From Stentor roeselii (Eukaryota > Ciliophora > Heterotrichea > Heterotrichida > Stentoridae), in contig RSEH01000152.1 of NCBI GenBank assembly GCA_006503475.1, positions 51,571-115,570 of the forward strand: a stretch of 64,000 bases of DNA, in the 5' to 3' direction. A model generated the notes under the pieces. It was not told the origin of the DNA. It saw only the letters and a list, made by a program, of their open reading frames with translations, and did not search any database. Of this stretch, positions 1-64,000 are shown piece after piece (positions within the stretch are counted from its first letter, which is position 1; every line of letters begins with the position of its first letter). Both the position numbers and the translations under genes were made by a program.

Positions 1-1
1 A

Positions 2-1105
2 GAGAACCTAAAGCTAAAGCAAGAGCTTGAAGAAGCGATGCTAAAAATCAAAGAACTCGAAACTCAACTAAACGACTCAGACTCTCCAAAGATCTTAAAA
101 AAACCTACAAAAAAAATAGAAGAACTTCCTATTGAAGAGAAAAAACTCGACCCATTCGAGCCTCTTCCTGAGATTGAAAAAAAAAACAATGAAGTAGGAG
201 TTTCTTACGACTCAAGCAAACTAAGAAGCACTCTTCATCACATTGACTTAGAAGAAATGTCAAGAGCTCTTGCAAAGGTCGTCGTTAAAATCGTCATTCA
301 TGGAATGGAAGTCGAAAAAAATCGCAATCTCGGACCAGACCTCAGAGAAAGTCTTGCAAGTCTTCCTGACCTTTACGAAGACTACAAAAAAGATACTGTT
401 AAGTCAAAAAGTTCTCTTCTTTCCTCAATCGGGACTTATTCAATGGACTACTCGTTGGACTCAGTACATCCTATAGTCGAACTCAGTCAAATCACAGAAA
501 AAAGCTTTGAAGGGTCACCCGCTAAAGGCTTTGTTGAAGCTGGAGATGTTAAAGTCCCGAAAGATATTCAAGAAGTTTTTAATGTTCAGTTCGATGACTA
601 CAACTGTTTTGCTGGAATTCCTCCGAATGAAGAAGAAATTTATAACTTCTGTAAAAATGTCATCGCTCGTAGTAGAATGGAAAAAGAAGTAAGTATTTTG
701 TGTCTGATTTACATGGAACGGTTCATTGAAAAGACAGGGATTTACGTCAGTGAAAAAAATTGGAAAAAGTTGCTTTTTATGTGTCTTGTCCTTGCTAGTA
801 AGATTTGGGATGATGAGTCTTATGAAAATGTCCACTTTGCACAGGTTTTCAGCATTATTACATTGAGAGAGATAAATGCTATGGAACTTGTATTTTTAAG
901 CATGATTGATTATGAGGTCAATATTAAGAACAGTGATTATGCGAAGTATTATTTTATTTTAAGGACTTGTGCACAGAAGAATAATAAAAGCTTTCCGTTG
1001 AAACCACTTGATGTTGACCTTGTTCTTAAATTGCAGCATAATTCTAATAATGCTGAAGTTGCTTTGAAGGAAAAAATGAGTGATGCTTTAACTAAGACTA
1101 TGTAG
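2..1105 (+). CDS. Cyclin Y-like (PHO80-type) cyclin, 5' partial
   Basis: The frame is open to the left edge, so the start lies outside the window. The visible protein opens with a charged, heptad-like coiled-coil stretch, followed by a low-complexity acidic/basic region. The C-terminal half is a cyclin box: the helix containing LIYMERF, the segment WKKLLFMCLVLASKIWDDES and the ending DYAKYYFILRTCA match the cyclin Y/Y-like family, which typically carries LASKVWDD and YAKYYFDLR. Such cyclins bind and activate CDK14/16-type kinases. The gene ends at TAG. It faces a convergent degenerate copy of the neighbouring secreted-protein gene. The family assignment is fairly sure; the partner kinase is not visible here. 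Confidence 0.82.
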   Translation, partial: ENLKLKQELEEAMLKIKELETQLNDSDSPKILKKPTKKIEELPIEEKKLDPFEPLPEIEKKNNEVGVSYDSSKLRSTLHHIDLEEMSRALAKVVVKIVIHGMEVEKNRNLGPDLRESLASLPDLYEDYKKDTVKSKSSLLSSIGTYSMDYSLDSVHPIVELSQITEKSFEGSPAKGFVEAGDVKVPKDIQEVFNVQFDDYNCFAGIPPNEEEIYNFCKNVIARSRMEKEVSILCLIYMERFIEKTGIYVSEKNWKKLLFMCLVLASKIWDDESYENVHFAQVFSIITLREINAMELVFLSMIDYEVNIKNSDYAKYYFILRTCAQKNNKSFPLKPLDVDLVLKLQHNSNNAEVALKEKMSDALTKTM

Positions 1106-1130
1106 TTAATTTTTAAGTATCTAAATTAAG

Positions 1131-1405
1131 TTTCAAATCTGGATCGAAACCGCTGCAGTATTCTTTGATTGTATACTTTTGAAAATTCGACTTCTGTCTT
1201 TAAAACGAACTCATTGATACCAATACCACTTGGCCTGCCCCAGTCGTAAGTGTATCCAAGCCCGGTCCAAGCGTTATTTTTAAGGTTTCGGTATTTTCGT
1301 AGTTAAACTTCCAAGTCCTGCACATTCAGGTGAAATGCTCATTTGATATGTTTGTCTCGTCCTCTCCAAGTTGAACTACTTCTTCGTCTTCTGATTATTC
1401 AAAGT
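1131..1405 (-). pseudogene. Degenerate C-terminal copy of the secreted-protein gene at 1856-2683
   Basis: This stretch aligns along its whole length with 1858-2165, the C-terminal coding part of the intact gene. Shared runs include ctgccccagtc, aagtgtatcc and gtgaaatgctcatttg. It carries frame-breaking substitutions and small indels, and no open frame survives. With the cyclin relic just downstream, it is the remnant of one tandem duplication. Confidence 0.8.
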
Positions 1406-1499
1406 TCTTAAAAATTATTATCAGAATATCTCGTTTTATTGACTCATCTTTCGAAAGTTCAGATGTTTGAGCAACTATAATCTTAGCACCCTTGGAAGC

Positions 1500-1800
1500 T
1501 ATACAAGCTGTATGTTAGTATTCTCATAAGATCTGGGACGATGAGCTTTATATAAAATGACATTTTTAAAAGGTTTTAAGAATTTAATGAATGTAGAGAT
1601 GCATAAATTTAACTTATTTTTATATGATAGACTTTGTGGTTAGTATCAAGAATAGTTACTTATATAAAGAATAATGTATTATAGGATACTTATCAAAAAG
1701 AATAATAAATCTTTGGTTGAACCAATTGTTTTGATATTATTCATAAATACATAATAATTCTAAAATTCTTACTATTCTTGTGGGAAATACGTTTCATTAA
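1500..1800 (+). pseudogene. Degenerate 3' copy of the cyclin Y-like gene
   Basis: The sequence from about 1515 (ataagatctgggacgatgag) through the AT-rich end near 1800 follows the order of the cyclin gene at about 800-1080, including counterparts of the YEVNIKNSDYAKYY and KNNKSF segments. Many stops and indels are present. Only the 3' third of the gene is represented. Confidence 0.72.
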
Positions 1801-1855
1801 GGAACGTGTAAATTGACACTATATAAAATATTCTAACTACTCAATTTAGTAATTC

Positions 1856-2683
1856 TTAAGCATCTTGATTATCTTGCAAGAATGCTGGAGTTCGGCTATC
1901 GCAGTACTCATCAATTGTATATCTTCTATAAACGGTGATTTCAGCTCCTGATTTTAAAATGAACTCACTGAGTCCAACTCCATCTGTACTGCTGCCCCAG
2001 TCATAAGTGTACCCGAGCCCAGTCCAAGGATAATTTCTCAAAGTTTCAGTACTTCCGTAGTTATATCCCCAAGTTCTGCACATCCAGATGAAATGCTCAT
2101 TTGCTACGTTTATCTTTCCTTCTCCAAGCTGAATAACTTCTTCGTCGTCTGATGGGCAGTACCAAGGTGCATCTGGCTTAGTTGAACGAGCATTCGTCAC
2201 TGGAATTTCAGACACACACTGACTATCATAAATCTCTGGATCAGGGCATGGTCTGAACAACATAGAAATATCAGTATAAATCTCATAAATAGTATCAATC
2301 GGTTTATTTGGTGGAAGACCCAAAAGTTGAAGAACTCTTTTTGTTTTAGATTCAATAGTCGATTGACTGCAGGCATCTTTAAGTTCAGGATAGACTGTAT
2401 ACCATCCTTCTCTATCAGTTTTCACGACGTCGCCTTCAATCTTATTAAAACGACTGGATAACTCAGCACGAACAAGAAGAATCTTTCCTGTTGAATCGAA
2501 TGATAAAGTATCATCTCCCGGTCGAATTGCTCTTAAAGTATGTACCTCTTCTTGCCTCGATGGGTACTTGGCATTGTTAAGAGCCTTTGCGTAGTTCAAA
2601 CAGTCAACATCTCCATTACAATCTTCACCGTAGGAGGCGACATGAATAAAAACTAGCGAGAGTTGAACTAAATAGTAAAGCAT
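1856..2683 (-). CDS. Secreted protein of unknown function
   Basis: The product is 275 residues and begins with a hydrophobic segment of about 17 residues ending near SYGED, a good secretory signal peptide. The mature protein has several cysteines and aromatic clusters in the C-terminal half (WMCRTWGYNYGS, YPWTGLGYTYDWG), ending with an acidic tail. No catalytic motif is recognised. A decayed second copy of its C terminus lies at 1131-1405, so the cyclin plus secreted-protein pair was once duplicated. The ATG at 2683 is preferred because the signal peptide starts exactly there. Confidence 0.75.
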   Translation of the reverse strand: MLYYLVQLSLVFIHVASYGEDCNGDVDCLNYAKALNNAKYPSRQEEVHTLRAIRPGDDTLSFDSTGKILLVRAELSSRFNKIEGDVVKTDREGWYTVYPELKDACSQSTIESKTKRVLQLLGLPPNKPIDTIYEIYTDISMLFRPCPDPEIYDSQCVSEIPVTNARSTKPDAPWYCPSDDEEVIQLGEGKINVANEHFIWMCRTWGYNYGSTETLRNYPWTGLGYTYDWGSSTDGVGLSEFILKSGAEITVYRRYTIDEYCDSRTPAFLQDNQDA

Positions 2684-2930
2684 TTATAAAACGGATATGG
2701 TTCCATTAAAATTTTGATATAAATGTTTTGTCTTCGTAAAGTATAAGTATTTTTAGAATTTCTCCTGAATTATATGAAATATGAAAAATTTTTACTTAAT
2801 AATTATTTTATTATATAGAAACTAAGACTTACAATTTAAATGGATTTATTTTGGATTATTTTTGAATCATCAAGTGACATAATTGAAAGTTTCGTTATAC
2901 AAGACAAGATTTCCTTAAATAATATAAACA

Positions 2931-4115
2931 TTACTGCAATTCCGACTTCTTCTTATTAAATGAAATCCCAGTTTGAATCTCTTTAAAAACTCCCATCGAC
3001 TCCGACCTATTTTTCCTGATTTTTCCCGATCGAATCCTTTTAATTTCTTCTCTACAACCAGAATAAACCGCTTTAGTTTTCGCTTCTTTCGAGCAGTTTT
3101 CTTTCTTCGCCACAAAAGAAAGATTTCTTTTAATAACTTTTCCAATTTTCACCCGATTCACTTGACATTCCTTTCTGATCCTTTCCACAACTTTCGACTG
3201 AGAATCAAAAAAGTTCAAAGAAAGAGTTTCAGCAAATCGAAAAACTTTCAAAAAATCGATTTTTCCAGCACCTTTCATGGCAAGTCCAGTGAAAAACAAG
3301 GAAGTTAAGTAATTTAAAACCTTTTCCCAAATAGAATCCTTTGAAATTTCTGCATAAATCCCTGAAGCCCTGATTAAATTACAGGCCTGGCTGGTACTTC
3401 CCTGATAAAAACTTTCAAATTCAAGGTCAAAAGTCCAGTCAGGAAAGTTTAAAAGTCCAAGCATGGACCTCATTTTCATCTTTTTCATAACTTTTTTATC
3501 AACAAATCCAGAAACTTCCTCTAAAACCGGAGCAGCTCTTTTAAGTAAAACAATTTTTCCACTTTTTTTTAACTTTTCATTGATTTTCGTTATTTTCCTC
3601 TGAACTGCTTTTGAAGTGTTTTTAATGCAAAGACCTGAAAGTTTTTCACTTATTTGAAGAACTTCTAGAGCTTTAAGGAATTTGTTTTGTTTTAAAAGAA
3701 GGCTGGTGTATTGAAGGGAAAGCTTGCTGACGAAGTTTAGAGTTGAAATGCTGAGGTCTTGATTTTCTGTGAATTTTGGAAGAAATTCAGATGACCGCGC
3801 ATTGAAAAAACAGGCGTCGAAATAATTTTCAGCTTTTTTTAGGTCTTGTAGTCTGAATGTTAAGTACTGGGTGAGGGTGAAGGCGATGTTGTTGAGAACT
3901 GAAATTATTAGGTGCTTTTTTATGTACCCGCCTTGTGTGCTCAGAGATTCAAGAAGACTTTCGCATTGTTTTAAATGAAGAAAGGCTTCTTGGAAGAGAT
4001 GCTTTGATATCAGGGATAATGCGTGGGTCTCGTAGTTGGACACCAGAGCTGGAATCATGTCTTCTGTGATTCGGTCTGTTGAGTCGCTTAGTTCGGTTTG
4101 TATGGTGTTTTGCAT
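2931..4115 (-). CDS. TPR-like helical protein, paralogue of 5434-6633
   Basis: Translated from the ATG at 4115; in-frame upstream codons lack an ATG. The product is about 394 residues, mostly helical, with repeated helix pairs in the first 180 residues (for example NYETHALSLISKHLFQEAF) that look like degenerate tetratricopeptide repeats. The tail is very basic, rich in K, R and S. It shares layout and local similarity with the gene at 5434-6633: both start with an acidic stretch followed by an I-x-x-x-x-IP motif, have a conserved central helical part, and end in a basic tail. It is divergent from 4128-4697, with only 12 bp between the two start codons. Function unknown, probably a scaffold. 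Confidence 0.72.
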   Translation of the reverse strand: MQNTIQTELSDSTDRITEDMIPALVSNYETHALSLISKHLFQEAFLHLKQCESLLESLSTQGGYIKKHLIISVLNNIAFTLTQYLTFRLQDLKKAENYFDACFFNARSSEFLPKFTENQDLSISTLNFVSKLSLQYTSLLLKQNKFLKALEVLQISEKLSGLCIKNTSKAVQRKITKINEKLKKSGKIVLLKRAAPVLEEVSGFVDKKVMKKMKMRSMLGLLNFPDWTFDLEFESFYQGSTSQACNLIRASGIYAEISKDSIWEKVLNYLTSLFFTGLAMKGAGKIDFLKVFRFAETLSLNFFDSQSKVVERIRKECQVNRVKIGKVIKRNLSFVAKKENCSKEAKTKAVYSGCREEIKRIRSGKIRKNRSESMGVFKEIQTGISFNKKKSELQ

Positions 4116-4127
4116 TTCGTTATTATA

Positions 4128-4697
4128 ATGAATCTGACCGACCTTCCGCAAGTTGAAGTGCTTCGACCCTTAAAATACATGAGAGCCAGCCCCTTACCCA
4201 AGTCAATAAAATTTCCAAGCAGTTCATCTCACGAAAAAATGTTAAAACATCTCAAAAAATTAATTTCCAAACAAATCCGAATCCACAAAAAAGCCTCTAG
4301 CATCATAGACGACATCCCTCCAGACTCCTTTCAAAGTTCCTTAAAATTTCCGATTCGAACCTCTCGTTTATCCCCTCATCTCTCAAAACTTCCAAAGTTA
4401 GAGCCTCTTCCATCTCAAACCCCTCAACCCCGTTTAAAAAAATCATTAAAAAAGGCATGCGAGCCGTTGATGCAAGATTCAAATCCAATAACAGTTTTAA
4501 AAGTATATCAAAAAAAGCTTCAAAATCGTAAAGAAAATCAAAAAATCTCAAAAAAACACGTAGAAATCGGAATCGACACTAGAGAAATCTCATCATTCGA
4601 CGAAGAAACGAAAGACGACATGAAAGCAATGGGCTGGACAATAAAAGAACTTGAAGACTACCTTCCAAGAGTTCCAAAGATCGCACTGATTAATTAA
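4128..4697 (+). CDS. Small basic protein of unknown function
   Basis: The 189-residue product is lysine- and proline-rich with no recognised domain. The ATG at 4128 is chosen because it follows an AT-rich spacer; the upstream in-frame extension has no ATG and overlaps the divergent gene. The last 40 residues (around EISSFDEETKDDMKAMGW) are acidic and more ordered, and could be a binding peptide. The stop TAA is only 3 bp before the ATG of the next gene in the same frame. No 15-nt intron that would join the two was found. Confidence 0.65.
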   Translation: MNLTDLPQVEVLRPLKYMRASPLPKSIKFPSSSSHEKMLKHLKKLISKQIRIHKKASSIIDDIPPDSFQSSLKFPIRTSRLSPHLSKLPKLEPLPSQTPQPRLKKSLKKACEPLMQDSNPITVLKVYQKKLQNRKENQKISKKHVEIGIDTREISSFDEETKDDMKAMGWTIKELEDYLPRVPKIALIN

Positions 4698-4700
4698 AAC

Positions 4701-5426
4701 ATGTCGCTTCAAGATCTTCTTTCAGCCTCAGGCGCTGAAATCTTAGACACAAGTGGCAGAAAGATGTAAGAAAAAGTCAGAAAAGCAGAAACAATTCAGC
4801 AAAAAATCGACACAAGTCACCAAATTTCTTTTATTTTAAAGGAACTGAATGAACTTGAAGAAGATGAAAAGTCTGAATGGGTTGCAATGAGGAAGCTCAT
4901 CGGGAATAAGTATTACAAGGCGAAGAACTATGAAAAAGCGAAGGATTTTTACTTTGAAGCGATCACTGCCGCTGAGATAATCAAAGACCAGGACACGACA
5001 GTGACTGCCATGTGCAACATGTCAATGTGTCTTTTAAATCTACAGAATTTTTCATCGGCTCTTTCTATGTTGAATAAAGCTCTTGAATTACAACCGGCCA
5101 ATCCTCTGATATTTGAGAAAAGAGCGAGAATCTACTTATCTATGAACAGATTAGAACAGGCAGAAGTCGATATTCAATCAGGAAAAGAACTCAGTCAGTC
5201 AAAGTCAACAGACCTTAAATTCCAAGACCTTTCTGAAAAACTTAATACCGACAAAAAGAAACATAAAGAAATGTACCAAAAAATGATGAAAACTTCAAAA
5301 AAACAACAAGTTCATCTACCTTCTTGGATTAGTACTTTTCTTAAACCTGTTCTTTCTTTCATGTCGATTTTCGCGACTTTAAAAACTTTTTGCAACTGTC
5401 GAAGGAAAAAATCAAAAAAACTTTAA
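4701..5426 (+). CDS. TPR-domain protein (2 exons)
   Basis: join(4701..4765, 4781..5426), 236 residues. Exon 1 starts with MSLQDLLSASGAEIL; an in-frame TAA at the junction is removed by a 15-nt intron, giving a continuous helix into the TPR region. About residues 60-160 form three TPR units: the GNKYYKAKNYEKAKDFYFEA, MCLLNLQNFSSALSMLNKAL and RARIYLSMNRLEQAEVDI helices have the expected G/Y/A pattern. The C terminus has a hydrophobic stretch followed by cysteines and lysines (CNCRRKKSKKL), which may attach to membrane. TPR proteins of this size usually act as chaperone or assembly adaptors; the partner is unknown. Confidence 0.85.
4766..4780 (+). other. 15-nt intron
   Basis: GTAAGAAAAAGTCAG, phase 2, A at position 10. 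Removal deletes an in-frame TAA and keeps the TPR frame. Confidence 0.88.
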
Positions 5427-5433
5427 CTAATAA

Positions 5434-6633
5434 ATGGAAGAGTCTGAAACTTTGATATCTGAAAGAGAAATTCCTAGAATGCTTGCAGAATATCAGGTAT
5501 TTTCTTTAAACTGCATTTTGAATGGACAGCTTCAGCAAGGCTTTGAAATTTTGCAAAGAAGTTCAGAACTGATTCAAGCGGCTGTTTGTCAAGAGGCAGT
5601 AGTATCATCAGAGCTGATAATCCTAACAGAGCACACTCTGGCCTTTTATTATCACAGGTAAACATTAAGCAGTGTCGGGGATTCTGTGAACGAGGCGAAC
5701 AGTCTTAGAAAAACAATGCATTTATTTAAAAACTACTTAAAATCCCTTCCGAATTCCTTCTTGTCTAAACCGAGTAACAGGATTTTCAAAGCGCGAATCT
5801 TGTTAAATTTGCACTTTCAGCTACTTGCAGCTTATTCGAAATTAGAGATGTTTGAAGAGGCTTTTGTCAATGCGAGATCGGCTTTAAGAAGATGTCAGAG
5901 CATTGTTCATAACACCCTGAGAGCATGTCAAGACCACCTTCAACGGCATAAAGCGATGAGTGCCTCTTCCGTAATTCCCAATCAGTCAAAAAACCCTCAG
6001 TACATCCTTCTCGAGTCACCTCATTACCAGTTATTTCACAATCTTGTACTTAAAGCAATTCCTATTCTTTTATTCCTCGATGAAAAAACAAGCTTTGTAC
6101 CAAAAGTCACTCTTCCTCTTGAAAATGACGTAAAATTTGAAGACCTTACTAAAATTCAACCTTGGAACTTTGAGACCTTAGTTAAGGTGCCGGAAATGAT
6201 GGAAGAACTGGAAAGGGACTTGATGATTGAAAAGATTCTTTTTCAGGTCGCTGGACATTTTTTTCTTGGAAATTTGTTGAAAAGAAGTAGAAATGAAGAG
6301 TCTAGGATTGAAGCGAAAATTATGATGAAAAGGGCTTGGAGTATTACGAAAACTTTCTTGCCTGTTGATTCTTCTATTTTTTTAACGGTTTTTAAAACGA
6401 GGGAAAAGAAGACTGTTGTTAATAGGATTAGAAGTATCAGCAGAATCAGGACTAGTGGGAAAAGTGTCAAGTGTGAACAGAGGTCGGCTAGTAGTAATAA
6501 GTTCAGGACTTCACCTTCTAAGAAGTTTACTGAGACTTATAAGGAGATTAATGTCAATAAGGAGGAACAGGCTTCGGGAAATTTGGTTAGGAGGAAAATT
6601 GTAGGAAAGTTTAAGAAGATTAAACTTAAATAA
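5434..6633 (+). CDS. TPR-like helical protein, paralogue of 2931-4115 (2 exons)
   Basis: join(5434..5657, 5673..6633), 394 residues. The first exon ends in a frame that would stop at TAA; excision of a 15-nt intron joins ...FYYH to SVGDSVNEAN in frame. The protein is helical in the first 300 residues, with TPR-like pairs (LLAAYSKLEMFEEAFVNARS), and ends in a basic tail rich in arginine, serine and lysine, like its inverted neighbour. It starts 7 bp after the stop of the TPR gene upstream. No catalytic motif; likely a scaffold or microtubule/ciliary protein, which is inference only. Confidence 0.75.
5658..5672 (+). other. 15-nt intron
   Basis: GTAAACATTAAGCAG, phase 2, A at position 10. It ends CAG rather than TAG. 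Removal eliminates an in-frame TAA. Confidence 0.85.
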
Positions 6634-6848
6634 TGTATAATTGAAGTTTTTTTGGAAGAGTTGAGTGCTATAAAGATTTGGATTGTTTAGATTATTTCAG
6701 TGTTTAATAAGGTTTATTTTTGGTTAATTTAGACCTTTTATGATTTTATTAATTTTATCGAGGTTCTATAAATATCTAAATCCAATAAACTACTTACCAA
6801 TCTAAATCCAAACTAAACCCTCAACACTTAATTAATCTTAACTTAACC

Positions 6849-9800
6849 CTAACACCCAATCCAAGAATTTCTAAAATCATTTAACTTTTTCTCAGAATTT
6901 TCAGTGATTTTCTGAAACAAGCTATTTTTATCTTTACATAAAAAGCTTTCCCCATCACAAATCAAAACAGTATAATGTGCATAAAACGAAGTATTTAAAA
7001 TAAAGTCTTCATTTCCAGGTAAATAATAAAACCTATAAGAATTTTCAATCATAAAGCTTTTGACATGACTGAAGCTGACCAAGTCTTTCAAATAAGGATA
7101 AGCAATATCATTTCCCATATACAAATGAAACCTTTTAATAAAATTCTTGATTTCATCAAAAGTATTAATCTGAAGTCTCGTATTCAAAAAGTGTTTCTGA
7201 TACTTTTGAGCATTTTTCACCGTTAATTCATTAATTTTCTCAAAAGGACTTTCCACAAAAGTGACAGACATGATCTTAAAATCCGGATTCCAATGAATGC
7301 GAAAGACAGGTGCAGGATTACAGATATGAAAACAATCAGCAGAGTACATCTCTTCATTCTGACTGATTTTCATATACTTAGAAAATAGTCCTAACAACTT
7401 AGAACTGTTCTCATCACTTGCAAGGACCTGCAAAGCCCTGGCAGCACTGTTGACAAGTTTATCAAAACTGAAAAAAATAAAACTATCATTTCCTAGAGTC
7501 GTCCTGCACCGGTCTTCGAATCTTCCAGCTTCTAGGTTTCCCTTAAGCAGCATAAGAACAGCGTTTAAAAACTCTGAATAAATCTGTTCAACACTTAATG
7601 AAAACTGGTATTTTCCAAGTTCAACTTTTTTATACTCATAATCCACTCCAGAGTTAGAAAGAATCACTTTCACTTTTAGAAGTCTTTCATAAACATCGTA
7701 AAAAAAACGTAAAAAACAGAACAATTGAGAATTTCCATAAATAACAACATTTTCCTTTAATAATGGCAAAAATCTAGGAAAATCTTCTCTTACAAGTAAA
7801 ATCGGTTCTTGTACATTTTCAGAAATGGAATTTTCACCAACGTCATTAAAACTTTCACTTTTTATCCATTTTTCAATACTTTTCTTGCTGCTTTCCGCCC
7901 TTATACGATTTTCCAGTCTTTCTTCACTTGCCCTGTCGAATTTTCCATCAAAGAAATCTTCAACTTTTCTCCTAAGCACGTCTAAAGGCAAGTCAATTCC
8001 CATGACCTGATGAAAAACAATGAAAACCCACTTATCAAGTTTATCCTTTTCATTAAAACCATTTTTATCAGCAGCAACCAAACAAAGTCTAAGAGCATCA
8101 AGTAAAACATGTGAAGAAGTAAAAAGCAGTCGAAAATGAGGCAAAATGCAGAAATCAGGACAATTTGAATACTTCGGGTCAAGTTCTTCGAATTCAAAAA
8201 CAAGCTGATCTTTGAAGTCCTCTGAAATTTTATGAACAACACCTGCTGAGAGCCCTGCAAAGCTATTAAAAAACAAGGTGTTTCTTGATCCTCCTAAAAA
8301 CTCAAAGTTCTGTTGAGACATCTCTTTTCTTATAAACCTTCGAAGTAGTTCTCTTGACTCTTCTCGAGCAGAACAACGACTTTTCGCTTCTGAAATAAAA
8401 AACTTCGGATTCATCATTTTTTTTTCATGTTGTTTAAAGTAAAAACTTCGATGATCTAAACTTTTGTAAAAGTTTTTCTCTAAAGTTTCTTTCCAAATCT
8501 TCTCAGATTCTAAAACTATTGATTTTTTCCAGGTTTCCACCTTGGCCTTAATACGAGAAATGATGACTGATAAGGACCGAATTGGGTTTTCTTTAAGCAT
8601 TTCAAGTATTTTCATAGCATGTTCTGAATAAATCTGAAAAATCGGCTTAAGTCGAATTTTTGAGAAGATTTTCGGGTTTAATTGAAAATTTTTCTGATCT
8701 TCAGGAGAAAGAGCATTTGCATCATCCAGTGCTTTTTCAAGAAGTCTTAAAGTAAACAAAGCATTTTCAATAGTAAGTTCAATTTCAAACCGTTCATCTT
8801 CACATTTAAACAAAGCATCTTCAAACATATTTTTACGGAAGTTACGAAAACTGACATCTTCAGAGCCATGAGGCACGGAGACCCACTGTCCATTAATATC
8901 ATGACTTGGCTGGTCTCTTAATATTCTCGGTCTTTGAATTTCGAAGTAACTATGACCGTGTCTCTTGCTTTTTATTGAGTCGAAGTCAGACAAAGGACGG
9001 AAAAACCAGCCGGTTTTTCTTCGAGTTGACTCTCGAGTCGCAGTGATTTGCTTGAAGACTTCAAAAAGCTCTTTTAACTGACTTTGAATAAAACTTGTCA
9101 CTTCTCGATTGTCGTCTTTTGAGACCCGACGTGAATTATTCAGAAAATTTGAGAAGTCGTTTAAAGTAAACAAAGGCTCAACCATAGCGAAAAGTTCAGT
9201 TTTTGTTATCACGCAGTCAATGTAAAGTTCAAAAGACTTACAAAGCTCTAAGTAAAAGTCGCTTCCAGGCAAGGAGTTCAAGTCCATCACTTTTTTCAGT
9301 CTTTTGAAAAAATGTTCTTGTTTCAAGACAGGTTCTGAAATGACTTCTTTTAAAGTCTTTTCAAAAACTACTGGAGAATGACGAGATTTTAAAGTTTTTG
9401 AATGGACTTCAGAGTCAGATTCAGATAAACTAGAGCCTTCATTGTAATTCGGAAGGAAAGCTTTGAAGTTTTCAATTAACTCCGGGTAGCCTGTCATGAT
9501 ATTCTTGACTGCTTGATTGACTTCATCGATGGGCATCGCTTTGTCTTGGTACTTTTTCAGCACTTTGATGAATTCTGAATAAACTAAAGGGTTGTCCTTG
9601 GTTTCTTCCTTCACTCGCTTCATGTACTCGATTGCTTCTTGGTAATGAGGACGGGTTTCAATGTTCACTCGGAAGTTTGGAGGGATTAACTTGTTGAACT
9701 CGATTAAAAGTGTCTTTTGGCCTTTGAATAGGTCTTGAACGCTTTTACAAACGGTTTCAGTGTCAAGTCTGAATTTTTGTTACTTCTGGTCTTTGAAGGA

Positions 9801-9902
9801 TTTCATGATTTGAAGAAATTCTTCGTATTTTGTTGAACCTTCTGTAAACTTTTTACGAACTAAATGCAAAAATTTCTTGGCGTAGTCTACTCGTTTGTCC
9901 AT
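6849..9902 (-). CDS. SIN3: SIN3 family transcriptional corepressor (2 exons)
   Basis: complement(join(6849..9768, 9784..9902)), 1,012 residues. Exon 1, ahead of an in-frame TAA, encodes the start of PAH1 (VDYAKKFLHLVRKKF), and the 15-nt intron joins it to VCKSVQDLFKGQKTLLIEF, giving a full PAH1 at about residues 5-70. PAH2 follows at about 80-146 (AIEYMKRVKEETKDNPLVY) and a third PAH-like segment near 212-257. Then comes the Sin3 corepressor region with the characteristic FEDALFKCEDERFEIEL near residues 350-370. SIN3 scaffolds histone deacetylase complexes in the nucleus, with PAH domains binding repressor peptides and the central region binding the deacetylase. The C terminus is divergent. 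Without exon 1 the gene would lack half of PAH1. Confidence 0.93.
9769..9783 (-). other. 15-nt intron in SIN3
   Basis: GTAACAAAAATTCAG on the minus strand, phase 2, A at position 10. It lies inside PAH1; removal deletes a TAA and restores the domain. Confidence 0.93.
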
Positions 9903-9978
9903 TTTTTAATTATAGATTAATTGGAATGATGTAGAATGATTTCAGGGGGTTAAGTGAAAAGTCTTGGAAGTTGAAGGA

Positions 9979-12465
9979 TTAGGGAACTAGCTTTAAAGAA
10001 GAGGCATATTCTTGAAGACTTGATAGATTTGGAGAAATAACTTGGTTGGTTTTAATGAAATCTATTATTTTCGTCATTTCATCACTGACCATTTTTTGAA
10101 GTCCTGATATTTTAGTATCGAAAATTGATTTTACAGCGTTTTGGGCATCGTCTAAGCCTTTTTTCTGCTTGTCTTGTAGATATTCAAGTTCTCTTTTATA
10201 TAATGTTAGCATTGCTTGAGTTTCTCTTTCATTTGCGTCCATGTCTATTAAAATTTCATCAAGTTTAGAAAGAATGCCCATAGTTTCCACTCTGTTAGTC
10301 ATGTCATTTAAAATATTTTTACTTTCACCGAATCTTCTTTCTTTGTCATGCTCTTTCATTACACTTCTTAACATCATTCCAAATTTTGAATGATTTTCCA
10401 AAATATCCTTTACCCTTTCCTTCATTTCTTCAACTATCATTGAAGCGATATCAGCTTTTTCCTCTATTATTGTGATTTGTTCATAATATTCTTTTATCTC
10501 TGAATTGATATTTTCCTTGTAAGAATCAAAAGTCTTTGAAAGTTCTAAAAAATTCTGTTTATTTGAATCGATCTTAGCTAAAATTTCAGGAATTTCTTCG
10601 ATTTTCACGAAATTTTTTGAGAAAATTTGAAGTTTTTTAGAGGTTTTTGAATGAAGATGAGAAATTTCTTCTTGAATTGATTGGATGTAAAATGTTACCA
10701 TGTGTTCTCGACTTACTTTTTCATTTGCAACTTTTACTTCAATCTGTGCTTCAAGTCCCGCAATGATTTCACTGTAGAAGTCTTTATCAGCTCTTATTTC
10801 TTGTAAGTCCTCCTGCAACTCATTACAAAGCCCTACTAAACTTGTAAGGTCATTATAAGAGTTTTCATCGATTTTCATAACTTTTTCATCAAGTTTCACT
10901 AAATTTTCCTGAAAAAACAAAAAATTTTTTTCTGATTCTTTCAAAATTTTTTCCAGATTTTCGTTAGTTTCTTCTGATAATTCTTTAAGTTTAGCTGAGA
11001 TTTTTTCTTGATTTTGAGAGTAAGATTTGAACCTGTTTAAAGAATCCTGTTGAATTTTTGAGAAAATTTGAAGAAACTGTTCTTTGAGTTCTTGTAACTT
11101 TGCATCAGTTTCTCTAGGAATGGCTGTTTTATACTTTTTCATATTAGAGGAGATTTTTTGGTTGACTTTCTGAATCTCACTTTCAACGAACCGACTTAAC
11201 AAGTCACATTTTTCTGAGATAGAAGCCCTTATATCCCCAGTGGTTATTTTAAAGTTACTTGCAAGTTCATTCACCTCGTTTTGAAGACGAGTCATTTCCT
11301 CAAAAATTCCTTTATTAGTCACTTTTATCATATTTTGCAACTCGTGCTCTGAATGGACTCGAGTTTGAATTTCTGCTAAAATCGTAGAAGAAATCGTTTC
11401 AAGACTTGTTTTTTGCATGTTTTCAAGAGAATTAAAAGATTTTTGCAGTTTTGATTCAAGGTCTAAAATCTGAGAATTACTTGAAAAAATCAGGTCTTTT
11501 ATTTCTTTTTTTTCAGTTTGGAGAATTGTTAGAAAAGTCTTCTGAAAGTCTTCCATTTCGTGTTTTTGAAGTAAAAGGTGAGAGTCGAGCTTTTGGAGAT
11601 TTTTTTGTAGTGAAAGTAATTCTGATGAAAATTTTTCGTTTAACTTGTTTGATTGAAGCTCTATTAGATGTTTTAAGTCGATTGTGTTTTGTTGACGTGT
11701 TTCTTGCTCGTCTAATAACTTTTTTACCATTGTTTCTGAAGATTTACTCAGTGAGGAGGAAAGAGAATTGTTTAGATGTGATATGTAAGACTCAATGTCT
11801 TGACGCAGGGAATGGGTTGATTGGGAAAGTTTCTGGATTTTTATGGATTCTGATTCGATTGATGACTTTAGAGTGGAAAAAGTGGACTCGATAGAATTGA
11901 GTTTATCATCGATTCCTTCTATATTTTCAGTTATTACTCTCACTTTTCCAGGTTTCACAGATTTTTTTTTCAGATCCTCTACTTTCCGTTCAGTTGCCTC
12001 AACAGTTTTACCAAGTCTCACTACTTCTTCAAATAAAACTTTGTTTTTTTTACTTGATTTTTCTTTGAAAGTACTTTCTTGACTTAGTTGCTGAGTCAAA
12101 GTTTCTTTTAACTCCAAAAAATCCTGTGAAATTTGTTTACTTATCTGAAGATCAGTAAAAATACCAGCAATTTTCTGCTCAATGATCAGAAAATTATTGA
12201 ATATTTCTTGTTTTTCTAATTCATTCTGACTAAAGACCGAAATTTTCGATTCCAACTTTTGAAACTGTTCAAAAATATACTGATTAAGCCTATCCTGTTC
12301 AAGAAATTTATCTTCAAAGCTAGAATAAGGCTGAATTTTAAACCTTTTCCTAACAAGTTCATCAGATTCCCTGAAATTTCTATCCCCAGAGGAGACTCTT
12401 TTCTGTGAAAAGTCTCTTCTAAAAGCGAAAGAATGGTTACGTCCAATAGGTTTAGGAGTTGACAT
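9979..12465 (-). CDS. Long coiled-coil protein of unknown function
   Basis: The 828-residue product is almost entirely predicted coiled coil after a 55-residue basic head (MSTPKPIGRNHSFAFRRDF). The bulk is rich in E, K, Q, L and S with heptad-like spacing and no enzymatic motif; the last 15 residues are less charged. Such proteins in ciliates are often cytoskeletal, basal-body or cortical fibre components, but nothing in the sequence decides this. It lies on the same strand as SIN3, ending 76 bp before SIN3 starts. The minus strand frame is uninterrupted. Confidence 0.75.
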   Translation of the reverse strand: MSTPKPIGRNHSFAFRRDFSQKRVSSGDRNFRESDELVRKRFKIQPYSSFEDKFLEQDRLNQYIFEQFQKLESKISVFSQNELEKQEIFNNFLIIEQKIAGIFTDLQISKQISQDFLELKETLTQQLSQESTFKEKSSKKNKVLFEEVVRLGKTVEATERKVEDLKKKSVKPGKVRVITENIEGIDDKLNSIESTFSTLKSSIESESIKIQKLSQSTHSLRQDIESYISHLNNSLSSSLSKSSETMVKKLLDEQETRQQNTIDLKHLIELQSNKLNEKFSSELLSLQKNLQKLDSHLLLQKHEMEDFQKTFLTILQTEKKEIKDLIFSSNSQILDLESKLQKSFNSLENMQKTSLETISSTILAEIQTRVHSEHELQNMIKVTNKGIFEEMTRLQNEVNELASNFKITTGDIRASISEKCDLLSRFVESEIQKVNQKISSNMKKYKTAIPRETDAKLQELKEQFLQIFSKIQQDSLNRFKSYSQNQEKISAKLKELSEETNENLEKILKESEKNFLFFQENLVKLDEKVMKIDENSYNDLTSLVGLCNELQEDLQEIRADKDFYSEIIAGLEAQIEVKVANEKVSREHMVTFYIQSIQEEISHLHSKTSKKLQIFSKNFVKIEEIPEILAKIDSNKQNFLELSKTFDSYKENINSEIKEYYEQITIIEEKADIASMIVEEMKERVKDILENHSKFGMMLRSVMKEHDKERRFGESKNILNDMTNRVETMGILSKLDEILIDMDANERETQAMLTLYKRELEYLQDKQKKGLDDAQNAVKSIFDTKISGLQKMVSDEMTKIIDFIKTNQVISPNLSSLQEYASSLKLVP

Positions 12466-12701
12466 TATACTTAAAATCTTTAAATACCCCGAAAAAGCCT
12501 ATCCATGAAAACATCAAGATTATCCTTACCTAATCTCATTCCATTATCCATCTCCAATATGGTTATAATAATAAAATGATGATAAAGTCACTACCACTGA
12601 AAAGTGATGTCAATATGCTTATCTGAACTAACTTATAATCCTCTCCCTTCCCTAAAAATTCTCATCTCTAAGTCATCCTCTTCAAGTCTTATAAATAAGA
12701 A

Positions 12702-12992
12702 ATGGCCACTCCCGATGAAATTAAAGCTATTCTAAGAGATGATCGCAAACTTCACGAAGTCGCCAAAGCCGCCTTTGACGCTGTTGACTCAGATCATTCA
12801 GGCTTTATCGATGAACCCGAACTGAAAACTGTGATGAGTAGCGTCGCTCAAGATATAGGAATGGAACAGCCTAGTGATAGTGATGTCAGGGATGTGCTTC
12901 GAGAACTCGACACTAATAGAGATGGAAGGATCAGCTTAGAAGAATTCAAGGTACTTATTAGACAAGTGTTGGAATTGATGGCTAGCCAATAA
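12702..12992 (+). CDS. Small two-EF-hand calcium-binding protein
   Basis: The 96-residue protein has two canonical EF-hand loops: residues 29-40 (DSDHSGFIDEPE) and 70-81 (DTNRDGRISLEE). Both have Asp at position 1, Gly at 6, a hydrophobic residue at 8 and Glu at 12. The length and two-hand layout resemble S100/calbindin-type or half-calmodulin proteins, with no signal peptide or membrane segment. It should bind two Ca2+ and act as a sensor or buffer in the cytosol. Contractile ciliates such as Stentor use EF-hand proteins of the centrin/spasmin group for contraction, but those have four hands, so assignment to that system would be speculative. Confidence 0.9.
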   Translation: MATPDEIKAILRDDRKLHEVAKAAFDAVDSDHSGFIDEPELKTVMSSVAQDIGMEQPSDSDVRDVLRELDTNRDGRISLEEFKVLIRQVLELMASQ

Positions 12993-13406
12993 TTTAGTTA
13001 ATCTTATAGGTAACTTTAGAAGATTTAAATATTTCTTAGAAGTTTATGGGATTTTTGAGGGCGAAAAGAATGTTTTGGATTTTTTTGGATTTGATTTTTA
13101 TCTTTTTTGAGTATTTGGGTAATTATGAAAGTTTTTCTTAGGATTTATTTCTAGTTGAATGGGAAGAAAGGATATTTAATGGTATCTTCTTGAGAATTTT
13201 TTTATTCGTGTTCATTTTTGGATAGATAAAAACAGTGATACCAAATTTTCTAATTAAACTACACCCATATGCCTAAAACTTCTACAAACAATAGAAAAAC
13301 CAACCTTATGAAAAATTCAATTCTCCATATTAAATATACCGAAAAATTAAAGCCGCATGTCATTAAACCTCATTAAAAGTAAACCTTCTGAAACAATAAT
13401 AAAATA
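12993..13406. other. Intergenic, no gene seen
   Basis: A 414-bp AT-rich spacer between the EF-hand gene and the next plus-strand gene. No open frame, repeat or RNA-like structure stood out. Confidence 0.6.
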
Positions 13407-13826
13407 ATGAACTCTTTTAAAAAATCAGAAAAACCGTCACATAAGCTATACTCAAGTTCAAACAGTAAAAAAGAATTTCTAACGAACAAGGAATTCGCAT
13501 TAGATCTATCAGTTGACAGTTTTGACCCGAACCCTTCCTTCAGCGAGTTGCAAAACTCTTTTTTTTCTCGAGATTCTAGCAAAGTAGACAAAGAAATCAT
13601 TGAACAACTGAAAGAATTCGAGAAGCCAGTTGAAAAGAAGAGCAAGTCAGTGCTGGTGACGGAGGATAATAAAAATGTAAAGAAAAATAAAGAAGAAGAA
13701 ACGAATTTTACAACAAAACAACCTTGCCTTAGGCTTGAAAGAGAAGAATTTAAAAGACAGTGGCTGTGTCAAAGCTGCATAGTGACCGAATCAGACTCCG
13801 TAAAGCGTTCCTGCTCGATTTTTTAG
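13407..13826 (+). CDS. Small charged protein with possible CaaX C terminus
   Basis: The 139-residue product is rich in S, K and E and appears disordered, with no recognised domain. It ends in ...SVKRSCSIF, a Cys-aliphatic-type CaaX box preceded by basic residues, so prenylation and membrane attachment are plausible. Two further cysteines lie in WLCQSC. The start ATG at 13407 is in a typical A-rich context. Function unknown. Confidence 0.6.
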   Translation: MNSFKKSEKPSHKLYSSSNSKKEFLTNKEFALDLSVDSFDPNPSFSELQNSFFSRDSSKVDKEIIEQLKEFEKPVEKKSKSVLVTEDNKNVKKNKEEETNFTTKQPCLRLEREEFKRQWLCQSCIVTESDSVKRSCSIF

Positions 13827-13893
13827 CCTATTCTAACAATAAAATCATGTACTTTCACCTAAAACCTCCTAAAAACATTATTAAAACATCTTA

Positions 13894-15369
13894 CTAATAC
13901 CCTCGAGGATTCTTCGTATTTTTCCACAATATCTGCGCACTAAGTTCCCCATCAAAACTTTCCACCTGTTGATCCACCCACTTTTTTCCCCCTCCCAAGA
14001 CCTGACTTTCTAAATTCTTCATCTTGCTATGCCTTGCTCCTAAAGGTGTGAAATTTCTTTGAACTTCATGAGAATTATGCCAATTAACACCTGCAACATC
14101 AGCATAATTATTTTTCCTTCCAACATTTTCCACTTTTTTCTCAACTTGTATTCCTTTCGCTGCAAAGACTCTTCTAACACGTGCCAAGTCCTGAGGATTA
14201 CTCGTCCTAAGCCTGAGCTTTCCAGTTCCTCTGCATTTTCCAGTGAAATTATCGATATCCAAAGCGAGACTTACAAGATGAACACCTCCGCATAAGTCTT
14301 TCACGTCAGCAGCTGCGACTTCAGCAGGGACTGCGAAAAGGTCCAGGTCGACGACTTCTGCATTGGCAGAAGGACCTGAAGGGCGATAAGAAGCGAAACT
14401 TGTGGAAAGTTCTTCTTGTTTTCGCTGTCCACTTGATGTAAAGTCTTGAAATCTCGGCTTTTCTTGGATGTTTGGAGTTCGTGCACGAGTTGAACGTCTT
14501 GGAGAGTCTCCGATGTCGATTTGAGATGATAACATTCGAGTGGCTTGACCACGTGGGTCGTAGTCGGATTTGTTTTGATGGCTTTTGCAAGGGTCTGAAG
14601 GGTCTGAAGGGTTTGATGGAAGCTTTGATGGACTTGCTGCCCTCCCGAATAAGTCGCTGTAGTTGTGGTTTTTTCTTCGGGCGTCATCATTTTCAGCGAC
14701 TGCTTCAGGCCTACGAAACTCATGAACTTGTCTATTTTGAAAAACATCAGAGGACAAATTTTCACTTTTTCTCATATTCGGGTTATAAACAGGTGGTTTC
14801 GAGGGTTCTTTCCTTACTTCTCTAGCCGGTCTTTCATAATTATTCGAGTCAAATATCGAAACCTGATCACCGAGTCTTCTATCCTTCGCAGTCAAATAAA
14901 TATCCTGATCCTGGAGCACTCTTTCCTCTCTTTTCGGCGAGAACCCATCATTAAATTCATTTTGTTTCCTATCAAAAGCTGACTGTTGCTTATATTTCGG
15001 AATAAACTCTGCAGGAACTCCAAGATTCGAGTCAACTGACTTCTTATAAAAGCTGCTCCGATCATTACCCAGCAAATATTTCGTATTATTATCTTGACCT
15101 GTGCGCTTTCCCGCTGGTGACAAATTAGAAGACGGTCTTGCCTTACAAGACTCACTTGAAATATCTTCAACATAATCAGAGCCCAGGCAAATGTTGGTCC
15201 TGTTGTACTTTTCTCTTGCGTAAGTCATTGGTTTGGGCTGGTACCGCTCAGGGGTGAAAATGTGAGATTCCGTCTGAGGTATTTCACGAGGACGTGAAGA
15301 CGACGAAGGACTCGCTGAAAAAATATTCGACTGACTTTGGGCCAAGCTGCGAATTCTTGCCTCGGACAT
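13894..15369 (-). CDS. Disordered protein with short conserved SxIF-type motifs
   Basis: The 491-residue product is rich in S, R, P, N and K and mostly disordered. Short hydrophobic motifs recur in the linker regions (QSNIFSAS, ESHIFTPE, QVSIFDSN, YSDLFGRA), which may be repeated docking peptides. The region around residues 345-405 (EVVDLDLFAVPAEVAAADVK and following) looks folded. A small run of SDPSDP-type repeats lies near residue 255. I do not recognise a family. It is first in a minus-strand run of three genes with short gaps. Confidence 0.7.
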   Translation of the reverse strand: MSEARIRSLAQSQSNIFSASPSSSSRPREIPQTESHIFTPERYQPKPMTYAREKYNRTNICLGSDYVEDISSESCKARPSSNLSPAGKRTGQDNNTKYLLGNDRSSFYKKSVDSNLGVPAEFIPKYKQQSAFDRKQNEFNDGFSPKREERVLQDQDIYLTAKDRRLGDQVSIFDSNNYERPAREVRKEPSKPPVYNPNMRKSENLSSDVFQNRQVHEFRRPEAVAENDDARRKNHNYSDLFGRAASPSKLPSNPSDPSDPCKSHQNKSDYDPRGQATRMLSSQIDIGDSPRRSTRARTPNIQEKPRFQDFTSSGQRKQEELSTSFASYRPSGPSANAEVVDLDLFAVPAEVAAADVKDLCGGVHLVSLALDIDNFTGKCRGTGKLRLRTSNPQDLARVRRVFAAKGIQVEKKVENVGRKNNYADVAGVNWHNSHEVQRNFTPLGARHSKMKNLESQVLGGGKKWVDQQVESFDGELSAQILWKNTKNPRGY

Positions 15370-15412
15370 TTATTCAAATGTTTAAGAAATTAAAATCTTA
15401 TTGAGTTTTTTT

Positions 15413-16276
15413 TTAGTTTGACCAGTCGTTCCAGTTGTTTTTTAAAGTTTTCATTTCTTTTTGTAAGTCTTTTAATATCTTGTCTGTTTCTAGTCCTAAT
15501 GGGCAGGAACCTTCGGAATAGTCACTTTTGAAAATCGAGTCTTGATCTTGATCGAGAAGGTTTAAAATACGAACGTTTTTAGAAGTGTCTTTTGGCTCGA
15601 TTATCCAACGGTAGGCTTGAAGAAGAACTGAGGGCCCCAGGTATTTTTCACGGCTCCACCAGAAGTTTGGATTTGAGGCGTTGCAGGAACCGCAGAGGTT
15701 GCAGCGAAGGGTTTTTTTTAGCGATTCAGAGGGTTGGATGGGGTTTGGTTGGGGTTCTTTGGTTTGGAGAGATTTTAGAGGTTTATTGGATATTAGCCAT
15801 GGTTGTACTTGCTCGAGACTTGTGTACAGATCTGAAATATCAACTACTAAATCATGAACCACACGATACCCAGTCAATGGTTTAATAGTCATTTGACAAC
15901 TCGGCGTAGTCGGAGCAATACAAGCTAATGTATTCCGTCCATTAATATTCATCGAGCAAATGCCACAAGACCCATCTCTACAATTCTGTCTAAAAGCAAG
16001 CGAACTATCAATATTTTCTCTTATAAAGTTAAGCAAATCAATCACAGAAGGCCCAATATCCTTACTAAAATCAATCCAATAAACCGAGGTATAATCAGTA
16101 TCAGCAGTCAAACTTGCCTCATTAAACCTTTCAACTAAAACCGGTAAAGTTTTTTCCTTATCAGCATTTTCAGGGAGTTCCAAGAAATGTTTTTCAGTTT
16201 TGAGAATTTTTCTAAAAAACAAGGACTCTTTGAGAATAGGTTTGATATACTTTCTTGCAATTTTAAAAGAAATCAT
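15413..16276 (-). CDS. SDHB: Succinate dehydrogenase iron-sulfur subunit, [3Fe-4S] ligands missing
   Basis: The 287-residue product starts with a basic, amphipathic mitochondrial-type presequence. The [2Fe-2S] ferredoxin domain has C99, C104, C107 and C119 (CRDGSCGIC...TLAC). The C-terminal domain keeps CNLCGSC (C192, C195, C198) and C258, which correspond to the four [4Fe-4S] ligands. At the three positions that bind [3Fe-4S] in ordinary SDHB it has N202, I248 and S254, so all three cysteines are absent. The Trp pair of the quinone site (FWW) is retained. SDHB passes electrons from succinate oxidation to ubiquinone in complex II. No frame disturbance or intron explains the substitutions. Identity is sure; the redox consequence is inference. 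Confidence 0.93.
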   Translation of the reverse strand: MISFKIARKYIKPILKESLFFRKILKTEKHFLELPENADKEKTLPVLVERFNEASLTADTDYTSVYWIDFSKDIGPSVIDLLNFIRENIDSSLAFRQNCRDGSCGICSMNINGRNTLACIAPTTPSCQMTIKPLTGYRVVHDLVVDISDLYTSLEQVQPWLISNKPLKSLQTKEPQPNPIQPSESLKKTLRCNLCGSCNASNPNFWWSREKYLGPSVLLQAYRWIIEPKDTSKNVRILNLLDQDQDSIFKSDYSEGSCPLGLETDKILKDLQKEMKTLKNNWNDWSN

Positions 16277-16336
16277 TATTTAAAGACCTAACTTGATGAA
16301 ACTATTGAAATATTGAAAACATTGAAAAATGATCTA

Positions 16337-18457
16337 CTACTTAATAACCTTCCACTGCATAATAGTCTGGTCATACCCTCCAGCACTGAAAAGGTACTCA
16401 TCATTCGAGTTCCACTTGACATTAGTGACATGCTCACTATGCCCCTTGAAGCTCTTCCCTTTAGCCCCTTCACAATTAGGAAATCTAAAAAGTACCACAT
16501 TTCCCCAGTCATTCCCAACAGCGACCAAATCCAAAGCTTTATTACGATCAACAGTATTAACATGTGTCATATCGATAACTCCTTCATAAATCCCTTGCAC
16601 AGGCCACCCAAGTTTCGCAGTCCAAGTATGCCAGACCTCATCACGTAATCCAGTAGCTCCACTTTTATTCTGTCTTCCAGACCCGACATCCCAAAACAAC
16701 AGTTCATAAGCTCCACAATTAGAATGAAGAGAATTCGAGTCCACTGACCAATCAAGTGCAATAATAAATGATGAATGTCCAGTTAACTTGCACTTAACAG
16801 TATAACTCGGCAAGTTATAAACATAGATAAAGTTATCATGAGATCCAACTGCTAAAAACTTTGAATTAGGAGAATATGACATTGACTCTATCCATTCTTT
16901 CGGTTCTTTCAGAGTTTTTATCAAGTTTAGTCCTCGTGGATTGTCAAGTATTGATACATGTCCGTCATTATGCCCGATAGCCATGTTTTGTGATTCTTTA
17001 TCAATGCAGATAGCTCGTGCCTGTTGATTCGGCGAGTTAGTCGCCATGGTACTTGCGCCTTGGCCGGCCCGCCGCTGCGGGCCGGGGACTGTTTCAAGGA
17101 CTTTCGAGTTGAGGCACTTTCTATGGACCATGTCCCAGACCTTGACGTGGTTATCATCTCCAACAGTTAAAAAGATGTTTTCCTCAGCAGGACTCATGGC
17201 AAGTCCCCAGACTTCTCCATCACAATGACTTTCCATTAAAATCCTTTTATTCCCAGCAGAGTCAATTTCATAAATAGTGCCATCTCTAAGTCCACAAAGG
17301 ACCATTTCACCTTTCATATCAATTGCCCTGGGAAATGAGTCCATTTGAATCGTTCTTTTCACTTGCAGATTTGAATCAGATATCTTCAGGGTGTTGTCTT
17401 TAGCCCCTGTTAAAACATTTTCATTAACCACGTTGATACTGTGAATACCGAACTGGTCCTTGTGGACTTGAACTGCTGCAGTCAAGCTATTTCCTGACCA
17501 TTTATAAACTTTTCCATTCAGTCCTCCAGTGAGTGCCGAATTCTGCACCCATGCGCAGCAGGTCATATTAACGACAGTCCCCGTATTGCCGAAAATTCCT
17601 TTTTTCTTAGTGAGAAGAGGTTTATTCACATCGAAGTTCCAAATTTCCACATGTTTCACCCCAGCAGTGCAGAAGTCAAGAGAAATTTTACTCCAGCTCA
17701 AGTCGAAAATCCTGTCAGGTCCTCCTTTTACAAGGGCAAGTTTAAGCCCTTTCGCCCAGTCCCATACTCTGACGTTGTGATCGTTGTGAAGGTCTGCAGC
17801 TGCTAAAAGTCTTCCGTCAAATGAAAAGCCGAGGCAAGTGACTGCTCTTGAATCGCGGTCTTGACGGAATTCGTTTATTGACCTGTCTGGGTTCGTTGTT
17901 TGCCAAATGCAGATCTTTGGATTTTTTCCTACTTCGCCAGTTGCTATTGTTTTTAGGTCTGGGTGGAGAGCCAGCGATGTGATGTCGTCGGTGTGGCCGA
18001 TGTCACGATCGGCAGGACCTCCGCCGTAGATCTTTTGAGTGTTGAACTTTTTGTTTAGGACTACACCCAGGGCTGCTGTCATGTAGACTACTTCGTCTGG
18101 GTTTTCAGTGTAATATAGGTTCTGTCGAGAGTCGAAACAACGGTAACCGTAAACGTATTCCAACTCAATATTTGCTTTAGGAGGTTCTTTCACAAGTGGT
18201 GGGGGGTTCGTAGGAGGTTTCAAAGCACCAAGCCAAGGTTTAATAGCCAACATCTGATCACCTTCACTCGGTTTTTCAATAGTAAAAAATTGTCCATGTT
18301 TCTCCTCCTCTTTCTGTTTTTCCACATGATGAGATTTCCCCTTCTGACTATTTCTCTTCATCTCTCTATCCAAGTCTTCATCAAATATCTCTTCATGCTT
18401 TTCAGGCTGCAAAGTCGGATTGATGACTCTTTGTTGATTTGAAGTTCCACATCCCAT
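16337..18457 (-). CDS. EML-type WD40 protein with predicted N-terminal acylation
   Basis: The ATG at 18457 gives 706 residues; the in-frame extension upstream begins at a non-ATG codon. The protein begins MGCGTSNQQ, a Gly2/Cys3 pattern typical of myristoylation plus palmitoylation. A charged linker of about 90 residues precedes a HELP-like motif (YGYRCFDSRQNLYY, then VVYMTAALGVVLN), followed by two WD40 propellers to the C terminus (GHTDDI, GHSSF, GHSEHV repeats). EML proteins bind tubulin and microtubules. Here the acyl anchor would put it at a membrane, perhaps between cortical microtubules and the plasma membrane, which is inference. A GC-rich palindrome occurs inside the gene at 17064-17085. 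Confidence 0.87.
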   Translation of the reverse strand: MGCGTSNQQRVINPTLQPEKHEEIFDEDLDREMKRNSQKGKSHHVEKQKEEEKHGQFFTIEKPSEGDQMLAIKPWLGALKPPTNPPPLVKEPPKANIELEYVYGYRCFDSRQNLYYTENPDEVVYMTAALGVVLNKKFNTQKIYGGGPADRDIGHTDDITSLALHPDLKTIATGEVGKNPKICIWQTTNPDRSINEFRQDRDSRAVTCLGFSFDGRLLAAADLHNDHNVRVWDWAKGLKLALVKGGPDRIFDLSWSKISLDFCTAGVKHVEIWNFDVNKPLLTKKKGIFGNTGTVVNMTCCAWVQNSALTGGLNGKVYKWSGNSLTAAVQVHKDQFGIHSINVVNENVLTGAKDNTLKISDSNLQVKRTIQMDSFPRAIDMKGEMVLCGLRDGTIYEIDSAGNKRILMESHCDGEVWGLAMSPAEENIFLTVGDDNHVKVWDMVHRKCLNSKVLETVPGPQRRAGQGASTMATNSPNQQARAICIDKESQNMAIGHNDGHVSILDNPRGLNLIKTLKEPKEWIESMSYSPNSKFLAVGSHDNFIYVYNLPSYTVKCKLTGHSSFIIALDWSVDSNSLHSNCGAYELLFWDVGSGRQNKSGATGLRDEVWHTWTAKLGWPVQGIYEGVIDMTHVNTVDRNKALDLVAVGNDWGNVVLFRFPNCEGAKGKSFKGHSEHVTNVKWNSNDEYLFSAGGYDQTIMQWKVIK
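17064..17085 (-). repeat. GC-only inverted repeat inside the EML gene
   Basis: CCGGCCCGC and GCGGGCCGG are perfect 9-bp complements around a 4-base loop, all G or C in the stem. It encodes part of a proline/arginine insert (VPGPQRRAGQGAST) between WD repeats and contrasts strongly with the AT-rich surroundings. Confidence 0.75.
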
Positions 18458-18550
18458 TAAAAATAATAAAACCAAATAAAACCCACCTTCTTAATCACAG
18501 ACAAACAAAAAGGCCTTAAAAGTAAAGATTTTTTAATGTAGAGAGAATAA

Positions 18551-19267
18551 ATGTCTGAAATTCTTGACCAAAGTGCCGACGCTCTTCTGTTGCAAAGTCT
18601 CAGTGAAAACGATTCTGGCAAAAAAGTGTATATCCAGTCAGAGGACCCTCTTGGTCTTTACAATCACGTGATCAAGCAGTTCAACGCGGCCTGCAACCGA
18701 ACAACAGACCACACCTATGAAAGTTTGCCAACTAATTGCTTTTACGGAGTTTGGATGTTGCGATGGTGGACATTGTTACGATGTGACACTTATATATTCA
18801 TGCTCATCATTTCTTTTATCGTGAACTTCGCAATCGGGTTGATCCCAATCGTCAATTTGGTCTCTTTGATGATTTGGCTCATCTGTTACTTGGTCTATGA
18901 GCGCTGCCAGCGCGCACATTGGAGAACGAACAGAAAAATCGCCTCTGACCCATTTAAGTACATGATTTACAACAATGGACTTGTTAGACAAGCGAATATG
19001 CTTAATCTTTATTATGATCTCCCTGTTTCTGGATTGTCTTCTTTCGGGATTAAAGAGTCACAGATCGAAATACTTAAGTCTAAACGAAATGGAGGCATGG
19101 TCACTGTCATGGTTTATGGAGATCGGTTTAGAAATGCATGGACTCGCTTTGGATTTTTGAGGATCGTTCATATTTTGCATATTCTTATCTGCACTCTTTC
19201 GTTAATCATTGCGAATGTCCTGATTTATCCTAAAACGCATATTGGCGAGTTCTTTCAAAGCACTTAA
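18551..19267 (+). CDS. Membrane protein, unknown family
   Basis: The 238-residue product has a soluble N terminus of about 75 residues, a strong pair of hydrophobic segments near residues 78-118 (IFMLIISFIVNFAIGLIPIV and VSLMIWLICYLVYERC) and another near 205-228. Basic residues follow the second segment. No recognised family. It lies divergent from the EML gene, with starts 94 bp apart, and 16 bp before the next plus-strand gene, so the two may share regulatory sequence. Confidence 0.7.
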   Translation: MSEILDQSADALLLQSLSENDSGKKVYIQSEDPLGLYNHVIKQFNAACNRTTDHTYESLPTNCFYGVWMLRWWTLLRCDTYIFMLIISFIVNFAIGLIPIVNLVSLMIWLICYLVYERCQRAHWRTNRKIASDPFKYMIYNNGLVRQANMLNLYYDLPVSGLSSFGIKESQIEILKSKRNGGMVTVMVYGDRFRNAWTRFGFLRIVHILHILICTLSLIIANVLIYPKTHIGEFFQST

Positions 19268-19283
19268 GTAGATTATTAGTAAG

Positions 19284-19751
19284 ATGGAAGTTTATGTTAA
19301 GGTACCTGCCGCTGCTTTTCAAAGAGAAATATTGCAGATGTTTCGAGAAGGAAAAGAAGAAAAAGTTGTTCTTGTTGTTGTTTTACAGGATTCTAGGTGT
19401 TCTTTAATTGAATATTCTGCTCAGGTGCAGAAAGATGAGTGTCTTGAAAGGTTTTTTGAATTTGCAAGGAATTTAGAGGAAAATTTAGAAGGGTTTTGGA
19501 ATGAATTTTTTGATCCTGCTTCTGGACTGCCTATGATTCAGGATTCTTGTATTGGGTTTAGTGACTTGGAAGCTTGTATAAGGGGATTGAAAATGGAAAG
19601 TCTTTGCGTTGGAGGCTGTGCAATGGTCAGACATAAAGTTTTTGGCTTTGCGGTCTATCCAAGTACTTTCGTCACTAGCGCTCCTATCGATATCGTCAAG
19701 GAAGCTGTTGAAAAAGTCAGGCAAAAAATGCAATATGCCGTTATTTACTGA
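19284..19751 (+). CDS. MMADHC-like (CblD) cobalamin trafficking protein
   Basis: The 155-residue product matches the C-terminal domain of methylmalonic aciduria and homocystinuria type D protein. It has a FFDPASGLP motif like the human DFIDPSSG segment and the core GGCAMVRHKVFG, aligned with GCCKVIRHSLWG, then a FVTSAPID end. The second Cys of the human pair, which coordinates cobalamin cobalt in the CblC-CblD complex, aligns with the Cys of GGCA. The N-terminal half found in longer homologues is missing, so this may be the minimal domain. It acts in delivery of cobalamin to methionine synthase and methylmalonyl-CoA mutase. The stop is TGA, supporting a standard code. Confidence 0.75.
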   Translation: MEVYVKVPAAAFQREILQMFREGKEEKVVLVVVLQDSRCSLIEYSAQVQKDECLERFFEFARNLEENLEGFWNEFFDPASGLPMIQDSCIGFSDLEACIRGLKMESLCVGGCAMVRHKVFGFAVYPSTFVTSAPIDIVKEAVEKVRQKMQYAVIY

Positions 19752-19788
19752 GATATCTTTAATCAAAAAGTTAAATTTGGTAAAGTTT

Positions 19789-21351
19789 TCAATCATTCTC
19801 ATTAATTAATCCTATTTTTTTTAAGAAATTCTCGAAATTCCAGATAAAAAATTTAAACCTTGCTGATAATTGTGAATTTTTTTCGGTTTCAATGTGATGA
19901 GAAGTGTTTTCTCCTGATGCTGTGACTAGGTATTTCTGTTTTTTGTCAAGAGTTAAGCTGTCAGCTCGAGTTTTAGTGCATTGAATTGCGCCGACTTGCT
20001 TTTCTTTCTCTATGTCCCAAATCTTGATGCAATTATTTCCTCCTGCAATGATGAATTTATTTTTATTACAGAAGCAGCATGATAAAAACACATCAGTTTC
20101 ACTTTTTAATGATATTATTTTTTTATAATTTTTTAGATTCCAAAGGTTTAGTTTCATGTCTTGAGAAGCGGAGAGGAGAAGATTGTCATCTGTTGATAGA
20201 GCTAGATAAGTCACTGATGATGTATGTCCAATTATGGTATAATCAAGCTCTTTAGTCGTAGTATTCCAGATTTTTATGTCTTTTCCTTTACCACTAGTGA
20301 TCATTTTCTTTTTGTCTGAAGAGAAAATAACACATGTGACCTTGTCTAAATGCTGAGGGACTTCGTAGATCTCTTGAGTCTTTACTGATGATTCTTTGGC
20401 ATTCGTGATTTCGAATACGCGGATGCGTTTATCAGAACCAACTGAAATAATTGAGTCCTCTTCCTTATTAAGTATAGCCAGACAGATCATATCATTATGA
20501 TATTTAAACCCTTGAATATTTTCCATTGAATTTATTTCTATAATCATAACACAAAAACTCGCAGTCGAAACCACCAACTTTTCTGAATTTCTAGAAAAAT
20601 TAATGCATGTTACAGATGAAATTGCACTAAAGCCAACTTTTTTCATTTTTTTTTCCAAGTTCCAAACAATAACACTTCCATTTGTACCTCCAGAAGCAAG
20701 ATACTTTTCATCTTTAGACAAAGCCAAATTGGTAACAATTGACTTATGTCCTTTCAAGGCATATGAAAATTTAAGCAGTGGAAATTCCCAGACATTGATA
20801 TAATCATCTCCAGCAGAGATAACGTTCATGGATTTCATTATTTTTAAAGCTTTTAAAGGTTTTGAATGCGCTTTTTCAGTTGATATTAATTGTCCTGTAT
20901 GAATATTCCAAACTTTTATCGTTTTGTCACTGCAGCCGGCAACAACAAGGTTGTTGTCTGGGCTCATTTCTAATACTCTTACTGTTGAATGTTTAATTGT
21001 TATGTAGTTGTAAAGGTCTTTGATTTCTAGATCCCAGATTATTATCAAAAAGTCTTCTGATGCTGATGCAACGTATTGATTGTTTGATGATATCGCCAAT
21101 GCTTCTACGGCGTGGTCGTGAGCTTTTAGAACTGACTCAATTTTAAATGTTGAAAGACTCCAGACTAGAACCTTCATGTCTTCTCCTGACGTGACAAGAA
21201 GTGAAGAGTCTGAAGAAACGACTGCTGATCTGATTGATTTTGTGTGACCTTCTGGAATAATCGAGTAAGAGTCCTGAATAAATAAGTCACAATTAGGGTA
21301 ATAATTGGGTTTTTGCACTTTTACCCCATGTTTTATAAAATTTTTAGACAT
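19789..21351 (-). CDS. WD40-repeat protein
   Basis: The 520-residue protein is made almost entirely of WD40 units. Signatures include VTSGEDMKVLVWSL, VASASEDFLIIIWDL, VAGCSDKTIKVWNI, LASGGTNGSVIVWNL, MITSGKGKDIKIWNT and LLSASQDMKLNLWNL. About 11 or 12 units point to one or two propellers. It is a protein-interaction scaffold; the ligand cannot be read from the sequence. It ends 37 bp from the convergent MMADHC-like gene. The N terminus of the pseudogene at 59757 resembles this type of WD40 start. Confidence 0.9.
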   Translation of the reverse strand: MSKNFIKHGVKVQKPNYYPNCDLFIQDSYSIIPEGHTKSIRSAVVSSDSSLLVTSGEDMKVLVWSLSTFKIESVLKAHDHAVEALAISSNNQYVASASEDFLIIIWDLEIKDLYNYITIKHSTVRVLEMSPDNNLVVAGCSDKTIKVWNIHTGQLISTEKAHSKPLKALKIMKSMNVISAGDDYINVWEFPLLKFSYALKGHKSIVTNLALSKDEKYLASGGTNGSVIVWNLEKKMKKVGFSAISSVTCINFSRNSEKLVVSTASFCVMIIEINSMENIQGFKYHNDMICLAILNKEEDSIISVGSDKRIRVFEITNAKESSVKTQEIYEVPQHLDKVTCVIFSSDKKKMITSGKGKDIKIWNTTTKELDYTIIGHTSSVTYLALSTDDNLLLSASQDMKLNLWNLKNYKKIISLKSETDVFLSCCFCNKNKFIIAGGNNCIKIWDIEKEKQVGAIQCTKTRADSLTLDKKQKYLVTASGENTSHHIETEKNSQLSARFKFFIWNFENFLKKIGLINEND

Positions 21352-21528
21352 TTATAAAATCATCAAAAATCAATCTTCCCAAAATCAACAATACCATCTA
21401 CCCAACCAGATTTTCCAAAAATCTATGATTATAAATACCTTCTCTTGAAATAAAATAATTAATCAAAATTCCTAACCCTAAACAAATATTCTTAATCCTA
21501 ATCCATTCTCGATTAAAAACTAAAATGA

Positions 21529-24500
21529 ATGCAACTTCTCATAAATATGAATAACCATCCAAGACCAGCTTACTTTTTGAATCTAAACCTTCCTCAATTC
21601 GGTACCTGGAAAAAGGCAGACTACTTCTCAGCACTAGTCCTGACACTAGTCGGTGTAGTTTCAACGATTCTGGGCGGTTTATCATTCGGAAATAAAGAGA
21701 CAGCAAAAGACTCAAAGCGTTTCCCAATCTCTCAATTTTTACTATTTTTTTCTATGCTTTTAAGCCTAGTGTCCTTGATGTAATTTCCAGTCAGTTTAAT
21801 CAAATTACGAGATTTAAAAGTGACTCTTCTGTTGTCTTTATTAGTAATGGTCCTGATTCCACTGGTGCTAGGAGTAAGTCTTTACTTTACCAACAATTTG
21901 AGTTTGTTAACAGGTCTTATTCTATCTTCAAGCATAGTGATCAGCATCTTGGGTCTTTTTTTGCGAGTTTTGAATTCAATATCAGTAAAATCAGCGACTT
22001 TTGTAGGTCCAGCTCTTGTTTCAAGTTTTTGTGTAGGACTTGTTCTGATATCGTTAGTTTTTCCGACGTACATCGTTTTAGTGACTCAAGTGATTGAAAG
22101 TTCAACGATATTCACTATCCTATCAATAATAATCACTGGGGTGTTTATTTTACTACTGAGTCCTTGGATTTACTATCATTGCCGGTACTTTAAAAGTGAA
22201 AAGTCGTATCTTCTTGCAATCGTCCCAAACGCAGACCCGGCCCTTCGAAGCTCGAAACTATTTGAAGGTCTTCTGAGATGGGGAAGTGGAATAATTGTCC
22301 TACTTGTCCTCGTCGCTTGTTTACTCACTTGTTCTATCAACATCTACAACAGCTTGGAAGACGGGTACTCAGAACAGCTTGTTATCAACCTGGTGCTTCT
22401 TTTCGCTGTTCCCGTTTATATTTACGTAGGACTTTCTATTACCAAAGCAAAAATCGACATAGAGACCAAACTTTACGTTTTTACCTGGGTCTATGGAATC
22501 TTGCCACTTTCTGTAAGTCTTCCAGTTTACGTGTTTTTTGAAGACATGCAGTTTGTAACTAAGTTCTGTGTAGTCCTTCCACCTTTTGCTATGACGGTTC
22601 AGTCGTTTTTATCGTTTTTTTCTAAACCTAAAGCAAGGTTTGATGTTTGTTACGCGTTTACTTGTTTAACTGTTGTTTTTCCTCTTGGATTTTTGTATCC
22701 TTTGAGTGATTCTGGAACTTTGCCTTGGGTGGCTGGGTTGTCTTTACTTGGGTTTTTAGGGTTTTTTCCTGTCGCTCTTGCTTTGGCTTTGGTGGTTAAA
22801 ACTCTTGCTTCTTTCTGCAGGTCAAGCCTGCAGAGTAAGTTGACGATGCTGAAAACTATTAACTATTACTACCCTGTTGTTTATACTATCATGCTCGTCT
22901 TTACCTTTGGAGAAGCTGCTTTGCTTTACTTCTTTTGTTCAGATCTGAAAGCGACCCCAGAACATGCTTCGATCTTAGGAATGATTCTTTTTCTACCTTT
23001 TATTTATACCAGCTCCTGTGTGACCCTCACGTTGAAAATCACTTCAAATGATACAGGACAGAACAGTGCCTTGAAGCAGAAATTTCAAATCCTTTCTCTT
23101 GTCTTTTGTTCTTTGATAGTTCCAATAACGATTATCCTGATGTTCGCTTTAGAGTTTTTAGGAGTGTTTTTTGTAAGTGCCATGAAATCCTTGTGCATCG
23201 GGATTTCACTTTTAGGTCCTTTGACGATTATTTTGCTACAGATAAAGTTTAAACTAGGAAAAGATTATCCTTTATTTCCGATGCTTTTAGCAAATATCGG
23301 GATTTGGCTGTTTTTAGTGATTCCAGTTTGCATTGTTTTTCCAGTCAGCTTATCTAAATCAGAGTCCTCAACACAAAGCAACAAGTACATCGGGGTACTT
23401 ATCGTCTACCTCGGCCTCCTTATCATGATTTTCGTGTCTACCGCAAGCATCGTTTACAACGCCTACAAAAACAAGATGATTCGAGATAAACTTGCAAGAA
23501 AATGCGTGGACGAGGTAAGAACAAACTTTAAATTAAACAGAATTCAAGCTAGTCAGAAAGTCATTCGAGACATGTACGATCGATTCGCTATTCACAAGTT
23601 CAACGAAGTTGAATTCGAGCCTAAACTGGTCAGCAAGTCTCAATTCGACTGGATCGACGCTTCTGAAGAAGACAAGTATTTTTATTTCAAAGAAATTTTA
23701 ACAGCTGAAGAAGTCCAGGAAAGAAAAGACAAGAAAAACTTGTTGGAAAAAATAGAAATGGAAGAAAAAAAACTGGAGTTAGAAAGAAAGGAAAAAGAAA
23801 AAATGCAAAAAATGCAAAAGTTTAGCTTTTGGGTGCTTCTTAGGTGTTTTGATGAATATCCTCAAGAACTCAAGTTCACCCCGCCGAAGACTATTCAGAG
23901 GAGAAAAGACGTTTTAAAAGAATTTAACATTGAAGCTATACAACAACCTATTCCCCAAAGTGAATTCGAAGGGTTTATCCTTAATGAACAAGACATCATG
24001 AGAGACCCTTTTCCGAATCCTATAAAATCTCCAAAGCATCCTCGAAGTCGCTTCTTCGAAAACACCTCTTCACTCAACTCTCTAAAAATCGACAGGTCAG
24101 AGCGACAGGACTGGCTTAAGTCTCTTTTTCGCTTTCTTGCAAATGAACCGAATGAAATATCTGCAGAGCCGTGGATGTCAGAAGAACAGTTTTTTTTTAT
24201 TTGTCGTAAAGGAGGGGTCAGCGTTGACGATATTAACGATATTGACCTAAGAGTCATTTATATCAAATCATTGGTTAATGACGAGCCAGAGATTTTAAAT
24301 GAAAATGTTTTCGTTGAAAAAACAGTTCCTTTGATTGCTGAGAATTTATTTCCTTACCTCGACGCGATTAGCAGAGAAAAAAAACTTGTGGTCGAGAAGT
24401 TCTTTCCTTGTTTATCGAAGAGTATCAACACTTTGATGGAAGATCCGGAGTTTTTGGTTACTAAAGGAAAAATTGATAGTTTGCAAGAAACTTTAAGGAG

Positions 24501-26064
24501 GACTTTTACTTTCCAGGCAGAAGCTGCGAGAAGTGGAAGGTTAAGAAGATCTTCGACTATTAAAAATTTACTTAGCAGGACTCTTCCAATGAAAAGATAT
24601 TCAATTGATTCATGTAATGATATTACTTATAACAGAGAACTAACGAGGATTGTTGAAGTTGAAAGTTATAATTATCAAGAAGGAAAACTTCTTATATTCT
24701 TTCAAAATCTCGGGAAATGGTTCATTGAAACTGGAGAAAAAATTCAAAATAAAATCTTTCTTCGACTCCAAAGTTTTTACAGTCCTCCTCAAGAGGAAGA
24801 TGAGGACCAGGAAAAAAATAAAGAAAATAAAGAGAATAAAGAAAAAGAAAAACCTTCTGAAGAAAATAGTCTCGAAACTCCTATCAAGGAATGGGAAGAC
24901 GTCTGTAAAAGATTTACCACTCAAATTAAAGATATCATCCAAAAAGACGAGCTACAGAAGCAAATTCCAAAACCTTCTCATGTTCAGTTAAACTTCCCTA
25001 ATATTTTAGCGATTTTCTTCAAAGTCATTGAAATTATTCAACTTTCATCACTTGGGTTTAAACAAGAAATTAACTGGAAGTTCATCGTCATGCCTCTCGC
25101 TTTGACGAAAAGTGCTGAAGTTGCAAATTCTGACCCTGATGAAAATACCATCGCAATCTTTTGGGTGTTGTTTGTTTTAAGCTTTTTATATGGATTTTTG
25201 GGGTATCGGTCATTTGATCAGGTCAAACGAGGAGTCGCTGGAAGGGATAAGGATGGAAAAAAGGTTGGAATTAGAGATGCTGATTTTTGGAATAAAAGAT
25301 TTTTGACTATTTTTGGAGGTGGGGCTTATATTTTTGTGGTCAAGTATATGATGAATATTTATGCTTGTGAGTTTGATATGGATCCTCCAAAGATCCCTAA
25401 AGCTTTCATAGAATGTTACACCTCTTGGCACATAGGTCTGATGGTTTCAGCCTTTACAAGTTTAATGGTCTACTACCCAATAGCTACCTTTTTATTCCCT
25501 TTAATGCAATTTAACGACAGTGACTTGGACTTCAAACATAAACAAACCTATTTAATTGTTTTGGCGCAGGCCAAGCTGCTTATAAGTGGTTTTAAAGTCT
25601 TTTTGCCTTATTCGAAATACTACGAGTATCAACTGGTGCTGAGTTCAGTTGTTCTTTTCCTTATTTTCATTTATACAGTCATTGAAAAGCCTTGTTATGA
25701 GAAAAGATTCAATTTATGGGCAAGTTTTGGGTACTTTTTCGCTGGATCTACAAATTTTTTCGCTTTTTTGAATGTGAAACTTGGAGGATCTGATTTGGTC
25801 ACATTGATTTATTTGGTCCTTGTTTGTCTTGGACTGTTTGTGATTTTGGTCATACAAGGGAAATATTATGGCTTCTGGAAAACTGCTCGTGTCGATTCAA
25901 TTCAAATAATCAGTGCGCATAGAAATTCATTGATTCCCAAGAATAATGCCTCTGGAGGAGCGGAAACTGGCGGATTAAAGGAAAATGTGTCTATTATTGA
26001 ATTAGACAAAAGTATTGTTTTAAAAGATGACATATCTGTGTTCGAACTGGATAAAAAAGATTGA
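21529..26064 (+). CDS. Giant polytopic membrane protein (2 exons), unknown family
   Basis: join(21529..21779, 21795..26064), about 1,506 residues; the start may instead be the ATG at 21547. An in-frame TAA after ...SLVSL is removed by a 15-nt intron. Residues about 20-560 contain a dozen or more hydrophobic segments, then a long charged cytoplasmic region (coiled coil around EEKKLELERKEKEKMQ, a helical domain about 750-930, an acidic linker), and a C-terminal membrane block of about six segments with the loop GFLGYRSFDQVKRGV. This resembles large ciliate-specific channels or transporters, but I see no pore or transporter signature. Stop is TGA. An overlapping upstream ATG at 21525 reads 9 codons to a stop. 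Confidence 0.8.
21780..21794 (+). other. 15-nt intron
   Basis: GTAATTTCCAGTCAG, phase 2, A at position 10. Removal joins two membrane-rich exons in frame across an apparent TAA stop. Confidence 0.9.
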
Positions 26065-26163
26065 TTAATCTTCTTTGATAATAGACTTTGAATATCAAAA
26101 ATTAATTCTTCACATCCAAATAATAAAACCCAATCATTATACTGCAAAGGTACAAACCTACCA

Positions 26164-27138
26164 TTATTTACTTATCCTCTTACTCGGTTTCCCCTCAGCC
26201 TTCCTCTCATTCTTCTTCCCATTAAACTTCCCGTCCTGCCTGGCATAAAAGCTGGTATCAATGGCCTGTGGATTAACATCATTAAAAAGGTTCATAGGCA
26301 CAAAAAACCCAGGACCTCCAATCGAGATCTGCAAGTCAATCGGGAAGCAATCCCTGATAGTCCAACAAAACATATCCAAAGTACTAAAAGGTCCATGAAT
26401 TTTCCCTTCCAAGTCCTTATAATACCAAATTTTCTCAAAAGGTTTCGAATTCGGCTCAAAAGTGACCTTCGAAGTTCCACAAGGCACCGCAAAGTTCATC
26501 AAAGTCTGTGAAAAAGGGTTCCCAATAGCAAAGTGATACCTTAAAAGTTCTTCATTAAAAATAGGAATCTGTTGTTTTGACTGAGTTTCTTTAACAGGTT
26601 TAATCTGCTCAAATTTAAACTCTTCTTTATCAGGTTCATCCCAATCAGGTATTTCATTATCCTCTTCCAATTCCTGTTTTTTTAGTTTTTCCTCTACTTT
26701 CAAATCAACTTGAGTAAATTTTTCTTCTAAGTCTTTCAAGACGTGTTCTTTTCCAGCAGAAATTTGAACTTCAGGTACTTTTTCCTTATTTTCAGTCTTA
26801 TTAGAAGGTAGTTCTTTGACATCTTCATCATACCATTCAGGTACTTGTTCTGGACGCTTTTCCCGCACTTGATGCTTGCGACTGTTGGGCTCTTCTCCTA
26901 AAGTATGTGAAAATGGAAAAAAGGCTGAGAGAAGAGGAGGAGAGGCTTCGGGTAAGAAAACTTCTTCGATTTCTGACTTGATTGAGATTGACGGCGGAAG
27001 AAGGTTCTGGTAATGCTTCAACATGAAGTCGCGACGGTAACGACGGGAAGCTTGGTTCCAGTTTAACTTCGTTCGCCAGTCTTGACGGCTTGAAGGGTGG
27101 TGATAGTGAGGGGCTGACTTACGCGCACGAGGTTCCAT
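26164..27138 (-). CDS. GIGYF-like GYF-domain protein with 4E-binding motif
   Basis: The 324-residue product has a C-terminal GYF domain at about residues 234-284: KIWYYKDLEGKIHGPFS with FxxxxMFCW and the F-P-I-D-L-Q-I-S segment, the signature that binds proline-rich peptides. Near the N terminus, residues 33-43 (RYRRDFMLKHY) resemble the 4EHP-binding motif of animal GIGYF (YRYGREEML), with the YxxxxML spacing. The middle is acidic/basic and disordered. GIGYF proteins recruit the cap-binding repressor 4EHP to repress translation of selected mRNAs in the cytoplasm. Assignment as GYF domain is sure; the GIGYF role is inferred from the two motifs together. Confidence 0.82.
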   Translation of the reverse strand: MEPRARKSAPHYHHPSSRQDWRTKLNWNQASRRYRRDFMLKHYQNLLPPSISIKSEIEEVFLPEASPPLLSAFFPFSHTLGEEPNSRKHQVREKRPEQVPEWYDEDVKELPSNKTENKEKVPEVQISAGKEHVLKDLEEKFTQVDLKVEEKLKKQELEEDNEIPDWDEPDKEEFKFEQIKPVKETQSKQQIPIFNEELLRYHFAIGNPFSQTLMNFAVPCGTSKVTFEPNSKPFEKIWYYKDLEGKIHGPFSTLDMFCWTIRDCFPIDLQISIGGPGFFVPMNLFNDVNPQAIDTSFYARQDGKFNGKKNERKAEGKPSKRISK

Positions 27139-27242
27139 TATTTAATTAATTATGAAAGGTTTGGAGCGCAACTGGCCTTGTTTGGAAAGGAAGAGATTTG
27201 AAAGAGGATTTTTATGGTGAAGGATTTAGGGTTGTAAGGGAA

Positions 27243-27320
27243 TGGTGAAAAGTTTTATCTTTAAGTTTAAATGAATGATGAAAAGTTTTATCTTTAAGTT
27301 TAAATGAATGATGAAAAGCT
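27243..27320 (+). repeat. 33-bp tandem repeat, about 2.3 copies
   Basis: The unit starting gaaaagttttatctttaa recurs at 27247, 27280 and partly at 27313, in the 250-bp gap between two minus-strand genes. Confidence 0.8.
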
Positions 27321-27387
27321 TTTATATTAGTTATATTCTATTTAACTTGGTTAACAATGATAAGTCTTTCTTGGAATTTTTACTGAA

Positions 27388-28146
27388 TTAATCAACTCCT
27401 TGATCAATAAATGACCAGCCTTCAAGAGACGAGTCATCTTCCTTAACAATCTCTCGAACATGCTGCTTTAACCTAGAAGTCTTCGCAGGTCTTTTTCTCT
27501 CAGAGTCCTGCACTTCCACAGCTAAATTCATTCCAGGATTAAAATTTCCTCCAGAACAATGTTTCAAATGAGCAACTTTCCCTTCTTCCACCCTTGCCGG
27601 CTGATAAGCCGGCAAAATTTTTTTAAACTTTTCAGCAAGTTCTTTACGAAAGTCAACATTTGACGAAAATTCAGAAGTTTTTTTATTTTTCCTTAAAATG
27701 CAAGGTTTTGAATAAACTTTAGGAAATTCAGGTTTGAACTCAATGATTCCAGCTTCAGATATTTTGTGAGACTTTAAATCATTTGAAACTCTTGGATTCA
27801 CTGAATGAAAAGTAGGTCGTTTTTGAGCTTTTGAGACTTCAGGTAAAACAAAATTTGCGAGTTGGTCGTAGTAGTTGATTGGAAATTCTACACTGTTGAT
27901 TGAAATCGGAGATTTTATTGTTGGGAACTTTGAAGATGACTGAGAAGGACTTGCCCCTCGAGGGGAATTCGGAGATTTCGATGAAGGTGAAATTTTGCTT
28001 TTGTTTGGAAGAGGAGTCGCTTGAGTTTTCTGTGTTTTTTTTGATTTTACTGGAAGTTTATGGCTTCGATGAACGAGAAGTCGCAGAATGTCGTGATTTG
28101 ATGAGATCTGTGAAAGGATGTCGTGTTTTGACTTTAGGTTACTCAT
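27388..28146 (-). CDS. Basic, mostly disordered protein of unknown function
   Basis: The 252-residue protein is rich in K, S and P with a SPSSKSPNSPRGASPSQ-type run near residues 53-70, then more ordered segments around LANFVLPEVSKAQKRP and RKELAEKFKKILPAYQP. No family is recognised. It lies on the minus strand between the GYF-domain gene and the giant cysteine-rich gene, in a separate frame and with its own start. Confidence 0.65.
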   Translation of the reverse strand: MSNLKSKHDILSQISSNHDILRLLVHRSHKLPVKSKKTQKTQATPLPNKSKISPSSKSPNSPRGASPSQSSSKFPTIKSPISINSVEFPINYYDQLANFVLPEVSKAQKRPTFHSVNPRVSNDLKSHKISEAGIIEFKPEFPKVYSKPCILRKNKKTSEFSSNVDFRKELAEKFKKILPAYQPARVEEGKVAHLKHCSGGNFNPGMNLAVEVQDSERKRPAKTSRLKQHVREIVKEDDSSLEGWSFIDQGVD

Positions 28147-28272
28147 TTCAGGTAATGTTTATTTGGAAATTATCAACTATTGAAAATCAGGTTAAATGAA
28201 ATTTTGATTGGGTCTTGAAATCAGTTGATTTAATATTTTGATTTAACTTTTATTGAAAGATAATGATTTTAA

Positions 28273-31200
28273 CTACTCTAAGTCTACGATTTTACAGTCG
28301 TCGTCTACTGGCTCAGGGGCGGTTTTAGTCTTGTATTTATCTTGAGTAACTTTTTGTTTTCTTTTAGCTAAAAAGTCTTTGATTTTCTCAACAACTGCTT
28401 TAGTAGTGTTCGAGAGACTAATAACGATATTTAAAATCCAGGCACTTAAAATGATTTTCATGCAAATGTCAGTCAGTTCTTTCGACTTATCAGACACTCC
28501 ATTGATAAGCGAGACGAGGATGACAGCATGATAGACGCCTATAAGAATTTCATTGAAAAAGTGAAAAATATTATAAATGAAAGTCTTGAACCCACGAATG
28601 GTGATCATGTACAACGGAATCTATTTGAAACTTACTGAAAACGAGAACATTATTGAAAAAGCAAGTTGAAAAACGCCGTCATCTATAAACTGATAAGAAA
28701 TCTGTATCATCAACCTTCTCAAAATATAAATCAAGTAAAACAACCAACATTTCAAACCTTCTGCTTTAAACTCTTCAAAAAAAGTCCCATATCTCTGAAT
28801 AAAACTCTTAATTTCTTCCTCATTCACCAACTTACACCTTCTCCTCAAAAGATACAAAAAGAAAAAAACTCCTAAAATTTCAACAGTCTATTTAAAAATC
28901 ACCAAAAAAATACAGCAAATAACAAAATCAATCTTTTGCGTCAAATTTTCCCTTTTTGAGTGTCTTAAACTAACTCCAAGTGCAGTAGTGATCTCAAAGA
29001 AAGTCTGCAGCCAGAACCTCAAAAAGACTCCAAACCTGAAAATATTAATCAAAAACATCAATTTCCCTCGAATCCAGTTAATCCTCGTGACAAGAAAAAC
29101 CGAAATTCCAACACCCATTAAAATAAGTAAAGTCTGTAAATGAACAGCAGTATTAATCAAGAACAAATCAGTAGAATACCCGAATCTTCGAAATTTTTTC
29201 TCAAGTTTCGCGCCTTGGTTCACATCAATAAACATTGAAAAAAGTTTAGGAATTTGATTGTGAATTCTCAGACCCATCAAAAACTCTGAAAGGACCGGAT
29301 TGATATCTAAGTTAAAAAGACACACCGAGTAAAACATCTCAGCAGTGTTCATAAAATCAAAGAAAGAAGAAGGGTCGAAATTCATAAAACTGATGCCGAC
29401 TGCTACTGAAACTCCTGCAGTTGCTCCTGTTTTTGCTAGTTTTTTTGAAGCTTTGGCTTGTTGTTGAAGTTGAAGCTCAGCTTGAAGAGAGTCGGTTAAA
29501 GAAGCTTCTTGTGTCAAGTTGCCGGGATTTAGGAGACTGTTGGACTTTGAAGTCACTTCTTGGATGAAAAAGATCTGGACTATTGAATTTTTTTTTACTT
29601 TTTCGAGGTCGAAAGTCACTTTTGTGGACTTACTGTCTGACCTTTCTACTTCGTGAGAGACTTTAGAAGAATCTAGAAGGACTTTTATTTGAGATGCTTT
29701 CAGGTCACTGCTTAAGTCTTCAGAGAACCAAAGAGTTGCTTCGTTGTTTTGGTTTAGGGTCATGGTTACGTTGAACCTATTCCTGAAACATTTTGATGAA
29801 GTTAGGGAAAAGCCCAGGTTGCACTTGCAGAGGCCTTCTAAGTTAACAGAACTATCTTTTAAGCATGTTAAACATTTCGTTAAGGAAATGCAGGTCGTGC
29901 ATAGTTCTGGACATTTAATGCAAGTTTTACTTTCTGAGTCATAAAAATCAAAAGAGTTGCATTTTTTGCAGGTGTTGTCAGAATTTTGTACTTCATAACC
30001 TGCTTCACATAAATAGCAACTGTTAGGTTCGTAAGAATTACATGATTCGCAGTGGTCGTCAACACAGGAAAGACAAGTTTCGCTGTCTTTGCATGAATTT
30101 GGACAGTCTTCTGGGCATGTTACGCATTTTCTTGATGTTGAAAGGTACACCCAGCAGCAATGAAGAACTATCTGAGTCGATAAATGGAAAAATTGAAAAA
30201 ACATTTGATAGGCCTTGTTTGTTGTTGACTCGCATTGAAACTGAAGTGTTCAAAACATGACTACATGAAAAATAAACATGATTCCAAATGTCAAGTACCA
30301 GTTTCACTTCAGAAGAGTAAGAAAAAGTCGAGTTTTCTATCAAAATCAGACCTTTCACCTCTTCTTCTTCAATAAAAAGTCTCAAATTCACCTGGGATGA
30401 GGAAGACTTCGAAAAAAACACAGAATTTGAATTGTTTGGTCGAAGCCAGATAGAAACTGAAAAATCGACATTTAGAAGTTTTGAGTCGTTTTTTATGATT
30501 TCTAAAAATGAACCTCCTGGAAAATACACCCCGCGTTGATAAACCGCGAAAGGCAGACCTGATGAAAGTCTTCTCCCGTGACGTGCAGCTGCTCCAACTC
30601 CGTTGATCGTGTCGTAAAAGGTCTCGCCGAAGCCTTGAAATAGAAACTTCAGTGTTGGAAGGTTTGGGTTTAATTGAATGCAAACTCCTGAATCGTTGTT
30701 GAAACCTACTGGGCAGGATAAGGAACAGACGCCTTTTAAAAGCAAGGAATCGCAGGATGAACATTCGTAGAAAGATCCTCCAAAACAGCTTTCGCAGGAT
30801 ATGTCGCAGTCATTGCAGTTTGGAAGATAGGTCTTGTTTTTTAAGCAGGTTTGACAGGAATCGCTTGAGTTGCAGGTCTCGCAGATGCTGAGACATGGGG
30901 AACATTTTTCAGTAGAACTATTAAAATACATTCCATGACTACAAACACATCCTTCTTTTGACTGAGCGGCATTCGAATCCTTACAAGCAACACAGCTAAA
31001 TCTATCCGTGCATCCCAAGCAACTCGGATGACATTCCGAGCACATTCCAAAAGAGTTCAAGTAAAAATTATCAATACAAGAAGTGCAAAAAGTTGAATTT
31101 AAACAACTGGTGCAGTTCAAGTTGCAAGAGACGCAGGCATTCACCTGGCTCAGGTCACTAGAAGCGTAAAAGCCTGTCAAACAGTTGCACCCAGAGGTCG

Positions 31201-34200
31201 GACTTATGAATGAGTTTATCGACTTGCAAGTCAAACATTTTAAAGATTCGATACAGGTCTGACAGTGACTGTGGCAGGCGAGACATGAAAATGAACCGTC
31301 AATTAAAATATTTTTGAAGAAACCGGCTGAACAGAGACATACTCCTGATGGGTCGATAAAGGAGTTGGAATCTGAACAGGATAAACAAGGGTTAGAAGTG
31401 TCACAAGTACTGCAGCCGCTTCCACATGGAAAACAAGAGGAAATGGAGGTTAATGGAGATATCCCACCAAATCCTGTTGGACAAGTGCAAATTCCATTTA
31501 AAATAATAGCATTGTTTGCTACACAAGTATCACAAGTATTTGCCGAGGAGCAAGTGATACATTCAGTTAAGCAAGCAATACATAAATAAACTCCATTACT
31601 GCCAACACTTCTATAAAATCCACTGATGCAATCACATCCTTGAATAATAGAAGGAACCGAGTTATTATCAATGCAAGTCAAGCACAAGTTCGGCTGATTG
31701 CAGGTCAAACAGTCAGGATTACAGATACTACAAGCATTTGCATTTGAAAGAGAACTAGTTTCATAATACCCTGTCATACAAACACATCTCCCGTTTGAGT
31801 CAATCATTGTTAAAGATGAAACACATGCAGTGCAGCTCACTGCATCCAAACAAGTCTGACACTCAGCTAGGCAAGGGCTGCATGTTGACGAAAACGAGGT
31901 GAGAGACCCTGAAGCAAATGTTTTTGATGGACATGCACATCCAGTTGTAAAGGGCTGAGCTAAGCTGACTAGGCATAAGTCACAAATGGATAATGAACTG
32001 CATGTCAAGCAGTCAGATGAGCATGGTAAACAAGAATAAACTCCTGTAGAATCAACTGATCTGTAGTAGCCTGTGTTACAAACGCAACCTGATACTGAAT
32101 CAGGAGTTGAAAAGCTAGCTTTGCATGTAATACAAAGAAGGGCTTGAGAGCATGTCTGACAGTCACTATGACATGTCGCACAAGCATTTGCATTTGATAG
32201 AGAACTACTCGCGAAATAACCTGCAATGCAAGCACATCTTCCGTTTGAGTCAATCAATGTAAAAGTTGCAACGCACACACTACAGCTTACTGAATCTGTA
32301 CAAGATTGACATTCGGGTAGACAAGAGCTGCATATTGATGAAGAAGAGGTCAAAGGTCCTGTTGCAAATGTTTGTGATGGACATGCACATCCAGTTGTAG
32401 AGGGCTGGGCCGAACTTACTAAGCATAAGTCACAGATTGATGATGAACTACATGTTAAGCAGTCAGATGAACATGGTAAACAAGAATAAACTCCTGTAGA
32501 ATCAACTAATCGGTAGTAGCCTGTGTCACAAACGCAACCTGATACTGAATCAGGAGTTGAAAAACTTGCTTTGCATGTAATACAAAGAAGGGCTTGAGAA
32601 CATGTCTGGCAGTCAGAATGACATGAAACACAAGCATTTACATTTGATAGAGAACTACTCGCGAAATACCCTAAGATGCAAGCACATCTTCCGTTTGAGT
32701 CAATTGATGTAAAAGATGCCACACATACAGTGCAACTCACAGCATCCAAACAAGACTGACATTCACCAAGGCATGGGCTGCACGTTGAAGAGGAAGAGGT
32801 GAAAGGCCCTGAAGCGAATGTTTGTGGTGGACATGTACATCCAGTAGTCGAGGGCTGCGCTGAGCTGACTAGACATAAGTCACAAATTGATGATGAACTG
32901 CATGACAAGCAGTCAGATGAGCATGGTAAACAAGTATAAACTCCTGTAGAATCAACTGATCGGTAGTAGCCTGTGTCACAAACGCAACCTGATATTGAAT
33001 CAGGAGTTGAAAAACTTGCTTTGCATGTAATACAAAGAAGGGCTTGAGAACATGTCTGACAGTCACTATGACATGAAACACAAGCATTTGCATTTGATAG
33101 AGAACTACTAGCGAAATAACCTGCAATACAAGTACATCTTCCGCTAGAGTCAATCAATGTAAAAGTTGCGATGCATACACTACAGCTTACTGAATCTGTA
33201 CAAGATTGACATTCGGGTAGACAAGAGCTGCATATTGATGAAGAAGAGGTCAAAGGTCCTGTTGCAAATGTTTGTGATGGACATGCGCATCCAGTTGTAG
33301 AGGGCTGGGCCGAGCTTACTAAGCATAAGTCACAGATTGATGATGAACTACAAGTTAAGCAGTCAGAGGAGCATGGTAAACAAGAATAAACTCCTGTAGA
33401 ATCAATTGATCTGTAGTAACCTGTGTTACAAACGCAACCTGATACTGAATCAGGGGTCGAAAAACTTGCTTTGCATGTTATACAAAGAAGGACTTGAGAA
33501 CATGTCTGGCAGTCAGAATGACATGAAACACAAGCATTTACATTTGATAGAGAACTACTCGTGAAATAACCTGCAATGCAAGCACATCTTCCGTTTGAGT
33601 CAATCAATGTAAAAGTTGCAACACACACACTACAGCTTACTGAATCTGTACAAGATTGACACTCGGGTAGACAAGAGCTGCATACTGATGAAGAAGAGGT
33701 GAGAGGCCCTGTTGCAAATGTTTGTGATGGGCATGCACATCCAGTTGTAGAGGGCTGGGCCGAACTGACTAAGCATAAGTCACAGATTGATGATGAACTA
33801 CATGTTAAGCAGTCAGAAGAACATGCCACACAAGTATAAGATCCAGTAGAGTCCACTGATTTATAGTAGCCTGAGTCACAATTACACCCTGATGTGGTAT
33901 CAGGTGTTGAAAAACTCGATTTACATGTGATGCACACTTGAGCTTGTGAGCAGGTCTGGCAGTCAGAATGGCATATACTGCATGCAGTTGTTAGAGACAT
34001 TAATCCAGACTGATAGTAGCCTTGGCTACAAATACATATTCCATTTGAATCAACCAGTGAATTTTGAGCTATGCATTGAGAACAGGAAGCTCCGTCAACG
34101 CATGCTAAGCAGATATCTAAACAAGCTACACAGTTTGTATTGGATGAGTCCATAGATCCCGAAGGGTAGAATCCTTGTGAGCACTCACATAAAGTTCCGT

Positions 34201-36182
34201 TATAAGTTGCACCAGATGCCTTACAAGTAGAGCAAGTACTACCTGAACTACAAAGTGCGCATCCCACAGAGCAAGGTAAGCATGAGTATGTCGATCCTGA
34301 TATACTTTTATAATACCCATCTATGCAGTCACACCCCAAAGTTGTAGAAGGATAGGAAAGTGCACCCTTACATGTTACGCACAAATTAGGGTCGTTGCAA
34401 GTTAAACAGTCATCTGAACAAGGCAAGCAAGAGTAACCTCCTTCATTCAAAGTTCGATAAAACCCTTCATTACATTCGCATCCTGAGTCGGTTCTTGGCG
34501 CTGAATTAAGGGAAAGACAAGAGTCACAGATATTTGGGCCTGTGCAGGTAGAACAATCAGAATGACAAGGACTGCAGGCCGTAGTGACATTCATGAAGTC
34601 AATTTGGTAGTACCCTGAATCGCAGACACACACTGAATTAGTATCCGGACTTGAGTGGCTAGCTAGACACACGATACAACCAACGTCATCAGTGCATGTG
34701 AGGCATAAACTTAAACATGAGGCGCAGTATGTCGAGGTATCATTCATAGCGCCTGAAGCATAAAATCCAGAAGGACATGCACAACCCGATGTTGATGGAA
34801 TAGCTTCGTTTACTATGCAAGTTAAACAAGTAGATGCATCTGAACATGTGAGACAATGAGGATGGCAGACATCGCAGGAACTTGCACTTGTCATTTGGGG
34901 AATTAGGGGATAGAATCCATCATTACAAGAGCATCCACCTGAAGTGTCTGGAGAAGCATTGCTTGAAACACATGTAAAACATTCACTAGAAGTGCAAGTT
35001 GTTGTTTTTTAATGTTTCACAAGTCAAACAAACACTATTACAAGCCACACAAGTCCCTCCTTGATCTAAAAGTCCATCAGCATAATACCCATCATTGCAA
35101 GCGCATCCATAACTTCCAGGCGATGCATGAGCATCCAGACAAATAACACAAGTAGCTCCATTAACACATGAGACACAATCAGCCCTGCACGAAAGACAAG
35201 CAGCTCCATTGAAATAGTACCCAGACTGTGAACAAACACATGTATTTTCAACAAGGGTAGACCCTGAAGAACAGTCGCAGTCCACCTGAGTTGAAGAAAA
35301 TGTGCAAATTGAAGGTGAACAAGAACATTCAAGACAAGTAGTCCCAATACAATAGGGCGACGAGCAGTAATCAAGGCAAGACCCGGAAGAAGAAACAGAA
35401 GGATTAGTTTCATAAGACGTGCAGCCGGTCATCTGAAAGACTGGGTCGACTATTGAAGGACTACACTCACTGCATCCTGAGTAAAAGCAAGAAGTGACTG
35501 AAGATTGGTAAATAAAACTTGAAAAACTAGTAACTGAGTAAATGTGATGGTAGTACCAGATATACCCTATTGTTCCAAAGTAATATGAAGCCGTGCCAAT
35601 GCTCTGATGTTGCACTGAAGTCTCTATATAAGTATTTGAAAGAGTCATCGTATAGTGCGGTGAATCGTTCAAGTATATCTTAACATCATTCTCATCAATA
35701 ACCAGTCCAAATAAAAGCCAAGCAGCTGAATAAGAATTACGAGAAGAGATAGAAAATGAAGGAGTATTAACCGATTGGCAACCTGAATTGCAGACATATA
35801 AATGAATGTAACTTGAACTGTAACCGTAGTGATCAGCATATATTATCCCTTCACCTCCATTTGTCTTTCTGAGAAAAATTATTCCGTCTGACGTGGGAAC
35901 GACCATATACCATATCGCTGCTGTAAATGCTCCTGATATCAATGTTGCCTCTGTTGAAATGTCGTTTGGGTAGATCCTGATTCCTGCTGAGTGGTGAGGA
36001 ATGTAGGCACCTCTGTCAGTTGGCAACACATCGAAGCTGTCTATTCCAGATGATGAGCCACTCACTGCAACTTGACTAGATGAATACAGATAATCCCGGT
36101 ATACTTGCCCAAAGGACTTTCCAAAATGGTATAGAACTTGGCTGGAAGATTGGAAGATAAGCAAAAATACCCAGACTAACAT
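28273..36182 (-). CDS. Giant Cys-rich surface protein with LamG-like domains and multi-pass C terminus
   Basis: About 2,620 residues. The N terminus is a signal peptide (MLVWVFLLIFQSSSQ), then a LamG/concanavalin-like domain to about residue 250. Then about 1,500 residues of furin-like cysteine modules follow in CxxCxxC spacing, a second LamG-like domain, a short Cys cluster, a beta-rich stretch and at least six transmembrane segments. Two 15-nt introns (28621-28635, 28888-28902) join the C-terminal exons exactly in frame. Two further frame breaks are not explained by a standard intron: a +1 shift at an A run near 35005-35010 and one near 30110-30160, where a 16-nt intron or an indel would restore the frame. 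So either the assembly has single-base errors or the gene is lightly damaged. It is likely a surface receptor or adhesin. Confidence 0.78.
28621..28635 (-). other. 15-nt intron
   Basis: GTAAGTTTCAAATAG, phase 0, A at position 10. Removal deletes a TAG and joins two membrane-segment exons. Confidence 0.9.
28888..28902 (-). other. 15-nt intron
   Basis: GTGATTTTTAAATAG, phase 0, A at position 10. Removal deletes a TAG between membrane segments. Confidence 0.9.
30108..30123 (-). other. Candidate 16-nt intron (or site near an indel)
   Basis: GTAACATGCCCAGAAG would shift the frame by one and join the second LamG domain to the final Cys cluster as ...KKMHCPNSC. It lacks A at position 10 or 11 and ends AAG, unlike every other intron here, so a one-base indel in the nearby A run is an equal or better explanation. 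Confidence 0.3.
31590..34040 (-). repeat. 450-bp coding tandem repeat (150 residues, three Cys modules)
   Basis: The same phrase (near ctcctgtagaatcaact) recurs at 32041, 32491, 32941 and 33391, exactly 450 bp apart, and more divergently at 31591 and 33841. Each unit encodes three modules of about 50 residues with SDCLTCSSSSICDLC, PECQSCTDSVSCSVC and SDCQTCSQALLCITC cores. Four central copies are near-identical, a sign of recent expansion or gene conversion. Confidence 0.9.
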
Positions 36183-36614
36183 TTTATAATAATAAATGGT
36201 GAAGATCTTATGTAATTAGCTTAATTTCGATATTAAATTAGACAAATTTCCTTTATATAAATCCTTCAACAAACCACAGAAGTTTTCACAGCGATTTTAT
36301 TTAATATTATGAATCTGTTAAGATAATAATTATTCTAAATGTCTTCTTCATCTAGTTACTCTTTCCACTTTCAATCAACTGTAAGCAATTAATCCATGCA
36401 GATCAAATATATGTAATTGATACTTATCATCAAACTCAACTAAGCAAAAAAAATCCTTGATATGAAATCCCGAATTCCAAAAAATCTCTTCTTTAAAAAA
36501 CCCCAAAAACCATATAAAAAAACCTACCATTCTACAACCTCCAAAATACCCAACCCAACTAATTCTCTAAATTTCCTAATTTCTATCATCATCTATTCAC
36601 CCTGCCTTGAATAA
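36183..36614. other. Intergenic, divergent promoters
   Basis: 432 bp of AT-rich DNA between the divergent starts of the Cys-rich gene and aminopeptidase P. I see no gene or repeat; it must hold both promoters. Confidence 0.55.
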
Positions 36615-38438
36615 ATGTCAGAATCACTAAAAGACCTGCGAGCTTACATGAAATCCCAGAACTTTTCCGCATACTTCCTTCCTCACAACGACTACCACAA
36701 CGTAAACTCCATTCAGAGCGAGTACCTAGGAAAGCACGACCATCGAGTAGAGTTCATTTCAGGCTTCAAAGGTTCAAATTCCCAAATCCTAATAACCGAG
36801 TCAGAAGCTCTTCTATGGACAGACGGTCGTTACTGGATAGCAGTGATTTTCAATTAGGCAAAACAAGAGCTATTCCCGGAGTGGACCATGATGAAAATGG
36901 GTCGTGGCTTTCCAGGAGTTCTCGACTGGCTCACATCCAACCTTCCCCAAAAGAGTCGAATCGCATACGACCCTTACCTGTTAAGTGCAGAAAGTGCAAG
37001 GTACCGTTCATCAGCATATGAAAAAAAAGGCTTCGATTTCGTCGCCCACGAAGTAAATCTAGTGAACCAGGTCTGGACCTCAAGGCCAGAGATAAGTCCG
37101 AACCAGGTTTACATTCACGATCTCGAATACTCAGGAAGGTCTATAAAAGAAAAACTCTCAGCAGTTGAAGAGAGACTTTCTTCAGAACTGTCCATTTCCA
37201 AGCCTCGCTTTTTATTCACTTCAGTTTTAGATGACATTGCCTGGCTTCTCAACCTTCGCGGGTCTGACATTGAGTACAACCCGCTGTTCTTCTCTTATCT
37301 CCTCGTCGACCAGACCGTCGAGCCTTCAAAGCTGAAGCTTTTCGTGAGTCCTGCAAAAGTCGAGCCTGTCAGAGACTACCTGGCTGAAGCGGGTGTCGAG
37401 GTCTTGGACTACGACTCGGCCGGGGCAGCGCTGGAAGCGCTGACTGACCCTGTCGTTGTTGACGAGTCTGAACTGAGTTTCGGTCTCTTCTCTAAAATCA
37501 AGAAGCCAGTCCATGTGCCCAACGTGATAGCCCGGGTCAAAAGTGTGAAAACTGAAAGAGAAATTCAAGGCTTCATCGAGTCACACAAAAGAGACGCAGT
37601 GGCACTCGTCAAGTACTTCGCATGGCTGGAGAAGTCTTTAAAAGCTGGAGAAAATCTCAATGAATGGACCGCCGCATTGCACCTGGACTCGCTGAGGTCG
37701 CAACAAGCACTGAACAAAGGCCTTTCATTTGAAAATATATCGTCTTCTGGCCCGAATGCAGCAATTATTCACTACGCGCCCACAGCTGAGAAGTCAAGAA
37801 ATCTGAGTTTAGATGAAATTTATCTTCTGGACTCTGGAGGGCAGTACCTCGACGGCACAGTCGACACGACCAGGACTTTGCATTTCGGAAAGCCGAGTGA
37901 ATGGGAAAAAGAGTGCTTTACTCGAGTTTTACTTGGAAATTTGGACTTGGAACGTGTCAGGTGGCCTCAAGGCGCTCGGATCACTGGGAATGACTTGGAT
38001 GTCCTTGCCAGGAGGTGGCTTTGGCAGGCTGGACTTGATTATAATCATGCCACTGGACATGGAGTTGGGTATTTTTTAAATGTGCATGAAGGACCTCAGG
38101 TCTTGTGTAAGGGCGCGAGTGATGAGTTTCTGTTGGGAATGAATATCACTAATGAACCTGGGTATTATGAAGAAGGGAAATTTGGAATTAGAATTGAAAA
38201 TGTCTTGTTTGTGCAACTTTCTCAAGAGGTACAAGGATTTCTCGAGTTTTTCAATGTTACCGTCGTTCCGTATGATAAGGCGTTGATCAAGGTTGAACTT
38301 TTGAATGAACAGGATGTTGAGTTTATTGATAGGTATCATCAGAGGGTTTTAAACACTGTTGGACCTTTGTTGATTGAGCAAGGTGATTTGGAGAGTTATG
38401 AGTGGCTTGTTAGAGCGACTTCTCCGATTAAGGGATAG
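36615..38438 (+). CDS. XPNPEP1: Xaa-Pro aminopeptidase (aminopeptidase P, 2 exons)
   Basis: join(36615..36842, 36858..38438), 602 residues. A TAG at the exon 1 end is removed by a 15-nt intron, joining WTDGRYWIA to AKQELFPEWTM, the expected N-terminal creatinase-like domain. The C-terminal pita-bread domain has the five metal ligands: D401 and D412 (DSGGQYLDGTVD), H477 (TGHGVG), E509 (NEPGYY) and E523 (GIRIENV), and the HYAPT and NVHEGP histidines. It releases N-terminal residues before proline, using two divalent metals, in the cytosol. Spacing of ligands matches human XPNPEP1. No signal peptide. Confidence 0.96.
36843..36857 (+). other. 15-nt intron in aminopeptidase P
   Basis: GTGATTTTCAATTAG, phase 0, A at position 10. 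Removal deletes a TAG and restores the family's conserved N-terminal domain. Confidence 0.95.
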
Positions 38439-38484
38439 ATAGATTAAGGTAGATTAGTTTAAGATTCATTAGATTTGTTGTTAT

Positions 38485-39741
38485 TTAATCTAACTTCTGA
38501 GATTGTCTTATCATACTCCAAAACACCTGTTTTGTGAACAATCTATCAATAGAAATATAAACCTTTTGGTACCTTAAATCAGGTTGAGTCCAAAAAATAA
38601 AATGATTTTCATCTCTCTTACTTTTCCTCCATTCCTTTTCACTCCTGATCTGCAGTTTGACTCTATTTTTCAGCACATCTCTGATAAACCCGATTTTTTT
38701 CTCAGTTCCGATTTCAACAAATCCTGACTTTGAAAAAAATTCCTTTTCAAAATTATCCCAAATCTCAACAAGTTTTCGATAAACCCTTTTCCTGACCCTG
38801 ATCAAAAACATTAAAATTCTCTGCAAATAAAAAACCTAAAAATTTTTTACCTTTTTTTCAATTTTCTTGAAAAATCTTGCAAAAAACCTGCCCTTCATAA
38901 ACCTTTCAACACAAGAACAAAGTGCTTTTTTTTTTATCCCTTTCATGACCTTGACCCAGTCCCTGACAAATGCAGGAAAAGTTCTCCGAATGACAATAAG
39001 TGCAAATTTTTCTCTAACATTTTGAAGAAGTTTCACAAATTTTACAAAACTTGCAAAAAACCTTCGAAGAGTTCTCCATTTATTGAAATTCTTGCTTTTC
39101 AGTAATTTCAAGAGACAAGTTTTTCTAGCAAGTCTGAAAGAAACACAAGAGACAATCAAAAGAACGGCCCAGGAAGTCTTCGCTTTGAAATTTTCCTGAA
39201 TAAAAAATACGATTTTGTGTTGGTTTATCTCAAATCTTCTGAATTTTTTATCTAAGAGTTCTTTGAAGTTCGAATAACGATCGGAGTCGATTTCTTTCTT
39301 TGCTAGTCCTGCCAAGGTTTGACTTGTGATTAGTTTTTGATGATTTAAGTCGATTTTTAGCTTTTTTTCTGATGGATGATGAGGAGACATGTCTTTGTTT
39401 TTAAGGATTCTTAAAGTTTGAGAAGATTTTTCTGTTGGGGAAAGTTTTTTCAACTGGAAAGGCCGGACTGTCTTTTTATTACCTTTGAACTTGTCAAAAA
39501 TCGTGTTGTTGAAGCGGGTGAGTGTTGAAAATGTCAGAAAATTCGATGATGGCGTTTGGCTCGTGCTTAGGAAACTGGTTGATGAACTTTTTGGAGAGAG
39601 AGGTTTTATTATCTTTGGCTTTGTAATGTTGAATCGAAGGGAAAAGTCCTTTCGTTGTGTTGGGCTTTTTAGGATTTTTAGCTTTCGGGTTGATTCGACT
39701 ATCGATTTCCTTGAACGGGTTTTTAAATGAATTTTTTCCAT
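38485..39741 (-). CDS. Very basic helical protein (2 exons), unknown function
   Basis: complement(join(38485..38835, 38851..39741)), about 413 residues from the ATG at 39741; a further ATG at 39768 is in frame. A TAG is removed by a 15-nt intron, giving ...KK-VFYLQRI. The first half is disordered and K/S/T-rich; the second half is helical with repeated F, R and K clusters (WRTLRRFFASFVKFVKLL, FVRDWVKVMKGIKKK) that recall IQ- or Sfi1-like calmodulin/centrin-binding helices. That resemblance is weak. The joining intron lacks A at position 10, so a real stop at the exon 1 end remains possible. Confidence 0.6.
38836..38850 (-). other. 15-nt intron (atypical)
   Basis: GTAAAAAATTTTTAG on the minus strand, phase 0. 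It is the only one of fourteen without A at position 10. Removal deletes a TAG. Confidence 0.65.
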
Positions 39742-40210
39742 TATATGAAAAATTTGGAAGAAGTTCATGGCAGTTGAATAATTAAGTGGATTTTTTTAGA
39801 ATTTGAAAGAATTAAGAATTGAAAGTTTTTAATCGTAATTAAATAAGAGGTATTCAATTATAAGGAAATATTTGAGACCTTTTGATCATGATGCACTCAT
39901 TTTTAAATATATAAGTTATAAGAATATTAGTAAAACTTGAATTATTCGGTTAGGTTGTTAAATATATGAAGTTTGATAGCAGGTTATGATTAATTTCTCA
40001 GAATATTTCTTATTTTAAACTGATGTGATTTATAACTTTAGAATAAAGAGATAGTTTAAGTAAAATAATCTTATTTCATTATTTACCTTCAGATGACTTA
40101 TGATTATTCTTTAATGATTATAAAACGACTCTAAATTACCTTATTTGAAAAATTTACCCATCAAGATTATTTTCAAATAAAACTGTTAATTATTTAGAGA
40201 TATTTCTTCA
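39742..40210. other. Intergenic, no gene seen
   Basis: About 470 bp, very AT-rich, between two minus-strand genes. No reading frame or repeat recognised. Confidence 0.5.
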
Positions 40211-40606
40211 TTAGTTAATAGTCTTTACATACACATCTTTGACTGATTTCCTTCTTTTTTGCATTCTAATCTTTGGAAGTCTTTGAACACAAGGACTACT
40301 TGCTAGTTGATAAATCAATAATTTTGACCTTTGAGAGAAAGTTATGACTTTAGGGAGAAAAGCTATTCGGATGTCATTTTTTTTGCTTGGAGTTAGAGAA
40401 TTTCTTGCTATTTGTTGAAGAGAAATTTCAGGAATTTTTGATTTGTTTGCTTCAACCTGTGCAGATACATAAGAAGCCTGACTAGGGGATAACAACTTTA
40501 GAGAAATTTCATTCTTTGACCTTGTTGAATAAGAACTTCTTTCAGTTCCTTTTTTTTTGAGGGAAGCCTGCCCTCTTATATTCTTCTCCAGATAGACTTT
40601 ATCCAT
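40211..40606 (-). CDS. Small basic protein, unknown
   Basis: The 131-residue product is rich in K, S, Q and R (pI high), with no recognised domain. It has an ATG start and clean ends. The composition resembles the basic tails of nearby genes. It could be a real small gene or a chance frame in a gene-poor stretch; the coding look of the codons favours a gene. Confidence 0.45.
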   Translation of the reverse strand: MDKVYLEKNIRGQASLKKKGTERSSYSTRSKNEISLKLLSPSQASYVSAQVEANKSKIPEISLQQIARNSLTPSKKNDIRIAFLPKVITFSQRSKLLIYQLASSPCVQRLPKIRMQKRRKSVKDVYVKTIN

Positions 40607-42790
40607 ATTAAGAGAAAAATATCAATGTTTCTCCATAATATCTCTAAAGATCATAAACAAGATTACCTATGTAACTTTCAAAACTTTATGATCATTCGAA
40701 AGTTTATTAAAATTATTGGATGATAGAAAAAATTAGTTTTATTTATTGATTTAAGTAATAAGCAAGAATTCGTTTTAAATGCTTGAAGCTTCATATATAA
40801 TTTTTTTAAAATTTCTTGATTTGTTTAATTGTATAATCTGGCTCATTTTCAGAGTAACTATCTTATTGGGTTCACGTTTTAATTAAACAATGATGGAAGT
40901 TCCATAGAGCTTAGTTGAAACTATATAAATACAAATGATTTTCTAAATGAAAAGTTAAAATATTAAAAGAAAAATTATTTAATCAATATTAAATCATAAC
41001 TTGAGAGCGAAATCCTATAATCACTTAACTTCAATATTGGCAGGGGTGGTTATAATAAATAAGATCAAATCATCAACTAAATAAACTATTCAATTATTTT
41101 CCTTAATAGTTATCCTTTCAATCCTTCTTTAAACGGTAGTTGCTACATTATACTGGACCATCTAAGAAATTAGATAAAGTATTCGAATCCATTCTTTGAT
41201 TAAATTCGAATAGTATATCAACCCATTAGCTCTAAACTCATTGAAGGAGTTTTCAATAAAAATATTATGATTTTGTTACCAAGCTGAATCTTTTAGAACG
41301 CTGTTTACTTATTGCGATTTGAACTTCTTAAATCAGACACCTTTGAAAAGTCAAGATGATTTTTCATTGCAGTTCTACCTTTACGATGAATACGAAGGTC
41401 AAAATTTTGCATATATTAGAGGCGGATGCGCTTTTCTGGAGTTAATACCTGCTGAAAAACTTTATACTAAATATGATGAGAGACTTAGGCAATAAAAATT
41501 TTATAAATTGTACTTTTTTTGAAAACTTAATCTTTTAAGATGATGGAAAACCTTTTGTCGGTTAGATATTTTAAACATCTATGATGCTCAGTTAGCAGAA
41601 ATAAGAAATGAATCAATAATTAATTCAAATTTTACTATTAATATTACTTTCCTAGATATGGGCCGAAGTTGGAAATCGCATTTCAGATGATGAAGAAGAA
41701 AAATTTATAAGGTCATTGAAATGGAAAAGCAATAATGAAGGTTATGAAAAGGATAAATGACAAGACAAAAGAATTTGATTAAATAGCTGCACTACTATAA
41801 TCTCATACGAAGAATCTTAAGAAGTTTTGTAGATAAATTCAAATCAGAACTAGAAAATAATAGAAGCCAAGTAAATTCAGATGATGGCCTTGATTCACTC
41901 TAAGACCAGATCTTATCAATTTGAATTGGTACAAGATTTACATCAAATAAATCTCATCCAGGAATATGACCACTTAAAAAATTTGGGCAAATAGACAAGC
42001 CGTCAGAAGAAGAACATAATTTAAAAATACCATGAGATTAAAATCGATCTTCAATCTATAAATATAAGAAAATATTCTGATCATAATTATACATCGAATA
42101 CTCTATGACTTATATTACTAAGTAAAACATTAATCTATCTTAGATTTTTGAATAAAATGAAAAATATTACTCAAGAGAATTAAATTCTCTCATCAAAGTC
42201 AACTATCGTCTTAAGCACAAAGATTTATTTTAACTCATATAAATTGAAGTTTTTCTTTATTTTTAGCAAAATGAGATCGTAAAGCTAATCAAAGCTATCT
42301 GAATGTGTCTTCTTTAGGGAATTTTATTCATGAATTAAACATAATGTGGAATAATTGTTAATATTTTCATAAATTTCATCATGCTATCTGAAAGAGTATA
42401 ACTTATTTTGAGATTGGTTCAAAGAAAAAACATAAAATATAGAAAAACTATATTATTTAGTTCATTTCTTTTTTAAGCAGAATAAAAAATTTACTTTAAG
42501 ACTTCATAATAATTTCAAAATACTCAATAAATATAAGATGATTACTTTTAACGAAAAATTTTAATCCAGATATGCCTAGCATAAACAAAATCTTATCTTT
42601 ATTGAGTAGCCGGCACATGAAAAACAAAAAACAAAAAAAATTGAAAATTCTCAAGAGTCAATTATTTTAAGTACAAAAATATCTAAAGTTTTGCAATATA
42701 AAAACAAATTCTTCGATGTTTCCTCGAAATTATTCAATTTTCCTATAAAAATTTAGTAAAAATGCCTAATTTTTTCATTTTTCCTATAAA
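40607..42790. other. Gene-poor region with relics of coding sequence
   Basis: 2.2 kb without an intact gene. The stretch 41270-41700 holds fragments similar to the giant repeat gene that starts at 42791. Short coding-like runs also occur near 41655-42000 (for example WAEVGNRISDDEEEKFIRSL), with stops. The rest is AT-rich without recognisable features. Confidence 0.5.
41270..41650 (+). pseudogene. Relic of a paralogue of the giant repeat gene
   Basis: An open stretch of about 75 codons contains SQDDFSLQFYLYDEY, like YDEFSLQIYITEND of the intact gene (about 44096-44140). In another frame at 41539-41562 comes DDGKPFVG followed by stops, like GDDGRPFLGF of the intact gene (about 49973-50000). 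The two motifs are characteristic of its repeat unit. Frameshift and stops mark it as a relic. Confidence 0.6.
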
Positions 42791-45700
42791 ATGTTATATG
42801 TGTTTTTGTGTATTTTTGCTTGTTTTTCTTCAGCTTCAACAATAGGTAAGATACAGGTGACAGAATCTAAAACAGTAAAGTTTATTTAGCCTCAAAGCAT
42901 GATGGAATCCTTGTCGTTAGTCTTCAACCTAATTCCATATGACTCTGAAATAGTTTCAACTGGCTCTGTGAAAGTTGAACTTCTCGTATCAATAAACGGC
43001 AGTAACTGGAACAGCTTCAGCACAATTCTAGATGATTGGGCAGATGATGGATTGATTTCTGATATTTATTTACCTCCAGGTGAGACGATTTTAACATTGA
43101 CTGCTGCTGACTACGACTCATGGACAAGTTCTTCTTTCTTCGTCGCTCAGTCAAAGCTTAGCCTTGAAATGTTGCCGATGGTCCGGAATTCCTTTATATA
43201 CGTCGCTAATGATTATTGCTTCAGCATGAAAGATCAATTCGGGCTTTCATGGGATCATTCTATTCAAGATCTTACCTGCTTTACTACTCAAGGTGAGCAG
43301 CTTTCCTCTTCTGACCAGTTTTGTATAAACACGAAGTTTAAAGAGTTTGGTAAAAATATATTGAAAGTGCTGTGTGGAGGAATAAGTTATAGTTTCGATG
43401 TGTATGTCACTAAACTGGAAATTAAAATCGATAATTTTCAGCCCCCTACATTCAGTACTGACTTTTTCAATATTTCTTATACTCTTATATACAATGATTC
43501 ATATGTTTTAAGTAATTCTGAATCAAATTTTAAAATTAAAATTGAACTCGTAGAAAGTAGAGTTTCAGGAGATATTCCTTGCTCAGGATTAGTGACAAAC
43601 GGGACCATGAATTCTTCGTTTTTTTTAGGTAAAGCTAGTTTCAGTATGATCAGAATCCTTTCTAATGGTCGCTTTGTTATGGTAGCGAATTGTGAAGGGT
43701 TTGAAAGCCTTACATCTCCGAAATTCCTGGTTACAAATTTTATAAAAAATATAAATCTTATAACCTTATCACCTCCGATACACTTCAGTTATTTTAAACT
43801 TGAACTTCATGCCATTGGTGACGATGATAGAGACTTCGTTAGACAAGTTGATATATATATTCAATTCAAAAACTTTTTCTGTAACTCTTACAGTTGCAGT
43901 GCTATTGGTTGCTACAATTGTCTTCCAATGAGAATCAACGAAACTGTCGATGTTTTAGTAGTTGACAAAGCATATGAAACAAAAAAACAAACATTAATAA
44001 AGTTTTATGACGTGTTACCAAATCCCAATGCTAAAGTAGTGATAAGAATATTTGATGAGTGGAATCAAAGATTTCCATACCCTTCAATGCATTATGATGA
44101 ATTTTCATTGCAAATTTATATTACTGAAAATGACAGGGCTTTTTATGATATTCCTTGCTTTACTCATAATAATTACGTGGAAAGAGTTTGCATCTCACCA
44201 AGATGCTCGAATAATGTAATTGTTGAAAAAATCCCAACTAATTGTTACAGGGCTTGGTGGAGTCATACTTATAGTTATACTAATGGTCAGAGAATTGATT
44301 CATTAGGGGATTATGTTTACTCTGTTCCTTTTATCAATGATCTTAATGCAACAAGCGTGGTGCTTAATATGACATCTTTTATTCGTAGTGTATCACTCAC
44401 AAATCTTACCAGGATAAATGCTTTTGAGAATGCAAGATTTTTATTGAATTTAACTGGTCAAGATAACTTTCCATATATAAAACTAAATGATGTTGAAATA
44501 ACTTCTACAGGTCTTACAGAAACTTTAAATTTAAGAATAAGTGAAGGTTTCATGGAATTTACAGCAATGTTTAATTCAAATGGAAGTCAAAATATAACAA
44601 TAAAATCAACGCATATGAAAGAAATTAAACAAATGAAAATTGGAGTGGATAAGAAATTAGAAAAAACTTTTGTAGATGTTAAAATAGAAAAAATATTATA
44701 TACAACTGAAAGTTTTTCATTGAACTTTACAGTAGGAGACGAATTAAATAATATCCAAGATTGCCTTCTGTCAGAAATAGATCCAACTATTGTTTTTATT
44801 GATATTTTGAGCTCAGAGAGATATTTACTTACTGGAAACAAGAGTTGCAATAATAGTATATATACAATAAGAAATATAAAAATGATTCATCCGGGAGTTT
44901 ATAGCCTAGAAATATTTTCTAATTCAGTTCAATTAAAGAAAGTTGATTTTCAAGTTACTGTAAATGAAAAAATTTATGAAATAGAACTAAAAAATTTAAC
45001 TACAATTTATAAGAACCAAGCATTTACACTATCATTAATATTATACAATGCACCTTCAGTTATATATAAAGGAAAAAATACTTTGAGAATTGAATCTGAT
45101 AAAATTTACGGACAAAAAACATCAGAATATTCTGAAGGTATGTCTAACTTTTTAATAAGTTGTGAAAGTGAAGGGCTCATCACTTTTACTATAATGGATA
45201 AGGATAACAATTTTATAAAAGAATTTAATTTAACTGTTGTATCAAATGCTGGAAAACAAATAACAATAAATTCTATTAATCCTTTGGTAATATTAATATA
45301 GCCTAAAGATACTTCTGATGTGTTTGAAATTCAAATTTCATTCCCTGCGTCAAGTCAAGCCTTGAACTATGAATTAAAACTTCATAGTATTGAGAAATCT
45401 TCTGGTCTTAGGCTAAATGATTCGATTATTAAAAAATTTAATGAAAGTGTTTTGATTTTCAGCAATATAAAAATTTTATCATCAGGAAAGTTCCTAATTT
45501 GTGTAGTTTCTTCAGATGGATTGATGGGCATAAGCAAGGAACAACTATCAATAAATAATAAAAAATTGAATTTAATTCTAGAATCAAGAAGTGAAGTAGC
45601 ATCATTCACTGAAATCGATATAATTGCTCATATTATTGGAGATGATGAAAACCATTCAATTGAGGACCAAGAGGTTTTGTTAACAGCAGCGAATTTTAGT

Positions 45701-48700
45701 GGGTCAGGGAAGATTATGAGTGTGAATGGAAGGGCAGTATTTCGAGGGTATTTTAATAGTAACGGTTCAGTTCTTCTAACTGCTCAAATAATCAGTAAAA
45801 ACATAACTGAGGAACTTGCAATAGTAGTTTTGAATCCGGATTTCAAATTAATATTTGAAGCTATACATCCAAATGTACTTTTTATTTAGCCAACACTAAG
45901 CAAAGATTTCTTTAACTGCACAGTTAAAATAATTGACTCCTTCACCAGGAAGAAAATGATGGGAATGGAAAAAACTGTGAATCTTTCATTAATTCCAGTA
46001 AACGGATTTACAGTCTCTGGAACCTACTTGCAGGGTAATCCTTCACAAGAAACAATCAACGGAACAGTAAAATTTATCGACTTAAAAATTCTCTCATCAG
46101 GCAGATTCCAACTTCAAGGTTCATCAACAAACTCAACATCAGGTCTAAGTCGTATTCTTGGAATCACAAACTTTATTTATTCATCAAATTTATCATATCC
46201 AGAAAAGCCTTACTTCGTTTACGACAGTCCAAGGTTCTTGATTCAGGCCTACGGAGAAGATATGCAAAAGTACCAAAGACCGATAAGGTACACACAATCA
46301 TCAAAAAATATTTACCCTTCAACAGGATTTGTATGGGACTGTAACTGCGTTCATTACAATGCATATTTTACGTGCCTGGGAAACGCATCTTTTACTGTTG
46401 AAATAACTGATTTCAACGTCTTTACCTTGTCTACTTCAATGGTCTCTGAGCCCAACCCTTATGCAATAGTAGAAGCTCAATACGCAGAAGCCTATAAAAA
46501 CTTTCCTTATCCTGCAATAAGTTCAGATGTTTTTGGAGGGTGCAGCGGAACTGAAGAACTGATGCTTCGACTTAATGTGAGAGGATCGCTTTTTCCTTTA
46601 AATATCGGTCATTGTTCACCTTTTACAGCTCGGGCTGTTTGCACTTCTGAATTTTGTTCAGGAGAGGTTCTTAACTATATTTATCATGGATACTATCGCC
46701 ATTATAGCCAGATGTGTTATTCTGTGAATATCCTGAGCACTGGAGACTTTAATGTTTTCTTTTCAATCCCCGGAGCAAGAGATGGCCAGTTATATGAAAA
46801 TTCTACGTATAAAGGACTGAACATTACTAACTTTGTTAAAGATATCGTGATGCACAATTTGAACTCTAGAGCTGTTGTTAACTTGGGATTTTCTGTAATG
46901 TTTAGCGTTTATGGTGATGATAGTTTTCTTTATATTAAAAGGAACAACCTTACTATTACTTCAGAATGCTTTAATCAGAGTCGATTAGTGGAATGTGATA
47001 GAGGAATTGTTGAAACTGAACTCATTTTCAATCAGACAGGAAAATGCATCATCCTTGTGAAATCAACACATTCTCAATTAGTGACAAGAAAATTTGAAAT
47101 TTTAGTTGAAAGCAATTCTTCGAACGTTGTGAAGTACTTATCATTAAGTTCTACTGTAAGTTTTAAATAGCCAAAAACATCTCAGGATATTTTCAACATC
47201 ACTTTTTTGAATGACTCTTTTGTGAAATCATTTTCTTCTGCTCCTCAACTAAAACTGATAGGAAAAAATCAGAATAATGCTTCAATCGTTTGTCAAAATG
47301 TTTCGAACTTCGCCCAAGGATTTTCGTTTGAAAATTGTAAAATCTTATCAACAGGAGAGTTTTATTTAACAGTTTCAAATTTAAGCTATGAATCAAATAT
47401 TATCAGAGTTTCGGGAAAGGTGAAGACAATTTTGACCTCTTTAAATAAATCGCTGCTTGCGGTAAATGAGTTGTTTGAAGCTAAACCAGTTATTTTCGCA
47501 GAAGATGATTCTATTATATATAATGGAGTTATAATAGAGGTGACTAATGAAGAGCTCATTGGAATAAAGAAAATTGCTTGCAAGTATCAATCTTGCAGTT
47601 TCTTTCTGTCATGCTTGAAAAACGTGAGCTTTGTACTAAAGTATAAAATTTATGATTCAGAAAATGTTTTTCAGTCTTTTAACTCAAACATTATTACTTG
47701 TATTAACCCTGAAGATGATTTTATCACTTTTGAGCCGATACTGAACATAGTAATAAATATTTAGCCTTTGAATACATCAAGCACTTTCAAATCAATCATT
47801 TATGTTAATTCGACAAAAGTATCAAGGTATAACAATAATCAAGTTCAACTAAAAATACTGAAATTAGACACATTGAACCCCGAGCCTATCACTGTAATAA
47901 AAACTGGAAGTCTTCAAGACACAAGAGCAGAATTTACTAGTTTAGTCTTTTCAAAGCCAGGAAGATTTTTGTTATTTGCAACTCTTTCTAATATCCTGAG
48001 TTTTAGTTCTTTTACTTATGGGCAGGAGTTGACAATAACTAGTCCAGTTTCATATATTAAGATCTTTCAGCCAAACGAAATTAGTAATGTGACTAATTCA
48101 ACAATTGAAGTTAGGATCTTTTTGAGTAATAATGAATTGTATAAAGAACCATTGGATGTAGATCTTAATATTACTAGTCCTACTTTAAGTACTTTCAAAT
48201 CAATTTCAACTGGTGGATTCGCAAAGTTCTTTTTAAATTTAGCAGTTGGAACAAAATATTCATTCAAAGCCTTCCAATCAACTTACAATGTTTCAGTTTC
48301 ATTGACTGATGTGAGTTTTACTCAAAGTGATAAAGATTATAGCCTCAAGATCCTTGAAGTTAATACAAAAGAGAAAATATTTTATCCAAGTCTAAGTTGG
48401 GACTCCTCTTACTTCCTAGTAGGAATATACGATTTATCAAACTCATATTTATTAGATTCAGTGAATGGACTCAGTTTGAATCTCACCCTAAATCCAGTTT
48501 CTAAATATTCAGGGTCAGTCATCAACGGGCAACTTTCAGCAGTCTCTGTGAACGGATTAGTTAATTTCACAAACATCTTTATCAAGTCTTTAGGCTACTT
48601 CAATGTCAGCATTACCTGCTCTCAATGCAAAGAAGTAAAGAGTCCAATTTTCGAAGTAAATAATTTCTTAGAAGATATGGTATGTATCGGATGTCCAATT

Positions 48701-51700
48701 GATACGAATTATTCAATTTATAACAAATCTACTCTGTTTTTTAAAATATCTGCAGATGACCAGAATGTCTATAAACGGCCTATTATTTTTATAATTTCAA
48801 ATGAAGTTAATATTAGAATATACTCGACTAAAAATCAAGGAGAGTACTACTGGTACGGATACAAATTGGGTAGAAGTGGATTTTCTATATCTTTTTTGAA
48901 TTATAATTACAATTTTAAATTCAACATCACCCATAATAATGAACTTCCGATTATTATTACTGAAAGTATGCTACCGACAAGAAGTAGTGATTCTTATTAT
49001 ATAGATGTTACTCTACCGAACTTATTTGAATATATATGGTTCAATGTTTCTATCGAGCTTATTACTCAAAACCAACATACACCAAATTTTACAGTAGATA
49101 ATACAAATATCGTTAAAGATTGGGATGTTAGCTGGCCATGGTATTATGGAACTAGATATGCCCGCTTTAATAACATAATGATAAGAAACAATGGTTTTTG
49201 CTATTTTAAAATTACATGGCCAGGATTGAATATTGTTATGACAAATACATATAATATAACAAATTATGTTGCAAAGATAACTCTAAACCCTGAAGTTATC
49301 AATCCACATGGATGGCCTATGTTCTATGCCATTATATTTAACTTTAACCTTACTGCTGAAGATGATTATCCTTATTCTTTCGACTGGGCAATGAATCTTA
49401 TTGCTGATGGGTTGGTAGGTAGGAGCACGATAGATAACTACGGCTACAAAGGATTTTTCCAGCTCAAATTAATTTTTAGCACTCCAGGGATAAAAAGAAT
49501 TACTGTGAGGGGTGAAAACAACCAAATTACAGGCGAATCAGAGATTCTAATCAACGATGAAGTTTTACCTAGTCGTTGCAAGTTAGAGTTCATAAATGGG
49601 AAACCAATTACAAGTAAAGATACCTTTACATTAAATTTCACTATTTTTGATGTGGACGATAGAGATGGATCAATCCATTCATTTGAAAGAGAAGCTGATA
49701 CTTCTTTGCAACTTATCACAATTGGAAAAAGTTCAGGGTTGGTGATGACTGATAAGGGAAATCAGCGAATTATAAACGGAGCAGTTATCTTTGAAAATTT
49801 GAGAATCTTTTCTTCTGGGCCCTTCATCATCGAATCTTATCCAACGATAGGAGAGACTTGCAGGACTGAACAATTTTACATAACAAATTTTATTAGATCT
49901 ATTGACTTTAGAGCGAGTCATAAAATCCAATCTAGGAATTTTGACGTTGATTTAGGAATATCATTAACAGGAGATGATGGAAGACCTTTTCTCGGGTTTG
50001 ATATTTTAACTTTGAATTACACTACTTATAACAATCGATTCATGGAAATTGGTGGAGAATTGGAGTATAACACAAACAGTTCAATCATTAACAAAACAGT
50101 TTACTTTAAAAACTCAGGAATCGTAGCTCTTAAAATAAACTCAACGATTTCAGGAGTTTCTTCCGCTACACAGAGGATAAACATACTGAAAAACCGATTT
50201 GTTATTACAAAGATTACTGATTCAACCACAAATTTATCTCCATTTTCCTTTAGGGTCGACGTGTGTAATAACAATGGAACTATCATCGAGTCCAAAAATC
50301 AAATTTATTCAGACATTTATTTAACAGTAGATCCTGCCAACAGGCTTTCAGGTGAGTTGAAAGTAAAAAATACTGTGAACGGAAGCGCGATATTTAATGA
50401 ACTTTATGCATCATCACCTGGGTCGTTCTTAGTTTTTTCAAGAAAACAGAACTACACAGACTCAGCAAAATTAAATTTCACTATTCTTAACTTTTTGGAT
50501 GAAATAGACATTAAAGTGCCCAAGGTCATAACAGAAACTGTTTATTTCACGGTTCTAGTTTATTTGAATAAAAGCAGAGATGTTCTTTTCAAAGAAAATT
50601 GCTCAGTTTCACTGATTTCTGATGATTTATATGGAAATACTACTAAAAATAACACTGATGGTGTGATCATTTTTGAAGTATTTTATGCGAAAACAGGAAC
50701 TAAACAACTTACTGCTAGGTGCAGCAATATCGAAAATACTATTGAAGTCGATGTTATAGAATTTAAAACTAACGACAAGTTGTGTTTAAATCCATACAAC
50801 AAAACTTTCTGTCAGTTTTGTAGGAATAAGGCGTATCAAGAAAATGGAGTTTGCAAATGTATTGATTTTAGTTACAATGACTCTTTGACAGATGGGTGTG
50901 AATGCATATCTAAGAGCTTTGAGCACAATAATATATGCTTTGGAGATGAAAGGCGATTTTTTAGACCTGAGCAACTAAAAGGATACTTTGCTGAAAATTA
51001 CAAAAGCATATTCATTGAATTTGAGACTCGAGCTGCAGTTCAGATAGGATCGAGTTGCTTTTCCCAAATCACTTACCCAGAATTTCTTCAGTCTTTAATC
51101 ACAAACTGCGTATGGAACTCAGACTCATTAATAGAGATCACTTTAAATAACGTTCTATTGGCCAGCAATATTTCGATAGAAGTTGATGGTTTTATTGTGT
51201 ATTCTCAAACAAATCGTCAGTCTTTTAATCTTCAGAAACTTAGAGTTGATATTCAAAAAAAATACGATTATCCTGTTCCTTTGGCTATAATTATCGCTCC
51301 GAATAACATTTCATTCCAGTGCAACTCAGAAAACATTGAAATATCTTCAAAAGTATTTACCAACAACTACCTTTACTCATGGTTAGCTTTAACAAGTCCA
51401 AAAAGACCTCAGCTAGAAGTTTGTATCAATTCAACTGAAGAGTATTCCTTCATTATTCCAACTTCTTTATTACTTCCGACTGAAATCTCTTTGTATTTAA
51501 CACTGACTGATCCTGTGTTCAACACAAAATCGACAGCTTTGCATTACTTGTCAATCGCAGCAAATAAAGTTTTGATTGTTACTTTTTCAAATCCAGGACC
51601 ATTGAAAAAATATTCATCAGATGATTTTTTGATTCAATCAGTTGTAAAGGAATCATGTGGAGTTATGGACAATTATGATTATTCTTGGAGCTGCATAAAT

Positions 51701-54364
51701 AAAAAAACTAATAAAACAATATCACTTACAAATATTCTGCTTAATAGAATGAGAGCCGGGACACTTAGAATTTCACCTAATTTGTTATCGCCTGGTCAGT
51801 ATACTTTTACTGTGAATGCATCATCTGAATTAATTTTTGGAGCAAAATCTATTGATATTGAAATTGAACAAAGTCAACTATCTTTGAGCTTTTCAAGGTC
51901 GAATGGAACTATCCCTGTAAGATTGAATGTTACTATAGAAACTGAAGTTTATGACCCAGATAACTCCTCAGAAATTATTCAGGTAATTTGGAGTTGTCTT
52001 CAAAATAACTTGCCATGTTATGATTATCATAATAAACCAATGCAACTAAATTATAATCGAAATTATCTAAATATCCCGAAGCTAACACTTAAAAAAAACG
52101 TTCTGTATATCTTCACAGCAACTGCAAAATCTTCAACTAAAACAATAAGCAAAAGTATCGAGCTTATAGGTGATGAGTTCATAGCAACCGATATTTCATT
52201 GAAAAGTATTGAAAAAAAAGTAAATACTGACAGGGAACTAAAATTAATCCCTCAAATAATAACATCCAATCATTCAACCTTTAAGTGGATAATTCAAGAA
52301 AAAGTTTCACTTCCCTTGAGCACTGCTCCATACTTGACCATTCCACCCAATACTCTAGAGCCAGGAAAATCTTACAAAGTGACACTGATAGTCTCAACAA
52401 AAGAAAACGATTTCACAAACAGTAGCATCTGGATTCAAACCAATGTTAATCCTAAATGCTCAAGTATCACAGTAAATTTCACCAACAACTGGAAAATCTC
52501 TGCAAACGACTGTGGAGACCTTGATGAAGACTTACCTTTGATGTACCTATTTGGCGTTGTGATGAACGACAAAAATATCTGGATAACAAATACTCTTTAT
52601 TCGAATACTTTGACAACTGGATTACCTTCAAGTGTCACTCAGGTCTTCTGCAAGGTCTGCGATGATCTTGGCTCCTGCAGGACCTACTATTCAAGTAAAT
52701 TCACAGTAAAGAGAAAACTTCGAGCTGATATTTTAAATTTCTTGTCAGTTGTTAGAAATGCGGAGTTGGTGCCTGTCAATATTTTGATTTTTTCTGAAGA
52801 GGCTAAAACCCCAGCAGAGCTGCAGATAATTTATGATGTTTTTTATGATTACTTCTTAGGAGAAATTGTTAGTGAAATCACTGTTGATATCATGATTGAG
52901 TGCTTTAAGGCCATCACTTCAAGGGACGATCTTGCTTCTAATGATTTGATTTCAAATGCTTCAGACTTTTTGGTAAGCAAGTTGACTGGAATAAAATTCG
53001 ACATCTCTCAAGAAAATGGCGAAAAAATAATAGAAACTATCAAACTTTACAGAAAAAGATTAGGAAATTCTATTATAATTGACTTTGTTTCTTCCATTGC
53101 TAATTTTATGTCGAACTATAAACTTCCGCCTAGTTATTCAGAAGTAGCAGGAATGTTGTTTATGGTAAAAGAAATGGGGAGTGAATTGCCAGGCTTTTCT
53201 CAAACATTTGAATCACTAACAATAAAAATCCCAAAATCAAGTAATTTCGAAAATTCAACGATTTACGATATTCAAGTAATTGCTTTTGATTCTTTTAACT
53301 CGTCTGTAGTTAATGTAAAGTTGCTTGCTTCCGGAACTTACAAAGGTTACAGCCTTAAACAAACTAGCTTAAATGACACATCTGTTGAGTTAGAACAAGT
53401 GATTTACCTGAATTTTAAGGGATCTTTTGATGAAAATAAAACATATGAGTGCAAGTCAGTGGAAACTAATTCAGATGTCACTTGTTTTGTTCAAAATTCA
53501 AAGGATCAGACTTTGAGCCTTCAGGTGAGTTCTGAAGCAACTTACATGATTACTGAAGGCTCTGTAGATTCAACAGATTCAGAAGGCGAGTGCAGCATGG
53601 GGTATTATAATATCGCGATCTTAGCTTTAATATTTGGACTTTGCCTTGGGTTGCTTGTGACTAGTTTGCTTATTCATAAAGAAACTGAAAAATCATCAGA
53701 TCCATTAAAAATATCACCGAAATCACTATTCTTGCCTTCAAGTTTTTTCTTTACTCCAAGCAAGTCAGGTAAAAGTCTAGGATTCTTGGAAATGCTTTCA
53801 ATTTTTATATTGATTCTTTTGATTATGAATGTTTCTACCATGCTCATGATGAAAGACCCTAAAAATGTATCGTTTGACAAGAAATCATTGGTGATTGCAG
53901 TTCTTTCTTTAGCAATTTCCCAAATTTACTCTGTAATAGTTTACTTTATCTTGAGAAGCAATGAGTTCGCGAATAAGAGGCCAGTAGTTTTCTCAATGAT
54001 TTTCGGATTATTCATCTTTATCAGTGTTTCTTTAATTATAATATTTTCAGCTACTTATTGTTTAGGAAGTTCGAAAGACATTTTAAAGCTTTATCTTATC
54101 ATTTTTACCATGGAACTGTTGATCGAACTAAGTTACAGCTTTATTTTGTATTTCCTTGTAAAGCCATATACTCGGAATACTGTAATAGAAGAAAAGAGCA
54201 GGGATAACGTTGAGAACTCTAATAATGGCACTATGCTTATCGATAGCCCTAAAAAAACATTTAGGATGTATGAGCAGCCTGCTCCTGATATTGTCCTTGA
54301 AGATGCTCAGTCAATTTATGATATTTGTGACTCACAAGGAGATGTCATTGCTGAAGGGAAATAA
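42791..54364 (+). CDS. Giant repeat protein with signal peptide, REJ-like region and membrane C terminus (6 exons)
   Basis: join(42791..42874, 42890..45286, 45302..45874, 45890..47155, 47171..47749, 47765..54364), 3,832 residues. Exon 1 encodes only a signal peptide (MLYVFLCIFACFSSASTIG). The next 2,600 residues are tandem domains of about 190-210 residues; at least nine show a motif like KILSSGxF followed by an acidic GDDxxxxxR motif. A Cys-rich segment is at about residues 2636-2700, then a region with WSCINKK and WSCLQNN resembling REJ domains of polycystin-1 relatives. The last 250 residues have about five membrane segments. Each of the five introns sits at the same place in the repeat, before P-x-x-S-x-x-F. 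It is likely a cell-surface receptor or adhesin; ligand unknown. Confidence 0.88.
42875..42889 (+). other. 15-nt intron 1 of giant repeat gene
   Basis: GTAAAGTTTATTTAG, phase 0, A at position 10. It separates the signal peptide exon from the first repeat domain. Confidence 0.93.
45287..45301 (+). other. 15-nt intron 2 of giant repeat gene
   Basis: GTAATATTAATATAG, phase 0, A at position 10. The next exon starts PKDTSDVF. Confidence 0.93.
45875..45889 (+). other. 15-nt intron 3 of giant repeat gene
   Basis: GTACTTTTTATTTAG, phase 0, A at position 10. The next exon starts PTLSKDFF. Confidence 0.93.
47156..47170 (+). other. 15-nt intron 4 of giant repeat gene
   Basis: GTAAGTTTTAAATAG, phase 0, A at position 10. 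The next exon starts PKTSQDIF. Confidence 0.93.
47750..47764 (+). other. 15-nt intron 5 of giant repeat gene
   Basis: GTAATAAATATTTAG, phase 0, A at position 10. The next exon starts PLNTSSTF. Confidence 0.93.
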
Positions 54365-55460
54365 TTAGATAATTCATAGGAGTTTTTATAAGGATTGATG
54401 ACTGTGAATAAAGTTATTTTTTAGAATGAATATGGAAGGATTTATGGTGATTAAATCAAAATTATTTCAAATTTTAATAATTTCATTTTCAACTCTCTTA
54501 AAAACATTTAATATCTTTGGATAGTCATCTAAATTCACACTTTTTCTGTTACATGTTTTCTGAATTTAATCCGAATCAAAGTTGATAGGCTGAAGAATTT
54601 TTAGCAAAAAACCTGCAAGAAAACAACTGTAATTTATTTATTTGTTTTACAAGAAACCATAAAATTGATGCTTCAATACTATTTTGAATTAAATTCTTAT
54701 AATATCTGCAGTTTAAAATTTTACATAAATAAAACTGACTATTTGATAACAGACATCTTTATGATTGATCTAAAATTCTTTTCGATATTATGACAATTAA
54801 TACCATTTGAATCACTCAGGGCTTGTCTCGAAAGAATTAATAACATTGAAAATCTTTAATGATCCAAGCAAACCAGAACTCACTGATTTTTCTCAATAAA
54901 TTTTTATCTCTTACACTGAAAATGACAGTATCGAGCATTGGAAAAGATTCTTTAAAATAATCTTTAATTTATACGAGGCCAATTTTGTCTTTTCGGCATC
55001 AGTTTTTTTATCTGTGAACTAGTTTAGAATAAATGGATTTCTTAGACCAAATGATTAGTTGATATGCTCTTTGATACAATTTTAGATGAAATTGTAAATG
55101 ATTTTAGGAGTTAGCTCAAACTATTGTTTGAATACAACATTCATTAGAAAAAAATAATCCATCATCATTTTAATTTTTATATTAGCAGATCAACATTCAT
55201 TCTATTGATCATTGATTATATTGTGTGAGTACTATTTTAATTTTATTTCGAAGATAGTTTTAACTAGAAAATGATTACTGTAAGATTTGAAAAATAATTA
55301 ATTCTAGACTAACTGGGTTTCTAAAAAATGATTGAAATTTTACCGTAAAAGTATTAAGTATACTTTCTATTATGAATCAAATAGACTAAGTTCAATGAAA
55401 TATATAAATCCTACACCAATCAGAAAATGTATAATCATATCCTAAATTTTCTGAATTTTT
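54365..55460. other. Gene-poor region with a coding relic
   Basis: 1.1 kb between convergent genes. About 54800-55150 reads like decayed coding sequence on the plus strand (segments LRACLERINNIENL, HWKRFFKIIFNLYEANFVF, ILDEIVNDFRS) across several frames with TAA, TAG and frameshifts. I could not name the family. The rest shows nothing. Confidence 0.4.
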
Positions 55461-56045
55461 TTATTTTAATTCGAAACGAATCTTTTGATTATCGAATTGT
55501 TTTTTAAGGGTCTCTTCTGCAACCAGTTCTAAAAGCAAATTGATATTTTGTGCAGTGCAGGCACTTACTTCAACATATATTGTGTTGAATCTTAAAGCAA
55601 ACTCATGAACAGCTTCAAAAGAAAAATTTGATTCAAGGTCAGTTTTATTTCCAACAAGAAAAATTGCTGAATTTGTAGATCCATAATCTTCGACCTGCCT
55701 GAAAAACTTTTCTAAACTTGAGAATGATTCAAAAGATGATTTATCAAATATAATCAAAACTGCGTTTGATTTTCCGTAGTAAGGTAATATCTTCGATTGA
55801 TATTTTTCTTTTCCGCTGGCGTCCCACTATTTATTTATCACTATTTGAAGTTGGATAAGTTTATCTGAAATTTTGATTGTTTTGCAATCAAAATTGATTC
55901 CTAATTCTTGGTGTTCATGTGTAAAGAAAGAGTCATTAGTAAATCTAGACATTATGCATGATTTACCTGAATTTGAAGGGCCAGTAAGGATGATTTTAAG
56001 CACTATTGGTCTTTTTGAGTAAAATTCATCTTTAGGAAATTCCAT
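55461..56045 (-). CDS. Divergent Rab-like small GTPase (2 exons)
   Basis: complement(join(55461..55826, 55842..56045)), 189 residues. A TAG is removed by a 15-nt intron inside the strand leading to the G3 box. P-loop GPSNSGKS (residues 22-29) is intact, NKTD is at 128-131 and SAC at 156-158. The G3 box reads WDASGKE (69-75): the catalytic glutamine of WDTAGQE is lysine. The switch I segment reads HQELGINF, so the invariant Mg-binding threonine is replaced. The C terminus ends KIRFELK, with no prenylation cysteine. It is a small GTPase fold that probably hydrolyses GTP poorly or is a pseudo-GTPase; its pathway is unknown. Confidence 0.87.
55827..55841 (-). other. 15-nt intron in Rab-like gene
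   Basis: GTGATAAATAAATAG, phase 0, A at position 10. Removal restores the G3 motif WDxxG directly after the preceding strand. Confidence 0.95.
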
Positions 56046-57364
56046 TTATATAACTCAACAATTAGCACTAATGGTCATTGAAAAGTTTAAATATAAGAAA
56101 ATTACCCAGGTTTAGGGTAATATTTTTAGTAGAAGTGATCAGATTAAGATGTGCTGAAATAATTTATAGTTGAGAGATTTGTTGGTATTGTGTTAAATAT
56201 AAATAAAATACATATAGTATATTTTGCATTTGATAAGTAAAATACGAAATCAAGAAAAGTGCGAAATCCATGTCCTTATTTTCTTTTTAAGAGCATTATC
56301 TTATACATCTGTAGTAGCCTTTATTCAGTTACAATATCTCTCTTTAAATCAGTTAATTTTCATTATCAACTCAATGGGCACAAGTTATAACTTTGCAAGA
56401 AAGGACTATGAAGAAATAATATTTTTAGGATTAGCCTTTTTATAATTAAAATCGTTAAAGTTGATAAAGTTCTCAAGTGATAGGATCAAAGACCTTAAAA
56501 TTTATCTAAAGTCTCCTAGATATCAACGAATTATTCATAACTTCGATTTAAATCTCTGAAAAGGCTGATTATAATTTAATCATCAAGTCTATAACTTCGC
56601 CCAGGGCCTCGATAAATTTATTTCTGGATCAAGATCGCGCAGATATCATTAAAAATGCAACTTCTAAGACAAGATTAATTCAAACCTTAATAAATCAACA
56701 GCTTCCATGATTCCTCAAATGAACTGAGAAAACCATCTTCAACCATACTTAAAAAGATGGGAAAATTAAAGTGATAAAAGTCTTAAAACTATCTTGGCTT
56801 TAAATTTTTTGTGGAAATAAAATTTCAAAAGAATGAAAATTTAAGACATTTTAGATTGAATATATATGAATTTCTTTACTCGCGTTAGAAGTTTAGAGCT
56901 TTATGATTATTTTGTTATGAGGGTTGATAGTTGGGTTGACTTTCGAGGTAGGAAGAACAAAATGGGCTCAAGCAGGATTATTATAATATAAAGAACAATC
57001 GACTGTCGGCTCAGTGAAGCTGCACTTTTGGTCAATTTAAGGAAAAGTTGAAGGATTGAAGTCTTGTTTACTGCTCAGATAGTTGGCTGTGTCTTGAAAG
57101 TGTTAAATCAATCTGTTGGACTAAATTGTGACTGCTGTCTGACCTTAAAAATTCAGTATTTAAAACCTTAAAACATATCTCTCATTAGAACGAAAAGTTA
57201 ATTTAAGAAAAAATTGTTTAAAGTCGAATGACCATATCTAATACTAATTAAGCCAGGTTCAAAGACACACTAAACATTGAAATCATCTTATTTATTTGTT
57301 TTTAACAATAAATTATTACACGTGTATAATCAATTTGGGGGGGTTTTAATTATGGTCTATAATT
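56046..57364. other. Gene-poor region
   Basis: 1.3 kb without a convincing gene. A plus-strand open stretch at 56224-56445 begins at a non-ATG codon and encodes a hydrophobic run (SVVAFIQLQYLSLNQLIF); it may be a membrane-gene relic. A run of seven G lies at about 57336-57342, upstream of the phosphatase gene. Confidence 0.45.
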
Positions 57365-58117
57365 ATGTTTAGGCTTTCAAGGTTCTTTTCTTATTATTTC
57401 GAAACTGGAGTCAGCTGCTTGGTTGGTGCCGGAAAAAAGAAGGGAGAAGATGCTTATTATGCCACAAATGATGTGCTTTCTGTTGCTGATGGTGTTGGAG
57501 GGTGGATTGAATATAAAGTTGATCCATCATTATATGCCTGGGAACTTATTAGGAATATTGAAAAAGAAGAAAAATCTGCGAAAGTGAGAAGCGCTTTCGA
57601 GATTTTAAGTAGTTCAGCGAATAAATGCAAAGAAAAAGGTTCATCCACTTGTGTACTCATGGTTCTTGATCAGTCTTCAGGTCTAGTGGATACAATTAAT
57701 GTTGGAGATTCAGGCTTTTTTGTATACAGAAAAAATAAAGAAATACTTGAGATGGTGATCAAAAGCAAGGATGTCATTCAAAGCTTCAATGTTCCTAATC
57801 AGCTTGGTACATATGGAAATGAAGTTTCTACTGGGGATCAGAAAAAGATTCAGCTACAAAAAGAAGACTTGATTATTATGTACTCTGATGGGCTTACCGA
57901 TAATCTTTTCGAAGACCATATTAAAACTCTTTTAGAAAAATCTGTTTCTGATGGTGAAAACCTTACAGGAATTTCGAAGAAACTGGCTGATACAGCCTTT
58001 CAATTCAGTACTGACGAAAAGTATCAATCACCTTTTGCGAAGGCTTCAGGTTGGCATAATGGAGGAAAGCCTGATGATATCACTGTAGTTGTTGCAAAAG
58101 TCCATAAAAAGGCTTAG
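57365..58117 (+). CDS. PPTC7-like PP2C family protein phosphatase
   Basis: The 250-residue protein matches the PTC7 subfamily of PP2C phosphatases. Motifs are GEDAYY, VADGVGGW (metal-binding Asp), GSSTCVL, NVGDSGFFVY, MYSDGLTDN (metal-binding Asp) and GGKPDDITVVVAKV (metal-binding Asp in DD). It dephosphorylates Ser/Thr using Mn or Mg. PTC7 relatives act in mitochondria on coenzyme Q biosynthesis; the N terminus (MFRLSRFFSYYF) is basic and hydrophobic, compatible with mitochondrial targeting, but short. A small overlapping upstream frame (57352-57372) begins at the preceding ATG and could reduce translation. Confidence 0.92.
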   Translation: MFRLSRFFSYYFETGVSCLVGAGKKKGEDAYYATNDVLSVADGVGGWIEYKVDPSLYAWELIRNIEKEEKSAKVRSAFEILSSSANKCKEKGSSTCVLMVLDQSSGLVDTINVGDSGFFVYRKNKEILEMVIKSKDVIQSFNVPNQLGTYGNEVSTGDQKKIQLQKEDLIIMYSDGLTDNLFEDHIKTLLEKSVSDGENLTGISKKLADTAFQFSTDEKYQSPFAKASGWHNGGKPDDITVVVAKVHKKA

Positions 58118-59756
58118 TGAGTTAGAATTATTGCTTAGGTTAGATAATCATTTATATGAAATTAGGTCTGCTATGTATATCCCTGTTTAAAATGATAAAG
58201 TTATTAATAAGAATAAGAGTTATGTTAAGTTCGAGTATTTTCAAACCGTACGAAATCATTTCAAAACGTGCACAAGTTATTCTCTGTTATTTTTTAATTC
58301 TAACCAAAAGCTTGATAAAATTATTAAATTAAACTCTCCTGAAGTTTAAGATTCAAATATTTGACAAGATCTTAACATTTCATTTGCTTAAAAAACTCAG
58401 AATTATAAATAACAGTTTTCGATAGCATTTTGATCAGGTATTTTAAATTGTTTCGTTGTTTTTGTTTACCTCTGTGAATTCTGTGAATTTTTTTATATTC
58501 TCAATAGTGTTTATGTTATAATACAATTACTTTGAAAATACTTGAATGATTTGGGCTGGTGGGTACTTTTTATGGATTAGTAAAAATAAGAGAAACTGTA
58601 GGGTGCTATAATAGCTTAATCGATTTATATAGTTCTTTAACATTAAATCTTTCAAGTACGGAATTAGATTACCGTCCTCACTCGTCATTAGATAATTATT
58701 CTTTGCTGATGCTAAGCTACTTGTTTGAACTTCTCAGTTTGATTTTGGCGATTTGAAAGGAAGGTATTGCTTGAAGATAGTTTGTGTGAAATTATTTAAA
58801 GATGTTTATTGAAAGGTTTCAATTTCATCAAGAGCAATTTAAAAGGAGCTCGATTTTTTATAGTAGATCTTCTAATATTTATTTCAAGAGAAGATATATA
58901 ATTATTAATTTTTGATTTAAAAGATTTAGTGGTATTTTTCTCTATTAGCATACCTTGAGTAGTACTTATAGATATTTTTTCACAGTTTGAATGCTTCATT
59001 GAGATCATTCTTTTGAGGGTGAAAATTCGATTTGCTCAGTACATTTTTTACATAACGACAATTTTTTACATAGATGTTTTAATATTATGCTAAGATCATA
59101 AAACTAAAGAATCTCAGAAACCCTTAAAAGGGATGATCATCGTAGTACCATTAGACTAACAGAACACAACTAAACTTCAATATTTAGTAGATCGAAGTAT
59201 TAATAAGCTAGAATAATGATCAAGTTTCAGTTAAAATACAATTATCAGTCTGGAATTTATTATTCAAATGGGTTCAAGTTCATTTTGCTCTGGGTTTGAA
59301 AATTACTTATTGATAGACCTGGAATTCAGAATGACTGCTAAATTATGTAATTTGTTTACTTAATGCTAGTGTTATATCATTAATAATAACTCAAATATAG
59401 ATGAGTGCTAGTTTTATTTAGGAAAGGGCAAATGTCTTAAGATCTTTGAAATAAAGTCTTAAGACATCTAGATATTTATATTTTATTATATATTTTAAAT
59501 TCTTTACGTAGATTAATCCATGATTTGATAAGGTATTTAACTATGAAGAATGAACTAAACCCTTTATAATCATCAGCACTTCAGTGTATAGTATTAATCA
59601 TTCTTATGTTTTATAAATAGTTTTTATATAAAATATTTAACTATCTAGTCAATTATAGATATAAGAGATTTTGGCTCTTGAAATTGATAAATATTTTTTG
59701 AAGTCATATTATCAGAACTAGTTAGATCTAAAATATCCTAATGAGTTAGCTTATAA
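58118..59756. other. Gene-poor region with a strong hairpin
   Basis: 1.6 kb with no convincing gene. Two short open frames (58559-58756 plus, 58796-59008 minus) do not start with ATG, or lack coding character. An imperfect inverted repeat lies at 59432-59467. Confidence 0.5.
59432..59467 (+). repeat. Inverted repeat, 15-bp stem with one bulge
   Basis: ATGTCTTAAGA is followed by its complement TCTTAAGACAT, and the inner CTTT and AAAG also pair, leaving loop GAAAT and one bulged T. It could be a structured RNA or a small mobile-element remnant. Confidence 0.65.
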
Positions 59757-60806
59757 ATGAGTGGTTCGAATAAAATCTCTATGGCTTTGAGTAAAGGCTC
59801 TCAAGAAGCTTTACTTTCCAAACCTGAAGCTAAAAAGTCCCAAGAGAATTCTGCACAGTGCTTAAAACCTGAAGAAATTTTAGACATTCAAATCAAGACG
59901 ATCACTGGAGAAATCGAGGCTCATGAATCAGCCGTGAAAGTCTTGGAAATAATATTAGACTCAAAGTATATAATTTCCGGCTCTGACGACATGAAAATTC
60001 ATTCTTTCAATATTATATCTGTTTTATTTAAATTCGAACATCATTCTTTTGAATTTTGCTGTATTTTTCTTCAATTTCATTAGAGGTATTACAGCTTTTA
60101 AGATGCTTGATGGAACAAGGTACTATATCAAACTCATTCTGAGGTCAATAAGGGATGTTATATACTTTTTAATATTGTGTACATATTCGAATATTTTTCT
60201 AGGGGTTTTATATTCTATAAGTGATAAAAAGTAGCAAACCTTTACTGGTTCACTCTTTGAGATTTATTCTATGAATTTTGGCTATTTCGATAAAGGTGAA
60301 TTGCTTAGTTACTATGATTCTACAATTTTTATAACTGCAACTATTATAAATTTAATTATAATGCTGAATCTATTGATATTGATTTTAGGAGATTTTCATG
60401 ATCAATTTCAGCTAGAAAAACAGTTGTTAACTATTATGAAAAAGCTGAAACTTGCCTTGAAATACAAAATTTATTATTTTGGAATAGAAAATATAATGAA
60501 AGGAGTTATTTGCATAGAGCTAATAAAGTTGGGCAAAAAGAGGAAAATGATGTATGGGAAGGAAGAATACTTTACATAAAAAATAAAATGGATGCAGTAG
60601 AAAGAAAATTAGAAAATAGACTAGGATCGCTAGAAAATAAAGTTGAAAATAAATTTGAAAAACTAGAGAGACATATGGATAGTAAAATAGAAATTGTAGA
60701 ACTCAAATTTGCATCTATTGTTAAAGAAAAAAATAAACTACTAGTGGAGAGGTTGAATACAATTGAACTCGGGATTTACAAAATGTTAGAAAAATTAAAT
60801 TCTTAA
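59757..60806 (+). pseudogene. WD40 plus ion-channel gene, deleted and frameshifted
   Basis: It begins as an intact-looking WD40 start (MSGSNKISMALSKGSQ, then ESAVKVLEIILDSKYIISGS). The frame then runs into a TAG near 60078. A second frame encodes the C-terminal channel segment (GITAFKMLDGTRYYIKLILR, a membrane stretch, a TAG at 60232, FTGSLFEIYSMNFGYF, TIINLIIMLNLLILILGDF). A further frameshift near 60430-60445 leads into the coiled-coil tail (NRKYNERSYLHRAN to 60806). Most of the WD repeats and the first membrane segments are missing. Ciliates have many WD40-linked ion transport proteins of this layout. Confidence 0.7.
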
Positions 60807-61369
60807 ATTAATAGATTTTTAATAATCTTTGGATTATTTTATCTTTTAATTATAATGATTAAAATGATTTGATGAAATCTTATATTCACTCATACCACAT
60901 ATCTTTTACATTTAAAATATAAAATATTGAAGGTTGTGAACTTTATTCAATTTAGCCATTGGAATTCTATATTATAATCTAATTAAATCAATGGAGTGAT
61001 AATTATGAAATCTTTAAAATAGTTAGAAACATTAAAATTTTCGAGTCTCGTAATTCCGATTAGGTATAAAATAAATAGGATGTTTGTGCAGATAAACTTC
61101 AATAAGTTATTTGATTTATAGGCTTAATCTAGAGGATAAATAAAATATATATATTAAAAACTCTTTCAGTTGAAAATTCTTGGTAAATCTAGATGCTTAT
61201 TAAAATATTAGACACTTTTTTATTCATCACAAAAATTATTCTTTATTATGATATATCTGATTTTCCACTAATTAAATATGTTTAGTAACCACTAAAAGTA
61301 TGAGTCTTCAAATTTCCTTGTAAATCAAATTTATATATACAAAAGAAACTTTAAACACTTTTAAGCTAC

Positions 61370-61880
61370 TAAATCTATAAATTAAACCTCAGCCACCATC
61401 CTATCCCGAAAAGTGGATCCAAAACCAAAAATTCAAGGTTAAGACTAAGTTCTCCTTCAAAAACTTTACATTCTAAAATCAGCAGCTTCTTCACCTTTAG
61501 TCCTAACTAGAAACTTTTGAATCTTTAACTGAGTCATAAAACCTTGAATTACTTGACTCAATGGAATCCTCATACCTTGAAAAATTTTGACTACTCTCAG
61601 AGCTGAAAATAATCATTTATCATCTAATCCAATATTTGACCCAATCCAATATTTGACCCAATCCAATATTTGACCCAATCCAAATTTCAAAGGCTCTCTG
61701 ATCCTCTATTTCTTAAATACCTTGTCCGAGGGAAGATCATATAAAAATCTTCGACTTTTATATCTGAACACTGATTTTGAAGCCTCGTAATACTTTGTAC
61801 CAGCCTATATATTCTATCATAAAATTTATTTAGACTATAGAGCAAGAAACTCACTAATTTCAAATTTTATTGAATTCGGT
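61370..61880 (-). pseudogene. Degenerate coding relic on the minus strand
   Basis: Translating the minus strand in short frames gives protein-like runs: SITRLQNQCSDIKVEDFYMI, ALRVVKIFQGMRIPLSQVIQ, FLVRTKGEEAADFRM and GELSLNLEFLVLDPLFGIG. They are interrupted by stops, frameshifts and a 17-bp triplication. Within one frame a candidate 15-nt intron (GTATTTAAGAAATAG) is visible. Family unrecognised. Confidence 0.42.
61629..61683 (+). repeat. 17-bp tandem repeat, three copies
   Basis: Unit CCAATATTTGACCCAAT at 61629, 61646 and 61663, followed by a partial copy. As 17 is not a multiple of three, each copy shifts the frame of the surrounding relic. Confidence 0.85.
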
Positions 61881-62708
61881 ATATCTCAAACCATGACTCA
61901 TAGTGAAAAAAAATATAAATAATATATATTAATCATATTTAGACCTAACCAAACCAAAATATCACAGAAAGTCTTTCCAATGTACTTCATTTGATATCTG
62001 CAGGGATCAATCAGAATTTGGAATCCCAACTAATCTAAAAGTCAGAAAATAAGGGAAAAATATATGATTAATGAAATTTTGAATGCTTATGTATGCCAAC
62101 AACTTGTATAATTAATTATCTTTCTCCACTGGTGTATTTGTAGTAAATTTATGATATGTTGATCAGCATATTAAATGCCAAAACTATAGTGTTTTCTTTT
62201 TCCTGATTTTTCAAGGAAAGCCTGAAATAAAATTAGTTAAAGATATACCTCTGTCAATGTTAAGGAAATTAATTTTTGAAGCCACTTCAGGTTTTTTTCG
62301 ATAGATAATTTAAGTAGCTGGCATAAATTAGTTCAACTCATATAAACTTAATACCAAATCTCATCGGATGAATTTCCTAGTCTAGTTAAATAATCTAAAT
62401 TAATGAACCTGTTTTAAATATTCGAAGCAGCTTTCGAATCCTTTATAATTCATATATGATTGATAAAGTATTTAAGATATTATAAGAACTTGAATCTCAT
62501 CATTCTCTTAATTTTTCATACAAATAAACTATGAATTCCAATTGTCAAGAATTCCAACTCTTAGGTATCATGATATTCTCCGAAACTTATCAAATGTATG
62601 GGCATTATCTTTAAATCATAAATTTGCTTCGAAAATACCTAAATAAAATACAACCTGCTTAAGAATTAGTAATCAAATATGTTTTATAATATTTTTTTAC
62701 CGTATCGC

Positions 62709-64000
62709 ATGGCTTATCTTTTGCTAATCATTTACAATTGCTATATTGTTGAAAGCTCTACATTGGTAGAATACCGGTTTAAAAACAATAAAGGACAAAT
62801 CTTTTACGATTTTTCAGGAAATGGATATCATGCAGTCAATGGAAATACTCCAAATGACCAGGCCAATGATGTTGCTTTCACAGATAGAGGTATTTACTTT
62901 TCTCTTGATAGTCAAATGGTAAAACTCCCGCCAAATGGATTGGTTGAAAAAAATCTGACCTTCACAACACCATTTAGTATTGTAGTTTGGTTTAAAATTG
63001 TTGAAAACGATCCAACTTATGTAATTATATTCAGAAGATACAATTCATTAAATAAAGAAGAAAGAATTACAATACTTCGATATGATAATTCTATTTTAGC
63101 CTATCATTGCCAAATAAGTGCTTTATGTTTTCCGATAGGGACCAACAGATTCCTAAATGGTAAAAACATAACAAAAATATGGGAGATTGTGATTCTATCA
63201 ATAGAAAATTCAAAAATAACATTTTCAACTATAGAAAATATTTTAATTATGACAAGTATAACTTCATCGTATTCTGAATCAGGCTATAATCTCTTGACCC
63301 AGCTTGGAACAAGTAAAGATCAACTAGGAAATTCGATGAAGTTTTTTATTTATCGCTTTCTTGTCTCTAATTCAATTGTTTCAATAGCAACCTTATACCA
63401 ATCATCACCTAGTTCATCCTTTTGTTTGTCTGATTCCTGTAAATCCCCATGTCCGACAGCTTTTATCGAGGATTCGAAGATTTATTGTTTATCAGATTCA
63501 GAAGAAGTCTCAAGCCAAATCACTGAAAAAATAAGCTGCAGTTCGGGCTGTTCAAATGAATCTAAATGTGCAAACCCAATAGGAGCTTTTATAAATGCGA
63601 AAAATTTTGACCATATTTACGATTATTGCATTTGTAGGCTTCCTTCTTGCTTCAGTGTGGAGTATGAGTCGGAGTGTATATATGATGGAGTTTATTATTT
63701 TTGCAAAAAGTGCATGCATCTGTATTCAAAACCAAGTGGTAATCATGGCTGCATTTGCAAAGTTGGATATTATAATAATACAGATCTTTTTCAAGAAAAT
63801 TCAATTTGTCTACCTTGCATGTCAGAGTGCAAGTCTTGCTCGAATGAAAATACTTGCCTTGAATGTTTAGACATCAATTCAGCACTTGACTCAAACTTTC
63901 GATGTAATTGTAAGGCGGGCTATTTCAAAAGCGCAAACAGATGTCTTTTATGCGATAAAGAGTGCAGCCATTGTAAAGAAGCCGGAAAATGCTTGGCTTG
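62709..64000 (+). CDS. Cys-rich surface protein with LamG-like domain, 3' partial
   Basis: The frame is open from the ATG at 62709 (alternative ATG 62679) to the window end. It starts with a signal peptide (MAYLLLIIYNCYIVESS), then a LamG-like domain of about 230 residues (YRFKNNKGQIFYDFSGNGYH, FTTPFSIVVWFKI, FFIYRFLVSNSI). Cys modules follow from about residue 240 (CKSPCPT, CSSGCSNESKC), becoming regular CxxC modules by 63800 (CLPCMSECKSCSNENTC). The order matches the giant gene at 28273-36182, so this is a paralogue whose repeats and membrane part lie beyond the window. Confidence 0.85.
   Translation, partial: MAYLLLIIYNCYIVESSTLVEYRFKNNKGQIFYDFSGNGYHAVNGNTPNDQANDVAFTDRGIYFSLDSQMVKLPPNGLVEKNLTFTTPFSIVVWFKIVENDPTYVIIFRRYNSLNKEERITILRYDNSILAYHCQISALCFPIGTNRFLNGKNITKIWEIVILSIENSKITFSTIENILIMTSITSSYSESGYNLLTQLGTSKDQLGNSMKFFIYRFLVSNSIVSIATLYQSSPSSSFCLSDSCKSPCPTAFIEDSKIYCLSDSEEVSSQITEKISCSSGCSNESKCANPIGAFINAKNFDHIYDYCICRLPSCFSVEYESECIYDGVYYFCKKCMHLYSKPSGNHGCICKVGYYNNTDLFQENSICLPCMSECKSCSNENTCLECLDINSALDSNFRCNCKAGYFKSANRCLLCDKECSHCKEAGKCLA

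Follow-up and report, generated by a model that had tools for sequence, protein, structure and literature searches.

A diverged SDHB without [3Fe-4S] ligands and a diverged SDHA in Stentor roeselii: a possible second complex II head kept for a non-catalytic role

Among mitochondrial proteins, SDHA and SDHB are strongly conserved. An SDHB-derived gene, here called SDHB2, lies in a 64,000-nt window of the Stentor roeselii contig RSEH01000152.1 (positions 51,571 to 115,570, forward strand), and its features are collected in Table 1. In the encoded protein, the [2Fe-2S] and [4Fe-4S] clusters have their full set of eight ligands, whereas each of the three [3Fe-4S] ligands is missing. The proximal motif reads C192-N-L-C195-G-S-C198-N-A-S-N202-P and the distal motif ends in S257-C258-P; the codons at and near the missing ligands are AAT for N202, ATT for I248 (15533-15535) and TCC for S254 (15515-15517).

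Table 1. Features of the SDHB2 gene, in window coordinates.
Feature	Position	Strand	Basis
SDHB2, SDHB-derived gene	15413..16276	minus	287 codons, ATG to TAA, no intron seen
Basic N-terminal extension, residues 1-41, possible mitochondrial targeting sequence	16154..16276	minus	sequence; targeting inferred
[2Fe-2S] ligands C99, C104, C107, C119, retained	15920..15982	minus	frame and alignments
[4Fe-4S] ligands C192, C195, C198, retained	15683..15703	minus	frame and alignments
N202 at the first [3Fe-4S] ligand position	15671..15673	minus	codon and alignments
Distal loop, I248 to S254; second and third [3Fe-4S] ligands missing	15515..15535	minus	alignments
C258, fourth [4Fe-4S] ligand, retained	15503..15505	minus	frame and alignments

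SDHB2 is homologous to SDHB/FrdB over the whole protein and has the SDHB fold, with the [2Fe-2S] and [4Fe-4S] cysteines present and the [3Fe-4S] cysteines absent; residues 1-30 are of low confidence in the structure model. The protein scores 151.6 bits against TIGR00384, above the cut-off of 88, and 182 bits against NF004616 (SDH iron-sulfur subunit), below the cut-off of 228. The Pfam [2Fe-2S] domain Fer2_3 is matched with 89.1 bits, and no Fer4 dicluster profile of Pfam matches at E up to 1, unlike in the canonical SDHB of the same genome, which matches Fer4_17 and related models. In addition, the third codon positions of SDHB2 are T/G-rich in codons 1-144 and A/C-rich in codons 145-287. Such T/G and A/C blocks inside single genes were seen in all nine genes tested (six from the window and three from other parts of the genome). 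In each of them, the variance between blocks was above the mean of shuffled controls; the observed variance was reached by none of 300 shuffles for eight genes and by four of 300 for the ninth.

The loss of the [3Fe-4S] ligands is real. It had been claimed in a sequence-only reading of this DNA, together with the integrity of the other eight ligands, and both points are confirmed by the frame and by pairwise and 82-row alignments. The same reading placed the distal motif at I248, S254 and C258, of which S254 and C258 hold throughout. I248 is found in the pairwise alignment, where the canonical C254 and C260 align to I248 and S254; in the 82-row alignment, with a gap present, they align to S251 and S254. 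The register of the distal loop is thus uncertain by a few residues, but the ligand loss does not depend on it because C258 is the only Cys or His after residue 198. The cysteines of SDHB2 are residues 99, 104, 107, 119, 127, 192, 195, 198 and 258 and the histidines are residues 30 and 141, so that residues 199-287 offer, apart from C258, no Cys or His to bear out the earlier suggestion of another cluster ligand.

Several trivial causes were considered. Restoration of the cysteines by splicing, also raised by the earlier reading, was rejected by reading the DNA: of the nine GT..AG stretches of 15-16 nt inside SDHB2, the four of 15 nt yield no Cys at these positions when excised, and excision of the five of 16 nt shifts the frame. 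A single base-call error was rejected as well, since the AAT codon of N202 differs from either Cys codon at at least two bases. Viral origin was set aside after a scan of viral contigs with SDHB2 alone, which gave seven pattern matches and no relative. Foreign origin of the SDH genes was rejected on codon use, which correlates at 0.67-0.81 between the four SDH genes of this genome and four window genes in a comparison that had no foreign control.

How unusual the loss is can be judged from bacterial and ciliate relatives. In bacterial SdhB, all eleven ligand columns are Cys in 80 of 80 loci; these are the best 80 of 587 confirmed matches, found via conserved peptides and therefore biased toward normal SdhB. 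As far as these sequences reach, the sample shows that the SDHB2 pattern is not a common variant of ordinary SdhB, although it may still exist elsewhere. The chance that three random losses among eleven ligands hit exactly the [3Fe-4S] set is 1/165. The loss was also sought in another ciliate: the Tetrahymena SDHB chain in the PDB has all eleven ligands, and among the Tetrahymena PDB sequences no second chain besides canonical SDHA and SDHB matches SDHA2 (see below) or SDHB2 at E <= 0.001. Tetrahymena complex II is reported to contain three iron-sulfur clusters (PMC10227065; PMC10060162). Proteobacteria-derived complex II subunit genes have been described as duplicated in some lineages (PMC10952624), and searches of open-licence PMC papers listed none with a title or abstract opening that describes ciliate SDH paralogues lacking activity or the [3Fe-4S] cluster.

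A normal SDHB is present in the same genome. Two Fer2_3 loci were detected in the assembly (44.4 Mb, 522 contigs), namely SDHB2 and a locus on contig C225, and a protein search agrees. The latter encodes a canonical SDHB of 294 residues with all eleven ligands, to which SDHB2 is 32-34% identical end to end; identity of SDHB2 to the canonical copy, Tetrahymena and pig is 31-37%. SDHB2 is therefore a paralogue, and complex II can draw on a normal subunit. As a separate observation, the bacterial rows (best 80 of 587) have a conserved His after the second [3Fe-4S] ligand, where the canonical SDHB (L001 1090-1974) has Tyr and Tetrahymena SDHB has Gln. These substitutions suggest that ciliate complex II may deviate from the usual one on its quinone side.

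The genome also contains two SDHA genes, an observation beyond the earlier reading. The canonical gene (contig C179) encodes 623 residues, and the diverged one, SDHA2 (contig C59), has 572 open codons and shares 35% identity with it. Beyond this pair, a protein search of the genome with SDHA2 gave one weak 57-residue match, and the other eight loci found in a broader FAD-domain search match 36 to 41 positions each. In SDHA2, the FAD-linking His is replaced by N74, whereas it is His in Tetrahymena, Perkinsus and all 63 bacterial rows with a residue there. The catalytic Arg is replaced by E296, the His of HPTG by K261, the His of HYxMGG by Y354 and the Arg of ANRLG by L396; at each of these four positions, all 68 bacterial rows have the His or Arg, and all five residues are intact in Tetrahymena and Perkinsus SDHA. 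The functional roles of these positions we take to be those of E. coli SdhA. Further changes are Val at the conserved G46, a flavin loop that reads KITEG instead of AAQGG, and gaps of 8 and 12 residues in the capping region. Retained are the glycines of GxGxxG (G43, G45, G48) and TGDG (238-241) of the FAD-binding Rossmann fold, the active-site Glu (E284, here E273) and the C-terminal ESRG-x-H block. Because five active-site and FAD-link residues are lost, SDHA2 is very unlikely to be a succinate dehydrogenase. SDHB2, for its part, would be without a normal exit to quinone, and the two sequences argue against succinate:quinone oxidoreductase activity of SDHA2 and SDHB2. Despite two SDHA genes, a single locus of SDHAF2 type (Sdh5) was detected (L093, C356:163323-163508).

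The finding is thereby widened from a single odd gene to a diverged SDHA2/SDHB2 set. The earlier reading had offered three explanations, a specialised paralogue, an altered electron path and another cluster ligand, of which the first is supported by the canonical SDHB and the diverged SDHA. The second, an altered electron path within complex II, is not supported, given intact ordinary SDHA and SDHB genes and a diverged SDHA that lacks residues for succinate oxidation, and the third had failed on the residue inventory. That reading had also allowed for a second, canonical SDHB that would make SDHB2 a silent copy. The canonical gene exists, but it does not by itself make SDHB2 silent: the SDHB2 frame is open, and eight of eight ligands of the other two clusters are retained.

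The divergence of both genes is probably not just decay, judging from the pattern of retained residues. In random codons of the same composition, the chance of an open frame is about 3e-9 for 287 codons and about 1e-16 for 572 codons, rough odds that assume full randomisation. Among the columns with at least 97% conservation across the bacterial rows (best 80 of 587), SDHB2 retains 39 of 74 apart from the ligands, compared with eight of eight ligands; at that rate, the chance of keeping all eight is 0.53 to the eighth power, or 0.006 (calculated by hand). The canonical SDHB retains 71 of all 85 such columns. With columns at least 90% conserved in the same best 80 of 587 rows, SDHB2 keeps 33 of 50 in the N-terminal [2Fe-2S] part and 26 of 61 in the C-terminal part (Fisher p 0.02), and the canonical SDHB keeps 42 of 50 and 50 of 61. 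Retention of conserved columns in SDHA2 is 20/65 in the capping domain and 16/27 in the helical domain (p 0.02 between both), 73/156 in the FAD domain and 2/8 at the C-terminus. These domain comparisons for SDHA2 and SDHB2 are post hoc and use assumed domain boundaries.

The age of the duplication was addressed with trees. Small trees with 12 of 68 SDHA and 12 of 80 SDHB bacterial rows (the latter being the best 80 of 587) place the diverged proteins beside ciliate sequences with modest support (85/72 for SDHA2 and 87/90 for SDHB2). In the best small trees, the canonical copy and Tetrahymena form the closest pair with the diverged copy outside (62/45 for SDHA and 91/55 for SDHB); such a topology would imply either that the duplication is older or that long branches have been drawn outward. 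The end branches are 4.0 for SDHA2 and 3.35 for SDHB2, and AU tests rejected none of six alternative topologies (three per protein). Mixture-model trees with 30 of 68 SDHA and 34 of 80 SDHB bacterial rows (again from the best 80 of 587) likewise joined the canonical copy and Tetrahymena (97/84 for SDHA and 99/97 for SDHB), with runaway branches of length 10 for the diverged rows; in the SDHB tree, bacterial rows are nearest to SDHB2 by path. Shared derived residues were also counted. SDHA2 has seven in common with the canonical copy versus one with Tetrahymena, and this count favours a duplication of SDHA within the present lineage, once it had separated from Tetrahymena, as the source of SDHA2. 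For SDHB2, the count is neutral at five to five.

Several features of the genome are consistent with a heterotrich ciliate. TGA is the stop of the SDHA2 frame and of two of the four window genes inspected. In contrast to Blepharisma, which reads UGA as Trp, the present window gains little open DNA when TGA is taken as Trp (69.4% versus 70.2% at 200 codons). Candidate 15-nt GTA..AG introns cover 14 of 116 in-frame TAA/TAG in the long TGA-only frames of the window, and three more occur in 30 kb around the other SDH genes, both counts being without a control. Telomere repeats TGTTAGGG are present at the right end (L100) of the SDHA2 contig, one of seven contig ends inspected, and the same repeat, CCCTAACA, has been reported for Blepharisma (PMC9942806).

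The explanation that we prefer, with a probability of roughly 0.5, is that SDHA2 and SDHB2 make up a second complex II head, a 'ghost complex II', which arose by duplication, has lost catalysis and is kept for a non-catalytic job. Two diverged open genes, their lost and kept residues and a canonical pair are all found in one assembly. Each diverged subunit is damaged at its own end of the electron path, and the simplest reading is therefore an additional complex II head with a task unrelated to oxidising succinate. From matched duplication and matched loss, we infer that SDHA2 binds SDHB2; expression, import, cluster and FAD content and the job itself are likewise presumed. SDHA2 and SDHB2 are on different contigs (C59 and C62), and so the pairing is not backed by gene neighbourhood.

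In such a head, the [2Fe-2S] and [4Fe-4S] clusters would form the core around which SDHB2 folds, and the N-terminal domain of SDHB2, which is the better conserved one, would grip the SDHA-like partner. Electron transfer from SDHB2 to quinone would not be expected because the [3Fe-4S] site beside the quinone pocket is gone. SDHA2 would bind FAD non-covalently or not at all and would not oxidise succinate. The job would most likely be structural or in assembly at the mitochondrial inner membrane, as an extra module of a respiratory supercomplex or by holding subunits of complex II. The structural version is plausible since ciliate respiratory complexes are rich in added subunits, one of them resembling the complex I subunit NDUA9; eleven ciliate-specific subunits are reported for Tetrahymena complex II (PMC10060162). 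As only canonical SDHA and SDHB chains were matched there at E <= 0.001, the module, if any, would be absent from the Tetrahymena supercomplex structures.

The retention of all eight ligands could equally point to a redox function. A new flavo-iron-sulfur oxidoreductase, in which SDHA2 holds FAD non-covalently and acts on another substrate while electrons run from FAD through [2Fe-2S] and [4Fe-4S] to a soluble or protein partner at the former site of the [3Fe-4S] cluster and quinone, or in reverse, is rather doubtful. It draws on the kept ligands of both clusters nearest the flavin and on the kept GxGxxG glycines, TGDG and active-site Glu of SDHA2, but residues that surround the flavin are lost (H382, R427 and G46, with AAQGG changed to KITEG), the capping region has its two gaps, and a new conserved catalytic set is not recognisable from one sequence. 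Stated more broadly, SDHA2 and SDHB2 may, tentatively, be a second flavo-iron-sulfur heterodimer derived from complex II, whether a ghost module of the heterotrich respiratory supercomplex or an oxidoreductase with a chain that ends at [4Fe-4S] and a non-quinone partner; on either version, a complex II head would have been released from both succinate and quinone.

It is unlikely that the two proteins are regulatory or assembly decoys, each separately binding its canonical partner or SDH assembly factors and thereby limiting or storing complex II subunits. The partly retained SDHA-like and SDHB-like sequences and the single SDHAF2-type locus would suit such decoys, as would the alternative complexes of SDHA and SDHB with assembly factors and TRAP1 described in PMC10238741, yet a pair is the simpler account of two diverged subunits whose redox business ends are both destroyed. 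Decaying duplicates, or pseudogenes in the making, are quite improbable: the end branches are long, catalytic residues are lost in both proteins and the canonical pair meets the metabolic need, but both frames are full-length and open after divergence to about 35% identity, all eight ligands are kept and the retained columns are biased by domain. That SDHB2, an SDHB by fold and most of its sequence, replaces the canonical SDHB in a working complex II, or joins it there, in certain conditions, with a novel electron route to quinone, is very improbable, as it has no substitute Cys or His ligand in residues 199-287, its distal loop is degenerate, a canonical SDHB is present and the gap from [4Fe-4S] to quinone would be too long for fast transfer.

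The diverged pair suggests the duplication of a core enzyme of energy metabolism, with the copy then put to another use. If the preferred reading of a catalytically dead head is true, a normal pair and a pair disabled at the succinate site and the quinone-side cluster would represent a natural split between the structural and catalytic roles of complex II. With SDHA2 and SDHB2, the recruitment of pseudoenzymes in respiration becomes testable, and SDHB2, as a natural two-cluster SDHB, makes it possible to study whether folding and assembly require the [3Fe-4S] site.

Compared with known systems, SDHB2 resembles canonical mitochondrial SDHB (Tetrahymena 8b6g_CB and the genome's own copy) in its [2Fe-2S] and [4Fe-4S] ligands, overall fold and length, and differs in the three missing [3Fe-4S] ligands, the degenerate distal loop and its low identity. 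SDHA2 shares the GxGxxG glycines, TGDG and the ESRG-x-H block with canonical SDHA (Tetrahymena 8b6g_CA and the genome's own copy), but not the FAD-linking His, the catalytic Arg, three further active-site His/Arg residues or an ungapped capping region. The proposed module resembles SDHTT1, described as a ciliate-specific subunit of Tetrahymena complex II that is structurally similar to NDUA9, has a Rossmann fold and serves as an added module on the matrix side of a ciliate respiratory supercomplex (PMC10227065). Unlike SDHA2 and SDHB2, SDHTT1 is not SDHA- or SDHB-derived, and it carries a heme assigned as c-type (PMC10227065). Yeast Tim18 of TIM22 is a comparable case, reported as a heme-less SDHD paralogue that functions outside complex II (PMC10238741); Tim18, however, is a membrane anchor and a single subunit, whereas SDHA2 and SDHB2 correspond to both catalytic head subunits.
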